Shown piece after piece: positions 1 to 51,137 of a stretch of 51,137 nucleotides of DNA; within the stretch, counting starts at the first letter, position 1, and each line of letters begins with the position of its first letter. Below the pieces are notes generated by a model. That model ran no database searches, had not been told where the DNA came from, and was given only the letters and a program-made list of their open reading frames with translations. The stretch spans positions 1-51,137 of the forward strand of contig JACQKU010000004.1 in NCBI GenBank assembly GCA_016204335.1, read 5' to 3'. Source of the DNA: Candidatus Liptonbacteria bacterium. Its GTDB lineage: Bacteria > Patescibacteriota > Minisyncoccia > UBA6257 > 2-01-FULL-56-20. Both the position numbers and the translations under genes were made by a program.

Positions 1-9
1 ATTTACTAC

Positions 10-47
10 TTACTATTATATCTTACGATCGTAAGATATAATAGTAA
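10..47. repeat. Perfect 38-bp palindrome
   Basis: ttactattatatcttacgat/cgt... is self-complementary over 19 bp per arm, just downstream of the minus-strand oxidoreductase stop. Confidence 0.85.
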
Positions 48-63
48 ACTGCGATTTTAGAAA

Positions 64-786
64 TTAGTACCCTGAGAATTCTTCCGTTTTGATATCGTCA
101 TCGTCCACGCCGGCGTTGTTCAGCGTTTTCCGCATAGCCGCGACCATCGCTTGCGGTCCCGCAGAATAATAGATGGACCCCTGCAAATCGCCGAGATATT
201 TTTTCAGCATTGTGTTGTCGATATATCCGCGCTCGCCCACCCACGAAAAATCTCCATCGGCTACATCGGTCATCGTCGGAATGAATTTGTAATTCTGGTT
301 TTTAAGTTCAAGGTTTTTGAGTTCCTGAAAAAATGCCGCGTCTTTTGGTTGGCGGTTTGAATAGAAAAGAAAAATCTTGTGCGACAACTTTTTTTGCGCC
401 GCCTCAACGACAATCGAACGCGCCGGCGTAATCCCGATGCCACCCATCAGAAATACGGCGGGCCGTGAGACATTGCTGTGGAGCGTGAAATCGCCGAACG
501 GCCCTTCAATCTGCGCTTCGGCTCCGGCGGGCAATGTTTTCAAAATTCGTTTGAACGCCGTATCGCGCATTCGCATCGCTACCGTCAATTCCGGCTCGCA
601 CGGCGCGCTCGCAATGGAAAAAGCGCGGTTGTTGCCCTCTGCATCGGTCTCCGCCGGATTCAAAAGCGTCATCTCGACAAACTGCCCCGCCTTGAATTCA
701 AATTCCGTGGGCTTTTCAAAATGAAACGCCATCGTGCCGTCGGCGATTTCTTCGCGCTTTATAAATTTTATTTTGTGAAAAGCCAT
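64..786 (-). CDS. FAD/NAD(P)-binding oxidoreductase (ferredoxin-NADP reductase-like)
   Basis: RAFSIAS (FAD-binding RxYS-like), GGIGITPARS and YYSAGPQAMV motifs. Confidence 0.8.
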   Translation of the reverse strand: MAFHKIKFIKREEIADGTMAFHFEKPTEFEFKAGQFVEMTLLNPAETDAEGNNRAFSIASAPCEPELTVAMRMRDTAFKRILKTLPAGAEAQIEGPFGDFTLHSNVSRPAVFLMGGIGITPARSIVVEAAQKKLSHKIFLFYSNRQPKDAAFFQELKNLELKNQNYKFIPTMTDVADGDFSWVGERGYIDNTMLKKYLGDLQGSIYYSAGPQAMVAAMRKTLNNAGVDDDDIKTEEFSGY

Positions 787-792
787 CGCGGT

Positions 793-1338
793 TCACTCTC
801 GAACCTCTCTTTTCAGAAAAAGCGATAAAAGTATGATAAGCCCGAACGCAGTAAGCGCCATCGTTGGAATCGTGACGTATCCGTATTCGACAAAATAAAG
901 TATCTGGCAACTGACGCTGCCAGCCGGACAAAAGGCAAGCGACTCTCCGCCGAACTGGATATACGTATGGTAAAGAGCAATGAGAAATCCGATTCCGGAA
1001 AGCGCGAGCGCGTATTTCCTGACGCCAAAGTCCTTTTTGAGCAATGCAACGAATAAAATAACCGCCTGCGGATATAGAAAAATTCTCTGCCACCAGCATA
1101 AAACGCACGGCTCGAATCCGGCAATTTCAGAATAAAACAAACTGCTCGCGACGCCGGCGAATGAAATGATAAAAGAAAAAAGAATCGCGCGTTCCGCCAA
1201 AAAATCCGCGATGCGCCTTCCTTCTCTGCTTTGCCGGAAAGGGCTTACGAGAAAAATAATCAGAAATACTCCGAAAATTCCCCCGAGAAGCACGGTGAAC
1301 GACAGGACATCCGTGAAAGTTTGAACGAATGGCAACAT
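793..1338 (-). CDS. DsbB/BdbC-like disulfide bond formation membrane protein
   Basis: Multiple TM segments, CVLCWWQR motif (CxxC) and a second Cys pair. Confidence 0.8.
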   Translation of the reverse strand: MLPFVQTFTDVLSFTVLLGGIFGVFLIIFLVSPFRQSREGRRIADFLAERAILFSFIISFAGVASSLFYSEIAGFEPCVLCWWQRIFLYPQAVILFVALLKKDFGVRKYALALSGIGFLIALYHTYIQFGGESLAFCPAGSVSCQILYFVEYGYVTIPTMALTAFGLIILLSLFLKREVRE

Positions 1339-1341
1339 TGA

Positions 1342-1725
1342 TTATTGTTGAGGGAGCGCGCATCCGGTTTTTTCCGAAATGGTCGCGAACGGAATCTCGC
1401 CAGAAAGCCGTGAACCGTCTTTAAACACCCATGCTGGATAACCTCTAATGCCGTTCGCTATGCATACGGGGGTCTGTCCCGAGCCGCCGGGTAGAGAACA
1501 TTCGACATATGGAAGAAGCCGCGCCGAATTCCCGAACATCGCTTTTTGACTTTGGCAGCGCGGGCACCAGAACGCGCCGTAAAAAATCGCGCCGCTGTCT
1601 TTTATGCATTTTGCGAAATCGTCATATTTTCCAGGGGCAGCCGGCAAACTTCCCCAATACACGAATACGCCTATTATGGCCGCGACCGCGATAAAAATAT
1701 AGGTTCTCAATTTGAATTTCCTCAT
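1342..1725 (-). CDS. Membrane-anchored thioredoxin-like protein (like the Trx domain of VKOR fusions)
   Basis: N-terminal TM; YGAFWCPRCQ active site; RGYPAWVF cis-Pro region. Confidence 0.75.
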   Translation of the reverse strand: MRKFKLRTYIFIAVAAIIGVFVYWGSLPAAPGKYDDFAKCIKDSGAIFYGAFWCPRCQSQKAMFGNSARLLPYVECSLPGGSGQTPVCIANGIRGYPAWVFKDGSRLSGEIPFATISEKTGCALPQQ

Positions 1726-1872
1726 ATCTCGGTTGTGGGCAAATTTTTACTTTGCTTCTATTTTCATACGCCGAAATGAACAGGTTGAGTATAACAAAAA
1801 ACCGTGCTGTGTATAAGTCGGTGCATGCTGATTATCATTTGATATAATTACGGAATAATCGTCATACTGCCT

Positions 1873-2430
1873 ATGTTTCAAGGAAAAATCATACAGATTC
1901 CGGAACCTCCAATTGCCCGTCTCATGTTCGCAGATACCCGTTTCGCGGTACTTTGGCTTTTGATTCGCCTTTATGTCGGCTGGGAATGGCTTCAAGCCGG
2001 CTGGGGAAAACTGGGCAGCGCGGCGTGGGTCGGCGACAATGCCGGCGCCGGGGTGCAGAAATTTCTTGAGGGCGCGCTCCAAAAAACCGCGGGGGCGCAC
2101 CCGGATGTTTCCGGATGGTACGCGGGATTTATCAACGCCGTCGCCCTGCCAAATACCGTTTTTATTTCATACCTTGTCACCTACGGGGAAATTGCGGTGG
2201 GAATCGGGCTGATTCTCGGAATTTTCACCGGCATAGCGGCGTTTTTCGGAACGTTTATGAATTTGAATTACTTATTCGCGGGAACCGTGAGCGTCAATCC
2301 GTTTCTTCTTCTCCTGCAGTTATTTTTGATTCTAGCGTGGAGAACGGCGGGATGGTTTGGTTTGGACAGGTATGTATTGCCGATGCTCGGCACTCCATGG
2401 CAACCGGGAAAAATATTTGCGAAAGAGTAG
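1873..2430 (+). CDS. DoxX/DoxD (TQO small subunit)-like membrane protein
   Basis: WLLIRLYVGWEWLQAGWGKL N-terminus and four-TM pattern. Confidence 0.7.
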   Translation: MFQGKIIQIPEPPIARLMFADTRFAVLWLLIRLYVGWEWLQAGWGKLGSAAWVGDNAGAGVQKFLEGALQKTAGAHPDVSGWYAGFINAVALPNTVFISYLVTYGEIAVGIGLILGIFTGIAAFFGTFMNLNYLFAGTVSVNPFLLLLQLFLILAWRTAGWFGLDRYVLPMLGTPWQPGKIFAKE

Positions 2431-2472
2431 CTTAATCTGAAGCCCCGCCGTTGGCGGGGCAAGAACCCGTAA

Positions 2473-2505
2473 CGCAAAAACCCGCTTTTCAAGGCGGGTT
2501 TTGCG
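2473..2505 (-). terminator. Rho-independent terminator downstream of tmRNA
   Basis: cgcaaaacccgccttgaaaagcgggtttttgcg on the minus strand: stem plus T-run. Confidence 0.75.
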
Positions 2506-2518
2506 AACAGAGTTCCAG

Positions 2519-2864
2519 TGGAGATGGGCGGGTTGAACCGCCGTGTAAAGATTGAACCAATGAACCTTCTACGAGCGTAGCCCGCCGAAGCGGACAGGGT
2601 TTGCCTCGTTTGTTTTAACCGAGCACATAACGAAGCTTGTGTGTTTCGGCGAGTTCCCTTATATAAGACCGGCTTCTCGCTCAAGGAACCCGAGCGAACC
2701 GATCCTCCCTGCTTCGCTAAAAGCTTCGCAGGACGAGCCTGTTAGGCGTAAGCGAATGCGGGAGCTGCAACTTTTTGGTTGGCAGTTATGAAATTTTGTG
2801 AGTTTAACGAGTTCACACTCGGCTCGCCAATTCACGATTCATCTCTATCGAAACCGTCATCCCC
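2519..2864 (-). ncRNA. ssrA: tmRNA (transfer-messenger RNA)
   Basis: 5' GGGGATGACGGTTTCGATAG and 3' GGCGGTTCAACCCGCCCATCTCCA form the tRNA-like domain; internal tag ORF at 2742-2783 (ANQKVAAPAFAYA*). Confidence 0.92.
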
Positions 2865-2972
2865 GAGACACAACTATAAGAGAAACCCGGCAAAAAAGCA
2901 AGTTTTGGCATACTGAAAATAGTTACACCCGCATTGAGCGAGCTGTAATCATTATTACGAAAATTGGAATTG

Positions 2973-3086
2973 CTATTTCTTCTTCATCGCCATCCCGCAA
3001 CACTTTCCGGCTTTGGAACCGCACCCTCCGCATCCCGAGCAGGAATAGCCCTTGCTCGCCTTTTTCACTGTTTTCTTTTTTCCCAT
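2973..3086 (-). CDS. 37-aa cysteine-rich basic miniprotein MGKKKTVKKASKGYSCSGCGGCGSKAGKCCGMAMKKK
   Basis: Read directly from the reverse complement; ATG to TAG; below the ORF-track length cutoff. Confidence 0.6.
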   Translation of the reverse strand: MGKKKTVKKASKGYSCSGCGGCGSKAGKCCGMAMKKK

Positions 3087-3222
3087 AGTTTTATTTCGAT
3101 TAACATTGTTTTCCGACCTTTTACTTTTTTATTATACCACCCGTGTCAAGTGCTTCCGCTTCTGTTTTTGCAAAAATGCGGTTGTCCTTGACCAGTGGCG
3201 CTGTTCGGAAACTTTGCTTAAT

Positions 3223-3320
3223 GTCATTGCAAGCGAGCAGGGCGAGCGCGCAATCTTTAAAAATACCCTGAGATTGCTTCGCTTTCGCCGAGCCAGACGC
3301 GACTTCGGCTCGCAATGACG
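3223..3320. repeat. Palindromic dispersed repeat (GTCATTGC..GCAATGAC family), copy 1
   Basis: Terminal gtcattgc / gcaatgac arms with internal gattgcttcgctttcgccgag, shared with 5419-5503 and 18132-18193. Confidence 0.8.
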
Positions 3321-3356
3321 AGTACTGGTTGACGAAAGTGCCGACTATACAGTATT

Positions 3357-3902
3357 ATGGACAAACGAAAAGGTGAAGTTTCGGTTCCACGAGCCATTAT
3401 TAGACCAAAAACCAACAATCAAATAACCGCGCCGGAACTCCGGGTTATCGGAGTAGAGGGCGAGAATCTCGGCGTGCTGTCGCTCGCGCAGGCGCTTGCC
3501 CTGGTCAGGCCCGGAGAAGGGATTGATTTGATTGAGATAGCGCCTGGCGCCAAACCGCCGGTAGCGCGGCTGATGAGCTTTGATAAATACCGCTATCTGC
3601 AGGAAAAGCTGGAAAAGAAGGCGAGGAGAGCGCAAAAAACAGCCGGAATAAAACAAATCCAGATAAGCGCGCGTGCCGCTCAAAACGACCTTATGATAAA
3701 AGTCCGGCAGCTCGAAAAATTTTTGGGCGAAGGTCACCGTGTGGAAATTATGCTTCGGTTGCGGGGGCGTGAACGGTTCGATAAAGGAAGAGCGCATCAA
3801 AAGCTGAAGGAATTCCTTCAAATGATAACGACCGAATATAAAATGTTGGCCGAACCGAAATTCGGCGGACGGGGCATGATGACCCACATAGCAAAAAAAT
3901 GA
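3357..3902 (+). CDS. infC: Translation initiation factor IF-3
   Basis: NNQITAPELRVIG...NLGVLSLAQAL...DLIEIAPGAKPPVARLMSFDKYRY. Confidence 0.95.
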   Translation: MDKRKGEVSVPRAIIRPKTNNQITAPELRVIGVEGENLGVLSLAQALALVRPGEGIDLIEIAPGAKPPVARLMSFDKYRYLQEKLEKKARRAQKTAGIKQIQISARAAQNDLMIKVRQLEKFLGEGHRVEIMLRLRGRERFDKGRAHQKLKEFLQMITTEYKMLAEPKFGGRGMMTHIAKK

Positions 3903-4087
3903 AAAAGAGTTTATCAAATCGGATAAAAATCACACGGACCGGAAAGCTTACGCGGAGGTCAATGGCCGTAAATCATTTCCGCACCAGGAAATCCACCGCC
4001 AATATCCGCCAAAAAAAGAAACAGAGAGGGCTGAATTATCCAAGAAAAGAACTTTTGAGTTATCTCGCTTCCGGATTGCTTAAATAA
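3899..4087 (+). CDS. rpmI: Ribosomal protein L35
   Basis: ITRTGKLTRRSMAVNHFRTRKS, located between infC and rplT. Confidence 0.9.
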   Translation: MKKSLSNRIKITRTGKLTRRSMAVNHFRTRKSTANIRQKKKQRGLNYPRKELLSYLASGLLK

Positions 4088-4098
4088 TTTTAAAAATC

Positions 4099-4237
4099 CA
4101 TGCCCGGTAGTGAAAATTCGACTGCTTTACTGTATAATCAAATAAAACAGTCGCAAAATACCCCTTTAATGCAACGCGAAAAATCAAAAGGTTAAAATTA
4201 TTACTAAAACTTAGTCGAATTTCTACTGCCGGGCATG
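4099..4237. repeat. Inverted-repeat element, copy A (25-nt arms)
   Basis: catgcccggtagtgaaaattcgact ... agtcgaatttctactgccgggcatg; right arm contains the rplT start codon. Confidence 0.85.
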
Positions 4238-4582
4238 CCAAGAGTAAAACGAGGAAAAATCGCCCACAAGAAACGGGAACGCCTTCTTAAACATACCAAA
4301 GGTTTCCGCTGGGGCAGAAAATCGAAAGAACGCGCCGCCAAAGAAGCGCTTCTGCACGCCCTGCCGCGGATGTTTCGCGGCCGCAAAGAAAAAAAGCGGG
4401 TATTCCGCCGGCTTTGGAACGTGAAAATAAACGCCGCGAGCCGCGCAAACGATATGAGTTACAGCCGTCTGATTCCCGCGCTAAAAAGTAAGAATATTCT
4501 GCTCGACAGAAAAATCCTTGCCGACCTAGCGGAGCACGAACCGGCGGTGTTTGCAAAAATCGTGGAGTTTGCCAGGCAGTAG
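4235..4582 (+). CDS. rplT: Ribosomal protein L20
   Basis: MPRVKRGKIAHKKRERLLKHTKGFRWGRKS. Confidence 0.96.
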   Translation: MPRVKRGKIAHKKRERLLKHTKGFRWGRKSKERAAKEALLHALPRMFRGRKEKKRVFRRLWNVKINAASRANDMSYSRLIPALKSKNILLDRKILADLAEHEPAVFAKIVEFARQ

Positions 4583-4629
4583 AACTGCGACTGCAACAGA
4601 AAACGATGAGTCGCAGTTTCACTGCCTGG
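4572..4629. repeat. Inverted-repeat element, copy B (opposite orientation to A and C)
   Basis: ccaggcagtagaactgcgact ... agtcgcagtttcactgcctgg; overlaps rplT stop codon. Confidence 0.8.
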
Positions 4630-4663
4630 TTTGTGAAGACGTAAAACCGGCGGACAATCGAAT

Positions 4664-4981
4664 TTACCCTGCGATTTTAGCTCCTTCTTTTTCAAGCAGG
4701 GCTCTTTTTTTATCTGCGCCCCGGTTATAGCCGCCCAATTTCCCGCCGGACCGGATAACGCGGTGGCAGGGAATTTTCGGGTCAAAATTCTTTTTCAAAA
4801 TATTCCCTACGGCGCGATATGCCTTCGGTCTGCCGGCCCGGCGCGCAACTTCTTTGTAAGTAAAAACTTTTCCTTTCGGTATCAACCTCGCAACTGACAG
4901 AACCTTATTTCGAAAACTCTTATTTCCGCGTAAGTCAGCGTACATGTCCGCGTCGTTCCGCGCTTCGAAGAATGGTGTCAT
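4664..4981 (-). CDS. MGMT-family O6-alkylguanine-DNA alkyltransferase C-terminal domain protein
   Basis: IPCHRVIRSGGKLGGYNRG active-site motif. Confidence 0.9.
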   Translation of the reverse strand: MTPFFEARNDADMYADLRGNKSFRNKVLSVARLIPKGKVFTYKEVARRAGRPKAYRAVGNILKKNFDPKIPCHRVIRSGGKLGGYNRGADKKRALLEKEGAKIAG

Positions 4982-5396
4982 AAGCTTGTTTTAAAATTTT
5001 CTGGTTTGCGCGGTACCTGTGTAGAATCCGCATCGCTTCCGGATATAAAAACCACGCGTATCCCTGATGTTCCGATGAAACTTTAACAAATGGCGTTCTC
5101 GTTTCGGCAAGATAGAAAATCACGATTTTGAAAACCGGCTGGCCCGCGTGCCTGAAAAAATACTTTTGGTACGCCTTGAAATTCTGGTTCATCCGCAAAT
5201 CCCCTTCGCCAAGTCCGGTTTCTTCCTTTGTTTCGCGGAACGCGGCGCGAAGCGATTTTTCCTCCGACTCGATTTTCCCTTTCGGAAAATTCCAGTAATT
5301 GTGTCCGTGGTACAGAATCAAAAATTTCGGCCCTTCGACGGTGCGGCGATACACGATGAATCCAGCCGATATTTCTTTTCTTGGTTTTTTTTCCAT
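4935..5396 (-). CDS. NUDIX hydrolase (Ap4A-type); start placed at MEKKPRKEIS
   Basis: Nudix box-like AAFRETKEETGLGEGDL. The ORF-track extension to 5579 reads through the palindromic repeat and is probably not translated. Confidence 0.85.
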   Translation of the reverse strand: MEKKPRKEISAGFIVYRRTVEGPKFLILYHGHNYWNFPKGKIESEEKSLRAAFRETKEETGLGEGDLRMNQNFKAYQKYFFRHAGQPVFKIVIFYLAETRTPFVKVSSEHQGYAWFLYPEAMRILHRYRANQKILKQAYDTILRSAERRGHVR

Positions 5397-5418
5397 TATT
5401 ATTTGATTATACCTTACC

Positions 5419-5503
5419 GTCATTGCGAGGAGCAAAGCGACGAAGCAATCCAGAGATTGCCGCGCTTTCGCCGAGTCTGACTCGGCTTCGGCTCGCAATG
5501 ACG
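5419..5503. repeat. Palindromic dispersed repeat (GTCATTGC..GCAATGAC family), copy 2
   Basis: gtcattgcgaggagcaaagcgacgaagcaatccagagattgccgcgc ... ggctcgcaatgacg. Confidence 0.85.
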
Positions 5504-5509
5504 AAATTT

Positions 5510-7249
5510 TTACTTTTTTAAGTATCCAAACATCTTCTGTAACGGCCGCGCGTTGATGATATCGTTTCTGGTCGCCCATCCCCTTCGCGCCTGGGCAATA
5601 CCAAATTCAAGAAGCAAGAACTGCGCCGCGGCGTGAGCATCGGAATCGATAGCCATCTTAACGCCGGCTTCCACGCATTTTCTTATGTGTTCGTCTTTCA
5701 AATCGAGGCGTTCGGAAGCGTTTATTTCGAGAATCGTGCCGGTTTTTTTGGCGCACGCGATAATTTCATCGATATCCAAGTCGTACGCTTCCCGTTTCTG
5801 AACAATTCTGCCGGTCGGATGAAACAATATGTCAACGTGCGGATTCGCCATCGCGCGCTTTATCCGCTCGGTCTGCTCGGCTCTCGGCAAATTGAAATTG
5901 GAATGTACGGACACTCCGACAACGTCGAGTTTCGCGAGAATTTCGTCGGGCAAATCGAGCGAACCGTCTTTCAAAATATCGCATTCCGTGCCTTTCAGAA
6001 TTGTTATTTTTCCGCCGAATTTTTTGTTTAGCCGGTCTATCTCGCCCATTTGTTTCAAAATTCTTTTTTCGTCTAGCCCGTGCGTCATCGCGAGCCGTTT
6101 TGTATGGTCTGTAATGGCAATATATTTCAAGCCGCTCTTGATTGCTTCGTTCGCCATATTTTCAATTGAATCACTGCCGTCTGTCCAGTCGGTCTGCGTC
6201 TGCAAATCGCCTTGCAGGTCGTCATATCCGATGATTTTCGGCAGTTGATGCTTTTGAGCGAGTTCGATTTCGCCCGTGTTCTCCCGCATTTCCGGCTCGA
6301 TATAGTCCATTCCAAGCGTCCGATACAATTCCTCTTCAGTTTTTCCGGCTATCATTTTTCCTTGTCGCTTGTCACTTGTCGCATTGAACAGCCCGTATTC
6401 ATTCAACTTCCACCCTTTCTCAATCGCAATTTTCCGGAGCGCAACGTTGTGGTCTTTCGAACCGGTAAAATAATTGAGCGCCGCGCCGTACGATTCTTCC
6501 GGAACCACCCGTAAATCTACATCAAGCCCGGAAGAAAATTTGACCGCTGATTTTGTTTCGCCTTTAGCAATTATCCGGGCAACCTCCGGCATACTGGTAA
6601 AATAATCCATTACCTTTTCGGGCTTTTTCGAAATCGCGAGTATATCAATGTCGCCGATAGTTTCTTTTCTGCGCCGGACTGAACCCGCAACCACCGCTTT
6701 TTCAACTTCCGGAAGCTTCGCAAGCCGCTTTTCGAGCATTCTTGCAAGCGGCAAAGCGTTTCCGAGCAAAAATCTGCCTTCTCCCTTTTTGAGAAACCCG
6801 ATGCTCGCGAGAATATTCTCCTCGGTTTTTTTGCCGAAACCCTCGAGATTTCCGATTTTTCCGGCTTTCGCGGCTTTTTCCAGGTCAGCAAGATTTTTGA
6901 CGCCGAGTTTTTGATACAATTTTATGACTGACTTGGGGCCCAATCCCTCAATTCTCGTTAATTCTTGCAAATCAACCGGCGTTTTCTTTTTGAGTGAATC
7001 GTAGTATTTCAACCGGCCGGTTTTCAAAAGTTCTTCTATTTTTTCCGCGATTGAAACGCCGACGCCCGGAATTTCTTCGAGCGCTTTCAGTCCGCCCTTT
7101 TTATAAATATCTCCGGCTTCTTCTTCGAGCTCCTCGATGGTCAGGGCAACTTTCTCATAAGCGCGCGGCTTGAACGGAACATTCTGCATCGCGAGATATT
7201 CCCCGATTTCGTAAAGAATTTTCGCTATTTCGGAATTGGAGATGCTCAT
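5510..7249 (-). CDS. polX: Family X DNA polymerase with PHP domain
   Basis: HhH motifs, GSVRRRKETIGDIDIL nucleotidyltransferase motif, C-terminal PHP (DLQTQTDWTDG, ITDHT, DSDAH). Confidence 0.92.
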   Translation of the reverse strand: MSISNSEIAKILYEIGEYLAMQNVPFKPRAYEKVALTIEELEEEAGDIYKKGGLKALEEIPGVGVSIAEKIEELLKTGRLKYYDSLKKKTPVDLQELTRIEGLGPKSVIKLYQKLGVKNLADLEKAAKAGKIGNLEGFGKKTEENILASIGFLKKGEGRFLLGNALPLARMLEKRLAKLPEVEKAVVAGSVRRRKETIGDIDILAISKKPEKVMDYFTSMPEVARIIAKGETKSAVKFSSGLDVDLRVVPEESYGAALNYFTGSKDHNVALRKIAIEKGWKLNEYGLFNATSDKRQGKMIAGKTEEELYRTLGMDYIEPEMRENTGEIELAQKHQLPKIIGYDDLQGDLQTQTDWTDGSDSIENMANEAIKSGLKYIAITDHTKRLAMTHGLDEKRILKQMGEIDRLNKKFGGKITILKGTECDILKDGSLDLPDEILAKLDVVGVSVHSNFNLPRAEQTERIKRAMANPHVDILFHPTGRIVQKREAYDLDIDEIIACAKKTGTILEINASERLDLKDEHIRKCVEAGVKMAIDSDAHAAAQFLLLEFGIAQARRGWATRNDIINARPLQKMFGYLKK

Positions 7250-7262
7250 TTCGAGTTCTCGG

Positions 7263-7808
7263 CTAATTCTTCATGCAGTTCTCTGCCGCTTGCGCAATTT
7301 TCTCGTTCCAGTTATGGCCGGCATCCACCTCAATAAGGTTAATGCCGTTTTGTTTAATAATCTCCGCCGATTTTTCATCGCAGAAATAATAATCGTTCTT
7401 ACCCCTTATAATAACAATCTTTTCTTTCGGAATTCTTCGGATAATAGCGAGCGTATCCATATTTAAAAGTTCCAAAACTTTCTGAAGTACGTAAGGCCAA
7501 TCTTGCATTGGAATCAATTTGTGTTTGTATCCCTCCTTTGTATCTTCAAAAATAAAGAATTTAATCCAACTCCAGAAAAATGCCATGGTAGTTCTTTTTC
7601 TGATAATGGGATTAACAAGGATATATGTGCCGCCACGAATAGAATTTTGTTGAGAAAGAATAAAGCTCGCTCCGGCGCTATGGCCGATATAGTAGTCGGC
7701 AACCGGAATATCCTGCGGGAAAGGTTTTAGCCAAATATCCACGCCGTCATATTTCAGGTAGTTCTTTACGTACTGAAATGAGGCCGGGAAAATTAAAACT
7801 TTCTTCAT
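7263..7808 (-). CDS. Alpha/beta hydrolase (RBBP9/YdeN-like)
   Basis: YYIGHSAGASFIL nucleophile elbow and AGHNW C-terminal His. Confidence 0.65.
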   Translation of the reverse strand: MKKVLIFPASFQYVKNYLKYDGVDIWLKPFPQDIPVADYYIGHSAGASFILSQQNSIRGGTYILVNPIIRKRTTMAFFWSWIKFFIFEDTKEGYKHKLIPMQDWPYVLQKVLELLNMDTLAIIRRIPKEKIVIIRGKNDYYFCDEKSAEIIKQNGINLIEVDAGHNWNEKIAQAAENCMKN

Positions 7809-7825
7809 TGTTCAAGTTTTTTTAG

Positions 7826-10378
7826 CTATTCTTCAACCGGAGTAAATTGAAATGCTCCGCCTTGAAACAAAACTCTTACTCTGTCGCCGCGGCTGATTTC
7901 CTTTGAAAGCAATTTCCCCGCGAGCGGAGCGCGAAGATGTTCCTCTATGGCGCGGCGGAGCGGCCGCGCGCCGAACGCGGGCTCGTAGCCGATTCTTGCG
8001 ATTTCCCGCACCGCTGACGGGTCGAATTCAAGCTCAATTCCCTGTTCGCCCAGAAGATTGGCAAAATCATTCAAATTAAGTCCGGCGATTTTTCCGACAT
8101 CCGCCGGTGAAAGGTCTTTGAAAACGACAATTTTCGAAAAACGATTGAGGAGCTCCGGCTTAAACACGTCAACGAGCTTCTTTTTGAGATACTCGGCGAT
8201 ATCGGTCATCTTCTCGCCTTTCGAAAGCGCTTCGTTAATAATGTCCGAATGAGCGTTCGATGTCGCGATAATAATAGTATTTTGAAAATCAACCGTGCGG
8301 CTCAAGTTGTCGGTCAAACGGCCGTCGTCAAATACCTGCAAGAAAAGATTGAGGATGTCCGGAAACGCTTTTTCGAATTCGTCGAGAAGAATCAAACTGT
8401 ATGGCCTATTGAGCACTGCCTCGGTCAGAGCCCCGCTTATCCTGCCGTCCGGGGAGCCGATGAACCGGTAAAAACTTTCTTTGTCCTGATACTCGGTCAT
8501 ATCAAATCGGACCATCATACTCTCCGAGCCGAACTGAAACCGGGCAAGAATTTTCGCGAGTTCGGTTTTGCCGACGCCCGTCGGCCCCACGAAGAGAAAC
8601 GAGGCAATCGGGCCGCCTTTCCGCGCAAGACCGCTTCGATACTCGCGGAGCGCCGTGCTCACCGCCTTTACCGCCTCTTCCTGATTAATGAAGTGTTGAT
8701 GGATGATATCTTCCAAATGGAGCAATGTCTCGGCTTCGCTTCCGCTTGCTTCGTGAATCGGCACGTTCACTTTTTCTTCGGCCGCCGCAATCACTTCATC
8801 CGGCACCAAATGGCGTTTTTGCCTGCGCTCGGCCATAACCAGCGCGTCTTTCAAAAGTTCATCGGCGCTCGATGGCAGACGTTTCCCTGAAAAATATTTT
8901 TTAGCGAGCGCGACAGCGGTTTTTATCGCGGCAAAACCGATTGTGATTCCGGTTTTTTTCTCGAAAAGAATGCTCTCGTAGACAAGAATTTTTTGGGCGT
9001 CAACCTCGCTTATTTCGTCAACCCTGATAATTTCAAATATTCCGACAATATCGCTTCTCGGCTCCATAAATTCTTTGAATTCTCTCGGGTATGTCGCGCC
9101 GACAACGGGAAAAATATTATTTTTTATCACCGGCATCAAAGCGTCGGCGGCAGATAGGTAATGATTGCCCGATGTCTTCACAAGATTATGAATGTCAGGA
9201 ATATACAAAATGATGTTGCCTGCCGTAAAAATTTCTTCGACGATGCGTTTCAGCCGGGCTTGCAACTCTTCCGGCGAAGCGCCGGCGACCAAACTTGCTA
9301 TTTCAAGACCGACAAGCCGTTTGTCGAAAATCGCCGGCGGCACTTCGTCCTTTATGATGCTGCGCGCAAGATGGGCGATGATGGTTTCTTTGCCGATTCC
9401 TTCTTCGCCGACGAGGAGAGCGTTAGGGTCGAGAGGCCGTGAAAGCGTATCGACAAGGCGGCGATACTCTTTCTCGTGCCCGATTAGAAACCCAGCCTCT
9501 CCCCCACGGGCGAGGTCGGTAAAATCGACGCTGAATTTATCGAGCAAAGGCGTGGCTCTGCTTGTCCAGGCGCGGTTCATAATTCTGTGCCTGATGCGGC
9601 GGTTTGATTCAAACGAGAAGCCGCCGAGCGCCGGCGGAAGGCGAAACCTGAATGATTTCCCGAAAGAACTTAAAATAAGCGCCAGTTCGAGGTCGCCCGC
9701 GTCAATCGAAAACACGTTAAAAAGCCGGTTAACAAATTCATCGTTCGCCGAAAAAAGTCCCGGGAAAAAATCCGCCGGCTTGATAAATTTTCGGTTATTT
9801 GCGATGCTCCGCTCGGCTACCCGCGACACAAACGCTTCCGCTTTTTGAAGAAGAAGAATTTTTTTATCGACAGAAGTTTTGTTATCCCGGCTGGTTTCAA
9901 GAAAATCCTCTGTCTTCTGTTTGAATTCCTCGGGCTTGATGTCGAGTCGGCGCAAACTATCCTGAATTTCGCGTAAATCAAGCAACTCACGGATTATTTC
10001 GAGAAAAAAATTCCTTTTGGTAATACTGCTTTTATCAAACGCTTTTTCAAGAACCGAGTAGGCGCCCGGCGAAATATATTCCGAAAGATTTACGCGCCCA
10101 TCATGAGGCATTTCAGAAAACGGTCTGTCTCCCTCCCGCCAGTGAATCGCCCTGTCTCCGAGAAAAAGAAAGAGTAAAATACCGAGAGCGCGCAGCCACT
10201 CGATATCCGAAAGAATAAACGTGAACGCGCCCGCAATAACGACCAGGTAGCCGATGTAGCCCGATATTCTTACGAACAAACGCCCGGCGATGGTCATTTT
10301 GAACCGCGGCTCGTCAAAATAGAATCGATTGCCCGAAGGCACTATCAAAGATTCGTTTTTATTTTGCTCTAATGACAT
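7826..10378 (-). CDS. Clp-family (ClpB/ClpC-like) double-AAA+ ATPase with N-terminal TM region; start uncertain
   Basis: D2 Walker A FVGPTGVGKTELAK, Walker B LILLDEFEKA, GARPLRRAIEEHLRAPLA; TM segments near the N-terminus. Confidence 0.85.
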   Translation of the reverse strand: MSLEQNKNESLIVPSGNRFYFDEPRFKMTIAGRLFVRISGYIGYLVVIAGAFTFILSDIEWLRALGILLFLFLGDRAIHWREGDRPFSEMPHDGRVNLSEYISPGAYSVLEKAFDKSSITKRNFFLEIIRELLDLREIQDSLRRLDIKPEEFKQKTEDFLETSRDNKTSVDKKILLLQKAEAFVSRVAERSIANNRKFIKPADFFPGLFSANDEFVNRLFNVFSIDAGDLELALILSSFGKSFRFRLPPALGGFSFESNRRIRHRIMNRAWTSRATPLLDKFSVDFTDLARGGEAGFLIGHEKEYRRLVDTLSRPLDPNALLVGEEGIGKETIIAHLARSIIKDEVPPAIFDKRLVGLEIASLVAGASPEELQARLKRIVEEIFTAGNIILYIPDIHNLVKTSGNHYLSAADALMPVIKNNIFPVVGATYPREFKEFMEPRSDIVGIFEIIRVDEISEVDAQKILVYESILFEKKTGITIGFAAIKTAVALAKKYFSGKRLPSSADELLKDALVMAERRQKRHLVPDEVIAAAEEKVNVPIHEASGSEAETLLHLEDIIHQHFINQEEAVKAVSTALREYRSGLARKGGPIASFLFVGPTGVGKTELAKILARFQFGSESMMVRFDMTEYQDKESFYRFIGSPDGRISGALTEAVLNRPYSLILLDEFEKAFPDILNLFLQVFDDGRLTDNLSRTVDFQNTIIIATSNAHSDIINEALSKGEKMTDIAEYLKKKLVDVFKPELLNRFSKIVVFKDLSPADVGKIAGLNLNDFANLLGEQGIELEFDPSAVREIARIGYEPAFGARPLRRAIEEHLRAPLAGKLLSKEISRGDRVRVLFQGGAFQFTPVEE

Positions 10379-10706
10379 ACAAAATAAGGATGGCTGGGAC
10401 CAAAAGCCACAAAAAATAGACAACAAGAAAAATAGCCGAGAAAAAAAGGTACACCGCGGAGCCGATGAGAATTCTTGCGCTCCGGAAGAACACGCCGAGA
10501 ACCCTGCCCATAATCGTGTAGTCGCCGTACAACGGCCGGAAAAAATAACGGACTGTTATTTTGACGGCGAAGTACCGGTCGAGCCGCTCCAAAAAAGAAA
10601 TAAAATGATGGAAAAAAACCCTGGAGCCGTCAACGTACCAATGATGGAAAAAATCAAACAGCCGGTAGAAAAACCGATTCGCGAGGTAAATCAGGGAAAA
10701 GTTCAT
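10359..10706 (-). CDS. Hypothetical membrane protein
   Basis: Hydrophobic ORF overlapping the Clp-like gene start, same strand. Confidence 0.5.
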   Translation of the reverse strand: MNFSLIYLANRFFYRLFDFFHHWYVDGSRVFFHHFISFLERLDRYFAVKITVRYFFRPLYGDYTIMGRVLGVFFRSARILIGSAVYLFFSAIFLVVYFLWLLVPAILILYVIRAK

Positions 10707-10728
10707 ATAACCCCATTATATCTTAAAA

Positions 10729-11388
10729 TTAAAACAACTTCTTCTGTGTGGGCGCTTCTGCTTTGGCAACACGCGTACCGCCCGCGTCGCTGGCGGGAAG
10801 TTCTCGCAAAAGCGATTCGGCCCCGCGGACGATTTCCGGCAGTTCTTTGAAACTTTTTTTCAGCGCTTCGAGCATCGTGGTCGAGCGGAGCGCGGCCGCG
10901 GGATGGAAAAACGGCACAACGAGAAAATCTTTGAAACGGAATATTTTCCCCTGGTCGCGGCTGATTTTCGCTTCGGGCAGAAAATGGTTCATTGAAAACC
11001 TGCCGAGCGTCGCCGCGACTTTCGGTTTCATTATCGCGATTTGCCTTTCAAGATACGGCTGGTACGCGCCGATTTCATCGGGGAGCGGGTCGCGGTTTTC
11101 CGGCGGCCTGCGTTTCACGATATTCGTGATATAGATATCCTCTCTTTTCCAGCCGATTTCATTGATAAGTTTATCGAGGAGTTTTCCCGACAAACCCACA
11201 AACGGCCGTTTCAGCCGGTCTTCGTGAAATCCAGGCGCTTCACCGATGAAAATGACGGCGCTTTCGGGATTCCCTTCGCCGAATACAAGGTTAGAGTCGC
11301 GGAGCGGCAGGGAAACGTCCGCGGCCATTTCTTGTTCGAGCTCCTCGAGTTGTTTCTGCTTTGACGGTCGGTCGACGGAGGATTCCAT
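10729..11388 (-). CDS. Uracil-DNA glycosylase, family 4-like, lacking all cysteines
   Basis: GEAPGFHEDRLKRPFVGLSGKLLDKL, YITNIVKRRPPENRDP, FFHPAAALR. Confidence 0.88.
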   Translation of the reverse strand: MESSVDRPSKQKQLEELEQEMAADVSLPLRDSNLVFGEGNPESAVIFIGEAPGFHEDRLKRPFVGLSGKLLDKLINEIGWKREDIYITNIVKRRPPENRDPLPDEIGAYQPYLERQIAIMKPKVAATLGRFSMNHFLPEAKISRDQGKIFRFKDFLVVPFFHPAAALRSTTMLEALKKSFKELPEIVRGAESLLRELPASDAGGTRVAKAEAPTQKKLF

Positions 11389-11447
11389 TCCTCAATTATA
11401 CTAAACTTAGACAATAATGTCGGCACTCTTTTGTGGCCATTGTTGCT

Positions 11448-11456
11448 TGTGGATAA
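11448..11456 (-). promoter_or_regulatory. Perfect DnaA-box match (TTATCCACA)
   Basis: tgtggataa, just upstream of the lexA-MTase promoter; could be chance. Confidence 0.35.
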
Positions 11457-11463
11457 CTCGATT

Positions 11464-11492
11464 TTGATTTTCTACTTTTGTTCTATTATAAT
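11464..11492 (+). promoter_or_regulatory. Sigma70-type promoter for the lexA-methyltransferase gene
   Basis: TTGATT-N17-TATAAT, 36 bp upstream of the ATG. Confidence 0.65.
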
Positions 11493-11527
11493 CAGTGCAT
11501 AAGAAATAAGCCGATTCTAAATCTATA

Positions 11528-12940
11528 ATGCTCACAAAACGCCAAAAAGAAGTTCTCAATTTCGTCGAAAGCTACTCGCAAAAGAAAGGATACGCTCCCT
11601 CGTTTGAGGAGATAAGAAAACGTCTCAAACTCGCCTCTGTTTCAACTGTTCATTTTCATATTTCGAAACTCAAAGAAGGCGGCTATTTGGGAAAAATAGA
11701 AAATAGAGCCCGCGCCATCAGCATTACTTCCAAAGAACCGATGGTAAAGATTCCCCTTTTGGGAACAATAGCCGCAGGACAGCCGATTGAAGCAATCCAA
11801 CAAAAAGAAATGATCGCCATTCCGAAAAGTAAAATCCCAGCTTCATCGGAAGTTTATGCTCTTCGCGTGGTCGGCAGCAGTATGATTGATGAAAATATCA
11901 ACGACGGCGATATTGTTCTAGTAAGGCAACAAGAAACTGCGGAGAATGGGCAAAAAGTCGTTGCTTTGATTGATAATCACGAAGCAACGCTCAAAAAATA
12001 TTATCGCGAGCGTGGATATGTTCGCCTGCAACCGGCAAACAAAAGTATGGAACCTATTATTTTGCGAAATGGTCGGGATTTTTCGATTCAAGGGATAGTG
12101 CTGGATGTTATTCGGGAAGAAGGAGCTTCAACAATTCAACTCCCTGAATACAAAGAAATAGAACAGCATAGAGAATTGCCGCTAAACGAAATTATTTGCG
12201 GTGATGCGATAGATGTAATGAAAACATTCCCACCAAATTCTATAGATCTTGTGGTAACTTCGCCGCCTTATGATGAATTAAGAAATTATAAAGGCTACAA
12301 CTTTGACTTCGAGGGTATTGCTAAGGGTTTATTTAGGGTGATCAAAAAGGGAGGTGTCTTGGTTTGGGTCGTTGGAGATAAAATTAAGAAAGGGAATAAA
12401 AGCCTCACAAGTTTCAAACAAACACTATTTTTTCAGGAAATTGGATTCAACGTTCATGACGTTATGATTTATAAGAAAAAAAATACACCTTTTATGAGGA
12501 CAAATAGTTATACAAACTGTTTTGAATTCATGTTTGTTTTCAGTAAAGGTTCGCCAAAAACATTTAACCCATTAAAAACTAAAACCGCAAGACAAGGGCA
12601 AGAAATGTTACCTTTCAACAAAGGACCAGATGGCATAAATAAAAAAAATTTAGGTGAACTTAAGCCCGAAAAAACAATGACAAATATTTGGGAATATGCC
12701 GTAGGTCTTTATGGAACAACAAGTGACAAGATTGCTTTTGAGCATCCTGCAGTTTTCCCGGAAAAATTAGCCGAAGACCATATTCTCTCGTGGACCAATC
12801 AAGGCGATGTTGTTTTTGACCCGATGTGTGGCTCTGGGACTACTTGCAAAATGGCACTGATGAACCATCGTTCTTATATTGGTTGTGATATATCTAAAGA
12901 GTACGTTGAACTAACCAAAAAGAGATTAAAAAATATTTAA
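11528..12940 (+). CDS. LexA repressor - beta-class DNA methyltransferase fusion
   Basis: LexA wHTH; Ala83-Gly84 cleavage site (TIAAGQP); Ser118 and Lys156; then CGDAIDVMKTFPPNSIDLVVTSPPYDE and FDPMCGSGTT. Confidence 0.93.
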   Translation: MLTKRQKEVLNFVESYSQKKGYAPSFEEIRKRLKLASVSTVHFHISKLKEGGYLGKIENRARAISITSKEPMVKIPLLGTIAAGQPIEAIQQKEMIAIPKSKIPASSEVYALRVVGSSMIDENINDGDIVLVRQQETAENGQKVVALIDNHEATLKKYYRERGYVRLQPANKSMEPIILRNGRDFSIQGIVLDVIREEGASTIQLPEYKEIEQHRELPLNEIICGDAIDVMKTFPPNSIDLVVTSPPYDELRNYKGYNFDFEGIAKGLFRVIKKGGVLVWVVGDKIKKGNKSLTSFKQTLFFQEIGFNVHDVMIYKKKNTPFMRTNSYTNCFEFMFVFSKGSPKTFNPLKTKTARQGQEMLPFNKGPDGINKKNLGELKPEKTMTNIWEYAVGLYGTTSDKIAFEHPAVFPEKLAEDHILSWTNQGDVVFDPMCGSGTTCKMALMNHRSYIGCDISKEYVELTKKRLKNI

Positions 12941-12948
12941 TCGTTCTG

Positions 12949-13521
12949 TTAAATAAATTTAATAGCTCTTTTTAGAATCTTTTTATCATCCTTAAATCTA
13001 CCTATTCCGGTATTACAACTATCACATACCCAACCCCTTACTTTTCCCGAATGATGATTGTGTTCAAGGACTACTTTACTAGTAATACCAGCAATAGTCC
13101 TTTTTGAACAAATAGGACACTCGAATGGTTCGTTCACTGGCTTGCTCTTCAACCATTTTTTCTTTTCTGCGCTACTTATATTAACTCCCTCAAGCTGTTT
13201 TCTACACTTTTGACATGATGGCCTTCGAACCGACCTATTATTTTTTGCGTTCTGATTTTTTGCAAACTCAACAGTACTTCTGAGTTTATGACAAATGTTA
13301 CAAATCTTTTTGGAGAAACCATCTCCAGTCTTTTTGACATCAAAAATTTTGAAATCATTTTTCTTTAAAGTAGCTTTTCGCCAAATTCTTATAAAAAAGA
13401 TAGAAGCACTTTCTTTTGATTCAGATTCAACAATGCCAACATCGTCTTTTTCAATCAAGATTTTGCCTGAAAGTTTTATATTCTTCTTAGCAAAGACGAA
13501 TTTATTAGTATACTGGTTCAT
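12949..13521 (-). CDS. HNH/beta-beta-alpha-Me nuclease, endonuclease VII / Hpy99I-like
   Basis: CNICH...CQKC and CPIC...LEHNHHSGKVRGWVCDSCNTGIGRFKDD. Confidence 0.85.
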   Translation of the reverse strand: MNQYTNKFVFAKKNIKLSGKILIEKDDVGIVESESKESASIFFIRIWRKATLKKNDFKIFDVKKTGDGFSKKICNICHKLRSTVEFAKNQNAKNNRSVRRPSCQKCRKQLEGVNISSAEKKKWLKSKPVNEPFECPICSKRTIAGITSKVVLEHNHHSGKVRGWVCDSCNTGIGRFKDDKKILKRAIKFI

Positions 13522-13720
13522 AGTTATTTCAAGAAAAAGTTGGTTTTGGTGTCTTCTGCGGAAGTCCCTATGTTCGCTAAAAGTTATGAGCGGACAGACT
13601 CAGTTCCCTTAGAATCCAGACTATTTCCAGTATTCTGCATCAACTAAGAAAAGTCAACGCGCCCCGCCATTGGCGGGACATAAGATTTTGTAACGCGCTT
13701 TGCACTAACAAAATCTAATG

Positions 13721-13792
13721 TGCCCTCGGGCCGATTCGAACGGCCATCGCCTCCTTCGGAGGGAGATATTCTATCCATTGAACTACGAGGGC
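13721..13792 (-). tRNA. tRNA-Arg (anticodon CCG)
   Basis: GCCCTCGTAGTTCAATGGATAGAATATCTCCCTCCGAAGGAGGCGATGGCCGTTCGAATCGGCCCGAGGGCA folds as a cloverleaf; CCA not encoded. Confidence 0.92.
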
Positions 13793-13803
13793 GTGGAACA
13801 ACC

Positions 13804-14907
13804 CTATCGTACTACAAAGTAATAAAATTCGTAAACGGCGGCGAGGAGGAAGACGGCTACGAGAATATTCAATAAAAATTTTTTGACCGGGCTCGGTCCA
13901 AGAATTTTCTTGCTGACTAAAGCGATAAACACGTACTGCAACGCGAGAAATATGCCTCCCGCCAAGCCGATCGCGCCCAAAAAACTGAAAAATCCGGAGA
14001 AAACGAGTATGAGCGGGAGGAAAAGCACGACGCCGAAACTCCAAGATGCCGGCACGCGCAAGTCGCTTTCAAGTGAATTTTTCAGCTCCCGCGCGATTGG
14101 CACGTAAGAAGTCCAAATCGCAAAAAGTCCGAGCCAGCCGAGCAACTGAAGTTTCCACGCGGGCCAATCGCCCAATCCGGAAATCGTATCAGGCGCCATT
14201 GCGTTCGTCGAACCGAAAATTCCGAGAATAAAAAGAATATACGCGAATGCCGAGATAAACGTTCCGAGAGCGAGCGCGGAAAAAGGCTTCCACAAACCGC
14301 CCTTGTTGCGCAATTCGAACATCGGCTCAATCGCGGTCCATCCGGTCAGCGAGAAAAGAATCGCGCCGAACGGCAGGAAAAGATTTTCCAAATGAACCGT
14401 TGCGAGTCCGGAGACCCTCCTCAAATCGCTTGTAAAAAACACTAAAAAGACGATTCCGGCCATCAGAATCGCGCCAAGCGACTCCGCTATCGCGAACCGC
14501 CGGATTCTCAAAAAAAGAGGCAAAGACGCGAGCGCCCAGAAACCGAAAATACCGGAAGCGCCTGCCGCTGAAAGTATAGGCTTCAAGAACTGTCCCGCAA
14601 GAATAAGGTAAATCACAAGCACAAGCGTCAGACCGCCCAAAATAGAAAGAATCGCGGGATAGAACGCCAACGCGCCGAGATGCGCTTTAACGAGACCGAG
14701 CAAACGCTGTTTCTCATTAACCCGTTCGAGCGCGAGCCAGTAAAGATAATGCGCGAATGTGACCATCCCGCCCAGCGCGAGCAAATAAAAAATGCCGGCG
14801 AGCCAGCCGGATTTCCCGAAAAGATACGGAAGCGAAAACATCCCCGCACCGATTGTCGTGGCAACGAGAATCCCGGTCGCGCCCAAAAATGATTTCCAGT
14901 CCCTCAT
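13804..14907 (-). CDS. Amino acid permease (aromatic/HAAAP-type)
   Basis: TIGAGMFSLPYLFGKSGW N-terminus; about 11 TM segments. Confidence 0.75.
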   Translation of the reverse strand: MRDWKSFLGATGILVATTIGAGMFSLPYLFGKSGWLAGIFYLLALGGMVTFAHYLYWLALERVNEKQRLLGLVKAHLGALAFYPAILSILGGLTLVLVIYLILAGQFLKPILSAAGASGIFGFWALASLPLFLRIRRFAIAESLGAILMAGIVFLVFFTSDLRRVSGLATVHLENLFLPFGAILFSLTGWTAIEPMFELRNKGGLWKPFSALALGTFISAFAYILFILGIFGSTNAMAPDTISGLGDWPAWKLQLLGWLGLFAIWTSYVPIARELKNSLESDLRVPASWSFGVVLFLPLILVFSGFFSFLGAIGLAGGIFLALQYVFIALVSKKILGPSPVKKFLLNILVAVFLLAAVYEFYYFVVR

Positions 14908-14916
14908 TGCGAAATG

Positions 14917-15243
14917 CTACTTCGCCGCGAAAACCTCGTCCCCTTCGCGAACTTTTTTCCCTACCTTGATGCCGACTTGTTTGCCTTTCGGCGCGGTTTC
15001 AACCGGCTTGTGGTCGAACTGCATCGATTGTATCGCCTCCTCGAAATCAGTGGTGGCTCCTTTGAAACGAACCTTGGTTCCCTTTTTTACGGGCTTGTTG
15101 AACTTCACGATTGCAACAGAAAGGTCGCCGTAAAAATGCGTGACTGCGCCGATGGGTTTTTCCGCTTTTTTCGGCTTTGTTTTTTGAACGGGTTTCGCTT
15201 TCGCCCGCTTTTTCGGTTTCGGCTTCTGAACTTTCTTCTTCAT
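14917..15243 (-). CDS. Small translation elongation factor-like (EF-Tu domain II-like) protein
   Basis: Lys/Pro-rich N-terminus then IGAVTHFYGDLSVAIVKF...KGTKVRFKG...VGIKVGKKVREGDEVF beta-barrel pattern. Confidence 0.6.
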   Translation of the reverse strand: MKKKVQKPKPKKRAKAKPVQKTKPKKAEKPIGAVTHFYGDLSVAIVKFNKPVKKGTKVRFKGATTDFEEAIQSMQFDHKPVETAPKGKQVGIKVGKKVREGDEVFAAK

Positions 15244-16013
15244 TTTGTTTTTGGGTCGTAATGCGCTTTGTCGTAAAACTCCTCTCGAATCGGAGCTTTT
15301 TTGATAATCCGAAGCGCTTCCTCCGCGGAATCGACCATGGTATAAATCCGCGTATCCGCCTGGTCAACGGCCTTATACTTTCTGCAGACCTCCGCGTCAA
15401 TCCATTCCGTCAATGGCTTCCAATATTCACTGCCAAAAAGGATGACGGGGATGCTTGAAATTTCCTTGGTCTGTATCAGCGTAATGATTTCGAAAAATTC
15501 GTCGAGCGTTCCGAATCCGCCGGGAAAATAAACATACGCCTCCGCCGCGTAGGTAAGCATCACTTTCCGCGTGAAAAAATAATGGAACGCGCGCGACCGT
15601 TTGACGTACGGATTGATGCGCTGCTCTTCCGGCAGTTCGATGTTAATCCCCACCGAATCGCCTTTTCCCTCGAACACGCCCCGATTCGCAGCTTCCATTA
15701 CGCCCGGACCGCCTCCGGTGACCACGGCAATGCCTTCGCCCGCCAAAAGCCTTCCGAGCTTCCGCGCTTCTTTGTACCACTTATTGCTTTCGGGCGAGCG
15801 CGTGGAACCGAAAATCGTCACGCACTTGGGAAAGTCGGCGATGAACTCGAATCCTTCCACAAACTCTCCCATAATGCGGAACACGCGCCACGGCATCGAG
15901 GAACGGAAATCGCGATAGTCCTTATGCGGGGGAAGCTTTGCAGCCGGAAGATTCCAAGAACCCTTGTTTTCGGGGAACGTTTCGGAAAATTTTCCGGAGC
16001 TGTTTTTTTTCAT
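15240..16013 (-). CDS. LOG-family (TIGR00730, lysine decarboxylase-like) protein
   Basis: VVTGGGPGVMEAANRG and PGGFGTLDEFFE motifs. Confidence 0.9.
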   Translation of the reverse strand: MKKNSSGKFSETFPENKGSWNLPAAKLPPHKDYRDFRSSMPWRVFRIMGEFVEGFEFIADFPKCVTIFGSTRSPESNKWYKEARKLGRLLAGEGIAVVTGGGPGVMEAANRGVFEGKGDSVGINIELPEEQRINPYVKRSRAFHYFFTRKVMLTYAAEAYVYFPGGFGTLDEFFEIITLIQTKEISSIPVILFGSEYWKPLTEWIDAEVCRKYKAVDQADTRIYTMVDSAEEALRIIKKAPIREEFYDKAHYDPKTK

Positions 16014-16042
16014 GAACTGAATGCTTTCATATCCTGCTTTGA

Positions 16043-17419
16043 TTATAGCACAACGCTTTCGCCCGCTTCCGGAACGACCGCGTCCAGACGCATGGTTTCC
16101 GTTATTCTCTGCCGCAGAGCTTCGCTGGCATCCGGCTCGCCCTGAACAACAAAGACCTTTTTGAGCGATGACTGCATTGGCGCGAGCCATTCGAGAAGTT
16201 GCGCCTGGTCCGCGTGCGCCGAATACGCGCTTATTTCCCCGACCCGGCACCTGACCGAAACATCTTCCCCGAAAATTCGTACGTTTTTCGCTCCGCTGCG
16301 GATTCTCTCGCCGAGAGACCCGCGGGCTTGATACCCGACAAAAAGAATCATATTTTTTGAATCGGATAAATAACGGGATTCATGGTGCAAAATCCTTCCA
16401 CCGTGGGACATTCCCGAACCGGCGAGAATGATTTTGGGCGCCGGCACATTATTTATCTCTTTCGACTGTTCCGTCGTCAGAGCGAGACGCAACCCGGGAA
16501 AATTCAAAATATCTTCGCCGGCATGCTTCGTCTTCAAAACCTCCTGGTTAAAATAGCCCTTATGCTTCTTATAGACCGCCGTCACTTTAATCGCGAGCGG
16601 ACTGTCGATGAACACCGGCACTCTCGGTATCCTGCCCTCTTCAAAAAGCTGGTGCAGATGATAAAGAAGGTCCTGCGTGCGTTCCATCGCGAACGCTGGA
16701 ATCATCAGCACTCCTCCGGCTTTTACCGTGTCTTCAATCGCGTCCTCAAGCATTTCCCTTCGCTTGCTCACCGTTTCATGAAAACGGTTTCCGTATGTCG
16801 ATTCGATAAGGCAGTAATCGGCGGATTCGATTTTCTCGGTCGGCCGGATAATGGGCGCCGGCGAGTTGCCGAGGTCTCCGGAAAAAACAATTGTTTTATT
16901 CTCCGCTTCTATTTTTATGAACGCCGAACCGAGGATGTGCCCCGCGTCGAAAAATTCAATTTTGAAAGCGCCGAACTCAAACGGCCGGCGGTATTCGATT
17001 CCTTTCCAGCGGCTCATCAGTTTACTCACATCATCATCGCTGTAAAGCGGCGGCTTTCCTTCCCGCGCCGCTTCTTTGTTCAGAATATTTTCCGAATCAA
17101 GAAGCATCAGTTCGGCAAAGTCCCTGGTTGCCGGTGTCGAATACACTTCTCTGTGGAATCCGTCTTTCACAAGCTTTGGTAGGCGGCCGATGTGGTCGAT
17201 GTGCGCGTGCGTGATGAACACGGCGCCTATCTCCGAAGGGTTATAGCAAAAAGAGTCGAAGTTCTGTTTTTCGGCAAAATATCCGCCCTGCTGAAGGCCG
17301 CAATCCACCAAGATCGCGGATTTACGCGGATTAGACGCAGATGAACGCGGATTTTCCAATTCCAAAAGATAGTTCGCGCCAGTAACCGATTTCGCTCCGC
17401 CGCAAAAGGTAAGTTTCAT
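16043..17419 (-). CDS. MBL-fold beta-CASP RNA-specificity metallohydrolase
   Basis: THAHIDHIGRLP, DAGHILGSA, GSGMSHGGRILHH, SAHADQ. Confidence 0.92.
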   Translation of the reverse strand: MKLTFCGGAKSVTGANYLLELENPRSSASNPRKSAILVDCGLQQGGYFAEKQNFDSFCYNPSEIGAVFITHAHIDHIGRLPKLVKDGFHREVYSTPATRDFAELMLLDSENILNKEAAREGKPPLYSDDDVSKLMSRWKGIEYRRPFEFGAFKIEFFDAGHILGSAFIKIEAENKTIVFSGDLGNSPAPIIRPTEKIESADYCLIESTYGNRFHETVSKRREMLEDAIEDTVKAGGVLMIPAFAMERTQDLLYHLHQLFEEGRIPRVPVFIDSPLAIKVTAVYKKHKGYFNQEVLKTKHAGEDILNFPGLRLALTTEQSKEINNVPAPKIILAGSGMSHGGRILHHESRYLSDSKNMILFVGYQARGSLGERIRSGAKNVRIFGEDVSVRCRVGEISAYSAHADQAQLLEWLAPMQSSLKKVFVVQGEPDASEALRQRITETMRLDAVVPEAGESVVL

Positions 17420-17444
17420 AATGGTAATAGTATAACCCCAAAAA

Positions 17445-18848
17445 CTATTTACCGCGTTTCCTTAAAATCTCCTCGGCGATTGCGCGCTCGTTCCACGGAA
17501 TTTTCTTCCCGCCTTTTATATTCATCCACGCTTCGCCTCCCTTCCCGGCCAGAAGAACAACATCTCCTTTTTGCGCGAGGTTTATGGCTTTTTCGATTGC
17601 AAGCCGCCGGTCAGTGATGCGAAACACGTTTTTGCCGAGCACGCGTTTTTTGTTCTTGAGAACGCCGGGCATAATTTCATCAATGATTGCATCGGGGTTT
17701 TCATCGTATGGGTCATCCGTTGTCACCAAAATAATATCGGCATAACGGTCGGCGATTTCTCCCATAACCGGCCTGCGCCAACGGTCGCGTCCCCCGCCCG
17801 CGCTCCCGATAAGAACAATTATCTGGCGCGATTCGAATACTTTGAGCGCTTTCAACGCTTCTTCCAATCCTTTCGGCTCATACGAATAATCCACAAAAAC
17901 CTTGAATGGTTTTTTTGTCGGAACCGCTTCCATCCGCCCCGGCGGAGCAGACGCGGACAAAAGAGCTTTCCGCGCCGCTTCAACCGGAACATTTTGCGAA
18001 AACGCGGTAACGAGCGCGGCGGCGGCGTTATAGACATTGAACTCGCCGAGTAGGCGTGTTTCGTATTTTCCGCCATCGAGTTCGAACGACGCTCCGCTTT
18101 GGGAAAGTTTTACGTTTGAAATTTTTATGCAGTCATTGCGAGTGGAACGAAGCAATCCAGAGATTGCCGCGTCGCTCCGCTCCTCGCAATGACGAGAAAA
18201 TCCGTACTTCGCTTTGATTGCGGGTTTCAAAAAGTAGCCGACATTCTTATCGTCTAAATTGTACACCCCCACACCAAACGAAGATTTGCGCCGCGGCCGG
18301 AAAAAATTAATTATCTTCGTTATGGTGTGAGGGTAGATGCCGACGCCGTTTCGCCGCTTCGCAACCTGTTCGAATAATTTTACTTTCGCGGCGCGGTACT
18401 TCTCGAACCCGCCGTGCCGTTCGATATGCTCCGGCGAAAGATTCGTGAATACGGCAACGTTGTAATCGATAAACCTCTGCCGATATTGAATAATTCCTTC
18501 GGATGACGTCTCGATAACCGCGTACTTGCAGCCGCTGTCTGCCATTTGCCGCAAAAACTTCTGCAACGCGAATCTGCCAAGCATGGTTTGCTTTGTTTCG
18601 TTCACCCATTCCTTGTCGCCGATGCGAAAATTCACCGTGGAGGCAAGGCCGGTTTTGAAACCCGCTCCCTGCAAAATATCGGCGATTAAATTGCACGTGG
18701 TGGTTTTGCCTTTAGTGCCGGTCACGCCGATGACAATCATTTTCCGCGACGGGAAGCCGTAAAAAACCGCGGCTAAAAATGCGAGAGAAAAATGATAAGG
18801 CCTAGAAATAAACTTTTGATTGCGAAGAAAATCCAGAAATTGACGCAT
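17445..18848 (-). CDS. Mur ligase (MurE-like) with an in-frame palindromic repeat insertion
   Basis: GVTGTKGKTTTCNLIADIL, ETSSEGI, GSAGGGRDRWRRPVMG; repeat-encoded RHCEERSDAAISGLLRSTRND. Confidence 0.88.
   Translation of the reverse strand: MRQFLDFLRNQKFISRPYHFSLAFLAAVFYGFPSRKMIVIGVTGTKGKTTTCNLIADILQGAGFKTGLASTVNFRIGDKEWVNETKQTMLGRFALQKFLRQMADSGCKYAVIETSSEGIIQYRQRFIDYNVAVFTNLSPEHIERHGGFEKYRAAKVKLFEQVAKRRNGVGIYPHTITKIINFFRPRRKSSFGVGVYNLDDKNVGYFLKPAIKAKYGFSRHCEERSDAAISGLLRSTRNDCIKISNVKLSQSGASFELDGGKYETRLLGEFNVYNAAAALVTAFSQNVPVEAARKALLSASAPPGRMEAVPTKKPFKVFVDYSYEPKGLEEALKALKVFESRQIIVLIGSAGGGRDRWRRPVMGEIADRYADIILVTTDDPYDENPDAIIDEIMPGVLKNKKRVLGKNVFRITDRRLAIEKAINLAQKGDVVLLAGKGGEAWMNIKGGKKIPWNERAIAEEILRKRGK
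18132..18193. repeat. Palindromic dispersed repeat (GTCATTGC..GCAATGAC family), copy 3, inside the Mur ligase gene
   Basis: gtcattgcgagtggaacgaagcaatccagagattgccgcgtcgctccgctcctcgcaatgac. Confidence 0.88.
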
Positions 18849-18854
18849 ACTATT

Positions 18855-19436
18855 TCACTTCTTCCCGCTCAAAATTTTCAACGCCGCTTTCAGCCTGGCT
18901 TCGAGAGAAACGATTTTGTCATCGACTTTCTGAAGCGCAATCTTGACCTCGTCGCGACGGTAGCCGAGGCCGGCGAGCGTTTCAACGATATCGGCGTCCG
19001 ACTCCATTTTTTTAACCGATTCCTCGGATTGTTCGGCTTTCACCTTGTTCCTTAATTCAAGAATAATGCGTTCTCCGGTTTTGCTCCCAATCCCCGATGC
19101 GCGCGTCATCAAATCGGGTCTCCCCTCCTTGATTGCCGCCGTTAATTCCTTCATCGGCGCAACATCGAGAATGGCAAGCGCGGACTTCGGCCCCACGCCG
19201 CTTACCGATGTCAGCAACTGGAAAAAATCGGATTCTTCCCGGCTCAAAAATCCGTATAGGTCGAGCAGGTCTTCGCGGACATTAAGATGCGTAAAAAATT
19301 TGACCGCTCCGTCTATCGGTGGCAAACTGGTAAGCGTTCTTTGATGGACAAAAATTTTGATGCCGATGCCGGCGACCTCAACTACCGCGAAATTCTTTCC
19401 GGTTGCCGCCAATTTGCCGCTGACGCTGTAAATCAT
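18855..19436 (-). CDS. ruvA: Holliday junction branch migration protein RuvA
   Basis: MIYSVSGKL, TSVSGVGPKSALAIL, GIGSKTGERIILELRNK. Confidence 0.95.
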   Translation of the reverse strand: MIYSVSGKLAATGKNFAVVEVAGIGIKIFVHQRTLTSLPPIDGAVKFFTHLNVREDLLDLYGFLSREESDFFQLLTSVSGVGPKSALAILDVAPMKELTAAIKEGRPDLMTRASGIGSKTGERIILELRNKVKAEQSEESVKKMESDADIVETLAGLGYRRDEVKIALQKVDDKIVSLEARLKAALKILSGKK

Positions 19437-19559
19437 AAATTATTACTTTAGTTATTGAGATATTGGGGTATTAAGTTATTAGGCGACTACTAACTAAATA
19501 ACCTAATTACTCACCAACTTAATAACTCATTTACCCAATTACTTAATATCAATAATATC

Positions 19560-21416
19560 ATGTTTAAATTGATTTCCAATTTTGTCCCCCAAGGCGACCA
19601 GCCGGACGCCATCGAAAAGCTGTCCGAAGGGGTGAGCCACGGCCTCGAACATCAGGTTCTTTTGGGCATTACCGGAAGCGGCAAAACGTTTACGATGGCG
19701 AAAATGATTGAACAGCTTCACCTGCCGACGCTCGTCATCTCGCCGAACAAAATCCTCGCGGCCCAGCTATACCAGGAATTCAAAAGTTTTTTCCCGGAAA
19801 ACGCGGTTCATTATTTCGTTTCCTACTATGACTACTACCAGCCCGAGGCGTATCTGCCTTCGACCGACACGTACATCGCGAAAGACGCGCGCATCAATAA
19901 GGACATCGACCGGCTCCGGCACGCGGCGCTCCAGGCGGTGCTCGAACGCCGCGACACCATTGTCATCGCTTCGGTTTCCTGCATTTACGGCGTCGGCGAC
20001 CCGGCGGAATATCAGAAAGCGTGTCTCGCCCTGAAACTCGGACAGAAAATAAGTCCGGCTGACGCGGCGCGGCACCTTAATTTTTTGCAGTACGAACGTG
20101 TAGAGCGCGAGCCGGAGCATATCGGCCAGTTCAAACTCGAAAAAAACGAACTTGTGGTTTATACAATCGCCGGAGAAAGAATATTATTGACATTTTCCGC
20201 CAAAGGCGGATCCGCCTCGGGCGGAAAAAATCAACTTGTTTCAATTTTCAACTCCCACAAAAACGAGTCGATACAGTCGCTCAAAATATTTCCGGCGAAA
20301 TTTTGGGTGACGCCGCGCGACCGGCTCCGCATCGCCATTGCGAACATCAAAAAAGAACTGTCCGAGCGCGTTGAGGACTTGCAGGCCGCGAACAAATTCG
20401 CCGAAGCCGAACGGCTTACCAAGCGCGTTTCGTTCGACCTCGAACGGCTGAAAAAAGACGGGTATATGAACGGAATCGAAAACTACTCGCGGCATCTCTC
20501 ATTCCGAGAGCAGGGCGAACCGCCGATGACCATTCTCGATTATTTCCCAAAACCGTTTTTGCTATTTATCGACGAATCGCACATCGGCGTGCCCCAACTG
20601 AACGGGATGTACGCGGGCGACCGGAGGCGCAAGCAAACGCTTGTTGATTACGGCTTCCGGCTTCCGTCCGCTCTCGACAACCGCCCGCTCCGGTTCGAGG
20701 AATTCAAAAAGAAAATCGGCCAGACGATTTATGTTTCGGCGACGCCCGGCGACTATGAAATGCAAATTGTAAAAGAAACGGGGCAGGTCGCGGAGCAAAT
20801 CATCAGGCCCACCGGCGTGCTCGACCCTGAAATCATCATCAGGCCGGCGCAGACGCAGATAAAAAGTTTGCTCGCGGAAATAAAAAAGCGGACGCTCAAA
20901 AACGAGCGGGTTTTGGCGCTGACGCTCACGAAACGCCAGTCCGAAGACCTGACCGAATTTCTTTTGAGCCGCGGCATCAAAGCCGAATATATCCATTCGG
21001 AAATAAAAACGCTGAAGCGGCCCGAAATTCTCCACAGGTTGCGGAGCGGCGAAGTTGACGTGCTCGTCGGCATCAATCTTTTGCGCGAAGGTTTGGATTT
21101 GCCGGAAGTTTCGCTCGTGGCAATTTTGAACGCCGACCGCGAAGGATTTTTGCGGAATCACCGGAGCTTGATGCAGATGGCGGGCCGCGCGGCGCGCTCC
21201 ACCAACGGCCAGGTGATTTTCTACGCCGACCAGATTACCGAATCCATCAGAAAAGCGGTCGGCGAAACCAACCGCCGCCGGAAAGTCCAGCTCGCGTTCA
21301 ACAAAAAATTCTCATTGGAGCCGAAGACAATCAAAAAGCCGCTCACGGTCGCGAGTTTGCTCGAAATCGCGGGGTTTCGGAGCGAAAACGACGCGCAGAT
21401 TGCGGACGAGGATTGA
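19560..21416 (+). CDS. uvrB: UvrABC system protein B
   Basis: GDQPDAIEKLSEGV, GITGSGKTFTMAK, SYYDYYQPEAYLPSTDTYIAKD. Confidence 0.97.
   Translation: MFKLISNFVPQGDQPDAIEKLSEGVSHGLEHQVLLGITGSGKTFTMAKMIEQLHLPTLVISPNKILAAQLYQEFKSFFPENAVHYFVSYYDYYQPEAYLPSTDTYIAKDARINKDIDRLRHAALQAVLERRDTIVIASVSCIYGVGDPAEYQKACLALKLGQKISPADAARHLNFLQYERVEREPEHIGQFKLEKNELVVYTIAGERILLTFSAKGGSASGGKNQLVSIFNSHKNESIQSLKIFPAKFWVTPRDRLRIAIANIKKELSERVEDLQAANKFAEAERLTKRVSFDLERLKKDGYMNGIENYSRHLSFREQGEPPMTILDYFPKPFLLFIDESHIGVPQLNGMYAGDRRRKQTLVDYGFRLPSALDNRPLRFEEFKKKIGQTIYVSATPGDYEMQIVKETGQVAEQIIRPTGVLDPEIIIRPAQTQIKSLLAEIKKRTLKNERVLALTLTKRQSEDLTEFLLSRGIKAEYIHSEIKTLKRPEILHRLRSGEVDVLVGINLLREGLDLPEVSLVAILNADREGFLRNHRSLMQMAGRAARSTNGQVIFYADQITESIRKAVGETNRRRKVQLAFNKKFSLEPKTIKKPLTVASLLEIAGFRSENDAQIADED
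20193..20229. repeat. Palindromic repeat TTTTCCGCCAAAGGCGGATCCGCCTCGGGCGGAAAA in frame within uvrB
   Basis: Nested inverted repeats; near-copy in intergenic DNA at 34207-34240. Confidence 0.8.
21339..21381 (+). repeat. 43-bp direct repeat, copy 1 (inside the uvrB 3' end)
   Basis: ccgctcacggtcgcgagtttgctcgaaatcgcggggtttcgga, exact match at 22205-22247. Confidence 0.97.
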
Positions 21417-21490
21417 TCCCGTGAGAAGTCCGATGCGAAGACGCATCGGCAGTCCAGACGGCGCTGTCGGGATTTACTTCTAAATTGAGC

Positions 21491-21518
21491 TTGACAGGTA
21501 TAGCAATTTTGCTATACT
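21491..21518 (+). promoter_or_regulatory. TA-module promoter with operator palindrome
   Basis: TTGACA-N16-TATACT; GTATAGCAA-TT-TTGCTATAC palindrome at 21498-21517 overlaps spacer and -10. Confidence 0.7.
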
Positions 21519-21557
21519 GGAAAATGAAAGGTCGGCGGCCGGAATACAATAAACAAT

Positions 21558-21857
21558 GTGAATATACAGATACTCAGCAATGTCTCGAAGTTTCTTGAAG
21601 GACTCTCAAGAGAGGACGACGCCAAAATAGCCGCGCATTTGAAATCGCTTGCAATGGATCAGACCGACGGGCTTGCGATAAAACCTCTCAAAGGGAAAAT
21701 AAAAGAACTAATCGTGAGGCAATACCGAATCGTGTTCTTCAAAATAGGCGATAGCGGATATGTCGTGGATGTTTTCAGAAAACAGAGCAAGAAAACCCCG
21801 AAGCGAACCATCGAGCGAGCCGAGAGAATCTATCGGGACATTAATGCAAAGCAATAA
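21558..21857 (+). CDS. RelE/HigB-like toxin (GTG start)
   Basis: LKGKIKELIVRQYRIVFFKIGDSGYVVDVFRKQSKKTPKRTIERAERI pattern of phage-derived Gp49-like/HigB toxins. Confidence 0.82.
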   Translation: MNIQILSNVSKFLEGLSREDDAKIAAHLKSLAMDQTDGLAIKPLKGKIKELIVRQYRIVFFKIGDSGYVVDVFRKQSKKTPKRTIERAERIYRDINAKQ

Positions 21858-21886
21858 CTGCCAGTCGGGTAATAACAAAAAATGAG

Positions 21887-22204
21887 ATGAAAAAAATAAA
21901 CGCTGCAAAATATAATTTTACTTCGCTTGATACGATCATCAGAAAAAAACTCGCCAATCGGCGATTCCGCGCGTCGTTCACGGAAGAAACAAACAGATTG
22001 CAATTGGCACGCGAAATCAGAGGATTACGCGCGAAGAGGAATATGACCCAGAAAGAAGTCGCGGCGGAGGCGAATATGCCCCAATCCGTTGTCGCGCGTA
22101 TAGAATCAGGAACGCACAGCGTCTCGATTGCCACGCTTCATAAAATCGCGGGGGTCTTCGAAAAACGTGTCGGCTTGGTGGGACAAACACAAGACCGCAG
22201 ATAA
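21887..22204 (+). CDS. XRE-family HTH antitoxin (HigA-like)
   Basis: LRAKRNMTQKEVAAEANMPQSVVARIESGTHSVSIATLHKIAGVF. Confidence 0.85.
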   Translation: MKKINAAKYNFTSLDTIIRKKLANRRFRASFTEETNRLQLAREIRGLRAKRNMTQKEVAAEANMPQSVVARIESGTHSVSIATLHKIAGVFEKRVGLVGQTQDRR

Positions 22205-22247
22205 CCGCTCACGGTCGCGAGTTTGCTCGAAATCGCGGGGTTTCGGA
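22205..22247 (+). repeat. 43-bp direct repeat, copy 2 (orphan uvrB 3' end)
   Basis: Identical to 21339-21381; continues as KNEEDIDTSLVEEE* in the uvrB frame. Confidence 0.97.
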
Positions 22248-22290
22248 AAAACGAAGAGGATATTGATACGTCGTTGGTTGAAGAAGAATA
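22205..22290 (+). pseudogene. Remnant of a uvrB C-terminus (PLTVASLLEIAGFRKNEEDIDTSLVEEE*)
   Basis: In-frame reading of 22205-22290 reproduces the UvrB C-terminal segment with a different acidic tail. Confidence 0.85.
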
Positions 22291-22327
22291 GTTACTCTGA
22301 TAAAATATATGAAACTAAAGATACGAT

Positions 22328-23593
22328 ATGTCATCAAAAAAATTTATATTTCAAGATAAAAAAATAAAGATTGATTCCGATACTACAAAAATACTGGATG
22401 ATTTCTTTGACACAATCCCTACTCTGGAAAAAGAGTTAGAGAAAACTCTGTTGGTTTTATTTGATTCAAAAACTAAAGTTTTTTATACACTCTGTAATAT
22501 AAAAAAGAAAAATTTTGTGGGTTTAGTAGATAAAAATGCGGTCATTGACCCTGATCTCCAGGAAGATTACAAGTTAAATAGAGACCTTCAGCCGAACAAT
22601 CCAGATTTCAAGGAAATGCAAAATGACGCAAGTAAGGGCAGGCAATTTACTGATATTGTAGTCGAATACAATAAACAATATAAACCAGATAGGCCCTTAA
22701 AAATCCTGGGTGGCCAGCACAGGGCAGAGGCGATAGAACAAAAATCTCCAGATGAATCAGTACATGGATTGAGAATTTATTTCAACCTAGATAAAGACAA
22801 AAGAGCTGAAATCGCTATAATTTCTAACACGAATATCGATATTTCTCCTGACCTGCTTGATAGAATGGAGGAGCAAAGACTTGATCCACCAAATAAGCTT
22901 AGAGATTTTGCATACGCAATAGGCTTGCTTGAAAAAGGTAAAGATTTTGCTGATTCAAGAGTTAACCCTAATAATTTACCTACGGTAAGGATGGCTAGAA
23001 CATTTATAGTTAATTTTTATAAGGGAAGGGAATACGAAGAAGATTATGATAGCGATGCATTAGAAGGAATGATTTGTTCTTCATCTGGCATGGATTCTGA
23101 TTACGAAAAAATTTATAAAATTAAAAACTTTGCTGAGGATGAAAAATTAGTAGGAGCAGGAAAAAAATTTATAGAATTACATAAAAAACAATATAAAATT
23201 GCCTCGAATAGAGAGGGACTTAAACAAGTAAAAGCCCACAGGATGAAAGCAATGGCTATAGCAGTTGTTTCTGCGTGGTCTTACGTAAGTGGGTTGTTAC
23301 AACGTGATTCGAAAAGATTAAGTAAATTTTACGATTTACCAAAAAACTCTGGCAAGAATGACCCGCTGAATGCAAAAGCGATGACAGCTTTTCAGCTTAA
23401 AGGCGTTGACCCCGAAGCATATCGTGGGCTTGGCACAAGAACAGACGCAAAAGAACGTGGCAGATTAATAACAATTTTCTTAGAATACTCTAAGGCCGCA
23501 AGTGGAGACGAAATAAATCCAACTTTATTAGACCGAGCAGTTAGATATTATCAAGGCAATAAAATGAGAAAAGAGGGTGATAAATATAAATGA
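22328..23593 (+). CDS. DGQHR-domain-like protein (DndB-related superfamily)
   Basis: RPLKILGGQHRAEAIEQKS; downstream pattern IAIISNTNIDISPDLLDRM. Confidence 0.75.
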   Translation: MSSKKFIFQDKKIKIDSDTTKILDDFFDTIPTLEKELEKTLLVLFDSKTKVFYTLCNIKKKNFVGLVDKNAVIDPDLQEDYKLNRDLQPNNPDFKEMQNDASKGRQFTDIVVEYNKQYKPDRPLKILGGQHRAEAIEQKSPDESVHGLRIYFNLDKDKRAEIAIISNTNIDISPDLLDRMEEQRLDPPNKLRDFAYAIGLLEKGKDFADSRVNPNNLPTVRMARTFIVNFYKGREYEEDYDSDALEGMICSSSGMDSDYEKIYKIKNFAEDEKLVGAGKKFIELHKKQYKIASNREGLKQVKAHRMKAMAIAVVSAWSYVSGLLQRDSKRLSKFYDLPKNSGKNDPLNAKAMTAFQLKGVDPEAYRGLGTRTDAKERGRLITIFLEYSKAASGDEINPTLLDRAVRYYQGNKMRKEGDKYK

Positions 23594-24135
23594 AATCCTC
23601 TAGTTATTCATTGATAGATCATATAAAACTGCTCCTCGATTCAAACGAATGGTATCTTGAAAAGATTAGAACGAAAAATACTCTCCCATTCCAGGAAGAG
23701 ATTTTTTGTATGGCGGTCATATCTAATGCTTGGTCGGCATTAGAAGGATACATTAATTTCATAGCTTCTTTGGCAAAATTCGCTAGAAAACTTGAATCTC
23801 ACGAAATGGCCTTCCTTGAGGAAATGGATTGGAAATTAAACGACAAGGGGAAATTTGAAAAACAGACAGCCTATCAGTCAACTACTAAAAAGTTCCTTTT
23901 TTTGTTAGAAAGGTTTTCTTCTGTAAAAATAGTTAAATTTAATAAAAGTAGAATCTGGAACGATATGAAAGTATCAGAAAAAATAAGAAATGGCCTCATA
24001 CATCCAAAAGAAACTATCGTCTTTAAGGATTTTAATCTTGAAACAGCAGAAATGACACATAAGACCGCCAAACTAGCTATTCTTTTTTTGGAGAAAAAAG
24101 TTTTGAAATCAAAACACTCGAGTTTCCAAAGTTAA
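23590..24135 (+). CDS. Putative HEPN-like protein
   Basis: Helical ORF with SEKIRNGLIHPKE (R-X4-H); ATGA 4-nt overlap with the DGQHR gene. Confidence 0.5.
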   Translation: MKSSSYSLIDHIKLLLDSNEWYLEKIRTKNTLPFQEEIFCMAVISNAWSALEGYINFIASLAKFARKLESHEMAFLEEMDWKLNDKGKFEKQTAYQSTTKKFLFLLERFSSVKIVKFNKSRIWNDMKVSEKIRNGLIHPKETIVFKDFNLETAEMTHKTAKLAILFLEKKVLKSKHSSFQS

Positions 24136-24179
24136 GACCTTGTAAATTTTCCGGTTCCTGCTATACTACTCTCACTTTC

Positions 24180-24434
24180 ATGCCCATCACGCAATCAGCC
24201 AAAAAAGCGCTTCGGCAGAATATCCGCCGGCGGGTTCAGAACGTCAGGAAAATGGACGCGGTGAAAAGCGCCGTCAAGAAGTACAAAAAACTGGCTTCGG
24301 AGAAAAAAACCGCCGAGGCGGAAAAACAGCTCTCGCTCGTTTATAAAGCGATTGATAAGGCGGTTAAAACAAATTCACTCAATCGCAATAAGGGCAGCCG
24401 GATGAAATCCCGGCTCGCGAAGCTCGCACGATAA
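24180..24434 (+). CDS. rpsT: Ribosomal protein S20
   Basis: MPITQSAKKALRQNIRRRVQN...NSLNRNKGSRMKSRLAKL. Confidence 0.93.
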   Translation: MPITQSAKKALRQNIRRRVQNVRKMDAVKSAVKKYKKLASEKKTAEAEKQLSLVYKAIDKAVKTNSLNRNKGSRMKSRLAKLAR

Positions 24435-24446
24435 CCTTGACCTTGA

Positions 24447-24869
24447 CTATGACAGTGACGATGATTTTGACGCTGGCGAGGATAGGTAGCCGGTAAATTT
24501 CCTTAATCGTTTCGCAAGGCTTCTTGCTTCTTCCAAAAATTCCGAGTGTTGCACCTCCGAAATATAGCCATCATCAAGCGCACAATCCAAACAAGAAACT
24601 ACCTCGTCCAACGAGCAATGCGCTCTATTGATGTAAAGCCGCATATCTTTGTCCGTACTTTTGTTGGTGCTCTCCGCAATATTTAAAACAATGGAGTTCA
24701 ACGCCCGTTTCGTCTGGTCGGTCAAAGCATATATTTCGCTTTTCGGATAGCTTTTCAAAATTTCGTTAATTTTATTCCTAAATAATCTAGAATCTGTGTA
24801 AACATCCCATTCTCTAAACCTGAAGCCGTACTCGTCAACTTTTTTCCTCTCTGTCATAGTCATTGTCAT
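24447..24869 (-). CDS. Four-helix-bundle protein (S23 / 23S rRNA intervening-sequence protein family)
   Basis: YALTDQTKRALNSIVLNIAESTNKSTDKDMRLYINRAHCSLDEVVSCLDCALD. Confidence 0.85.
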   Translation of the reverse strand: MTMTMTERKKVDEYGFRFREWDVYTDSRLFRNKINEILKSYPKSEIYALTDQTKRALNSIVLNIAESTNKSTDKDMRLYINRAHCSLDEVVSCLDCALDDGYISEVQHSEFLEEARSLAKRLRKFTGYLSSPASKSSSLS

Positions 24870-24872
24870 AGA

Positions 24873-25685
24873 TCACAGTACTACATCCAGCAACGCTTCC
24901 TCATAATCCAACTTTCCAGATTTCACCAATATGTCATATGTTGCGAGCCGTCCAAGCTTCTCGGGCCACTGGTAGATAATCATATTGAAAATCTTCGGGA
25001 GCGGCTCGTTCATCGAGAAAAGTTTTTCGAGCGATGCCATCCTGTTCTCGAGCTGATATCCTTTCAAGCCCTGTAAAAGGCTGAAATAATTCGGCGCGAT
25101 TTCAAGGCCGAGTTTTTCGAGTTCCCGCGCGCCGAGCGGCTGGTCTTGATTTTTGATAACCGGACTCAAAGAGCTTATTTTCTGCAACTCGGTGACCAAT
25201 CGCCACGCATCGTTTTCATACGCCCTCGAAAGAAATTCCAGAGCGGGAACTCCGAGTTTTACTCCACATTCTCCGGCTTTTGCGGCGATGAATTCTTCCC
25301 ATTCTTTTCCTTCGAGATAGTCGAATTTTTGGACGTCGACTTTCGCGGACTTTTTGGAAAGAAATCCGAATCCCTCGGTCGGCTTCTTTTCGGAGAGCAA
25401 AACGGTCATGCCGCTTTGTTTCGCGGCTTGTTTCAGTTCTTCCGCGAGTTTTTTGCTCGCCGACTCTTCGGCTCCCGCGTAGAAAGCATTTTCAAGAATC
25501 GCGAACTTGTCCGGCGCGAAGAGCGACTGGTTTTTTATAAAATCCTGAAACCGGAGAAAATTTTCTTTATCGGCAAGGTCGAAAGAATCGATGCTTACGC
25601 CGCGCTTCCCCCGGAACTCCGCGATGATGCTCCTTTTTTTCTCTTCCCGGCGGTAATCGTCGGGACCGCATAAAAAAATCAGCAT
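24873..25685 (-). CDS. holA: DNA polymerase III delta subunit
   Basis: LIFLCGPDDYRREEKKRSII; domain order typical of HolA. Confidence 0.8.
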   Translation of the reverse strand: MLIFLCGPDDYRREEKKRSIIAEFRGKRGVSIDSFDLADKENFLRFQDFIKNQSLFAPDKFAILENAFYAGAEESASKKLAEELKQAAKQSGMTVLLSEKKPTEGFGFLSKKSAKVDVQKFDYLEGKEWEEFIAAKAGECGVKLGVPALEFLSRAYENDAWRLVTELQKISSLSPVIKNQDQPLGARELEKLGLEIAPNYFSLLQGLKGYQLENRMASLEKLFSMNEPLPKIFNMIIYQWPEKLGRLATYDILVKSGKLDYEEALLDVVL

Positions 25686-25779
25686 TTTTTAAATTTCTAG
25701 TATCTAAACTCTAAACAATATCAAAACTCCAAATTCAAATCTTTGGCAGGAGCTAAAAAAACGAATGGTACTCGCAAGA

Positions 25780-26016
25780 TTACGAAACCGCCACAAGGGT
25801 TTTCGTTCTGGGAGCGCGCAATAACGTGGACGCCCGCTTGAGAAATCCCGCTGCTTCGAGTATTTCCACGTAAACCGGAATCCCTTTTTTGCTGAAGTGA
25901 ACGACGACATTGCCCATTTCGGACGCGTAGTCAATCGGCGCTTTGCCGAGTTCAACGCGGAGCACGTCGGCTTCAGGTTCGTAGCTCATCGCGACTTTTT
26001 TATTTCCTTTTTTCAT
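25780..26016 (-). CDS. DUF2283-like protein
   Basis: MSYEPEADVLRVELGKAPIDYASEMGNVVVHFSKKGIPVYVEILEA. Confidence 0.75.
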   Translation of the reverse strand: MKKGNKKVAMSYEPEADVLRVELGKAPIDYASEMGNVVVHFSKKGIPVYVEILEAAGFLKRASTLLRAPRTKTLVAVS

Positions 26017-26257
26017 ATTGGTTTTTTCTGCCGGGGTAAAACGTAATGACGACTTTGACGCCCAATTCTTCCTTATATACTACTCGCAGAACTCGCGCAT
26101 TGTCAAAATCGCGCTGGGCGATTCTGAGAGGCCGTCTTGAATCATCGATAAAATCGGGATTCTGGACGGCTTCGATTATGTCGGCCTTGGAAACGTAGAC
26201 CTTGTATTTCTCTAAAATCGCAAATTTTTCGAGTGCGTGCTTCGTGAAATGAATCAT
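26000..26257 (-). CDS. DUF4258-like protein (possible toxin partner)
   Basis: MIHFTKHALEKFAILEKYKVYVSKADIIEAVQNPD...RVVYKEELGVKVVITFYPGRKNQYEKRK; start overlaps pyrG stop (ATGA). Confidence 0.65.
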   Translation of the reverse strand: MIHFTKHALEKFAILEKYKVYVSKADIIEAVQNPDFIDDSRRPLRIAQRDFDNARVLRVVYKEELGVKVVITFYPGRKNQYEKRK

Positions 26258-27906
26258 TTTATGCCTTTTCTGGCAACAGCCGCCTTGACGAATTCCACGA
26301 ACAACGGATGTGGGCGGAACGGCCGCGATTTCAATTCCGGATGGAACTGGGTGCCGAGGAAAAACGGATGGACGCTCCGCGAGAGTTCCATTATTTCCAT
26401 AAGGCGCCGGTCCGGAGAAATGCCGGAAAACGCCATACCCTTCTTTTCGAGGCGTTCGGTGTATTTCGGATTTACTTCGTATCGGTGCCTGTGCCGCTCG
26501 GAAATACGGCTCGTGCCGTACGCTTTTTCCGCGACAGTGTCTTTTTTGAGCATCGCCGGATACGCGCCGAGCCGCATCGTGGCGCCGTAATTTTTCTCCG
26601 CCATATTCTTTTTCTGCTCCGGCATAATGTCGATGACCGGGTCCGGAGTTTTCGGATTGATTTCGGTTGTGTTCGCTTTTTTCAGGCCCAGGACGTCTCT
26701 CGCGAATTCGACGACTGCCAACTGCATGCCGTAGCACAATCCGAAATACGGAATTTTCTTTTCTCGGCAAAAGCGGATGGCGGCGATTTTCCCCTCAACC
26801 CCGCGGCTGCCGAATCCTCCCGGAACTATGATACCGTCATATTTTGAAAGTTCCTGAAGTTTTTTGGGATTTTTTTCATATTCTTCCGCATCAAGCCATT
26901 CTATCGCCGGCTTCCGCTTGAACACGTATGCCGCGTGCTTGATGGCTTCAAGCACCGAAATATACGAGTCCACGAGCACGAAATCCCCGGTGCCGAAGTA
27001 CTTGCCGACGATTCCGATGCGGACTGTCTCTTTGCTCCGCTTTATTGTTTCAGAAAGTTTCCGCCAGTCGCGGAGGTCGCGCACTCCCGGTTTCAATCCT
27101 AGTTTTCCCAAAATCCTTTCTCCAAGCGCGTCCTTTTCGAAGTTGATGGGAACCTCGTAGATGCTCTCGACGTTGGGCGCGGAAATAATGTCGCGCTCGT
27201 TCACGCTGCAGTTAAGCGAAATGGTCTGTTTTCTTTTCTGGTCAATCGCGACGTTCGCCCGCGCTATGACGATATCGGGCTGGAGGCCGGCGGAGTTCAA
27301 CGAGCGCACCGCGTATTGTGTCGGTTTGGATTTCAGTTCGGTTCCGCCGGCTGCCATCGCCGGAAGAAAACTGACGAGGATAAGAAGCGCGTCTCCCGGC
27401 TTTTTTATTTTCAGCATGCGCACCGCCTCGAGAAAAAGAATGTTCTGGTACTCTCCGACTGTTCCGCCGATTTCGGTGATGACTATGTCCGCCTTCGCTT
27501 TCCATGCGGCGCGCTCGATGCGGCTGATAACCTCGAGGGGAATGTGCGGCACGACTTCCACCTGTCTTCCTTTATATTCCAAATTTCTTTCTCTTTGAAT
27601 CACCGAAAGATACACGCTTCCGGTCGTCATATAGTTCGCGCCCGTGAGGTCGCGGTCCAGAAACCGTTCGTAATTGCCCATATCCTGGTCGCACTCGGTG
27701 CCGTCGTCCAAAACGAACACCTCGCCGTGCTCGGTCGGATTCATAGTGCCGGCGTCCACGTTCACGTAAGGGTCGATTTTTACCGCCGTGGTCTCAAATC
27801 CGCGCGACTGGAGAATTTTTCCGATGGAAGCCGATGCGACGCCCTTGCCCACGCCCGACATCACGCCACCTACAACGAAAATATATTTTGGACTCGCTTT
27901 TGACAT
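26254..27906 (-). CDS. pyrG: CTP synthase
   Basis: KYIFVVGGVMSGVGKGVASASIGKIL; GLCYGMQLAVVEFARDV. Confidence 0.97.
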   Translation of the reverse strand: MSKASPKYIFVVGGVMSGVGKGVASASIGKILQSRGFETTAVKIDPYVNVDAGTMNPTEHGEVFVLDDGTECDQDMGNYERFLDRDLTGANYMTTGSVYLSVIQRERNLEYKGRQVEVVPHIPLEVISRIERAAWKAKADIVITEIGGTVGEYQNILFLEAVRMLKIKKPGDALLILVSFLPAMAAGGTELKSKPTQYAVRSLNSAGLQPDIVIARANVAIDQKRKQTISLNCSVNERDIISAPNVESIYEVPINFEKDALGERILGKLGLKPGVRDLRDWRKLSETIKRSKETVRIGIVGKYFGTGDFVLVDSYISVLEAIKHAAYVFKRKPAIEWLDAEEYEKNPKKLQELSKYDGIIVPGGFGSRGVEGKIAAIRFCREKKIPYFGLCYGMQLAVVEFARDVLGLKKANTTEINPKTPDPVIDIMPEQKKNMAEKNYGATMRLGAYPAMLKKDTVAEKAYGTSRISERHRHRYEVNPKYTERLEKKGMAFSGISPDRRLMEIMELSRSVHPFFLGTQFHPELKSRPFRPHPLFVEFVKAAVARKGIK

Positions 27907-28052
27907 TACAATAAATATTTTTCGCTTTTATCGCCTATTCCTTTGTATCTCAAAACGGGAACTTATTCAACCCCGCCTTTTTCCGTAAAAGGCGCGGGGT
28001 CAAGTACCGCCGTTTTACGCCTCCCGTCGCGCTTATGCATATGTGCGAGGTT

Positions 28053-29252
28053 TTACTGCGCCGGGGCTTCTCTCTGCGGCACCAGTTTCGGGTCTGTCGG
28101 CAGAGTGAAATAAATAACGGTGCCCCGATTCAGTTCCGATTCCGCCCAAATTTCTCCTCCGTGCGCCTGAACGATGTTTTTTGCTATGTAAAGACCCAAG
28201 CCCGTACCCTCGGTCTGGAATTTAACGGCGTTCTCGGCGCGGAAAAATTTCGTGAAAAGTTTTTCGAGCGCCTCGGACGCAACACCGATACCGGTGTCTT
28301 TCACGCTTACTTTCAAAAACGGCTTGTCCGCAACGGGCTCGACTTTCACGATTACCTCGCCGTCTTTCATATTGTAGCGAATCGCGTTTTCCAAAAGATT
28401 GACGACCGCGAGCGAGAGTTTTGGGGCGTCAATGTTCACCATGGGAAGTTGCGCCTGTGGCGGGTCGAAATAGAGCCGGACGCCGGCGCGGCTGGCTTGA
28501 GACAGCGACTGGCTCAAAATCTGATTCAGGAAAACGGTAATGTCCGCCGGTTCGAAGCGATAGCCGAATTTCCCCTCCTCGATTTTGGAGATGTTCAAAA
28601 AATCTTCGACAATTTTCAACAAAATCCTGCTGGCGCTGAACGCGCCTTTGACGATTTCCTTGTTTGCCTCGCTGAGTTCTTTGTCGCCGTTTAGCGCCTC
28701 GAGCGCCCAGCTTATTTGCGTAATCGGGGTTTTCAACTGATGCGAGGCTATGGTTAAAAATTCCTCTTTTGATTTAAGAATGGCGGTTTCTCTGGTGCGG
28801 TCGCGGATAACTTTCAAGAATTTTGCCTGTCCGCTTTCGGCTGGACGGAGTGAGCCTTCGGCGAGACGAAGTCCGCTTTCGGCGCCGCCGAGAGGCGAAG
28901 TGGTCACCCGGAATTCAAGCGTCGGCTCCGTAAAAGAAATGTCGACGACTTGCGGCCATGTTCCGGCCGGAGAACGCGAAATCATCACGGGCGCGAGCGA
29001 AGGGAAAAGCGTCTGTACCAGAACGCGGAGTTCGGGTTTTTCCGCCTCCCGCGCCTGCAGGGATTTTCCGATTATCGAGTCGGCGCTCATCTTAAACAGC
29101 TTTTCCGCCGCAGGATTGAAAAAAAGTATCCGGAAATCCTGGTCGTAAACCACGATGCCGTCGTCAATGCTCCAAATGACGCGTTCGAGTTCGTTGGTTT
29201 CGACGCTCGGCGGTTGCTCGGGAATGTTCAAAAATTTCCTGAAAAAATCCAT
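28053..29252 (-). CDS. PAS-domain sensor histidine kinase
   Basis: H box IASHQLKTPITQISWALEAL; N box NAIRYN; DTGIGV; GTGLGLYIAKNIV. Confidence 0.92.
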   Translation of the reverse strand: MDFFRKFLNIPEQPPSVETNELERVIWSIDDGIVVYDQDFRILFFNPAAEKLFKMSADSIIGKSLQAREAEKPELRVLVQTLFPSLAPVMISRSPAGTWPQVVDISFTEPTLEFRVTTSPLGGAESGLRLAEGSLRPAESGQAKFLKVIRDRTRETAILKSKEEFLTIASHQLKTPITQISWALEALNGDKELSEANKEIVKGAFSASRILLKIVEDFLNISKIEEGKFGYRFEPADITVFLNQILSQSLSQASRAGVRLYFDPPQAQLPMVNIDAPKLSLAVVNLLENAIRYNMKDGEVIVKVEPVADKPFLKVSVKDTGIGVASEALEKLFTKFFRAENAVKFQTEGTGLGLYIAKNIVQAHGGEIWAESELNRGTVIYFTLPTDPKLVPQREAPAQ

Positions 29253-29275
29253 TGTGAAAAATCCTTTTGTGAATT

Positions 29276-29405
29276 ATACCAGGCAGTGAAAATTCGACCA
29301 CTCGAAACATAGATTGCCATCTTCCCGCTTCCCGCGAGAACGGAAGGATACCATCAAACTATGACAAAAACCACTGAAGAAGTCGAATTTCTACTGCCTG
29401 GTTAT
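29276..29405. repeat. Inverted-repeat element, copy C
   Basis: ccaggcagtgaaaattcgac ... gtcgaatttctactgcctgg. Confidence 0.85.
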
Positions 29406-29490
29406 ACCACATACTTCACCGCGGCTTTTTACATTTGGCAGCGAGTCCGCAAGGGAAACCCAGTTTCATTTGCGGCGAGCGAACCAAATG

Positions 29491-29519
29491 GAAAAATGTT
29501 ACGCTTCGTGACATTTTTC
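29491..29519. terminator. Hairpin overlapping the 5'-3' exonuclease stop codon
   Basis: GAAAAATGTTACG-CTT-CGTGACATTTTTC. Confidence 0.6.
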
Positions 29520-30432
29520 AGGAGAATATTTTGCCTTGTCGGCTTTGCTTTTTCGCATTCGCGCCGCTGCCGTTTTCGAGGCGTTTGAGAAATGTCCCGA
29601 ATCCGAGTTCCCTAAAATACTCTTTAAGCGCGTCCCTGTCTTCAATCCGCTTCAACTCCTCGATTCCCGAAATACCGACATCCAATTTCGTTTCAAGTTC
29701 CACCAGTTTTTTTGAAAGCTTTATTTCTGTTTCGGCTTTTTGGAATTTCTCTCTGACTTTTTCCGGCAGTTTGTCCAAGTTGTCAAACATTCCCTCGATT
29801 GTTCCGAATCGTTTAACGAGTTCGCCCGCGGTTTTTGGCCCGATGCCGGGCGCGCCTTTGATGTTATCCGACGTGTCGCCGACCAGCGCCTTGTAATCCG
29901 ACATCTCTTTCGGTTTGAGGCCGTAGCGCTCCAAAACTGCCTGTTCGTCATAGATTGTTGTTTCGCTGATTCCTTTCTTGAACGCGCGGACGACTATTTT
30001 TTTTCCGCGCACCATCTGAAGCGTATCGAGGTCGCCGGTCAAAATGACGACATTTGTGTCAGATTCGTCTCCGAATTTTTCCGCGAGCGTCGCGATTAAA
30101 TCATCCGCCTCGAATCCGGGTTTTTCGAAAACGCGGATGCCGAATTTCCGGAACAGCGTCTGCGCTTCGATAATCTGCGATATCAAACCGTCGGGAGTCG
30201 GCGGGCGCTGGGCTTTATACTCCGAATATTCTTTCTTGCGGAATGTCGGCTCCGGCCTGTCGAAACAAGCGGCTACGTACTCGGGATTTTCCTCGCGGGT
30301 TATTTTCAAAAGGATGTTCGTCAGGCCGTAAATCGCCTGTATCGGCCTGCCGTCGGCAGAGGTAAGCGGGGGCATCGCGTGAAAACAGCGGTGGATTATC
30401 GAATTAGCGTCGATGAGAAGAAGGGTTTTCAT
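29518..30432 (-). CDS. Stand-alone 5'-3' exonuclease (Pol I N-terminal domain-like)
   Basis: LLLIDANSIIHRCFHAMPPL; GFEADDLIATLA; LVGDTSDNIKGAPGIGPKTA. Confidence 0.92.
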   Translation of the reverse strand: MKTLLLIDANSIIHRCFHAMPPLTSADGRPIQAIYGLTNILLKITREENPEYVAACFDRPEPTFRKKEYSEYKAQRPPTPDGLISQIIEAQTLFRKFGIRVFEKPGFEADDLIATLAEKFGDESDTNVVILTGDLDTLQMVRGKKIVVRAFKKGISETTIYDEQAVLERYGLKPKEMSDYKALVGDTSDNIKGAPGIGPKTAGELVKRFGTIEGMFDNLDKLPEKVREKFQKAETEIKLSKKLVELETKLDVGISGIEELKRIEDRDALKEYFRELGFGTFLKRLENGSGANAKKQSRQGKIFS

Positions 30433-30444
30433 AACAAAACGATA

Positions 30445-31056
30445 TTAAAAGGATAATTTTTTTACTATCCTTTGGCACGAATGAGAGGGTCCAAGTTCAC
30501 ATACGTAGAGATACCTGGGCTTGAATCTAAATAACTTAGCTTTTCTGATTTTTAGTTCTGGGGTTTTACCTTTGAAGCTCGTCAGTGTTACGTGGGGTCT
30601 GAAGTTAGAACCCATCGCTGGAGTTCCATATTTTTTAATAAAGCGAACTCTTGCCTTTCGCGTCTTTTGGGGAAGATAGCTTAAGCTCCAAAAGTCTTCG
30701 GTGCCATAATCCCGGTCATAGTACTTAAGCGTATTTTTAATGATTGTTATGTGTAGCGTTTTGATCCATTTCGGCTTGTCGAACATTAAAAGAGTTGGTT
30801 CGATTATCGTGGTTTGAAGATTGCCGGGTTTAAACTCTTTGATTGTTCGCTTAACTTCAGAAACGAATGAGTCGAAATTTTTCGGTTTTACTGCGATGTG
30901 ATAAAGGGATATATGTGGAATAAATGAATTTTCCCCCAATGTCCACTCCGTTCCGTATATGGAAAATTCTTTACTTAATTTCCGAGCATAATCGGATACT
31001 TCTTTCGGAGGAAGAATTACAATATCGAAATAGTTTTTCCAGACCTGCTTTTTCAT
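30445..31056 (-). CDS. 2H phosphoesterase / 2'-5' RNA ligase-like protein
   Basis: Two H-x-[ST] motifs: IPHISLYHI and RPHVTLTSF. Confidence 0.75.
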   Translation of the reverse strand: MKKQVWKNYFDIVILPPKEVSDYARKLSKEFSIYGTEWTLGENSFIPHISLYHIAVKPKNFDSFVSEVKRTIKEFKPGNLQTTIIEPTLLMFDKPKWIKTLHITIIKNTLKYYDRDYGTEDFWSLSYLPQKTRKARVRFIKKYGTPAMGSNFRPHVTLTSFKGKTPELKIRKAKLFRFKPRYLYVCELGPSHSCQRIVKKLSF

Positions 31057-31072
31057 GGGTTAATTTTGATAC

Positions 31073-31534
31073 TTATTTGCATATTGGTATCGATGTTCTT
31101 AAAGTTCTCTGATTTTCTTTTTTGCCGTGCGTAAAGTTTACCCAAATTGCGTTCCGTGGCAATACCCGCTTCAGTTTATCCGCCCATTCTATCAAGATAA
31201 CATTTTCGGGGCCGCGCAACGCCTCGCGCAATCCAAGCTCCAGAAGCTCTTTTGGTTTTCGAAGCCGGTACGCGTCGATATGAAACAAACTTTTAAATTT
31301 CCCGTTCTTGAGTTCCAAGCGCCTCATAATGATAAATGTCGGGCTCAGCGCGCGCTTCCCGATGCCGATACCACGAAAAAACCCTTGTATAAACGTGGTT
31401 TTTCCGCTACCGAGCCCGCCGGAAAGACCGACAACCACCGCTTGCTTTTGCGTCCCGCGCGCCAAAATCTTTTTCGCGAGACGCTCTCCGAGTTTTTTAG
31501 TCTCTGCCGAAGAACAGGTTTGATAAGTAATCAT
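31073..31534 (-). CDS. tsaE: tRNA threonylcarbamoyladenosine biosynthesis ATPase TsaE
   Basis: GGLGSGKTTFIQGFFRGIGI; SPTFIIMRR; HIDAYRL; EWADKL. Confidence 0.9.
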   Translation of the reverse strand: MITYQTCSSAETKKLGERLAKKILARGTQKQAVVVGLSGGLGSGKTTFIQGFFRGIGIGKRALSPTFIIMRRLELKNGKFKSLFHIDAYRLRKPKELLELGLREALRGPENVILIEWADKLKRVLPRNAIWVNFTHGKKENQRTLRTSIPICK

Positions 31535-32069
31535 TTCTTTTAAAAAGAACGATTGTGAAAAAAGCGAGGAGGAGCGCAAGGCCAATGGTAAGCCCAGCGA
31601 TGTCAAAATATTTAACGGGGTTATTGAGTGGCTGGCCGGCGGGGTAAGCGTTATTAATCAAAAAATTTCCGTTATCGACGGCTTTGTTAACCTGCCCCGG
31701 AGTCGGCTCTGCGAAAATGAAATCATTCTTGCCAAGCCCTCCTTCGCTAAAACTTCGGCGGGCAAAGCTTTTCCCGTCCGGCGCGCTGCCTAAAAATCCC
31801 GACTGGTCGACCAATCTTCCGGCATTGTCGTAAAGAAAAATTGTTTCGCTGTTATTGCGGAGCGTAAGTTTGGTTTCGTTTCTTTTGAGAACCAAATACG
31901 CGCCGGCATCGACGCTATGATTTTTAAGAAAGACCTTTTTGCCGTTTCCGTTTTTCAGAAACCATCCATTCAGTGAAACCGGCGATTGGCCGCCGTTGAA
32001 AAGCTCCACCCACTCGCCAGCCGCGTCGGCCCCCGCCGGATTCGGGAGCCATTCGTTAATTAAAATCAT
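31497..32069 (-). CDS. Lamin-tail-domain (LTD) protein with C-terminal TM
   Basis: ILINEWLPNPAGADAAGEWVELFNGGQSPVSLNGWFLKN; C-terminal hydrophobic helix. Confidence 0.85.
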   Translation of the reverse strand: MILINEWLPNPAGADAAGEWVELFNGGQSPVSLNGWFLKNGNGKKVFLKNHSVDAGAYLVLKRNETKLTLRNNSETIFLYDNAGRLVDQSGFLGSAPDGKSFARRSFSEGGLGKNDFIFAEPTPGQVNKAVDNGNFLINNAYPAGQPLNNPVKYFDIAGLTIGLALLLAFFTIVLFKRNDYLSNLFFGRD

Positions 32070-32115
32070 TTAATTCTTGAACTATGACTTAAATAAATAT
32101 AATCAAACGCTCTCT

Positions 32116-32149
32116 CTTCTGCTGTTATGATATGTCATAACAGCAGAAG
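32116..32149. promoter_or_regulatory. 34-bp palindrome with operator core TGTTATGATATGTCATAACA (32123-32142)
   Basis: Arms complementary except one central pair; same TGTTATG-N6-CATAACA as the sites at 32614 and 32677. Confidence 0.75.
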
Positions 32150-32154
32150 GGGAT

Positions 32155-32598
32155 TCAATGCCAACTGGGAATACGGAGTGTTCCGTACTTTGTACGGACA
32201 AGTCTGCCCGTATGTTTCGTTTTTGCGTTTGCCGGGTCAGCGCTATATTTCTTTTTTTTCCGCTCTTTTTTGCTTCGTTCAGAGTAACTTCGGTAATTAT
32301 TTTCAATAGTCGCCTTTTTTACGGCGTTTATGGTTTGGAGCGAGAGCGAAAGTTCCCTGCTTAATTGTCTTTGTCCTTTCCCGCGCGCAAGTCCTTCAAA
32401 AGCGGCGGCGCGCATTACCAAATTATTACGTTCGTGTAGAGTAAACAATCTCAAGAACAGCCCCTTTGAGGCCGATAGTTTTCGCCACGATGCCTCCTGC
32501 CATTCTCGACGCGAAGAGTACTCGCCAATCCCGGGAATCACCGCCGAGGGCCTGCTTCCCGTGTGTCTTTTCTCTGTACTTGTATGTTTTTCGCTCAT
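32155..32598 (-). CDS. TrpR/YerC-like helix-turn-helix protein
   Basis: LRLFTLHERNNLVMRAAAFEGLARGKGQRQLSRELSLSLQTINAVKKA. Confidence 0.7.
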   Translation of the reverse strand: MSEKHTSTEKRHTGSRPSAVIPGIGEYSSRREWQEASWRKLSASKGLFLRLFTLHERNNLVMRAAAFEGLARGKGQRQLSRELSLSLQTINAVKKATIENNYRSYSERSKKERKKKKYSADPANAKTKHTGRLVRTKYGTLRIPSWH

Positions 32599-32613
32599 TG
32601 TGCGATTTTAACA

Positions 32614-32633
32614 TGTTATGCAGAAGCATAACA
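32614..32633. promoter_or_regulatory. Operator-like palindrome TGTTATG-CAGAAG-CATAACA
   Basis: 15 bp upstream of the TrpR-like start codon. Confidence 0.75.
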
Positions 32634-32676
32634 GCCGTGAAACTGCGGAGGGGTTGCGTTGCGGAACACACTACGG

Positions 32677-32696
32677 TGTTATGATACATCATAACA
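32677..32696. promoter_or_regulatory. Operator-like palindrome TGTTATG-ATACAT-CATAACA
   Basis: 63 bp from the previous site. Confidence 0.75.
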
Positions 32697-32892
32697 GGCC
32701 GGCCTGCGCTTCGATTTCTCTATTCGCTTCGTTTCATTATATTATGTCGATTTGACCTGATTAAATTACCGCTACCGGATTCGGAAGCCATTCGTTGATG
32801 AAAATCATGTTAAATCGGCGAATGACGAACCGGTTGCAAATTTACGAATTCGCATATTCGCAATAAAATTCGCCATTCGTTGATGTATAGTC

Positions 32893-33897
32893 CTACAGCA
32901 ACTCCCCGCTCCGTTTAATCCCCAGATGCTCGTACGCCGCCGGCAGAGCCATTCTGCCGCCCGAAGTCCGCTTCAAAAACCCGAGTGTCATAAGATACGG
33001 CTCATAAATGTCTTCGATGACGCCGCGGTCTTCGTTAAGCGCGGCGGCGAGCGTTCCGACTCCAACAGGCCCGCCGGCGAACTTATTGATGATTGTCTCG
33101 AGAAGCCGCCTGTCCTGCGGTTCAAGCCCCCGTTCGTCAATGTCCAAAAGTTCAAGGGCTTTTTTCGCTATCTTTTCGTCAACCGAACCCTCGCCGTGCA
33201 CTTCCGCGTAGTCCCGAGCGCGTTTCAAAAGCCGATTCGCGACCCTCGGCGTCGCCCGCGAAGCCATGGCGAGAATTTCAACCGCTCCGCCGGTTGTCTT
33301 GATTTTCAAAATATCCGCGGAGCGTTTTAAAATCGCCTTGATATCTTCAGGGTTGTAATAATCGAGGCGTAATGTCGCGCCGAATCTAGAACGGAGCGGC
33401 TGGGACAAAAGATTCTCCCGCGTGGTCGCGGCAATCAGGGTAAACGGCGGCAAATCCAAAGTCAAACTCCGCGCGGCCGGCCCCTTGCCCACCATCAGAT
33501 GAAGTTTCCGGCTTTCCATCGCGGGATAGAGCACTTCCTCTATTAAACGATTGATGCGGTGCGCCTCGTCGATAAAAAGTATTTCGCCCGGTTCCATGTT
33601 TGTGAGAATGGCTGCCATATCGCCGAGTTTTTCCAGCGCCGGACCGGAAGTGGTTTTCACCGCCGCTCCCATTTCTTTCGCGACAAGATACGCGAGCGTT
33701 GTTTTGCCGAGTCCGGCTTGCCCGCAAAAAAGAAGATGGTCCATCGCTTCGTTCCGCCCCTGCGCCGCATCGATAATAATTCTCAAATTATTCTTGATTT
33801 TTTCCTGGCCGAAATACTCTTCCCATTTCGCCGGCCGAAGCGCCTGGTCAACGGTAATATCGTCGCTCGCCTGAGCAATATGATTTTTTGATTTCAT
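32893..33897 (-). CDS. ruvB: Holliday junction DNA helicase RuvB
   Basis: LRPAKWEEYFGQEKIKNNL; GQAGLGKTTLAYLVA; IDEAHRINRLIEEVLYPAME. Confidence 0.96.
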   Translation of the reverse strand: MKSKNHIAQASDDITVDQALRPAKWEEYFGQEKIKNNLRIIIDAAQGRNEAMDHLLFCGQAGLGKTTLAYLVAKEMGAAVKTTSGPALEKLGDMAAILTNMEPGEILFIDEAHRINRLIEEVLYPAMESRKLHLMVGKGPAARSLTLDLPPFTLIAATTRENLLSQPLRSRFGATLRLDYYNPEDIKAILKRSADILKIKTTGGAVEILAMASRATPRVANRLLKRARDYAEVHGEGSVDEKIAKKALELLDIDERGLEPQDRRLLETIINKFAGGPVGVGTLAAALNEDRGVIEDIYEPYLMTLGFLKRTSGGRMALPAAYEHLGIKRSGELL

Positions 33898-33961
33898 GGT
33901 TTTTAAAATTTTAGTGAAAATTTCCGTATCGGAGGGGCTCGCCCTGAGCCGCGTCGAAGGG

Positions 33962-33990
33962 TTGACAAAATAAAACGCTTATGCTAACAT
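33962..33990 (+). promoter_or_regulatory. Sigma70 promoter with extended -10
   Basis: TTGACA-N17-TAACAT preceded by TGC. Confidence 0.8.
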
Positions 33991-33997
33991 ACTGCCC

Positions 33998-34168
33998 GAT
34001 TGAGAAGTCGCCTCAGACCTGGGGGCAAGAATTGTTTTTAGCTTAGGACGGCTTGGCTCCGGCGAAGCCCATCCTCGAAAGTAATTCTAACCTCTTTTAA
34101 GTTTCTTAAAAAGAGTCCTGGCTCCCGGCTTCCGGATAGCAGCCCCCAGATCTGAAGCGATTTCTGTT
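33998..34168 (+). ncRNA. Structured non-coding RNA, identity unresolved (6S-like or novel)
   Basis: Terminal helix AGAAGTCGCCTCAGACCTGGGGGC / GCCCCCAGATCTGAAGCGATTTCT enclosing at least three hairpins; promoter immediately upstream; no ORF. Confidence 0.75.
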
Positions 34169-34206
34169 AAATCTCTAAACTCTAATCTCCAAATCCTAAA
34201 CAATAT

Positions 34207-34240
34207 CTCCGCCAAAGGCGGATTAGCCTCGGGCTGAAAA
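34207..34240. repeat. Palindromic repeat TCCGCCAAAGGCGGATTAGCCTCGGGCTGAAAA
   Basis: Near-copy of the in-frame repeat in uvrB. Confidence 0.75.
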
Positions 34241-34328
34241 ATTCAAATCTCAAAAACGACTTTTACTTTTTGGTTTTGAGTTTTGAGATTATTTAGAGAT
34301 TGGGGTTTAGAGATTAGAGATTCGCTTG

Positions 34329-36008
34329 CTATTGCCACTCAATAGGCCCCGTGTTTTCTTCCACTTCCTCAAAGCTGGTGATTCCGGACAACACTTTGAG
34401 GATGCCGTCCTCTTGCATAGTAACCATGCCCTGCTTCTCGGCGAGTTTTTTCAAAAAAACTTCCGAGATTTCTTTTAAAATTCCGACTTCGAATTCCGGG
34501 CCTGTTTCAAAAAATTCAAAAATGCCGATTCTGCCTTTATAGCCGAACCCTCCGCACGCTTCGCATCCGGCTGACTCGTAGAGCGCCGGCTTGCCGTATG
34601 GCTCGCGATTGACCCGCGCGGGAAGCCCTTCCAAAAACTTTTTTATCTTTGTTTGAAGTTCCGTAGCCGGCTCGATTTTTTTCCTGCAGCTCAAACATAA
34701 TTTTCTGACCAAACGCTGGGCGATAATCAGATTGACCGCGGGACCGATGCTTGTGGGTTTTACGCCGAGGTCGACCAGCCGCGGCACCGCGCCGGCCGCG
34801 TCGTTCGTATGAAGCGTGGAATATACCGTATGGCCGGTCAGGGCCGCCTGAAGCGCGATGTCCGCGGTCTCCTGGTCCCGAATCTCGCCGACGAGAATCA
34901 CATCCGGGTCCTGCCGGAGAATTGAACGAAGCCCGCTCGCGAACGTGTAGCCGGCTTCGGGGTCGACCTGCGTCTGCTCGATTCCCTCAATACGATACTC
35001 AATCGGGTCTTCTATGGTGATAATTTTTATTTCGGGGTTCGCGGCTTTGCGCAGGAACGCGTATAGAGTCGTGGTTTTCCCGGAGCCGGTCGGTCCGGTG
35101 TTAAGAATAAGGCCGTTCGGTTTTTTCAGTTGGCGCTCGACCAGTTCCAAATCGTCTTTCCGAAGGCCGAGCCCGGACATATCCGCTTGTATGGAATCTG
35201 GGTCGAGAAGCCTCATCACTATTGTCTCGCCGAACTCGGACGGAATAATGGAAACGCGGACTTCCACCTCTTTGGTCGTGAGCCCGACGGTGAATCTTCC
35301 GTCCTGCGCTTCATCGCGCACGTTAATCTTGAGGCCGGAAAGAAGCTTTATCCGCGAAACCAGATGTTCGTAGTTATACGGCGGAAGGTCGCCGAACATA
35401 TCGTGGAGCAATCCGTCGAGGCGGAACCGGATTTTCGTTTTTTTCTCTCCGGCTTCCAGGTGAATGTCGGAAGCGCCGATGGCGAGCCCGCCCGCGAGAA
35501 CGATTTCTAAAAGTTCGGTTGTGGTTGTATTTTTAAAATCGAGTTTTTTTACTTCGTCCTGAACCATCTGAAAACTCGCCAGCCGTTTCATCAGTCCTTC
35601 GAGCCGTTCCCGCTCGATGTCGACTTCGCCGGTTATTTCTTTCTGCTCCGCCGAAACAAACTTATACAACTCCCATGTTTTTTCAATCCCGCTTTTCGAG
35701 GCGACAAAAAATTTCACCTCGTGATTCAAGCCTTCGAGTTTTTTTATCGCCGGAGTGAACGCGGCCGACCCCGGGTCGGCCGCCGCCACTGCCACTTCGT
35801 TTTTTTTCGTTTCAACCGCGGCGGCAACCGCTTCTTTCGCGTCTGATTCGGAAATTAATCTTATCGCCTCTATGGAAACGGGAATTTTCCTGAGGTCGAT
35901 GTACGGATAACCGGATTTTTGGGCGCGGCGTTCGGCGTCGCGCTCTTCCGCCTCGCGCCGCATCTCGTTCAATTTTTTTTGAACCGCCGCGGTTCTCGTT
36001 TCAGCCAT
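34329..36008 (-). CDS. pilB: Type IV pilus/type II secretion assembly ATPase
   Basis: LNTGPTGSGKTTTLYAFLR; EDPIEYRIEGIEQTQV; CxxC pairs; LVGEIRDQETADIA. Confidence 0.95.
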   Translation of the reverse strand: MAETRTAAVQKKLNEMRREAEERDAERRAQKSGYPYIDLRKIPVSIEAIRLISESDAKEAVAAAVETKKNEVAVAAADPGSAAFTPAIKKLEGLNHEVKFFVASKSGIEKTWELYKFVSAEQKEITGEVDIERERLEGLMKRLASFQMVQDEVKKLDFKNTTTTELLEIVLAGGLAIGASDIHLEAGEKKTKIRFRLDGLLHDMFGDLPPYNYEHLVSRIKLLSGLKINVRDEAQDGRFTVGLTTKEVEVRVSIIPSEFGETIVMRLLDPDSIQADMSGLGLRKDDLELVERQLKKPNGLILNTGPTGSGKTTTLYAFLRKAANPEIKIITIEDPIEYRIEGIEQTQVDPEAGYTFASGLRSILRQDPDVILVGEIRDQETADIALQAALTGHTVYSTLHTNDAAGAVPRLVDLGVKPTSIGPAVNLIIAQRLVRKLCLSCRKKIEPATELQTKIKKFLEGLPARVNREPYGKPALYESAGCEACGGFGYKGRIGIFEFFETGPEFEVGILKEISEVFLKKLAEKQGMVTMQEDGILKVLSGITSFEEVEENTGPIEWQ

Positions 36009-36072
36009 TGAGTAAAGTATAAACCTCCGCGCCGTGGCGGCAAGCGTTTTCTTTCGCATTCTTTGTTTGAAC

Positions 36073-36101
36073 TTGACAGAATATTTATTGTGGGGTATAA
36101 T
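36073..36101 (+). promoter_or_regulatory. Perfect consensus sigma70 promoter TTGACA-N17-TATAAT
   Basis: Direct reading; upstream of the lipoprotein gene. Confidence 0.88.
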
Positions 36102-36181
36102 ACAAGCTGAATCGAACTTGTCATAAGCATAGCAATAACGGATGTCTGCCGGCGGGAACCGGCGGACGGAAAGGAAGGAAG

Positions 36182-37000
36182 ATGGAAACGACGGCGAAGA
36201 GGTTCACGCGCGCGATGAGGTGGGCGGTAGCATTTTCGCTTCTCGCCGGGTTTCTGCTCGGCGGATGCGCTTCTGCCGAGCGAACCGGTGGGCTGGTAAT
36301 CAGCGGCCTGCCACGGGTGACCGCGCCAATTCTCGGCCAGGTTGGAATCACGCCGACCGGGCAGAATATCGTGCTGACTAACGGCACGCCATTCTGGTGC
36401 CGGTGGTTTGCATACGGCACCGAGCTCGGACAGACAGGCCCCGGCGACCAGTTGGTCGGTTCGAAGTATTTTGAACCGCTCTCGCCGCAAATCCCGGTCG
36501 CGGTGATGTGTTACCGCGACCCGGGGTTCACGCAAACTCAGTATGTCGGAGCTGGCGGCCGAGTGGCCCATTTTTCGAGAGGTCGGGCCAGTGGTATTTC
36601 ATGGCCGCTCCGTGCCGGCGAGCTCGTGACGCCGGAAGGTGTCCAGTCGGCGGCCGGGCTCGGAGTGAATTATCCCCAACCCGACACGGGGCAAGTCGGC
36701 AGGATTGTCGAAATGCCCCGCGAGTCCTGGAACGCCACGGCGGCTGTCCAAATCGTGAACAACACTTTGTTCACGATGACGCAAGGCATCGAGGGGACGA
36801 GTCGTTTTTCGACCAACGCCGGCGGGTTGTACTACGCGTCGTTCCGGGAGCTTCTCGGTCCCGGCCGTCAGATGACCGGCCAGCTCGTCTTCACAGACCG
36901 CGGCCGGTTGGTGGGCACGTACGATTTCTCGTTCGGCGTGCCATCGACCGGGGTCATCGCTTACCAACTCATCGTCTCGCCTTGGATGATAAGGCGATGA
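36182..37000 (+). CDS. Orphan putative lipoprotein
   Basis: Signal peptide with lipobox-like LLGG|C; strong SD aaggaaggaag; no recognised domain. Confidence 0.75.
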   Translation: METTAKRFTRAMRWAVAFSLLAGFLLGGCASAERTGGLVISGLPRVTAPILGQVGITPTGQNIVLTNGTPFWCRWFAYGTELGQTGPGDQLVGSKYFEPLSPQIPVAVMCYRDPGFTQTQYVGAGGRVAHFSRGRASGISWPLRAGELVTPEGVQSAAGLGVNYPQPDTGQVGRIVEMPRESWNATAAVQIVNNTLFTMTQGIEGTSRFSTNAGGLYYASFRELLGPGRQMTGQLVFTDRGRLVGTYDFSFGVPSTGVIAYQLIVSPWMIRR

Positions 37001-37031
37001 CGCTGGCGCCATCCTCCGTCCCCCAAAGCAG

Positions 37032-37071
37032 AGCCCCGCCATCGTCGTCAGACGAATCGGCGGGGCTTTTT
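37032..37071 (+). terminator. Rho-independent terminator of the lipoprotein gene
   Basis: AGCCCCGCC...TCGTC-A-GACGA...GGCGGGGCT followed by T-run. Confidence 0.88.
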
Positions 37072-37148
37072 CGTTCAAAAAACTTGAAACTAAAAATTTA
37101 TAACGATACACTAATAACTAATCACTAATTAACTAATTAACTATTTTA

Positions 37149-37688
37149 ATGTCCGGTCATTCCCACTGGTCTGGAATAAAACACAGAAAAGGAGCAGCGG
37201 ACCAAAAACGCGGCTTGGTATTTTCAAAACTGCTTGCGGCGATTACGGCGGCGGCGCGCGCCGAACAGAATCCCGATTTCAATCCGCGGCTGAGAACCGC
37301 GGTCCAAAAAGCGAAAGAGGCGAACGTGCCGTCCGAAAATATCGAACGGGCGGTCAAGCGCGCGAAAGAATCCGGCGGCGCCTTGGAAGAGCTGACGCTC
37401 GAAGCGTACGGCCCCGGAGGAACGGCGCTTTTGATTGAAGCGATTACAGACAATAAAAACAGAACTATTCCCGAAATCAAAAAAATCCTGAACGCGGAGG
37501 GGGCAAAGTGGGCCGAACCGGGAAGCGTGCGCTGGGCATTCTCTGAAGCAAGCGCGGATAAGCGCGGAAACTGGACGGCGAAATTTTTGCAGAAGCTTAA
37601 CAAAGAAGACGCGGAGAAACTCAATGTTTTAGTCGGGGCGCTTGAAGATAACGATGATGTGCAGAAAGTTTATACCAACGCGGCATAG
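37149..37688 (+). CDS. YebC/PmpR-family protein, short form
   Basis: MSGHSHWSGIKHRKGAADQKRG; VPSENIERAVKRAKE; C-terminal ALEDNDDVQKVYTNA. Confidence 0.92.
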   Translation: MSGHSHWSGIKHRKGAADQKRGLVFSKLLAAITAAARAEQNPDFNPRLRTAVQKAKEANVPSENIERAVKRAKESGGALEELTLEAYGPGGTALLIEAITDNKNRTIPEIKKILNAEGAKWAEPGSVRWAFSEASADKRGNWTAKFLQKLNKEDAEKLNVLVGALEDNDDVQKVYTNAA

Positions 37689-37714
37689 AACTTTTAACTT
37701 ATAACTGCCAACTA

Positions 37715-38197
37715 ATGACTATATTAGGTATCGACCCGGGAACTTCGCGCATCGGCTACGGCGTGATTAAAAAAGAGCGCGGTTCGCTGAAATTTCTTGA
37801 CGCGGGAATACTAAAAATAAAAAACTCCGGCAAAGAACATTCCCTCGCCCAAATAAAAAACGGGGTTGATTCGCTCATAAAAAAATGGCGGCCGGACGCG
37901 CTCGCGGTTGAAAAACTTTATTTTTCAAAAAATCAGAAAACCGCAATAGGGGTGGCGCAGGCGCGCGGGGTGATTATTCTTGCCGGGCTCGAAGCCGGAA
38001 TGGAAATCAGGGAATATTCTCCGAACGAAATAAAATCGGGCGTCGCGGGATACGGCTTCGCCGATAAAAAAGCCGTCGCGAAAATGGTAAATCTTATTTT
38101 GAGGACTCCCCGGCTCAAAATAATCGACGACGCAAGCGACGCGCTGGCAATCGCGATTTTCGCGGCGCAGAAGGAAAGAATTTCCCCAACCCCATAA
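37715..38197 (+). CDS. ruvC: Crossover junction endodeoxyribonuclease RuvC
   Basis: LGIDPGTSRIGYGVI; VEKLYFSKNQKTAIGVAQARG; DDASDALAIAI. Confidence 0.95.
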   Translation: MTILGIDPGTSRIGYGVIKKERGSLKFLDAGILKIKNSGKEHSLAQIKNGVDSLIKKWRPDALAVEKLYFSKNQKTAIGVAQARGVIILAGLEAGMEIREYSPNEIKSGVAGYGFADKKAVAKMVNLILRTPRLKIIDDASDALAIAIFAAQKERISPTP

Positions 38198-38557
38198 ATT
38201 TTCTATTTTTCTAAAAGCGCGGGTTTTCGCTTTGCAGGGCGTTATCGGAGGCGAGCAAACTTGGTATCGCCGCAGGCGATTTGCTCGCCGACCTGCCCGA
38301 CTTCGCATGGACGAAATCCAGGCGGGCGGGGATACAGACCGCCTCGCCGCCGGAGCCCTGCCGGCAGGCAGGCAGAGAGGCGAGCCGTGCCTGGCAAAAC
38401 GAAAACCGAAGCCCTTGACACGAAAACTTCTTCCCATATACTGGTTGCAAATAATAAAGTTTCGCGGTCAAACGTGGAATTTTTCCGTAAAATTAAAAGG
38501 TCGTTTATTGTTTAACCTCCGGTATTAAAAAATCTTTAAGCGCGGGGGTTAAATGCC

Positions 38558-38704
38558 ATGATTACTGAAATCGAACTATTAAGAGGAATTCGGCTTGAGG
38601 ACGAAGACGACAAACTGGATGGCGCGGAAGACGAAGAAGAACTTGACGAAGACGAAGATATTGAAAAGCTGGATGATGCGGACGACGACAAAGACATGGA
38701 ATAG
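38558..38704 (+). CDS. 48-aa extremely acidic peptide
   Basis: MITEIELLRGIRLEDEDDKLDGAEDEEELDEDEDIEKLDDADDDKDME*; below the ORF-track cutoff. Confidence 0.45.
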   Translation: MITEIELLRGIRLEDEDDKLDGAEDEEELDEDEDIEKLDDADDDKDME

Positions 38705-38739
38705 GTGATTGATTCTTCGCGCAACGGGAAATCGCTCCG

Positions 38740-41307
38740 ATGAATGGACAATCGGGGCGATTTTTGTTTATCTTAAACGACAATGAAATGAACAGAAAAA
38801 AGAAAAACTCTTCCGGCGCGTCTCCGCGAGGTTCCCTGCCCGGGCGCGCGCCGGCTCCGGCTCGAATGAACGGGGTTAATCAAAGGCGGCGACGGCGGTG
38901 GAAAAATATATTCTGGGTCGCCGGCGCCGCCGCAGCCGTCGCGTTTGTTTCTTTTTCGTTCATTATTTTTTTTCTTTCTAAAAACTTGCCGTCCGGCGCG
39001 GAACTCGACGAGCGGAAAATCAGCCAGTCCACGAGAATCTATGACCGCACAGGCAAGGTTCTCTTATATAAAATTCACACGGGCGAAAATCGGACCGTGG
39101 TGCCGTTGGCCGATATGCCGCAGTTTCTGAAAGACGCCACTATTGCGACCGAGGACGAAAATTTTTACAGCGAGCCCGGCTTCTCGTGGACCGCAATTGT
39201 GCGGGCGTTTATGGTGAATGCGCTCCACGGCAAAATCCTCCAGGGCGGCTCGACCATCACGCAACAACTCGCCAAAAACGCTTTCTTATCCTCCGACCAG
39301 ACGATTTCAAGAAAACTCAAAGAATTCCTGCTTGCCGTTAAACTCAACCGGCGCTATCCCAAAGATGAAATTCTTTATTTGTATCTGAACCAGATTCCTT
39401 ACGGCCCGACCGCATATGGCGTAGAGGCGGCGAGCGAGCTCTACTTCAAAAAGTCGGCTGGGGATTTGGATTTGGCCGAAGCGGCCGTTCTGGCGGCGCT
39501 TCCCCGGGCGCCGAGTTATTATTCGCCGTGGGGCAATCACGTAAAGGAACTGCTTGGGCGCCAGAACTATGTCCTACAAAGAATGTACAAAATTGGAAAG
39601 ATAACCCTCGAAGAATTAAACGCCGCGCTCGCGAAGAAAATCGAATTTGCTCCGCGGGCGATAACCGGCATACAGGCGCCGCATTTTGTGGAAGCCGTTA
39701 AGGACTATTTGATTCAGAAGTATGGCGAGGATGCCGTCCGCGAAGGAGGACTGAAAGTAATCACAACGCTCGATTGGGACCTCCAGCAACTTGGAGAAAA
39801 AGTCGTAAAAGAGGGCGCTGAACGCAATGAAGCGCTGTATCAGGGAAAAAACGCGGCGCTCGTCGCGGAAGACCCCAAAACAGGCCAGATACTTTCACTG
39901 GTTGGTTCGCGCGATTATTTCGACTTAAAAAACGAAGGTAATTTCAACGTCGCAACACAGGGGTTGCGGCAACCGGGTTCCGCCCTGAAACCGTTCGCGT
40001 ATCTTACGCTTTTTGAAAAAGGATATTCGCCCGATACCGTCCTTTTTGACGTGCCTACGGAATTCGTTCCGAATAATCCGCTGTGCCCCGTTGAAGTTAA
40101 TTTCTCAAACGACAATCCGGCGTGCTTTCATCCGGAAAATTTCACGGGAAAATTTCTGGGGCCGGTGCCTCTTCGCAAAGCATTGAGCCAGTCAATAAAT
40201 ATTCCCGCGGTAAAAACGCTGTATCTCGCGGGTATTAAAAATACGCTTGAAACGCTCCACAATTTCGGCGTCACCACGCTTAACGAACCCGGCCGCTACG
40301 GCCTGTCGCTTGTGCTCGGCGGCGGCGAAGTAAAGCTTATTGACCTGGTTGGAGCGTATTCGGTCCTCTCGCAGGAGGGCGTAAAGCGCCAGCAGGCAAT
40401 TGTCCTCGAAGTGCGCGACAGTAATAATCAACTGCTTGAATCCTATCGGGACAAAAGCGAAATTGTGGTTGACGCGGAATACCCCCGGCTCATAAACGAT
40501 ATTCTCTCCGACTCCGACCTGCGGGCCGGTCTTTTTGGGAACAGTTTGGGACTGACCGTTTTCCCGGACTACGACGTGGCGCTGAAAACCGGAACCACAA
40601 ACGACTACCGCGATGCGTGGGCAATGGGATACACGCCGTCGCTTGCAGTCGGCGTATGGGCGGGAAACAACAACAACGCCCCGATGCAAAAAAACGCCGG
40701 CAGTATTCTTGCCGCGGTTCCCATTTGGCACAATTTTATGGCTGAGGCGCTCAAGAACCAGCCGAAAGAAACTTTCAACCGGCCGGCTCCGGTTTCCGCG
40801 CCGAAGCAGATGTTGAACGGCGACTATCTGGCGAATAAACAGGTCCACTCCCTTCTCTTTTATGTAAATAAATCGGACCCGTTGGGCCAGGCGCCCGGCA
40901 ACCCCGCCTCGGACCCACAATTCGAGAATTGGGAATTCGGCGTTTTGGAATGGGCTAAAAACAATCTGCCTGATTTTTCGGAATATAACCTGTCCGCGGC
41001 AAATCCGGATATCCCGGAAAATTCGCTCTCTGCAACAGCGATTAAGATTATCGAGCCGGGTATGGGCGATTTCACGGGAACCGACATACGTATCCTCGCA
41101 GACATTGCCGCAAATTCAAACATCAAACAGATTAACGTGTATTTCAACGGGCGGGTCGCGGGAAATTTCACGGGCGATTTTGTCTCTCCGTACCGCTTCG
41201 CCTGGTCGTTCGCGCCGAAAGACCAAGAGCAACAGAATCTTTTAGAGATTGAGGTGATTGACGGCAATGGTCAGAAGAGCAGGAGCGGGGTCATCGTTTA
41301 CAAATAG
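38740..41307 (+). CDS. PBP1A-type bifunctional transglycosylase/transpeptidase (start 38740 or 38788)
   Basis: ATIATEDENFYSEPGF; GGSTITQQLAKNAFL; QPGSALKPFAYL (SxxK); KTGTTNDYRDAW. Confidence 0.93.
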   Translation: MNGQSGRFLFILNDNEMNRKKKNSSGASPRGSLPGRAPAPARMNGVNQRRRRRWKNIFWVAGAAAAVAFVSFSFIIFFLSKNLPSGAELDERKISQSTRIYDRTGKVLLYKIHTGENRTVVPLADMPQFLKDATIATEDENFYSEPGFSWTAIVRAFMVNALHGKILQGGSTITQQLAKNAFLSSDQTISRKLKEFLLAVKLNRRYPKDEILYLYLNQIPYGPTAYGVEAASELYFKKSAGDLDLAEAAVLAALPRAPSYYSPWGNHVKELLGRQNYVLQRMYKIGKITLEELNAALAKKIEFAPRAITGIQAPHFVEAVKDYLIQKYGEDAVREGGLKVITTLDWDLQQLGEKVVKEGAERNEALYQGKNAALVAEDPKTGQILSLVGSRDYFDLKNEGNFNVATQGLRQPGSALKPFAYLTLFEKGYSPDTVLFDVPTEFVPNNPLCPVEVNFSNDNPACFHPENFTGKFLGPVPLRKALSQSINIPAVKTLYLAGIKNTLETLHNFGVTTLNEPGRYGLSLVLGGGEVKLIDLVGAYSVLSQEGVKRQQAIVLEVRDSNNQLLESYRDKSEIVVDAEYPRLINDILSDSDLRAGLFGNSLGLTVFPDYDVALKTGTTNDYRDAWAMGYTPSLAVGVWAGNNNNAPMQKNAGSILAAVPIWHNFMAEALKNQPKETFNRPAPVSAPKQMLNGDYLANKQVHSLLFYVNKSDPLGQAPGNPASDPQFENWEFGVLEWAKNNLPDFSEYNLSAANPDIPENSLSATAIKIIEPGMGDFTGTDIRILADIAANSNIKQINVYFNGRVAGNFTGDFVSPYRFAWSFAPKDQEQQNLLEIEVIDGNGQKSRSGVIVYK

Positions 41308-41317
41308 TAGGTCGCGG

Positions 41318-42430
41318 TTATGTCTTCAAAATCGGCATCAAAAGATAGAAATACGACGCATCGTTCGGCGATTTGAGGAGCGCCGGCTTGTTGTCCTCGT
41401 TCAGACCCAAAAATACCTCGTCCGTTTTTAGCGCCTTCAAGCCGTCCGATAAATAGCGCCAGTTGAAACTCATCTCTTTGGCATCGCCGCGGAATTTTGC
41501 CGGGATGGTAGAGATGTTTTCGCCGAGGGTTTGGTCGGAAGAAGAAATCCCCACCGCTTTTTTATTTTCCAAAACGTTCATTTTCACTTCGTTGGTTCTG
41601 GCGCTGAAAATTCCAGCGAGTTTAAGCGCGTTCAGAAGTTCCTGCCGCGAAATGTTGGCTTCCGCGCTGAATTTCTGGGGTACGACCGCCCTGTAGTCCG
41701 GGAACGTCCCCTCCATAAGGCGTGAAAAAAATTCGGCTTGGCCTGTTTTAAAAAGAATCTGGTTGCCGTCGTGGCAGAGGCGGACCTTTCCGTCGTCTCC
41801 AAGAATGCGGAGTACCTCCTGTCCGCTCCGGAGCGGGAGGAGAAGATTGAACGGCTCCTGACGATTGGATTGGAATTGACCGCCCGTAAGTGTTTTTTCC
41901 GCAAGCCGGAAACTGTCCGTAGTCACCAATTTCAAGTTATCCAGAGAGAAATCGACAAAAATACTGTTTAGTTCCGGCCTTAGCTCGGAAAATTGGGAAG
42001 CGATGATTGTCTGGCTAAGCGCCTCTTTCAAAGCCGCGGATTCGATTTCTATGTATTCATTAAGGTTGCTTATTTTTGGAATAAGAGGGAATTCTTCCGA
42101 CGAAATTCCATGGATGGTTGCCTGGTAGTTGTCGGTTTTTATTTCCAGGACATTTTTTTTGCTTTCGAGGTCAATTCTCTCGCTCGATATGTTGGTGATA
42201 AGCCCGGAAAAAACATCGAGCGGAACGGTTGTTTTCCCGTTTTCGATTATTTTCCCGGATACGTAAAAACTCGCTGCTATTTCGAGATTCGTGGCGGTCA
42301 GCTTCAATTTATTATCTTCGGTTTCCAGAAGCACGTTTTTAAGTATCGGCAAATTCGCATTTTCTCCGGCTGCCCTCTCGACTGCCGCAATCCCCTCTTT
42401 CAAATTATTTTTTATTACTGCTACTTTCAT
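41318..42430 (-). CDS. dnaN: DNA polymerase III beta sliding clamp
   Basis: Full-length clamp with LPILKNVLLE; C-terminal FYLLMPILKT; adjacent to dnaA. Confidence 0.93.
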   Translation of the reverse strand: MKVAVIKNNLKEGIAAVERAAGENANLPILKNVLLETEDNKLKLTATNLEIAASFYVSGKIIENGKTTVPLDVFSGLITNISSERIDLESKKNVLEIKTDNYQATIHGISSEEFPLIPKISNLNEYIEIESAALKEALSQTIIASQFSELRPELNSIFVDFSLDNLKLVTTDSFRLAEKTLTGGQFQSNRQEPFNLLLPLRSGQEVLRILGDDGKVRLCHDGNQILFKTGQAEFFSRLMEGTFPDYRAVVPQKFSAEANISRQELLNALKLAGIFSARTNEVKMNVLENKKAVGISSSDQTLGENISTIPAKFRGDAKEMSFNWRYLSDGLKALKTDEVFLGLNEDNKPALLKSPNDASYFYLLMPILKT

Positions 42431-42451
42431 ATTTTTTATTACTGCTACTTT
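42407..42451. repeat. 21-bp sequence tandemly duplicated (24-bp period) at the dnaN start codon
   Basis: attttttattactgctacttt at 42407-42427 and 42431-42451. Confidence 0.95.
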
Positions 42452-42571
42452 AAGTTAATTATATTTTACTGTTGTTATTAGTCGCTCAAAACTGTTTAAA
42501 AAAGCGGAGAACGCATATATCATACTATATTTCCAATGTTTTAGTTTTTAAAAAAAGTGGACATCCTGTGG

Positions 42572-43933
42572 CTACGCGCGGAAGATTAATTCTTTAATCG
42601 AGATGATTTTTTGATTTAACAAAGAATTCCTTTCTATTTCCTGGTCTATTTTCTTTACTGCGTGAATCGCGGTGGTGTGGTCTTTCCCCAATTTCTCCCC
42701 AATATACGGATACGACATATCCAACATATCCCGAAGAAGATACATCGCAATCTGCCGCGGCTCCACTATTTCTTTTTTTCTGACGTGCCCCTCAAGGTCG
42801 CCCACGGAAACATTATAAAACTCGGCGACCGATTTTATAATCTGAGAGTCGTTTACCCGCCTGGTGAAATTCTGCGCCGCTTTTTCAATGATTTCTTCGA
42901 CGACTTTTTCCGTAACCGGCGCCCCTCGCATCTCTTGGTGGAAAAGAATTTTGTTCAAAATACCCTCCAGTTCGCGGACATTCTTTTTAACCTTTCGGGC
43001 AATCAGGTCGATAGCGGCGTCCCCGAGCTCGCGGTTGCTTTCCTGCAACTTGCCTTTGATAATCGCGGTTCGCATTTCGTATTCGGGATAAACGATGTCG
43101 GCTATCAAGCCGCCCTCAAACCGCGAACGAAGCCGCTCCTCGAGCGTGGGAATGGACTGCGGCGGCCTGTCCGAGGAAATAATGATTTGTTTGTTGTTCT
43201 CATAAAGTGTGTTGAATGTATGGAAAAATTCTTCTTCGGTCTTTTCTTTGCCGCCGATGAACTGGATGTCGTCTATGATTAAAACGTCAACGTCGCGATA
43301 TTTTTTCTTTATGTCTTCCATTCTCCTGTTTCTGATAGCCCACACCACATCACTTGTGAATTTTTCCGAGGATACGTATTTCGACTTAATTTTTCCGCGG
43401 TAATGGGCCTTGATCTCGTTGCCGATTGCCTGAATGAGATGCGTTTTCCCGAGGCCGACGCCGCCGTAAACAAAAAAGGGATTGTATTTCGAGCCCACAT
43501 TTTGCACAATCGCGCTCGCGGCGCTGAACGCGAGTTCGTTCGATGAACCGACCACGAACGAATTAAGCGTGTAGCGGGGATTAAGATTCGTTTCGGGGTC
43601 GGTCTGAAATTCAAGATTAATCTTATTCTCAAATTTGTTGAAATCGGTTGCGGAGACCTTTCTCGGCGCCAGGTCGAGTTTTTGTCCGGACACCAAGAAC
43701 TCCAATTTTTTAACCGAGTCGTCAAAGTTCCTCGCGGCCCCGAGAAGATTTTTCTGGTATTTATTCTCCACCCATTCTTTGGCAAAGTTGTTGGGCAATA
43801 CGACAAAAAGAGTACCCTCTTTTTCATCGGCTAGCCGGCTGTTTTTCAGCCACGTGGCAAAATTCGCCCGCGAAAGCTGAGTTTCCATTTCAGAGAGTAT
43901 TGAGTGCCAAAGAGTGTCAAGATTTTTTTCCAT
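42572..43933 (-). CDS. dnaA: Chromosomal replication initiator DnaA
   Basis: YGGVGLGKTHLIQAIGNE; VLIIDDIQFIGGKEKTEEEFFHTFN; DHTTAIHAVKKID. Confidence 0.97.
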   Translation of the reverse strand: MEKNLDTLWHSILSEMETQLSRANFATWLKNSRLADEKEGTLFVVLPNNFAKEWVENKYQKNLLGAARNFDDSVKKLEFLVSGQKLDLAPRKVSATDFNKFENKINLEFQTDPETNLNPRYTLNSFVVGSSNELAFSAASAIVQNVGSKYNPFFVYGGVGLGKTHLIQAIGNEIKAHYRGKIKSKYVSSEKFTSDVVWAIRNRRMEDIKKKYRDVDVLIIDDIQFIGGKEKTEEEFFHTFNTLYENNKQIIISSDRPPQSIPTLEERLRSRFEGGLIADIVYPEYEMRTAIIKGKLQESNRELGDAAIDLIARKVKKNVRELEGILNKILFHQEMRGAPVTEKVVEEIIEKAAQNFTRRVNDSQIIKSVAEFYNVSVGDLEGHVRKKEIVEPRQIAMYLLRDMLDMSYPYIGEKLGKDHTTAIHAVKKIDQEIERNSLLNQKIISIKELIFRA

Positions 43934-44155
43934 AAAGATGATTCAAGAATCTTTTTTGTTAATTACGTAATTGTATCGGATAGGCGGCTTGAAAATCAAC
44001 AGGGACGGAAATCTATTTCTCCATCGGTAAATGAACTGTATAGGAAATCGCAAGAAAGAAAACAAAGGAAATGTGGATGAACTGTTGAAAACTTTTTTAC
44101 GCGTTGCGCTTAAAGGGGTAATTGCGGAGAAAAACCGTTGTGGTATACTGGAGTG

Positions 44156-44290
44156 ATGTCTGTAACCTACCAGCCGAAGAAAAGAAAAAGGAAAAAAGCC
44201 CACGGTTTCCTCGGAAGAATGCGGACTCCGGGCGGTCGCCGCGTACTCAACGAGAGGCGCCGTAAAAAACGCAGACGCCTTTCCGTATGA
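44156..44290 (+). CDS. rpmH: Ribosomal protein L34
   Basis: [44 protein letters not shown]. Confidence 0.95.
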
Positions 44291-44613
44291 CCACAAAAAA
44301 ATTGCGGTTGCCGCCACAGAGGTTCTCTGAACGGCCGGCCGGTCGCGTCAGCTCCGGTTATTTTCTGATAAAAGTTTTTAAAAACAATCTTACCCATAAC
44401 CGTTTCGGAGTCGTTATCGGCGCCAAAGTGGACAAACGCTCCAGCAAGCGCAATTTCTGGAGACGAGCGATTCTCAACTGCGCCGGGCAATACGCCGGCT
44501 CCGGAAAAGACCTTTTAATCATCGTATCTCCGCGGATACGCGAACTCTCAAAAAGCTCCGCGGAGCAAGAGTTCGGAAAACTGCTCCAAAAAATTTATAA
44601 AACATCCCAATGA
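44287..44613 (+). CDS. rnpA: Ribonuclease P protein component
   Basis: Position after rpmH (ATGA overlap); [25 protein letters not shown]. Confidence 0.9.
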
Positions 44614-45362
44614 GCATCGGACACATTTTTTCCCTGATTTTTTATCAGCCGCCCCTGAACGCGCTTATTTTTTTATATAACACAATCGCGTTCGAAAACT
44701 TCGGTCTTGCAATAATTTTTCTGACGATTCTTATCAGGCTACTCCTCTTCCCGATTTTCCACAAAAGCGTCAAGCACCAGATGGTTATGCAGCGCCTCCA
44801 GCCGAAAATCGAAAAAATAAACCGGGAGCACAAAGATGACAAAGAAAAAAAACTCAAAGCCACCATGGAACTATACCAAGAACACGGTATCAACCCTTTT
44901 TCCGGATTTCTTCTTTTACTTGTGCAACTTCCCATCCTTATCGCGCTCTATCAGATATTTTTGGCGAAGCTTACCCCTGAAACGCTCAGCGGCCTTTACT
45001 CGTTCGTGCAAGCTCCGGAGACATTGAACTACTGGTTTGGCTTGATAAATCTCGAAGGACGGAGTATCGTAATGGTGGGCTTGGCGGCGCTCCTGCAGTA
45101 TATCCAGGGGAAAATGAGCTTGCCCAAAATTGAAAGCGGAAGAGAGCTCTCGTCTGCCGAAAAAATCGGCAGACAAATGGTTTTTATGGCGCCGCTCATA
45201 ACGCTCGTCATTTTTTTCAATCTGCCCGCCGCCGTCAGCTTATATTGGGCGGTAAGTTCGCTTTTTTCCATTTTCCAGCAGGAAGCGGTGAACCGCCAGC
45301 TAAAATCAAATGAAGAACCAGGAAATTCTCGCAAGAAAAATAATCGAGTTGATGGGGTTTGA
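44610..45362 (+). CDS. yidC: YidC/Oxa1 membrane insertase
   Basis: NFGLAIIFLTILIRLLLFPIFHKSVKHQMVMQRLQPKIEKI. Confidence 0.93.
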   Translation: MSIGHIFSLIFYQPPLNALIFLYNTIAFENFGLAIIFLTILIRLLLFPIFHKSVKHQMVMQRLQPKIEKINREHKDDKEKKLKATMELYQEHGINPFSGFLLLLVQLPILIALYQIFLAKLTPETLSGLYSFVQAPETLNYWFGLINLEGRSIVMVGLAALLQYIQGKMSLPKIESGRELSSAEKIGRQMVFMAPLITLVIFFNLPAAVSLYWAVSSLFSIFQQEAVNRQLKSNEEPGNSRKKNNRVDGV

Positions 45363-45756
45363 CGACTATACGTTCGAGCTTGACGAAGAGCATCGGCACG
45401 GAAGAATTTTCATTCATAATCATCCGAGTTTGGTAAAAGAGCATCTGCCGGCGATTCTTGAATCGTTGAATCATCTGGTCCAGCTTGTCGCGAAAAAAGA
45501 GAACGAACATCCGTTATTTTTTGACGTGAACAACTATCGGCGCGAGCGGGAAGAGCTTATTTCCGAACTCGCCCGGGCCGCAGCGCGCAAAGCCGTTGTC
45601 ACAAAAAAAAGCATTTCCCTGCCGGCGATGAATTCTTATGAGCGGCGCCTCATACACGTGGAACTCGCCGCTCATCCGGAGGTAAAAACCGAAAGCGCCG
45701 GAGCCGATAGAGAGCGGTACGTAATCGTAAAACCGATTGAAGAAACAAGTTCTTAA
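45310..45756 (+). CDS. Jag/KhpB-like R3H-domain RNA-binding protein
   Basis: LPAMNSYERRLIHVELAAHPEVKTESAGADRERYVIVKP; position after yidC. Confidence 0.85.
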   Translation: MKNQEILARKIIELMGFDDYTFELDEEHRHGRIFIHNHPSLVKEHLPAILESLNHLVQLVAKKENEHPLFFDVNNYRREREELISELARAAARKAVVTKKSISLPAMNSYERRLIHVELAAHPEVKTESAGADRERYVIVKPIEETSS

Positions 45757-45771
45757 CTTACTATCCGACGT

Positions 45772-47175
45772 TTACTCACCGAGCGGTAAAGAATAAACTT
45801 TCTTATCGAAGCGGTTGATGAAGAATATATTTTGATTGAAGATTTTAATATTTGAAACGTCGAGGGTTTTCGCGGGGTCGCTGAAAAGCGTTTTGACGTT
45901 GCCGTCGTTCACGTTTATCTCAAAAAAATCATCGGAGGTGAAAAGCGCTTTTTCTTGATACGCGTCAGGGAGTGCGTTGACACTCAAAGCCCGCTGGTCC
46001 CGCGGCACCGCGCAGATGAGCATCGTCCGGCTTTTTAGAACTTCGCTTTTTGTCGGAGAAGTTGGATTGCCGGAATCGGCGGGGGTCGAACTGCTTGATG
46101 GCAATGCGTTTGTGCTTACTTTTGCAGTCGAGCTTGCGGGCTTGTCCTGACTTGTCCCGAGCGATTTATCCTGAGCTATGTCGAAGGAAGTCGAAGGAGC
46201 GGCGTCGAAGGGCTGAGTCGGAGCGCTAACGAGTTTGTCGTAAAAAACGCATTTTGAAGGGAGTGTAAGGAAGTTAAGCTGCTTGAGTCCTTTCCCGGAC
46301 GCGTCGACAAGCCGCAACAGGCCGCCCTCCTGATTTTGGTTTGCCGAGAACATCAATCCGAATTGGGCAGGCGAAGAGCTCCAAATTGTTTCGAGGCCGG
46401 GTTGGTCCTGGACGACCGGAGAAATAATTTTCTTTACGGGGTCGAACGACCAAACCGACGAATTCGAGAGAACGCTGGTTTTGTCGGCAATCAGTATCCG
46501 GCTCGGAGAGAGCCAGTCAAGCTTCATGTCCTCCTGATGAAGCGCCAGCAGAACTTTTGGTTTTGTGGAAGTCGAACCGCCGGCATCTAAGAGAGAAAGA
46601 ATGCTTCCGTCCGCTCCCGACGCGCCGGAAAAATACGCCACCTGATAATTATCGGGAGACCAGACAGGGCCGTTAGCATTTTGCGGGAGCGGTTGCCAGG
46701 TTTTTTGGACCGCGTCGAAAATACTCGTTTGGTTTTCCGAAGGACCCCTCATTGTCACCAAAATTTTTTTACCGTCGAAAGAAAAAGAGACCCGCATGAT
46801 ATTTTTAACAATGCTTGCGCTGAGCGACTCGGGCTGGCCGCCGCCCGTGGTGAGCGAAGTCGAACCGCCCGTTTTCAAAATCTGCCCGTCCGGCTGGACA
46901 ACGGTCACGGTATTTTTCGCGTCAACAAAATAATCGACGGCAGGAACATTTGCCGCAACCGTCAAATTTTCAATCAATCCAGCCGTTTGTCCGGCACTTT
47001 GTGTATCCCCCCGTGTATCCCCCGTAGTTTTCGGCAGTTGGACCGCCGGGAGATTCCCCGGGTCGGCAGTCGTCGGAGGAGTCGCCGACTCGTTGCGCGA
47101 GCGGAGGTAAAATCCCAAGAATACTATTCCTCCGATTACGAGAATTATTGCGATTGCTGCGGCAAGTTTTTTCAT
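45772..47175 (-). CDS. Membrane-anchored beta-propeller-like (TolB-like) protein
   Basis: N-terminal TM; repeated SFDGKKILVTM / WSPDNYQVAYFSG-like blades. Confidence 0.6.
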   Translation of the reverse strand: MKKLAAAIAIILVIGGIVFLGFYLRSRNESATPPTTADPGNLPAVQLPKTTGDTRGDTQSAGQTAGLIENLTVAANVPAVDYFVDAKNTVTVVQPDGQILKTGGSTSLTTGGGQPESLSASIVKNIMRVSFSFDGKKILVTMRGPSENQTSIFDAVQKTWQPLPQNANGPVWSPDNYQVAYFSGASGADGSILSLLDAGGSTSTKPKVLLALHQEDMKLDWLSPSRILIADKTSVLSNSSVWSFDPVKKIISPVVQDQPGLETIWSSSPAQFGLMFSANQNQEGGLLRLVDASGKGLKQLNFLTLPSKCVFYDKLVSAPTQPFDAAPSTSFDIAQDKSLGTSQDKPASSTAKVSTNALPSSSSTPADSGNPTSPTKSEVLKSRTMLICAVPRDQRALSVNALPDAYQEKALFTSDDFFEINVNDGNVKTLFSDPAKTLDVSNIKIFNQNIFFINRFDKKVYSLPLGE

Positions 47176-47203
47176 ATAAATTGCATAAATTCTTTTAATG
47201 CCG

Positions 47204-47695
47204 CTACAAATTCTGACAAACTTCTTCCCCGTTTACGGTTACACATCTGGTGTTTTCGCCGTTGGGCGAAACACTTGTACTGCCGGGGCCCATTCCTTGT
47301 TCTTCCCCTGTCGCCTCCTGCCCCTCAATCTTCCCCAACCCGGGCAGAGCCAGATTCGTGAGATTAGGGTTAATCGTGGTTAAAACTATAAACGCCCCAA
47401 ACAGAAGGAGTAGTCCCAAAAGAGCTTGCAATATCTGGTCTCTCGCGTCGCTCTGAGTGGAAGGATTGCCCGCCGCAAAGGTATATCTCAACCCCGCGTA
47501 CACAATCATCCCGAACGCCAGCATACCCGCCGCCATCAGAGAAAACCGATACAATGCCGATACCCACCCCCCGGGATTGGCTGTCTCGGCAGAAGTGATG
47601 CCGGGGAGGGTGACGGTGATGCCGGCGGCGCTGACCGACCCAAGCGAGAAAATTGAAATAAGGAGAAAACCCCCGGACAAACATAGTTTTTTCAT
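47204..47695 (-). CDS. VirB2/TrbC-like pilin-type membrane protein
   Basis: Signal peptide, two TM helices, GLRYTFAAGNPSTQSDARDQILQALLGLLLLFGAF. Confidence 0.65.
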   Translation of the reverse strand: MKKLCLSGGFLLISIFSLGSVSAAGITVTLPGITSAETANPGGWVSALYRFSLMAAGMLAFGMIVYAGLRYTFAAGNPSTQSDARDQILQALLGLLLLFGAFIVLTTINPNLTNLALPGLGKIEGQEATGEEQGMGPGSTSVSPNGENTRCVTVNGEEVCQNL

Positions 47696-48396
47696 GGCTT
47701 ATAAATCAGATTAACGTTTACAGAAGCTCCTTCAAGAGCGTTATTTTTATTCCTGACGGCGAATGTTATACCGAGTGGCGAACCGGATGGCGCATCTTGA
47801 TTGAGCCGCACGGTCAATACATCCGGATTTTCAGTTCCGGCCGGCGCAACGCCGTTCACTCTCCAGTCAAAATTTAACGCCGAAATATCTCTGACATTAA
47901 AAAAGTAAGGCAGGCCCGTCAATTGAATAGGAGAAGCTGAAAATTCGTTGTTTGGAAAAGGCGCTTCGATAACTGCCTTTGGGGAGACAATCGGTATCCC
48001 AATAGTTTTCAGTTGCGGCCCTCGTTTATAATTCGGAACTTCGGCGCGCAAGTCGATTGTTCCTCCGGCTGTATCAGGCGCCCTGAATTCGATATGCCGG
48101 AGTCCTTTGCCCCCTTTTAAAAAATTATTGTTCGCGTACCAGTACACGGTTTGCGCCGACATGTCGGCTGGTTTTCCTTCATCAATTAATTCAAACGAAA
48201 CCATGATTAAGGAGTTGGCGGTCGGCAATATTTTGCCCTCGAAACCCGGCGGCACGTAAGTTCTTGACTGCCATGTAATCATAAACTGCGGGCTCGCGGT
48301 CTGCGCCCGCGCGCCGGTCAAAAAAATGCCGGTTATTATAATAACCATGACCGTGACGATAACGACGGGAGAAAATTGTTTTATGGTTATTGTCAT
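47692..48396 (-). CDS. Hypothetical secreted/membrane protein in secretion cluster
   Basis: N-terminal hydrophobic signal; Ig-like beta-rich pattern. Confidence 0.5.
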   Translation of the reverse strand: MTITIKQFSPVVIVTVMVIIITGIFLTGARAQTASPQFMITWQSRTYVPPGFEGKILPTANSLIMVSFELIDEGKPADMSAQTVYWYANNNFLKGGKGLRHIEFRAPDTAGGTIDLRAEVPNYKRGPQLKTIGIPIVSPKAVIEAPFPNNEFSASPIQLTGLPYFFNVRDISALNFDWRVNGVAPAGTENPDVLTVRLNQDAPSGSPLGITFAVRNKNNALEGASVNVNLIYKP

Positions 48397-48421
48397 CAGT
48401 TATTGTGTCTTATAGTTGATT

Positions 48422-49240
48422 TTATCCTCGTGCCGCTTTTTTTAAATCAACTTCGTTTGCTTCATCATCTATATTAACACTTTGGTCTTCGTCTTCATCC
48501 CCATCTTCTTTTTGACCGGAATCAGGAGTTTTTTCAGTCAGTTCTTGCAATTTTTCAAATGGATTTTTTTCTTCACCGAGCGCCTCGTCGGAAATTTCTT
48601 TTTCGGAACCTTCCCCTTTATCCGCGGTTTCCCCGGATTGTCGGGATACGCCTTTTCCTCTTTCCATCCCGCCGGTTTCTGCCGTTCCGCCGGTTTCTCC
48701 CGCTCCGGCGGCAACTCTCCCGGCGCTTGCTCCTGTTTCAGCCCCCACCGCCGTTGTCTCGGCTCCGGCAGCCGCTACGCCAGCTCCTGTTTCCGCGGCA
48801 ACCGCTCCGGCCGATGCGCCTCCTCCTGCCAGCGCCGTTTCGCCGGCTACCGCTCCGGCGCCGCCGGCGACCGCCCCCTCCGCCACCGTTGCAAGAGCCG
48901 CCACTTTCGGGTTATTTGCCATCCAGATCGCGACGATGGTACTGATAAGTTCGCTTCCGGGAACGTTCACAATATTGCCTAGTCCTCCCATAACTGGAAT
49001 AAAAGATGTAAAGGAGCTAAGCGATGCTTTCTTGCCGTGCGTTTTCATTATAAACCATCCCTGGATGACTGCATATGTGATGGGCGAGACAAGAAATGAG
49101 TTGCCAAGATATGTCACTTGTCCGATGACGGGCACAGGAAAAAGAAGCGCGGTCGCGAGATCCGTCCCGTCGGAAAATCCCGCGATTGTCATCAAAAGAA
49201 CAATACTTACTGTATCGAATGGTTTTTCTTGTTCGTCCAT
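48422..49240 (-). CDS. Hypothetical membrane protein with Ala/Gly/Glu/Thr-rich low-complexity segment and acidic C-terminus
   Basis: GAVAGGAGAVAGETALAGGGASAGAVAAETGAGVAAAGAETTAVGAETGASAG... Confidence 0.6.
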   Translation of the reverse strand: MDEQEKPFDTVSIVLLMTIAGFSDGTDLATALLFPVPVIGQVTYLGNSFLVSPITYAVIQGWFIMKTHGKKASLSSFTSFIPVMGGLGNIVNVPGSELISTIVAIWMANNPKVAALATVAEGAVAGGAGAVAGETALAGGGASAGAVAAETGAGVAAAGAETTAVGAETGASAGRVAAGAGETGGTAETGGMERGKGVSRQSGETADKGEGSEKEISDEALGEEKNPFEKLQELTEKTPDSGQKEDGDEDEDQSVNIDDEANEVDLKKAARG

Positions 49241-49317
49241 GTGAGTAATCGCGAATATCGCGAATGCTAATTTTTAAAACCATTCGCATTATTTGCTGAA
49301 ATTCGCGTTATTCGTGA

Positions 49318-51036
49318 TTATTTGCCCTTCTCTTCCAACAATTGCTGCGGATTAGTCGTGATTACCTGGTCTTCGAAATACGAAGCGATGATTTGGATGG
49401 CGATGTGTCGCCGCCCCGCGAAGAAAAGGCCGTTGCCGACCTCGGCGGTCAAAAGATAACTTTTTTCCGCCTCGGTCAGGTCGAACGCTTTCGCGATGAT
49501 ATCGATGGTAGCCGGCGCCTGGCGCAGAAGGAGCTGGAGCGAGGAATTGGTGATAATGGGCCGGCCGTAGGGCGAGCGCAAAAAATCCTCCACGTCCTGA
49601 GTAATGGTGGAAACACCGAGATAATATTTGCGCGCGCGTTTTGCCAGGCCGAAAAGAAACGACGCGCTCTCTTCGTATTTCATCATCCACCACGCCTCGT
49701 CGATAATCATTATTCGCTTTTTGAGTTTTGCGCGGATCAGGTTCCAGATGAAGTTCAAAATCACATACATAGCGATGGGCCGGAGCTCGTCCTCAAGGTC
49801 TCGGATTGAGAAGACAATCAGCCGGTTATTTATGTCGACATTGGTCGGCTGGTTCACGAACCCCGAAAAACTGCCCTTGGTGAATTTATAAAGGCGTTCG
49901 GCGATTCCCTTGCCGCCTTCAAGATTCCGGAGAATTGTCTCGAGGTCTTCGAGAAGCGGAGCTTTTGCTTTCGAAAAATCCTCGTCCGTGGTGATTTCGC
50001 GGGACGCGTACGTTTCCGTAACCGCGCGGTCAAGGAGCGCGTCTTCTTCGGGCGTCACCTTGCCGAGCATAAGTTTCAGCAAGCCGGCTACGTTGACAAT
50101 GTGCGAGCGGAGAACATCGGCTGGCGTTTCGTTCTCGGGTATAATCGGGATGTCGAACGGATTGATGTGTTCGTGCGAGGAAAGCGAGATGTTGAAAAAG
50201 CTGCCGGCAAAACTTTCCGCCAGGCGCTGATATTCGTTTTCCGGGTCAATCACGATGACATCAACGCCCATCATCAGCGACCTGATTATTTCGAGTTTTG
50301 TGGCAAAGCTTTTGCCGGCTCCGGATTTGGCGAACACCACTTGATTCGCGTTTTCCATCGAAAACCTGTCGAAGATGACCAAACTGTTGTTGTGGCGGTT
50401 GATGCCGTAGAGTATTCCCTGGTCGGAAGTCAGGCTGTCGGAAACGAACGGGAAAAATGAAGAAATCGGGCCGGAATCCATCGGCTGATTGACGGAAAGT
50501 TTGTCCTGACCCAGTGGCAAAATGGAAAGCAGTCCGTCGAGTTGTTGGAAGAGCGCCGGCTTGATATAAACAAGCTTTGCTTCCATCTGGGAAATAATCT
50601 GGCTTTCGAGCCTCGCCAGGTCATCAAGCGTGTCGGCGTAGAGAGCGATATAGACGCCGATGCCGAACAGTTTTTCCTGCGCCTGCTGTAGCGAGTCGCG
50701 GAGACCTTCCACGTCCCGGAGCGCGGTTTCGAGCATCGGGTCCCGGACCAGCCCTTTCTCCTGTTGGTCGCTTATCTGCGATTGTATCTGCGCGGTTTTT
50801 CTCCTGAGATTTTTGAGCGCGAGACCCGTGTCAACGGGATTCATGAAAATAGCGATGTCAAAAAGATTCGGCAGGTTGATGAGAGAATCGAACCAGCCGC
50901 TGGAGAGGTATCTCGGATAGGAAAAAACAAAAAATGATTTTATGAATTTGCCGCCGATTTTGAGATAGTTGGAATTCACCTCCAGTCCGGCGGGCGTGAT
51001 TATTTTTTTGAGATTTTCGAAGTTGTTTTCTGCCAT
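49318..51036 (-). CDS. VirB4/TraC-like type IV secretion ATPase
   Basis: VVFAKSGAGKSFATKLEIIRSLMMGVDVIVIDPENEYQRLAES; IMIIDEAWWMM; STITQDVEDF. Confidence 0.92.
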   Translation of the reverse strand: MAENNFENLKKIITPAGLEVNSNYLKIGGKFIKSFFVFSYPRYLSSGWFDSLINLPNLFDIAIFMNPVDTGLALKNLRRKTAQIQSQISDQQEKGLVRDPMLETALRDVEGLRDSLQQAQEKLFGIGVYIALYADTLDDLARLESQIISQMEAKLVYIKPALFQQLDGLLSILPLGQDKLSVNQPMDSGPISSFFPFVSDSLTSDQGILYGINRHNNSLVIFDRFSMENANQVVFAKSGAGKSFATKLEIIRSLMMGVDVIVIDPENEYQRLAESFAGSFFNISLSSHEHINPFDIPIIPENETPADVLRSHIVNVAGLLKLMLGKVTPEEDALLDRAVTETYASREITTDEDFSKAKAPLLEDLETILRNLEGGKGIAERLYKFTKGSFSGFVNQPTNVDINNRLIVFSIRDLEDELRPIAMYVILNFIWNLIRAKLKKRIMIIDEAWWMMKYEESASFLFGLAKRARKYYLGVSTITQDVEDFLRSPYGRPIITNSSLQLLLRQAPATIDIIAKAFDLTEAEKSYLLTAEVGNGLFFAGRRHIAIQIIASYFEDQVITTNPQQLLEEKGK

Positions 51037-51046
51037 GAATGTAGTG

Positions 51047-51137
51047 TATCGATGCGAATATACTAATTTACTAATGATACGAATTAAGAGTTCTCTTCAT
51101 TAGTATAATTAGTACCATTCGTATATTGGCATCGATA
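51047..51137. repeat. Imperfect inverted repeat at window edge
   Basis: tatcgatgcgaatatactaatttactaatg ... cattagtataattagtaccattcgtatattggcatcgata. Confidence 0.75.

Follow-up and report, generated by a model that had tools for sequence, protein, structure and literature searches.

A LexA-methyltransferase fusion in a Type II restriction-modification system of Patescibacteria and its probable link to DNA damage

Analysis of a 51,137-nucleotide stretch of a Candidatus Liptonbacteria genome (hereafter, the window) revealed lexA-M, a gene which, judged from its sequence, is a genuine fusion between LexA and an amino-methyltransferase and has every feature that RecA-stimulated self-cleavage requires. 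Together with the convergent nuclease gene next to it, lexA-M appears to form a compact Type II restriction-modification system, in which the fusion is the modification gene (M) and the nuclease gene is the restriction gene (R). We propose that the fusion protein acts at once as modification enzyme, autoregulator and damage sensor of this system; the anatomy of the fusion and its autoregulation are near certain, and the link to damage is probable. It has long been asked how Type II systems keep the balance between M and R and escape autoimmunity once DNA is damaged, and the usual answers are C proteins or HTH-methyltransferases; here a single protein appears to wire that balance straight to the SOS signal. 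The first-pass annotation of this DNA did not recognise an SOS-protease-linked methyltransferase as described, and our search of the open literature, outside of which lie REBASE and subscription papers, found no description of a LexA-methyltransferase fusion either. Within the reach of that search, lexA-M is a new and widespread regulatory variant of the Type II systems autoregulated by their methyltransferase.

The fusion gene and its restriction partner

The open reading frame of lexA-M is uninterrupted from its ATG start (Table 1), and the coordinates and reading frame assigned to it in the first-pass annotation were exact. Residues 2-197 match the TIGR00498 lexA model at 192.7 bits (curated cut-off 110.95), so that a winged helix-turn-helix followed by an S24 domain is present at a LexA family-level score; the two parts are also recovered separately by PF01726 (58.4 bits, 6e-16) and PF00717 (102.4 bits, 1.6e-29), and the closest solved LexA is PDB 3k2z (E 4e-35). 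Ala83-Gly84, Ser118 and Lys156, correctly placed from the letters alone by the earlier reader, fall on the cleavage site and the Ser/Lys dyad when aligned to solved LexA chains in the PDB. The remainder of the protein matches PF01555 (N6_N4_Mtase, aa 239-465, 145.8 bits, 2.5e-42), with TSPPY (aa 244-248; 12257-12271) preceding FDPMCGSGTT (aa 430-439; 12815-12844), the motif order of the beta class that had already been read there. PADLOC calls this part both oMTase and MTase_II, and free-standing phage and plasmid methylases align with the fusion from about aa 216-219 onwards. In the AlphaFold model of the fusion (mean pLDDT 61.5) the winged helix-turn-helix and the methyltransferase core are good and the S24 half is poor.

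Table 1. Features of the lexA-M locus in window coordinates
Feature	Position	Strand	Remarks
DnaA-box-like element, perfect, TGTGGATAACT; reverse complement contains TTATCCACA	11448..11458	+	exact in 62/80 promoters
Promoter TTGATT, 17-bp spacer, TATAAT, overlapped by operator	11464..11492	+	from sequence; conserved across loci
Operator between -35 and -10, direct repeat TTCTA-N6-TTCTA with 11-bp period	11470..11485	+	motif in 77/80 M promoters, 2 more reversed
lexA-M, LexA-methyltransferase fusion gene	11528..12940	+	470 aa; same fusion in 78/82 heads
Winged helix-turn-helix DNA-binding domain, aa 1-65; Phe43 in recognition helix	11528..11722	+	PF01726 6e-16; residue 43 co-varies with operator
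S24 peptidase and dimerisation domain, aa 76-191	11753..12100	+	PF00717 1.6e-29
Predicted self-cleavage site Ala83-Gly84	11774..11779	+	invariant in 82/82 heads; aligns to LexA of E. coli and of Thermotoga
Catalytic Ser118	11879..11881	+	invariant in 82/82
Catalytic Lys156	11993..11995	+	invariant in 82/82
Beta-class amino-methyltransferase, aa 217-470, probably m4C	12176..12937	+	PF01555 2.5e-42
Restriction endonuclease homologous to Hpy99I, with His-Me finger and conserved zinc-ribbon cysteines	12949..13521	-	convergent, 8-bp gap; 190 aa

The idea that assembly or annotation joined a lexA and an M gene, named in the first-pass annotation as what could undo the finding, deserves practically no credence. 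The open reading frame is continuous, independent fusions occur across dozens of assemblies that share the same promoter type, and nothing was found in favour of an artefact. Mis-assembly and chance joining were rejected, since the same fusion is present in about 18 of 101 related genomes and in 78 of 82 heads.

The R gene matches Hpy99I (PDB 3fc3) over its full length (E 4.3e-47, aa 8-189), as well as PF02945, PF18275 and PADLOC REase_II (6e-47). Because this homologue adjoins it, we read lexA-M as the M half of a Type II pair, with a methyltransferase whose motifs are intact and a restriction endonuclease 8 bp away. The convergent endonuclease gene had been overlooked by the earlier reader, as had the operator and the separate housekeeping LexA described below; the fusion of a methyltransferase to LexA stands, but with a cognate nuclease gene at 12949-13521 a free-standing epigenetic regulator was rejected. 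The H. pylori methyltransferase M.Hpy99I belongs to the beta class and produces m4C within CGWCG (PMC3936762). This class fits the SPPY-type beta methyltransferase found here, and homology to Hpy99I predicts CGWCG with m4C as the specificity of this pair. CGWCG occurs at 0.84 of expectation in 82 kb of the genome, a mild scarcity that is weak as evidence of site avoidance. The pair therefore resembles the Hpy99I system in its full-length R homologue and in methyltransferase class, and differs in the LexA head, the operator and the convergent, nearly abutting M and R genes (the locus layout in H. pylori lies outside this comparison).

In the same 82 kb (the window plus other stretches of this genome), GATC is strongly under-represented, at 0.20 of Markov expectation, and GGCC moderately so, at 0.58, which hints at other restriction-modification specificities or at past exposure. 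Upstream of the fusion, on the minus strand (10729-11388), lies a member of a gene family that by eye resembles uracil-DNA glycosylase; a gene of this family is also found upstream at loci L024 and L038 (three genomes in all), which could reflect a shared insertion spot or a link to repair.

Support for autoregulation, in a genome with a second LexA

The first-pass annotation had pointed to the 11.4-kb promoter of the fusion, and this promoter does contain a LexA-box-like operator, the direct repeat at 11470-11485. Direct repeats of period 11 whose half-sites agree in 7 or more of 8 bases were found in 59 of 80 M promoters, against 5.75 in shuffles, and in the same promoters there was no enrichment at periods 8-10 or 12-15. 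The pattern TTC[TG][AG]N6TTC[TG][AG] covers 77 of the 80, with two more reversed, while close matches elsewhere amount to 7 sites in 1.86 million strand-bases. The half-site follows residue 43 of the head, as Phe, Tyr or His goes with TTCTA or TTCGA, and Gln or Glu goes with CGG in 6/6 cases. This repeat layout is also found in the promoters of stand-alone lexA genes of the phylum, and the alpha-proteobacterial LexA box, GTTCN7GTTC, is also a direct repeat with an 11-bp period (PMC3091678). Taken together, the sequence data strongly support that the head binds the operator and autorepresses the M gene.

The derepression proposed by the earlier reader would concern the gene's own promoter and extend no further, since in this genome (about 700 kb in 23 contigs) the exact operator occurs once, at the M promoter, and no site differs from it by one mismatch. 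A recA gene is present, and a separate LexA is encoded at C18; it is 32% identical to the head and has CG at the cleavage position where the head has AG. The possibility that the head is the SOS master of this genome was rejected on the basis of that one exact operator and the separate LexA; by fold and motifs the head is a LexA paralogue, not the SOS regulator. It shares with SOS LexA the domain order, cleavage site, Ser/Lys dyad and autoregulated promoter, but differs in being fused to a methyltransferase, in having one exact operator and no multi-gene SOS regulon, and in coexisting with a separate LexA.

A second conserved element of the promoter resembles a DnaA box. TGTGGATAACT is exact in 62/80 promoters and the count rises to 72/80 when TGGGGATAA is included, whereas about 0.003 would be expected per promoter-sized stretch; it mostly lies 12-16 bp upstream of the operator, so that its spacing from the lexA-M promoter is almost constant. 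A DnaA box also precedes some stand-alone LexA genes of Patescibacteria (L018, L115, L123), and TGTGGATAACT has seven copies in this genome, at least one of them (L104) just upstream of a promoter-like sequence. Between operator and ATG, several loci (L068, L069, L072, L074 and others) have a conserved AAAGTCAA that mirrors the -35 TTGACTTT and is perhaps a face-to-face antisense promoter; it is absent from the copy in the window.

Recurrence of the fusion across Patescibacteria

A profile scan with the head alignment, using one genome per species, returned 200 relatives, and the best 80 of these, nearly all from Patescibacteria MAGs, together with the window and one viral contig (L099), make up the 82 heads compared here. 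The first-pass annotation had suggested a search for co-occurrence of LexA (S24) and N6_N4_Mtase domains. Among the 82 heads, 78 run on in frame into a methyltransferase tail of 150 aa or more, contig ends truncate two, and the remaining two (L050, L087) stand alone. Counted from match tables, the fusion is found in about 18 of 101 related genomes, as noted above, and in 20 of 379 genomes phylum-wide. Three hits (L066, L070, L089) come from MAGs that bear the label of another phylum; at least the genomes of L066 and L070 also contain ordinary LexAs, and contamination and transfer are not separable there. Neither the phage records nor the 5000 best-scoring plasmid records include one in which 80% of the fusion is covered at a single place, and a phage or plasmid origin was set aside, L099 being the single close viral-contig match.

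Grouped at 40% identity, the methyltransferase tails form 15 clusters, and heads up to 90% identical can carry methyltransferases that have no detectable overall similarity. On the head tree, methyltransferase type changes 32 times (minimum 15; about 50 when shuffled), and the head has therefore been re-paired with methyltransferases many times. Fused heads group in a single clade of weak support (0.705), which also takes in three stand-alone members and lies beside other stand-alone LexAs of the phylum. Across all 15 methyltransferase clusters, Ala83-Gly84 and the Ser118/Lys156 dyad are invariant in the 82 heads, which outside the cleavage and active sites have diverged to about 50% identity. 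One stand-alone head of this clade (L087:5729-6358) has the operator and lies upstream of RhuM-like and uvrA-like genes (6409-8813), a layout that may be an ancestral SOS arrangement.

Recognised Type II nucleases adjoin the fusions of most relatives. The downstream gene is convergent in 61 of 77 loci, most often overlapping the fusion gene by 4 or 9 bases, and lies on the same strand in the other 16. Recognised neighbours are of the TaqI type (17 loci), Hpy99I/endonuclease VII type (15), BglII (3), MutH-like (3), HNH (3) and MunI (2) types, in addition to HindIII and Tsp45I types, a weak PvuII match and one PADLOC REase_II. The neighbour families of L035, L082 and L086 fall outside these types. 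The first of them, a convergent family of about 340 aa (L035, L034, L027, L040, L056, L074, L083, L094) with SPDSDG and FLDxE motifs, had no match in Pfam, NCBIfam, PDB or PADLOC and is likely a new restriction endonuclease family; AlphaFold modelled one 347-aa member at pLDDT 45. A small XRE-type HTH protein often comes next after R on the same strand (L080, L081, L031, L046, L061, L070 and others), possibly as a C-protein-like controller of R alone.

Proposed damage sensing and its alternatives

In the mechanism we propose, a LexA head dimer bound to the 11-bp direct-repeat operator would keep M low in the resting state. DNA breaks, be they due to external causes, to replication stress or to cuts made by R at host sites short of methylation, would lead to RecA-ssDNA filaments that stimulate self-cleavage at Ala83-Gly84, and this cleavage would both detach the DNA-binding domain, opening the M promoter, and free an S24-methyltransferase fragment to methylate. 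The system would thereby correct itself, restoring protection to host DNA that is freshly repaired or unmethylated, and it would be of most use when R attacks its own chromosome for want of methylation. Since R has no direct-repeat operator in this genome, damage would raise M relative to R, whereas at loci with a co-directional R (16/77 downstream genes are on the same strand) both would rise. The DnaA box just upstream may also couple the system to replication.

We infer damage-induced cleavage from the invariance of the cleavage apparatus. LexA biochemistry has established that the cleavage site and the Ser/Lys dyad are dispensable for DNA binding alone, and the S119A mutant of LexA that the S24 dyad is unneeded for repression. 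The fact that this dyad is nevertheless invariant argues that cleavage is in use. The recurrence of the fusion, the co-variation of operator and recognition helix, the nuclease neighbours and the presence of recA also favour the proposed mechanism as a whole. Imbalance of Type II systems is known to induce SOS (PMC3874152). Against it, the separate, diverged LexA means that the head is unneeded for a global SOS response, and the active site could be invariant because it is an inheritance that has yet to decay, even though identity among the heads is otherwise down to about 50%. ClpXP degrades the fragments of E. coli LexA, so the freed methyltransferase could be short-lived.

One alternative is that the LexA head is only an autorepressor and dimerisation module in the manner of M.SsoII and M.Ecl18kI, with cleavage vestigial or too slow and no link to damage. 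Autoregulation by the N-terminal HTH of a methyltransferase is established in restriction-modification (PMC3874152, PMC6100179), as the first-pass annotation noted, and the operator is confined to the gene's own promoter. However, a bare HTH would suffice for this purpose, yet the whole S24 protease has been kept, with Ala83-Gly84, Ser118 and Lys156 unchanged in 82/82 heads while other positions vary widely, and we consider this explanation unlikely. It seems less likely still that the head self-cleaves without damage sensed through RecA, in response to another signal or as an intrinsic timer that runs slowly once a new cell has been entered, setting a schedule of M before R. Non-SOS LexA proteins do exist in cyanobacteria (PMC4759255), restriction-modification systems need control of timing (PMC3695507) and the M promoters have no other listed controller; but recA is present in the genome and the closest stand-alone relatives of the head include apparently ordinary housekeeping LexAs. 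Damage-triggered suicide, in which cleavage would expose the methyltransferase fragment to proteolysis, methylation would be lost and R would kill the damaged or infected cell, is very improbable. Fragments of E. coli LexA are protease substrates, which would suit this scenario. Type II systems can also behave as addiction modules and induce SOS (PMC3874152). The same cleavage, however, would open the M promoter while R has no operator here, and this regulatory logic favours protection.

Several known regulatory schemes come close to that of lexA-M. In methyltransferases of the M.SsoII, M.Ecl18kI and M.EcoRII type, an N-terminal DNA-binding domain represses the enzyme's own gene through an operator in the promoter (PMC3874152, PMC6100179), which is the point of likeness. 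These enzymes, however, have an HTH of roughly 55-71 aa, an inverted-repeat site and a C5-methyltransferase, whereas the LexA fusions combine a full LexA and its self-cleavage apparatus with a direct-repeat operator, and their amino-methyltransferases belong to 15 clusters; assignment to that type was thus rejected, as lexA-M lacks the C5-methyltransferase, short HTH and palindromic site. C-protein Type II systems such as Kpn2I and Esp1396I and RptR-controlled Type I systems likewise tune expression with a dedicated repressor (PMC6237814, PMC12255303), but their regulators are separate and small, with no protease domain or damage sensing. Restriction alleviation in Type I systems also lowers the risk of restricting the cell's own unmodified DNA after damage (PMC11109961, PMC4231737), but it does so by ClpXP degradation of HsdR, whereas the methyltransferase's own promoter would be used here.

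That the sensor recurs on at least 15 kinds of methylase suggests that cells protect themselves in this way, with more marking of their DNA when it breaks. In our view the odds are even for a broader reading, in which the DnaA box, operator and self-cleaving LexA form an interchangeable, phylum-wide cassette that, placed on many unrelated Type II methyltransferases, makes restriction-modification sense its own damage, with cuts at unmethylated sites leading through RecA to cleavage of the repressor domain and more methylation until damage stops. If this is true, lexA-M would be a natural damage-responsive methylation switch and would directly test whether restriction-modification systems detect the cuts that they make, while offering a view of gene control in Patescibacteria, few of which are culturable. 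The module has been reused with TaqI-, Hpy99I-, BglII-, MunI-, HindIII- and Tsp45I-type enzymes. At one locus (L072:8001-11390), a single chain of 1129 aa joins a LexA head and an N6_N4 methyltransferase to a Type IIG-like half made of N6_Mtase/Eco57I and TaqI_C.

Follow-up and report, generated by a model that had tools for sequence, protein, structure and literature searches.

A LexA-methyltransferase fusion convergent with an Hpy99I-like nuclease in Patescibacteria suggests a type II restriction-modification system carrying its own SOS-type repressor

The window (the whole 51,137-base stretch of patescibacterial DNA analysed here) contains two genes arranged tail to tail. The first (11528..12940, + strand) is an ORF of 470 aa with Pfam, TIGRFAM and PADLOC matches, encoding a LexA-methyltransferase fusion (M). 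The second (12949..13521, - strand) encodes a 190-aa type II restriction endonuclease of the Hpy99I family (R), as judged from Pfam, PADLOC and PDB matches. Their stops are separated by exactly 8 bases (12941-12948), and these ORF coordinates agree with the convergent orientation and spacing described in an earlier note on this DNA. The same note had correctly placed a tRNA-Arg gene beside the cassette: tRNA-Arg(CCG) lies at 13720-13792 (-), 198 bases upstream of the R start. It had also described the HNH gene, R, as AT-richer than its neighbours, which is real with respect to the flanks but not unique to R, the methyltransferase half of M being equally AT-rich. The G+C content is 0.34-0.37 across 12250-13749, ∼0.41 in the LexA part and ∼0.5 in the flanks. 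This AT-rich cassette (within 10729-13792) is flanked by a gene of the uracil-DNA-glycosylase superfamily (10729-11388, -) and by the tRNA-Arg gene, a position that would fit acquisition next to a tRNA gene.

M is preceded by a sigma-70-like promoter (TTGATT, 17 nt, TATAAT; 11464..11492, +) that matches 10 of the 12 consensus positions, a consensus match only, and R by a promoter-like site (TTGACT, 17, AATACT; 13629..13657, -) that matches 9 of the 12. Terminator-like hairpins, again consensus matches only, are located within R for the transcription of M (13310..13328, +) and within M for the transcription of R (12162..12183, -); this consensus search returned six terminator-like sites, with 2.3 expected. 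Since the stops are 8 bases apart, there is no room for a terminator between M and R and, with the hairpins lying inside the opposite genes, transcription of either gene would continue antisense into its neighbour.

The N-terminal part of the fusion is a complete LexA (TIGR00498, residues 2-197, 192.7 bits for a cut-off of 110.95), and the link between the methyltransferase gene and LexA made in the earlier note is thus confirmed by their presence in one 470-aa ORF. Pfam recognises three domains, LexA_DNA_bind, Peptidase_S24 and N6_N4_Mtase. The DNA-binding domain (residues 2-63; 11531..11716, +; PF01726, 6e-16) contains the recognition-helix residue F43 (11654-11656, +), singled out by comparing the LexA alignment with the operator class (see later in the text). 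The S24 autoprotease domain (residues 76-191; 11753..12100, +; PF00717, 1.6e-29) carries the cleavage pair A83-G84 (11774-11779, +), the protease Ser118 (11879-11881, +) and the protease Lys156 (11993-11995, +). All the elements of a LexA are therefore present, namely the winged HTH, the S24 protease, the A-G pair, the Ser and the Lys. Among 64 such fusions, the A-G pair is kept in 62, the Ser in all 64 and the Lys in 63; only L093, where LexA is incomplete, and L084, with a change at the Gly, deviate. The C-terminal part is a beta-class N4/N6 DNA methyltransferase domain with a TSPPY motif (residues 239-465; 12242..12922, +; PF01555, 2.5e-42), whose best PDB match is 8s9n, a DNA cytosine-N4 methyltransferase (1.4e-16).

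The genome to which the window belongs possesses a recA gene (contig C16). No standalone LexA of the subfamily of the fusion was found in this genome, where only the fusion itself and a 32% identical relative were detected. Downstream of this second LexA-like repressor (contig C18, locus L160, 4004-4681, -), and on its strand, lie a 178-aa ORF lacking a Pfam match (3496-4032, -) and a SMODS/DncV-like nucleotide synthase gene (2490-3491, -; PF18144, 1.6e-18); they form a CBASS-like operon, possibly under a LexA-type repressor. Proteins similar to this repressor are present in many genomes of the order.

R matches His_Me_b4a2 (PF18275, 4.4e-16) and Endonuclease_7 (PF02945, 6.3e-19) in Pfam, REase_II in PADLOC (PDLC03494, 6.3e-47, residues 7-189) and, by phmmer, the Hpy99I structure in the PDB (3fc3, 4.3e-47, residues 8-189). 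The endonuclease VII/Hpy99I-like fold proposed for this ORF is thus supported over its full length. The earlier note had counted two CxxC pairs forming a Cys4-type site; CxxC motifs are present, but the eight Cys form four pairs (74/77, 103/106, 135/138 and 166/169), probably two Cys4 sites rather than one. R therefore displays the beta4-alpha2 N-terminal domain, the beta-beta-alpha-Me part and the two Cys4 zinc sites of the Hpy99I family. At the active site, where the family has Asp-His-Asn, His154 and Asn170 are present and Glu153 replaces Asp (13063-13065, -). This metal-ligand position is Asp in 16 of the 17 other aligned relatives, the Glu being common to the R of the window and that of L036 (73% identical); the substitution may lower the activity of R. 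Phage endonuclease VII was considered as the nearest kin of R and rejected, all phage matches having <60% identity (33.1% at most among the 20 listed). An Endonuclease_7 match is what R has in common with T4-type endonuclease VII, whereas the Hpy99I N-terminal domain PF18275 and the neighbouring M set it apart and mark it as a restriction enzyme. No Hpy99I-like relative of R was found in viral contigs, and no near relative in plasmids, among which four records matched over 29% of the query.

When 84,980 species, each represented by one genome, were scanned for the nuclease, 18 loci with an Hpy99I-like R were obtained. A relative of M, with or without LexA, adjoins R in 17 of them (L051 is the sole exception), which indicates that the pairing in the window is not due to chance and supports the restriction-modification pair proposed in the earlier note. 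As predicted from its genes, the locus is a type II restriction-modification pair. The five loci whose bacteria have Patescibacteria-type names all possess LexA, fused to M in L036, L040, L041 and L050 and, in L038, encoded by its own gene immediately upstream of M; L050 has a frameshifted, or split, R gene. HNH homologues occurring without the fusion had been put forward as evidence against the pair. Such homologues exist, as LexA is absent from 13 of the 18 loci (MAGs named Proteobacteria, Chloroflexi, Spirochaetes, Planctomycetes, archaea and others), but a plain M still adjoins R in 12 of those 13. This points to LexA as an add-on to an ordinary restriction-modification pair, apparently a lineage-specific addition to the classical system. 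LexA and methyltransferase are separate adjacent genes in L038 (5551-6967, -) and also in L089 (3822-5324, +), with gaps of 1 and 30 nt, respectively; the LexA-like protein of L089 is only 28% identical. Both are possible unfused forms of the same design.

The closest known counterpart is the Hpy99I system of Helicobacter pylori J99, in which R is homologous over its full length and the methyltransferase is also beta-class. In contrast, the M of the window is joined to an entire LexA that has an operator of its own, its R has Glu at the ligand position, and its target is predicted only. M.Hpy99I is described in PMC3936762 as a beta-class m4C enzyme acting on CGWCG. By analogy with this specificity, our guess is that the M of the window probably makes m4C on CGWCG or a related site; avoidance of CGWCG within the window was not clear (120 occurrences for 142 expected).

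Fusions of LexA to a methyltransferase are recurrent. With the fusion as query, we searched 200 order and 379 phylum genomes and, among the best-scoring matches, assembled at least 64 fusions: that of the window, four from named MAGs, one from a viral contig, 38 from regions of the order and 20 from regions of the phylum. The sources include one R scan and one viral scan, and several fusions are close kin. Forty regions of the order were enlarged; the fusion count omits two of them, L088 (broken) and L089 (separate genes). The LexA parts are alike and the remainder of the proteins is not. The C-terminal families comprise PF01555, the C5-cytosine family PF00145 (five of the ten C-terminal parts scanned), the D12 N6 family PF02086 and MT-A70 (PF05063), and LexA is thus fused to at least four unrelated families of methyltransferases. 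The phylum of L042 was covered by 299 genomes, and none of the matches listed there joins LexA and M; a few matches lie within long open frames, and fusion to another domain is possible there.

In 61 of the 64 loci an ORF abuts the fusion stop (≤30 nt), convergent in 53 cases and co-directional in 8. As a control, a convergent neighbour is equally near in only 15 of 303 other ORFs of the same loci. The convergent pairs overlap by exactly 4 nt in 21 of 53 cases. The co-directional ORF is a second methyltransferase in L084 and L133, and seems to be R in L061, L064, L069 and L128. Restriction-enzyme models matched 21 of the 34 partners examined and left 13 without a match. PADLOC accounts for 19 of 31, a few of these matches being weak (e.g. 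L061 and L063), and Pfam adds L072 (BsaWI) and L085 (Bsp6I); BglII-, PvuII- and MutH-like proteins are among the other matches. Five partners of 324-347 aa share an invariant SxDSDG motif (L057 4406-5380, L058 3311-4354, L059 5872-6894, L060 3202-4191 and L093 4489-5490). The L057 member has no PADLOC or Pfam match and no PDB match by profile (the only one has E = 0.59), and the group is a candidate new family of restriction enzymes.

The front and back ends of the fusions swap. L068 and L129 are 93% identical in M, 87% in the partner and 69% in LexA, with GG and TA operators, respectively, while L057 and L128 are 92% identical in LexA and 31% in M. On the LexA tree (from which L091 and L093 were left out), standalone LexAs are interspersed with the fusions, requiring five changes, of which at least three are forced by starred branches; fusion or fission has thus occurred more than once. 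One fusion with an operator lies on a contig classed as viral (L127, IMG/VR IMGVR_UViG_3300045144_000341), and its convergent 305-aa ORF and the L135 partner share 82% identity; such cassettes may travel on viruses, or this contig may be misclassified host DNA. L125 and L126, two viral contigs of 116 and 367 kb, encode a methyltransferase of 68% identity that lacks LexA and might serve a phage as an anti-restriction methylase acting on the same target. Neither phage nor plasmid records gave a listed match that covers 80% of the fusion.

Inside the -35/-10 spacer of the M promoter lies a LexA operator, TTCTACTTTTGTTCTA, a direct repeat with an 11-base period (11470..11485, +). M thus combines, at the sequence level, an N-terminal DNA-binding part with an operator overlapping its own promoter-like site. 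The pattern TTC(TA/GG/GA)-N6-TTC(TA/GG/GA) is present upstream of 55 of 63 fusion genes, eight being without the strict form and L050 being excluded because its upstream sequence is too short. This is 230 times the background elsewhere in the same loci, and after mononucleotide shuffling 0.21 regions on average, and never more than 3, had an operator. In the genome of the window, the strict TTCTA-N6-TTCTA motif occurs once in 700,911 bases, at the M promoter. A direct-repeat LexA operator, GTTC-N7-GTTC, is reported for Alphaproteobacteria in PMC8565304. An 11-base-period operator and autoregulation are common to both cases; the present LexA differs in being fused to a methyltransferase and in its half-sites, TTCTA, TTCGG or TTCGA.

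In the LexA alignment, recognition-helix residue 43 is the column that best follows the operator class. It is Q, E or D in all 22 fusions with TTCGG operators and F, H or Y in all 29 with TTCTA or TTCGA operators, four mixed and nine operator-less fusions being set aside. On the LexA tree the labels require several changes, four for TA and five for GG, and L083 (GG, Glu43) is the sister of a TA-operator group; the link between residue and operator is therefore not one inherited coincidence. Because residue 43 predicts the operator class, the fused LexA is very likely to recognise the operator of its own gene, and the same evidence makes it very probable that it represses that gene.

A DnaA-box-like sequence, TGTGGATAA, is located just upstream of the M promoter (11448..11456, +) and has no other copy in the window. 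In 40 of the 63 fusion genes the upstream region contains TGTGGATA or its complement, at 109 times the background rate and starting 11-12 or 19-26 nt before the LexA operator; TGTGGATA(A), in either orientation, thus keeps a nearly constant spacing to the operator, about 11 or 22-25 nt. A DnaA-box-like site is also present at three of the four standalone lexA genes examined (L029, L031 and L032). There are hints here that lexA promoters are tied to DnaA.

From these observations, we consider it likely that the locus encodes a type II restriction-modification system in which the methyltransferase acts as its own LexA repressor, cleavable through RecA, and is induced by DNA breaks. Intact LexA-M would bind the direct-repeat operator in its own promoter and keep M low, R having no operator. 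When unmethylated chromosomal sites are cut, or other DNA damage occurs, RecA filaments would form and trigger self-cleavage of LexA-M at A83-G84, separating the DNA-binding domain from the S24-methyltransferase part. The promoter would be freed, M would rise and protection would be restored. In the least certain step, induced transcription of M would run antisense into R and damp it. The intact protease residues and the recA gene suggest induction by damage, and we infer the RecA-stimulated cleavage, the induction of M, the antisense damping and the target sequence. According to PMC3874152, antisense-type control is shown for EcoRI and Eco29kI, and an imbalance of type II restriction-modification systems is reported to induce the SOS response. 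Several points count against this explanation. M induced by damage could also favour a phage whose DNA is under attack, and a co-directional R would share the M promoter and be co-induced. To these are added the eight fusions without the strict operator, the Glu153 of R, the frameshifted R of L050 and the CGWCG sites, which the window does not clearly avoid.

It is unlikely, in our view, that the LexA part is a mere DNA-binding and dimerising module and that RecA-stimulated cleavage is irrelevant in vivo. The operator and helix evidence requires DNA binding alone, and methyltransferases autorepressing by an N-terminal HTH are known, e.g. Ecl18kI (PMC3874152), but such a role needs no protease residues, and their conservation across deep divergence counts against it. 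With Ecl18kI-type enzymes, as PMC3874152 presents them, M shares the N-terminal DNA-binding part and the operator overlapping the promoter. It differs in having a full LexA with its autoprotease, so that RecA should lift repression on damage, and in that M and R are mostly convergent in the LexA-M loci, not divergent.

The earlier note had suggested that LexA could control the nuclease or that the pair could be a damage-triggered abortive defence, R being repressed by LexA and released on damage. LexA does adjoin R, and some co-directional loci would put R in the same operon. However, no operator was found upstream of any of 52 convergent partners with ≥150 nt of upstream sequence (one of the 53 was omitted, being too near a contig end), upstream of any of 15 Hpy99I-like genes, or within 250 nt upstream of the R of the window, and the only strict operator of the genome is at M. 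Neither suggestion was borne out, the missing operators exclude an R under LexA for the convergent majority, and a nuclease triggered by SOS appears highly improbable. With the operator only at the fusion promoter, damage would increase M, the antidote, rather than R, the toxin.

We give very little credence to the idea that LexA serves to target the methyltransferase to SOS operators across the genome or that the fusion is the SOS master repressor. The lack of a standalone LexA of the same subfamily in this genome would favour it, but the strict operator occurs there only once. The wider pattern TTCKRN6TTCKR is uninformative, with 52 matches for 28 in the reversed control, and names no regulon, the match nearest recA falling within a neighbouring ORF. 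Equally hard to credit is a decaying cassette with an inactive R and an orphan autoregulated methyltransferase, for which the Asp to Glu change and the split R of L050 would speak, since R is otherwise intact in length and retains its eight Cys, His154 and Asn170, and the Glu common to L036 indicates that the gene has persisted in this form.

The system whose methyltransferase would be its own RecA-cleavable repressor also resembles C-protein restriction-modification systems, in that a dedicated DNA-binding protein sets the balance between M and R. In contrast to these, the regulator of the window is fused to M, has a LexA fold and has its operator at M only; no ORF for a separate small HTH controller was found between M and R. 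How cells survive their own restriction enzymes is a long-standing question, and the solutions known so far rely on timing (by C proteins), on autorepression or on antisense RNA. The parts are known, and what we did not find in the literature searched is a methyltransferase acting as its own SOS repressor and used as an exchangeable control module. No report of a natural LexA-methyltransferase fusion was found in that literature, which excluded the Patescibacteria SOS-network paper (PubMed 28618189), and LexA is not mentioned in the available portion of PMC12707154.

A broader reading, which we advance tentatively and hold at somewhat below even chances, is that Patescibacteria have repeatedly built self-monitoring restriction-modification systems in which breaks raise M and convergent transcription lowers R. 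LexA and its operator would then form an exchangeable cartridge, combined with methyltransferases of four or more unrelated families and with many mutually unrelated nucleases. A LexA-methyltransferase gene with an abutting ORF provides a search handle for new restriction enzymes, given the 13 of 34 partners without a model match. If the proposed mechanism is true, the loop would be closed directly, damage made by R calling for M, and self-restriction would be a measured and corrected quantity; a ready-made RecA-switched methyltransferase would be at hand for study. It would also represent a defence-control module of small-genome bacteria, which constitute a large part of uncultured diversity.

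Follow-up and report, generated by a model that had tools for sequence, protein, structure and literature searches.

Insertion of R-M genes with long target duplication was reportedly described by Nobusato in 2000 and by Furuta in 2010. In the excerpts of PMC3874152 and PMC1643837 that we drew on, such insertion is the nearest described kind of event to the one reported here, as both have addiction-type genes between long direct repeats without a transposase and repeats that vary in length, in the order of 100 bp. The Islander tRNA islands and SGI1 at trmE, as far as the excerpted accounts go, share other features with our locus, namely an element that restores the 3' end of its target, a displaced fragment at the far end and tandem occupancy. 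In Microcystis, a TA pair likewise follows a gene closely (MaOC1) and has a direct repeat on either side, and the excerpts of PMC7935541 mention no recombinase. Finally, excerpts of PMC3240628 describe recircularised linear DNA in E. coli that integrated by a RecA-dependent single crossover, with part of lacZ being duplicated. Searches of one open-licence collection, represented by such excerpts, turned up no account of Patescibacteria with TA cassettes lying between copies of core-gene tails, which is not proof of novelty.

The locus lies in a window of 51,137 nucleotides (the whole stretch of DNA that was analysed), which is contig 20 of the 23 contigs (700,911 bases) of a genome of Candidatus Liptonbacteria, a lineage of the Patescibacteria, here G000. 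A direct repeat at 21332-21381 and 22198-22247, 94% identical over 50 nt, includes a core of 43 bp in which both copies, spaced 866 bp apart, are identical (Table 1). The original prediction for this DNA had described an exact 43-bp repeat with two different tails, HigB/HigA-like genes between the copies, an antitoxin stop codon abutting the second copy and no visible integrase. We recovered the same coordinates, frames and stops, matches of the two genes to PF05973 and PF01381, a TAA at 22202-22204 that adjoins core copy 2, and no integrase gene in the interval between the copies. A chance origin of the repeat is excluded; its first 25 bases, with ≤ 3 mismatches allowed, had two matches in the window, compared to an average of 0.00 over 100 shuffles.

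Table 1. Features of the uvrB 3' region and its cassette in the window.
Feature	Position	Strand	Description
uvrB	19560..21416	+	618 aa; NCBIfam PRK05298, E 2.6e-260 over residues 2-597
Core copy 1	21339..21381	+	43 bp; within uvrB, from codon 594
Tail of copy 1	21382..21416	+	SENDAQIADED and stop, in the reading frame of uvrB
Inverted repeat (hairpin)	21430..21449	+	8+8; just 3' of uvrB
Promoter match	21491..21518	+	TTGACA-16-TATACT; sequence match
Inverted repeat (palindrome)	21498..21517		Perfect, 9+9; within the promoter match
HigB/Gp49-type toxin gene	21558..21857	+	99 aa, GTG start; PF05973, E 3.4e-11
HigA-type HTH antitoxin gene	21887..22204	+	105 aa; HTH_3 PF01381, E 1.7e-12
Core copy 2	22205..22247	+	43 bp; starts right after the antitoxin stop
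Displaced tail	22248..22291	+	KNEEDIDTSLVEEE and stop; interpreted as the older uvrB end

Read in the frame of uvrB, copy 1 ends with FRSENDAQIADED before its stop at 21416 and copy 2 with FRKNEEDIDTSLVEEE before its stop at 22291. Outside the 43 bp these copies gave no alignment, with identities of 9/30 to the left and 10/30 to the right. The copy 2 tail (NEEDID) and the uvrB tail of the related genome G010 (SEEDVEV) both have EED followed by I or V, and the copy 1 tail is less like that of G010; since its tail resembles that of G010, copy 2 would be the older uvrB end. The last 35 nt of the present gene (21382-21416) are probably a tail supplied by the element. The window UvrB had no match to a C-terminal UVR domain, and the UvrB proteins of G010 and of another relative, G028, which have the same tail motif, likewise end soon after it; therefore, the short UvrB end was not caused by the insertion. 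Downstream of the cassette are two genes without a family match, followed by rpsT.

The genes between the copies are in the order of a higBA-type type II system, in which the HTH antitoxin gene comes after the gene for a RelE-fold toxin. The toxin has the Gp49/RelE fold and matched HigB chains weakly (best E 8.2e-4). Judged by its letters, the promoter match together with its palindrome is probably an autoregulated TA promoter and operator. The antitoxin ends with GQTQDRR, compared to GQTQNRR in its homologue from genome G077, and this C-terminus is natural, such that the cassette ends exactly at the last codon of the operon. Toxin homologues occurred in seven other genomes, with an HTH-like gene directly behind the toxin gene at 6/7 loci. 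One of these loci (L281) had a 29-nt repeat (27 identical) on either side and the other six had no repeat > 13 nt in their 1.5-kb flanks; thus, with one of seven homologues bracketed, this toxin family is not generally repeat-bracketed.

Comparison of uvrB 3' ends among relatives, proposed with the original prediction, revealed other cargo in G010 and an apparently empty site in G028. The G010 gene, 80% identical to that of the window, is followed by two cassettes in tandem, each closed by a copy of the uvrB tail. The first pairs an 87-aa ORF with the gene for a YoeB/HigB-like toxin (below Pfam cut-offs), after which the tail copy is 93% alike over 75 nt. The second has a DNA methyltransferase (PF01555, E 1.1e-57) and a putative PD-(D/E)XK nuclease (E 6.7e-4, below cut-off), followed by a third, more diverged tail copy. 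No repeat of at least 14 nt was present in the 1,464 bases after uvrB in G028, where rpsT comes next. Among 244 genomes of the order, extra uvrB tails of the type PLTVA-LLEIAG were confined to G000 and G010, and the idea of uvrB as a general hotspot was rejected on that basis; this search also gave two weak matches, partly inspected, in each of G061, G119, G131, G057, G037, G184, G185, G218 and G237. The gene end was located in 17 of 20 uvrB loci with a short tail, and these 17 had no downstream repeat of at least 13 nt. A search of GTDB contigs for the same tail gave three loci: G010, G028 and a third with a different tail.

The arrangement is real and recurrent. We scanned, in stretches, 690,157 of the 700,911 bases of G000, as well as G010 (697,807 bases), 400 kb each of G023 and G231, and 300 kb of E. 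coli K-12. A copied gene tail downstream of the gene was found at seven protein genes in three genomes (uvrB, gpmI, glmS and tsaD in G000; uvrB and htpX in G010; a gene for a SpoU-type, RlmB/TrmH-like RNA methyltransferase in G231, which belongs to a family other than that of G000), for a total of eight insertions with G010 uvrB counted as two. At gpmI, a 41-bp core repeated with a spacing of 666 encloses genes for an RHH antitoxin and a YafQ/RelE-type toxin (the toxin being below the Pfam cut-off), and in G010 and G028 gpmI adjoins uvrC directly, an empty site. At glmS (42-bp core, spacing 1,228) the insert holds a MazE-like antitoxin gene, a Fic/Doc-like toxin gene interrupted by one stop codon, and other material including tRNA-Glu fragments. 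The duplications at tsaD (37-bp core, spacing 232) and htpX (22-bp core, spacing 143) enclose no cargo gene. Behind the methyltransferase gene, which has a 51-bp core, come a 351-aa Fic protein and then the tail copy; among the matches listed for the 244 genomes, a second short copy of this tail occurred in G231 only. In G233, a congener of G231, an HTH and Fic pair lies behind the methyltransferase gene, with no copy of its tail within 1.5 kb. RNA genes were partly affected as well: the 3' end of a 5S rRNA gene of G000 (4973-5088 of L101) is copied 945 bp further on, with two ORFs of unassigned function between, and a set of copies of a tRNA-Ser 3' half flanks a 201-aa ORF in G010. No tail-copy cassette was found in the 400 kb of G023 and no case of this kind in the 300 kb of E. 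coli K-12.

Overall, addiction-type or defence genes were present in 6/8 insertions, a plain count and not a measure of enrichment. Duplications without TA genes, which had been named beforehand as evidence against the original prediction, thus exist, but at genes other than uvrB (tsaD and htpX). Fifty loci with relatives of the methyltransferase gene, gpmI or glmS were scanned; four were flagged and three of these were known cases; the repeat flagged at L139 was rejected as a 17-nt chance match, and L148, L154, L158, L163 and L269 were left out as evidence because the wrong ORF had been taken as the gene.

Positional bias was controlled for using ORFs of at least 150 aa, after removal of dispersed repeats and paralogues, with a line drawn at a score ≥ 40. 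Tails copied downstream at or above this line numbered five in G000, one in G010, none in G023, one in G231 and none in E. coli; one of the five in G000 (C15) was a repeat protein and was not counted as a case, and htpX, which scored 30.5, fell under the line. A head copied upstream was found once (G231), a head copied downstream once (G010), and a tail copied upstream not at all at this score. G000 thus shows a clear 3'-end bias, for which the other genomes offer thin support. In a scan with a smaller ORF limit, the remaining matches were judged by sequence inspection to be paralogues or dispersed repeats.

Taken together, most differences between the aligned tail copies were synonymous. In six aligned tail pairs, 36 codons differed and 25 of these differences were synonymous (P 1.4e-7 at a neutral value of 0.27, used for the test; neutral expectation 0.20-0.24 per pair), with 30 of 46 differing bases at third positions. 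The mostly synonymous differences, clearest for htpX (6/6) and tsaD (8/9, stop included), therefore indicate that in several cases both copies were working gene ends of different lineages. In those cases it is well supported, as judged from codon differences, that the repeat would be an imported homologous tail and not a decayed copy of the target. Simple tandem duplication followed by decay, named beforehand as the alternative to the original prediction, is contradicted by this divergence. The pairs at gpmI (2/7 codons) and between copies 1 and 2 of G010 uvrB (1/3) were poor in synonymous change, which counts against the explanation that we favour below.

With moderate confidence, we propose that a core-gene tail and an addiction module arrive together on foreign DNA, which integrates by a single reciprocal crossover within the tail, after which addiction retains the insert. 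The donor would be a small DNA that combines another lineage's version of a core-gene 3' tail with a complete addiction module. Most likely this DNA was a small circle, perhaps a fragment that had been acquired via competence and joined at its ends, and RecA would have integrated it. One reciprocal crossover in a short stretch where donor and resident tails were identical would give, in order, the resident gene body with the imported tail, the module, and the displaced resident tail; the gene would stay whole, and a crossover in the opposite direction would bring back its original end. Recombination between the copies would delete the insert, and TA or R-M genes would make this deletion costly, which may be why addiction-type cargo is seen between direct repeats. 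We infer the circle, the uptake, the role of RecA and the addiction steps; RecA and ComEC-family genes were present in 4/4 genomes tested, and excerpts of PMC12455944 argue that Patescibacteria take up DNA. A phage or plasmid carrier was rejected, as viral contigs had no exact match for the two cores sought and plasmids had no match. Several observations count against crossover with a foreign tail: tsaD and htpX are without cargo genes, G023 has no case in 400 kb, and the glmS toxin is broken by a stop. More tentatively, and in our judgement with less than an even chance of being right, there may be an order-wide traffic of addiction modules that is recombinase-free and sequence-unspecific, in which each cassette would use its core-gene tail as an address label, home to that gene in another species by short homologous recombination, restore it and be locked in by addiction.

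It is unlikely, though it is the best surviving alternative, that the cassettes are non-autonomous integrative elements mobilized by a helper integrase in trans, with an attP that mimics the 3' end of a gene (cf. islands at tRNA genes, trmE and rlmH). The architecture does equal attL and attR with gene restoration, and ends of tRNA-Ser, tRNA-Glu and 5S rRNA are also partly duplicated. In 7/7 genes, the distance from the start of the core to the gene end was 44-79 nt, within a scan that covered 130 nt; such uniformly short tails are what att-like sites predict, and random fragments do not predict them, which is a point against crossover with a foreign tail. G010 encodes two large serine recombinases in addition to one tyrosine recombinase. 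However, no recombinase occurred in any cassette whose genes were listed, and G000 and G028 each have one tyrosine recombinase and no serine recombinase. In the search for recombinases beyond the locus, which had been suggested as a check for enzymes targeting uvrB, the single tyrosine recombinase gene of G000, which we take to be XerC-like, was found to stand alone on contig 6 rather than on the contig of the window. Moreover, the best 8-, 10- and 12-mers shared by the seven cores (22-51 bp) were no better than chance in 60 shuffles each, and with no common core motif several helper integrases would be needed. The original conception of an element inserted at the uvrB end in the manner of tRNA islands is supported as regards a short integrase-less element with a replacement C-terminus, in line with the G010 cassettes, the apparently empty site in G028 and the G010-like copy 2. 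It is not supported as regards uvrB as a dedicated target, because the layout also occurs at gpmI, glmS, tsaD and the 5S rRNA end, the cores lack a common motif and recombinases are scarce in G000.

The sequences flanking the cores bear on a more improbable explanation, uptake of linear DNA followed by homology-facilitated illegitimate recombination, in which one crossover occurs in the tail and the other end joins the resident tail by chance. Competence and RecA genes are present, and copy 2 begins abruptly at the core in window uvrB, htpX and glmS, where no homology was found to its left (at most a few bases in glmS); for these three, one homologous plus one illegitimate join fits equally well. 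Nevertheless, this course of events predicts identical left flanks, and in G231 and G010 uvrB the identical core clearly has allele-like differences on both sides, as expected of a reciprocal crossover in which a tail brought by the element recombined with the resident one. Such two-sided divergence is slight in gpmI and tsaD. In addition, a second end that joined at random should not land in the tail with such regularity, and published products, in the excerpts of PMC3240628, usually have deletions roughly as large as the insert.

Very improbable is the long target duplication proposed for R-M genes, whereby the resident target is duplicated as the insert enters, and its two copies drift apart later. 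Cargo and repeat length are similar in the excerpts of PMC3874152, and the window pair alone, with 43 bp identical, would fit. However, the notion that both copies come from the resident target fails on the pooled pairs, in which the differing codons were mainly synonymous, as given above. Furthermore, the residue before the gpmI core is threonine in copy 2 and methionine in copy 1, with threonine in every gpmI relative whose tail motif was recovered (15/29 other loci); copy 2 has kept the residue of its relatives, which is not non-coding decay. That a gene end was duplicated in tandem or misassembled, leaving unrelated genes between the copies, is scarcely credible and has nothing in its favour beyond the repeat itself, whereas the layout is seen in the independent assemblies of G000, G010 and G231, right-hand tails and cargo differ, and empty sites exist.

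Crossover with a foreign gene tail suggests that TA and R-M genes could establish in streamlined genomes without transposases or integrases. It offers a testable reason for addiction modules behind core genes, in that an insert between direct repeats would be lost unless its loss is punished. It may also recast long target duplication, as comparable copies look like the gene ends of two lineages and the repeats would record both donor and recipient.

Compared to R-M insertion with long target duplication, as excerpted, the cargo here is mostly TA, and the repeats, which always come from a gene 3' end, are read as foreign homologous tails that have diverged at synonymous positions. Unlike the Islander and SGI1 islands, as far as their excerpted descriptions extend, our cassettes have no integrase, span ~0.6-1.5 kb between copies, occupy several unrelated targets per genome and have no common core. 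The MaOC1 repeats, in the excerpts of PMC7935541, are two identical 152-bp intergenic sequences rather than a gene tail, and come without coding-divergence evidence. The integration of recircularised DNA in E. coli (PMC3240628, excerpts) shares with our proposal a homologous segment duplicated around the insert and RecA dependence, which we suppose for the present case; it involved a laboratory plasmid and longer homology, whereas the cassettes described here are natural, use short tails and carry addiction cargo.

A homologue of the HigB/HigA-like operon that lies behind uvrB in the window was present in genome G077, at an intergenic position between two 29-nt direct repeats that are identical at 27 of 29 nt. 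A Fic gene was seen behind the SpoU-type RNA methyltransferase gene of G231, a genome of another family. In its congener G233, an HTH + Fic pair follows this same methyltransferase gene and, given the case of G231, the site looks like a hotspot for Fic modules.

Repeats associated with tRNA genes were found in two genomes. In the window's own genome (G000), a gene for tRNA-Glu(CTC), along with a pair of 3' fragments that resemble tRNA-Glu and form a 38-bp exact repeat, is found inside and alongside the segment bracketed by glmS-tail cores, as if several insertions had been nested. A 281-aa gene without a Pfam match is located elsewhere in G000 between copies of a 24-bp exact repeat, which tRNA-Gln sequences adjoin; a dispersed repeat family also occurs multiple times in this genome. 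In G010, the relative with two tandem cassettes behind uvrB, tRNA-Ser(CGA) is followed by partial copies of its 3' half, two of which (46 bp, exact) enclose a 201-aa membrane-like ORF. G010 also encodes two large serine recombinases, whose open frames span 575 aa and 662 aa.

Coordinates of the genes, repeats and modules described
Feature	Location	Family match
Gene 1, between second uvrB-tail core and rpsT	window 22328-23593	none
Gene 2, same interval	window 23590-24135	one weak (PHROGs), otherwise none
Dispersed repeats, consensus near ATGCCAGGTAGTGAAAATTCGAC	window 1484, 4100, 29276; G000 contigs 3, 9	
tRNA-Glu(CTC) gene and 3' fragments, in and by the glmS-bracketed segment	G000 contig 6, L100 15159-16608	
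38-bp repeat	L100 15300, 16530	
24-bp repeat around 281-aa gene	G000 contig 3, L097 9421-10682	
tRNA-Ser(CGA) and 3'-half copies	G010 contig 12, L186 2235-3691	
Serine recombinases	G010 contigs 8 and 6, L182 and L180/L194	
HTH + Fic pair	G233, L263 2029-2726	
HigBA-flanking repeats	G077, L281 1400, 2314	

Genes 1 and 2 are possibly a further accessory insertion within the uvrB-rpsT interval. Searches of Pfam, NCBIfam and PADLOC matched neither gene. The single weak match to gene 2 came from PHROGs, and a solved-structure search with gene 1 was likewise without a match. The product of gene 1 contains GGQHR, which we take to be reminiscent of DndB/DGQHR proteins.

Follow-up and report, generated by a model that had tools for sequence, protein, structure and literature searches.

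An acquired, probably defensive gene pair between uvrB and rpsT that couples a DGQHR-like protein to a predicted HEPN ribonuclease

What do two overlapping, AT-rich genes located between uvrB and rpsT in a Candidatus Liptonbacteria genome encode, and do they belong to a known type of immune system? Proteins of the ParB/Srx fold recur in phage defence, as in GmrS, SspE, the DUF262 protein of PD-T4-2, DndB and DpdB, while the signal that they sense and the way in which they control partner nucleases are mostly open. DGQHR-type (DndB/DpdB-like) proteins are so far known around DNA-modification systems. We analyzed the gene pair, referred to here as A and B, within a window of 51,137 nucleotides that constitutes one contig of a 0.70-Mb assembly, a small size that suggests a candidate-phyla-radiation bacterium. 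Our reading is that A and B are an acquired, probably defensive pair, and that they vary an architecture already known, in which a ParB-fold protein is combined with a HEPN protein, by using a sensor that is DGQHR-like.

Layout, composition and insertion site

The initial annotation described two open reading frames joined by an ATGA overlap, and both were found among the ORFs of the window; they share these 4 nt, both frames are intact, and they are translationally coupled. The features of the locus, all on the forward strand, are the following:

21558-22204 (+): HigBA-like toxin-antitoxin pair (Gp49/RelE-like toxin, HTH antitoxin), a separate insertion outside the A-B pair
22205-22291 (+): original uvrB 3' end (PLTVASLLEIAGFRKNEEDIDTSLVEEE, stop) between the toxin-antitoxin insertion and A, identified by the repeat and by comparison with relatives
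22328-23593 (+): gene A, 421 aa, a putative, diverged protein of DGQHR-like type (ParB/Srx fold) that ends in a long helical part, assigned from its sequence
22565-22852 (+): DGQHR-core-like segment of A, residues 80-175, with NR (QR in the family), GGQHR and then GLRIYFNLDKDKRAEIAIISNTN (V..L....F..IN in the family), from the alignment and PHROG 723
22709-22723 (+): GGQHR motif of A, residues 128-132, a predicted nucleotide-binding box by analogy with GmrS and SspE (PMC4619093, PMC10952713)
23590-24135 (+): gene B, 181 aa, a predicted HEPN ribonuclease (RiboL-PSP / MAE_28990-like), from a Pfam match and motifs
23986-24003 (+): RNGLIH, residues 133-138, the predicted HEPN active-site motif of B (R133, H138), from the alignment and motif counts

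The cassette has a G+C content of 34.0%. Across the window, stretches of this size have 48.2% on average (sd 4.1), and just 0.2% of them are as low. Third-position G+C (GC3) is 0.28 in A and 0.33 in B, against 0.68 in uvrB and 0.62 in rpsT, which agrees with the earlier remark that the pair is AT-richer than these two neighbors.

The pair had also been placed directly behind the toxin-antitoxin insertion. It does follow the HigBA-like genes, but arrival of all four genes as one insertion was rejected because of the original uvrB end between them, and two separate insertions are the best reading. Two identical 43-bp copies of sequence from the 3' end of uvrB, in direct orientation (21339-21381 and 22205-22247), flank the toxin-antitoxin pair, and the downstream copy runs on into a uvrB tail like that of the relatives, with a stop at 22291; A starts 36 bp later. 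The toxin-antitoxin genes have a G+C content of 44-48% versus 34% for A-B, and because the compositions differ we treat the two insertions as independent arrivals. At the toxin-antitoxin insertion, uvrB has gained a new C-terminal tail and the original tail was left behind, as in gene-end-restoring integration; the ORFs listed near this insertion include no integrase.

The interval between uvrB and rpsT varies among related genomes. In one of them (G421) rpsT begins 52 bp after uvrB, in another (G411) the gap is about 0.55 kb, and in a sister genome whose uvrB is 83% identical (G393) it reaches 3.4 kb, with genes for a RelE-like toxin, an N6/N4 DNA methylase and a protein with a weak PD-(D/E)XK match (L145, 10801-12588). 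This makes uvrB-rpsT an insertion spot that takes up defence-type genes. The view of A-B as an acquired defence-type cassette is well supported, and the cassette sits in a variable insertion spot.

On the far side of rpsT, before a holA-like gene, the window encodes a four-helix-bundle protein of the 23S rRNA intervening-sequence family (24447-24869, reverse strand), which had no tblastn match in the corresponding regions of four relatives.

Sequence relationships of the two proteins

Neither protein scores above the cut-off of any curated family model. For A, the Pfam, NCBIfam and PADLOC models gave no meaningful match, and neither DGQHR (TIGR03187) nor DndB (PF14072) was detected in searches of Pfam and NCBIfam to E 1 and of Pfam to E 10. 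The PHROG 723 ParB-like model matches residues 93-168 weakly (E 0.047). The GGQHR variant reported earlier is present in RPLKILGGQHRAEAIE; it keeps four of the five residues of the nearly invariant DGQHR pentapeptide, with D replaced by G. In the multiple alignment, the upstream QR pair of the family is NR in A and the downstream FxxxN is IxxxN.

We compared A by hhalign with 11 aligned DGQHR proteins, of which ten are encoded on plasmids and one (L106) in a different genome of the phylum. The score was 35.1, with a pairwise E of 5e-4, whereas 150 shuffles of A reached a mean of 14.9 (sd 2.8, maximum 23.9) and the best of the other window ORFs scored 18.2. The matching part is segment 122-174, which comprises the GGQHR strand and the V..L....IN region that follows it; the C-terminal half of A has no recognised similarity. 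Judged by the score against shuffles and other ORFs and by the weak PHROG ParB-like hit to the same segment, the core, predicted nucleotide-binding segment of A has the profile similarity of the broad ParB/Srx-like superfamily. An alignment of DUF262 proteins did not match A (hhalign probability 0.16%). As A stands above its shuffles and the other ORFs on the DGQHR profile and has no DUF262 match, it lies nearest to the DGQHR branch. By sequence, then, A is assigned as a diverged ParB/Srx-type protein closest to this branch. The earlier label of a DGQHR-type, DndB-like protein holds in its first half only: the likeness to DGQHR proteins withstands comparison with the controls, while membership of the DndB family is rejected, given the missing PF14072 and TIGR03187 matches and the absence of the QR pair and of the Phe of FxxxN. 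A single-sequence AlphaFold2 model of A (pLDDT 33.4) was too poor for use.

For B, the sole match among 24,736 Pfam families is HEPN_RiboL-PSP (PF18735), with E 0.014 and 15.7 bits against a cut-off of 28.4 (13.7 bits and E 0.0158 at the level of the genome). This local match covers residues 24-126 and does not extend to the active-site motif; the apparent reason is that about 35 mid-domain residues of the family are missing from B. In a multiple alignment with eight known family members, EGYIN of B falls under WEG[FYW][IV]K and RNGLIHPK under RN-x-[IV]-x-HG. The R-X4-H signature pointed out in the initial annotation lies in SEKIRNGLIHPKE, where RNGLIH at 133-138 provides R-X4-6-H with a polar residue after the arginine.

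On its own, R-X4-H is a weak pattern that 13% of the shuffled versions of B contain. The longer RN-x-[ILV]-x-H, a pattern written after the alignment had been seen, occurs in 0.14% of shuffles, and its combination with an upstream EG[aromatic/aliphatic][IV], in that order and likewise defined post hoc, in 0.0015%. When the 2315 ORFs with a length of 150 aa or more in all loci of the analysis were scanned, these post hoc patterns were found together in order only in B, in the eight family members and in one chance ORF. A small profile built from the eight HEPN members did not place B above its own shuffles, so the HEPN call relies on the motifs and on the Pfam model, which is larger. The single-sequence AlphaFold2 model of B is nearly all helical but too poor (pLDDT 55.8), and a fold search of the PDB with it returned only coiled-coil look-alikes and no match at E 0.001 or better. 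With the Pfam match, weak as it is, and the two signature motifs, the proposal that B is a HEPN protein survives, and we regard it as quite probable.

Comparison with known ParB-fold and HEPN pairs

Pairs of ParB-fold (DUF262) and HEPN proteins are already known, and the difference in A-B is a DGQHR/DndB-like sensor in place of DUF262. A 2013 survey of HEPN proteins described RiboL-PSP-HEPN as lying 'in operon with ParB' and, for the MAE_28990 type, gave 'in operon with a ParB nuclease and DNA methylase genes' (PMC3710099). The multi-component anti-T4 system PD-T4-2 of E. coli, for which a review gives a DUF262 protein of ParB/Srx fold and a PF18735 HEPN (PMC10952713), protects E. coli from T4, and its deletion from the native strain allows T4 to form plaques (PMC9519451). 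Like A-B as interpreted here, it consists of a ParB/Srx-type NTPase-like protein and a RiboL-PSP-family HEPN. In contrast to PD-T4-2, A matches neither PD-T4-2_A (PADLOC, E up to 10) nor DUF262 and has the box GGQHR, of DGQHR type, instead of DGQQR, and B matches PF18735 only below threshold. Membership of PD-T4-2 was rejected on the missing PD-T4-2_A and DUF262 matches of A.

A DUF262-HEPN pair also exists in the same phylum (genome G099, locus L007). Its DUF262 gene matches PADLOC NsnA at 3e-55 and PD-T4-2_A at 3e-29, its partner is a PF18735 HEPN (E 3e-37), the two genes overlap by ATGA as A and B do, and a DNA methylase-like gene adjoins them. DUF262 and HEPN genes overlap, abut or nearly do so at six plasmid loci, four of them beside restriction-modification or methylase genes. 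Co-occurrence in other genomes, the check named in the initial annotation, is seen at the level of this general architecture only. These pairs of a DUF262 sensor (NsnA-like at L007) and a MAE_28990/MAE_18760-family HEPN-like protein resemble A-B in gene order, overlap and sizes, in the R-N-x3-H and W/EG motifs, and in their defence surroundings. They differ in the sensor, which is DUF262 rather than DGQHR-like, and in a central stretch of about 35 residues in their HEPN proteins that B lacks.

The DGQHR/DndB family (TIGR03187, PF14072; DndB, DpdB) shares with A the [DG]GQHR core and the strand-helix-IN region after it, whereas A has no HMM match, the substitutions D to G, QR to NR and a replaced Phe of FxxxN, no nearby dnd or dpd genes, and a C-terminal half unlike any recognised sequence. 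None of the annotated DGQHR loci examined on plasmids has a HEPN neighbor. At three of the plasmid loci (L157, L160 and L161), the DGQHR protein is followed by an unannotated protein of about 300 aa that matches no Pfam family and is a possible conserved partner. In another genome of the phylum (L107, 871-2610), a 579-aa DGQHR-domain protein, extended over a long stretch at its N-terminus, is encoded directly after a DNA methylase-like gene.

Proposed function and alternative explanations

We favor, with moderate confidence, the interpretation that the two genes make up a module for defence or abortive infection whose function is like that of PD-T4-2. The equivalent DGQQR box of GmrS and SspE forms a nucleotide pocket (PMC4619093; PMC10952713). 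By analogy, A, as a ParB/Srx-fold and DGQHR-like protein, would bind and perhaps hydrolyse a nucleotide through its GGQHR box, restrain B and sense infection, possibly through modified or otherwise altered phage DNA. Upon infection A would release B, and the freed protein, acting as a HEPN endoribonuclease, would cleave RNA independently of metal through R133 and H138, so that the infected cell would stop growing.

The sensor-effector mechanism suggested earlier is plausible, but the idea of a new minimal system is not supported: DUF262-HEPN pairs are known and PD-T4-2 has been validated. A bolder version, that a DGQHR-type (DndB/DpdB-like) protein replaces DUF262 as the stand-alone sensor-inhibitor of a HEPN ribonuclease, with no modification machinery, and thereby founds a new two-gene immune lineage, is put forward only tentatively. 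Should the A-B pair be real, it would show that direct wiring to an RNase toxin, in the absence of DNA-modification genes, is also possible for the DGQHR branch, and an acquired defence module, together with the uvrB-rpsT insertion spot, would be added for a bacterial lineage with small genomes.

The main competitor of the defence module is a plain toxin-antitoxin (addiction) module, in which B would be a HEPN RNase toxin and A its neutralising antitoxin or enzyme, free of any phage sensing and kept because loss is costly. An upstream partner and a downstream HEPN toxin with a 4-nt overlap form the layout argued to be usual for HEPN toxin-antitoxin dyads (PMC3710099), and a second toxin-antitoxin pair adjoins A-B. 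Nevertheless, we consider this explanation somewhat unlikely, as A is large (421 aa) and has a nucleotide-binding-type motif, and as the related DUF262-HEPN pairs lie mainly beside restriction-modification genes, with PD-T4-2 defending against phage. Clearly less credible is that A serves, as an accessory of DndB/DpdB type, a DNA-modification system located elsewhere in the genome, for which B would be a backup effector. A does resemble DGQHR proteins, to which DndB and DpdB belong, and HEPN RNases serve as backup effectors in Dnd neighborhoods (PMC10853773); however, a search of the whole genome for DndB alone gave no DndB-family match at E up to 10, and the initial annotation recorded no dnd genes in the window. 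We regard this accessory role as very improbable.

Another explanation treats A and B as orphan cargo, either unrelated or decaying, at a hot spot of insertion, with motifs that are partly coincidental and no joint immune function. It draws on the weakness of every family match and on the outcome of the relative searches. By tblastn and pattern scans, A had no convincing relative in species-representative genomes, plasmids, phages or viral contigs, and none in samples of 384 whole genomes of the phylum and 387 of the class. The searches for B covered 100 near relatives as well as viral contigs, plasmids and phages and gave no convincing relative. The matches near E 0.001-0.01 in these searches were short or of low identity. 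A masked two-row query (A1), in which the presumed motif stretches alone were retained, was used in wider scans and found no match, and the DNA pattern for LGGQHRA-x-A detected only chance frames in GC-rich DNA among viral contigs. This absence of relatives is weak evidence, since single-sequence queries are limited, and it may reflect either fast divergence or an unsampled source lineage. Against orphan cargo stand the intact, translationally coupled frames and the fact that two weak matches independently indicate the two halves of a known two-gene architecture; we judge it rather improbable, although less so than the accessory role.

The window contains another AT-rich stretch. A LexA-like protein (LexA DNA-binding domain, S24 peptidase) is fused there to an N6/N4 DNA methylase (11528-12940, forward strand), and a gene for an Endonuclease VII / His-Me-finger nuclease (12949-13521, reverse strand) is convergent with the fusion gene. 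Together, the genes at 11528-13521 have the look of a restriction-modification unit in which methylase and SOS-type repressor form one fused protein.
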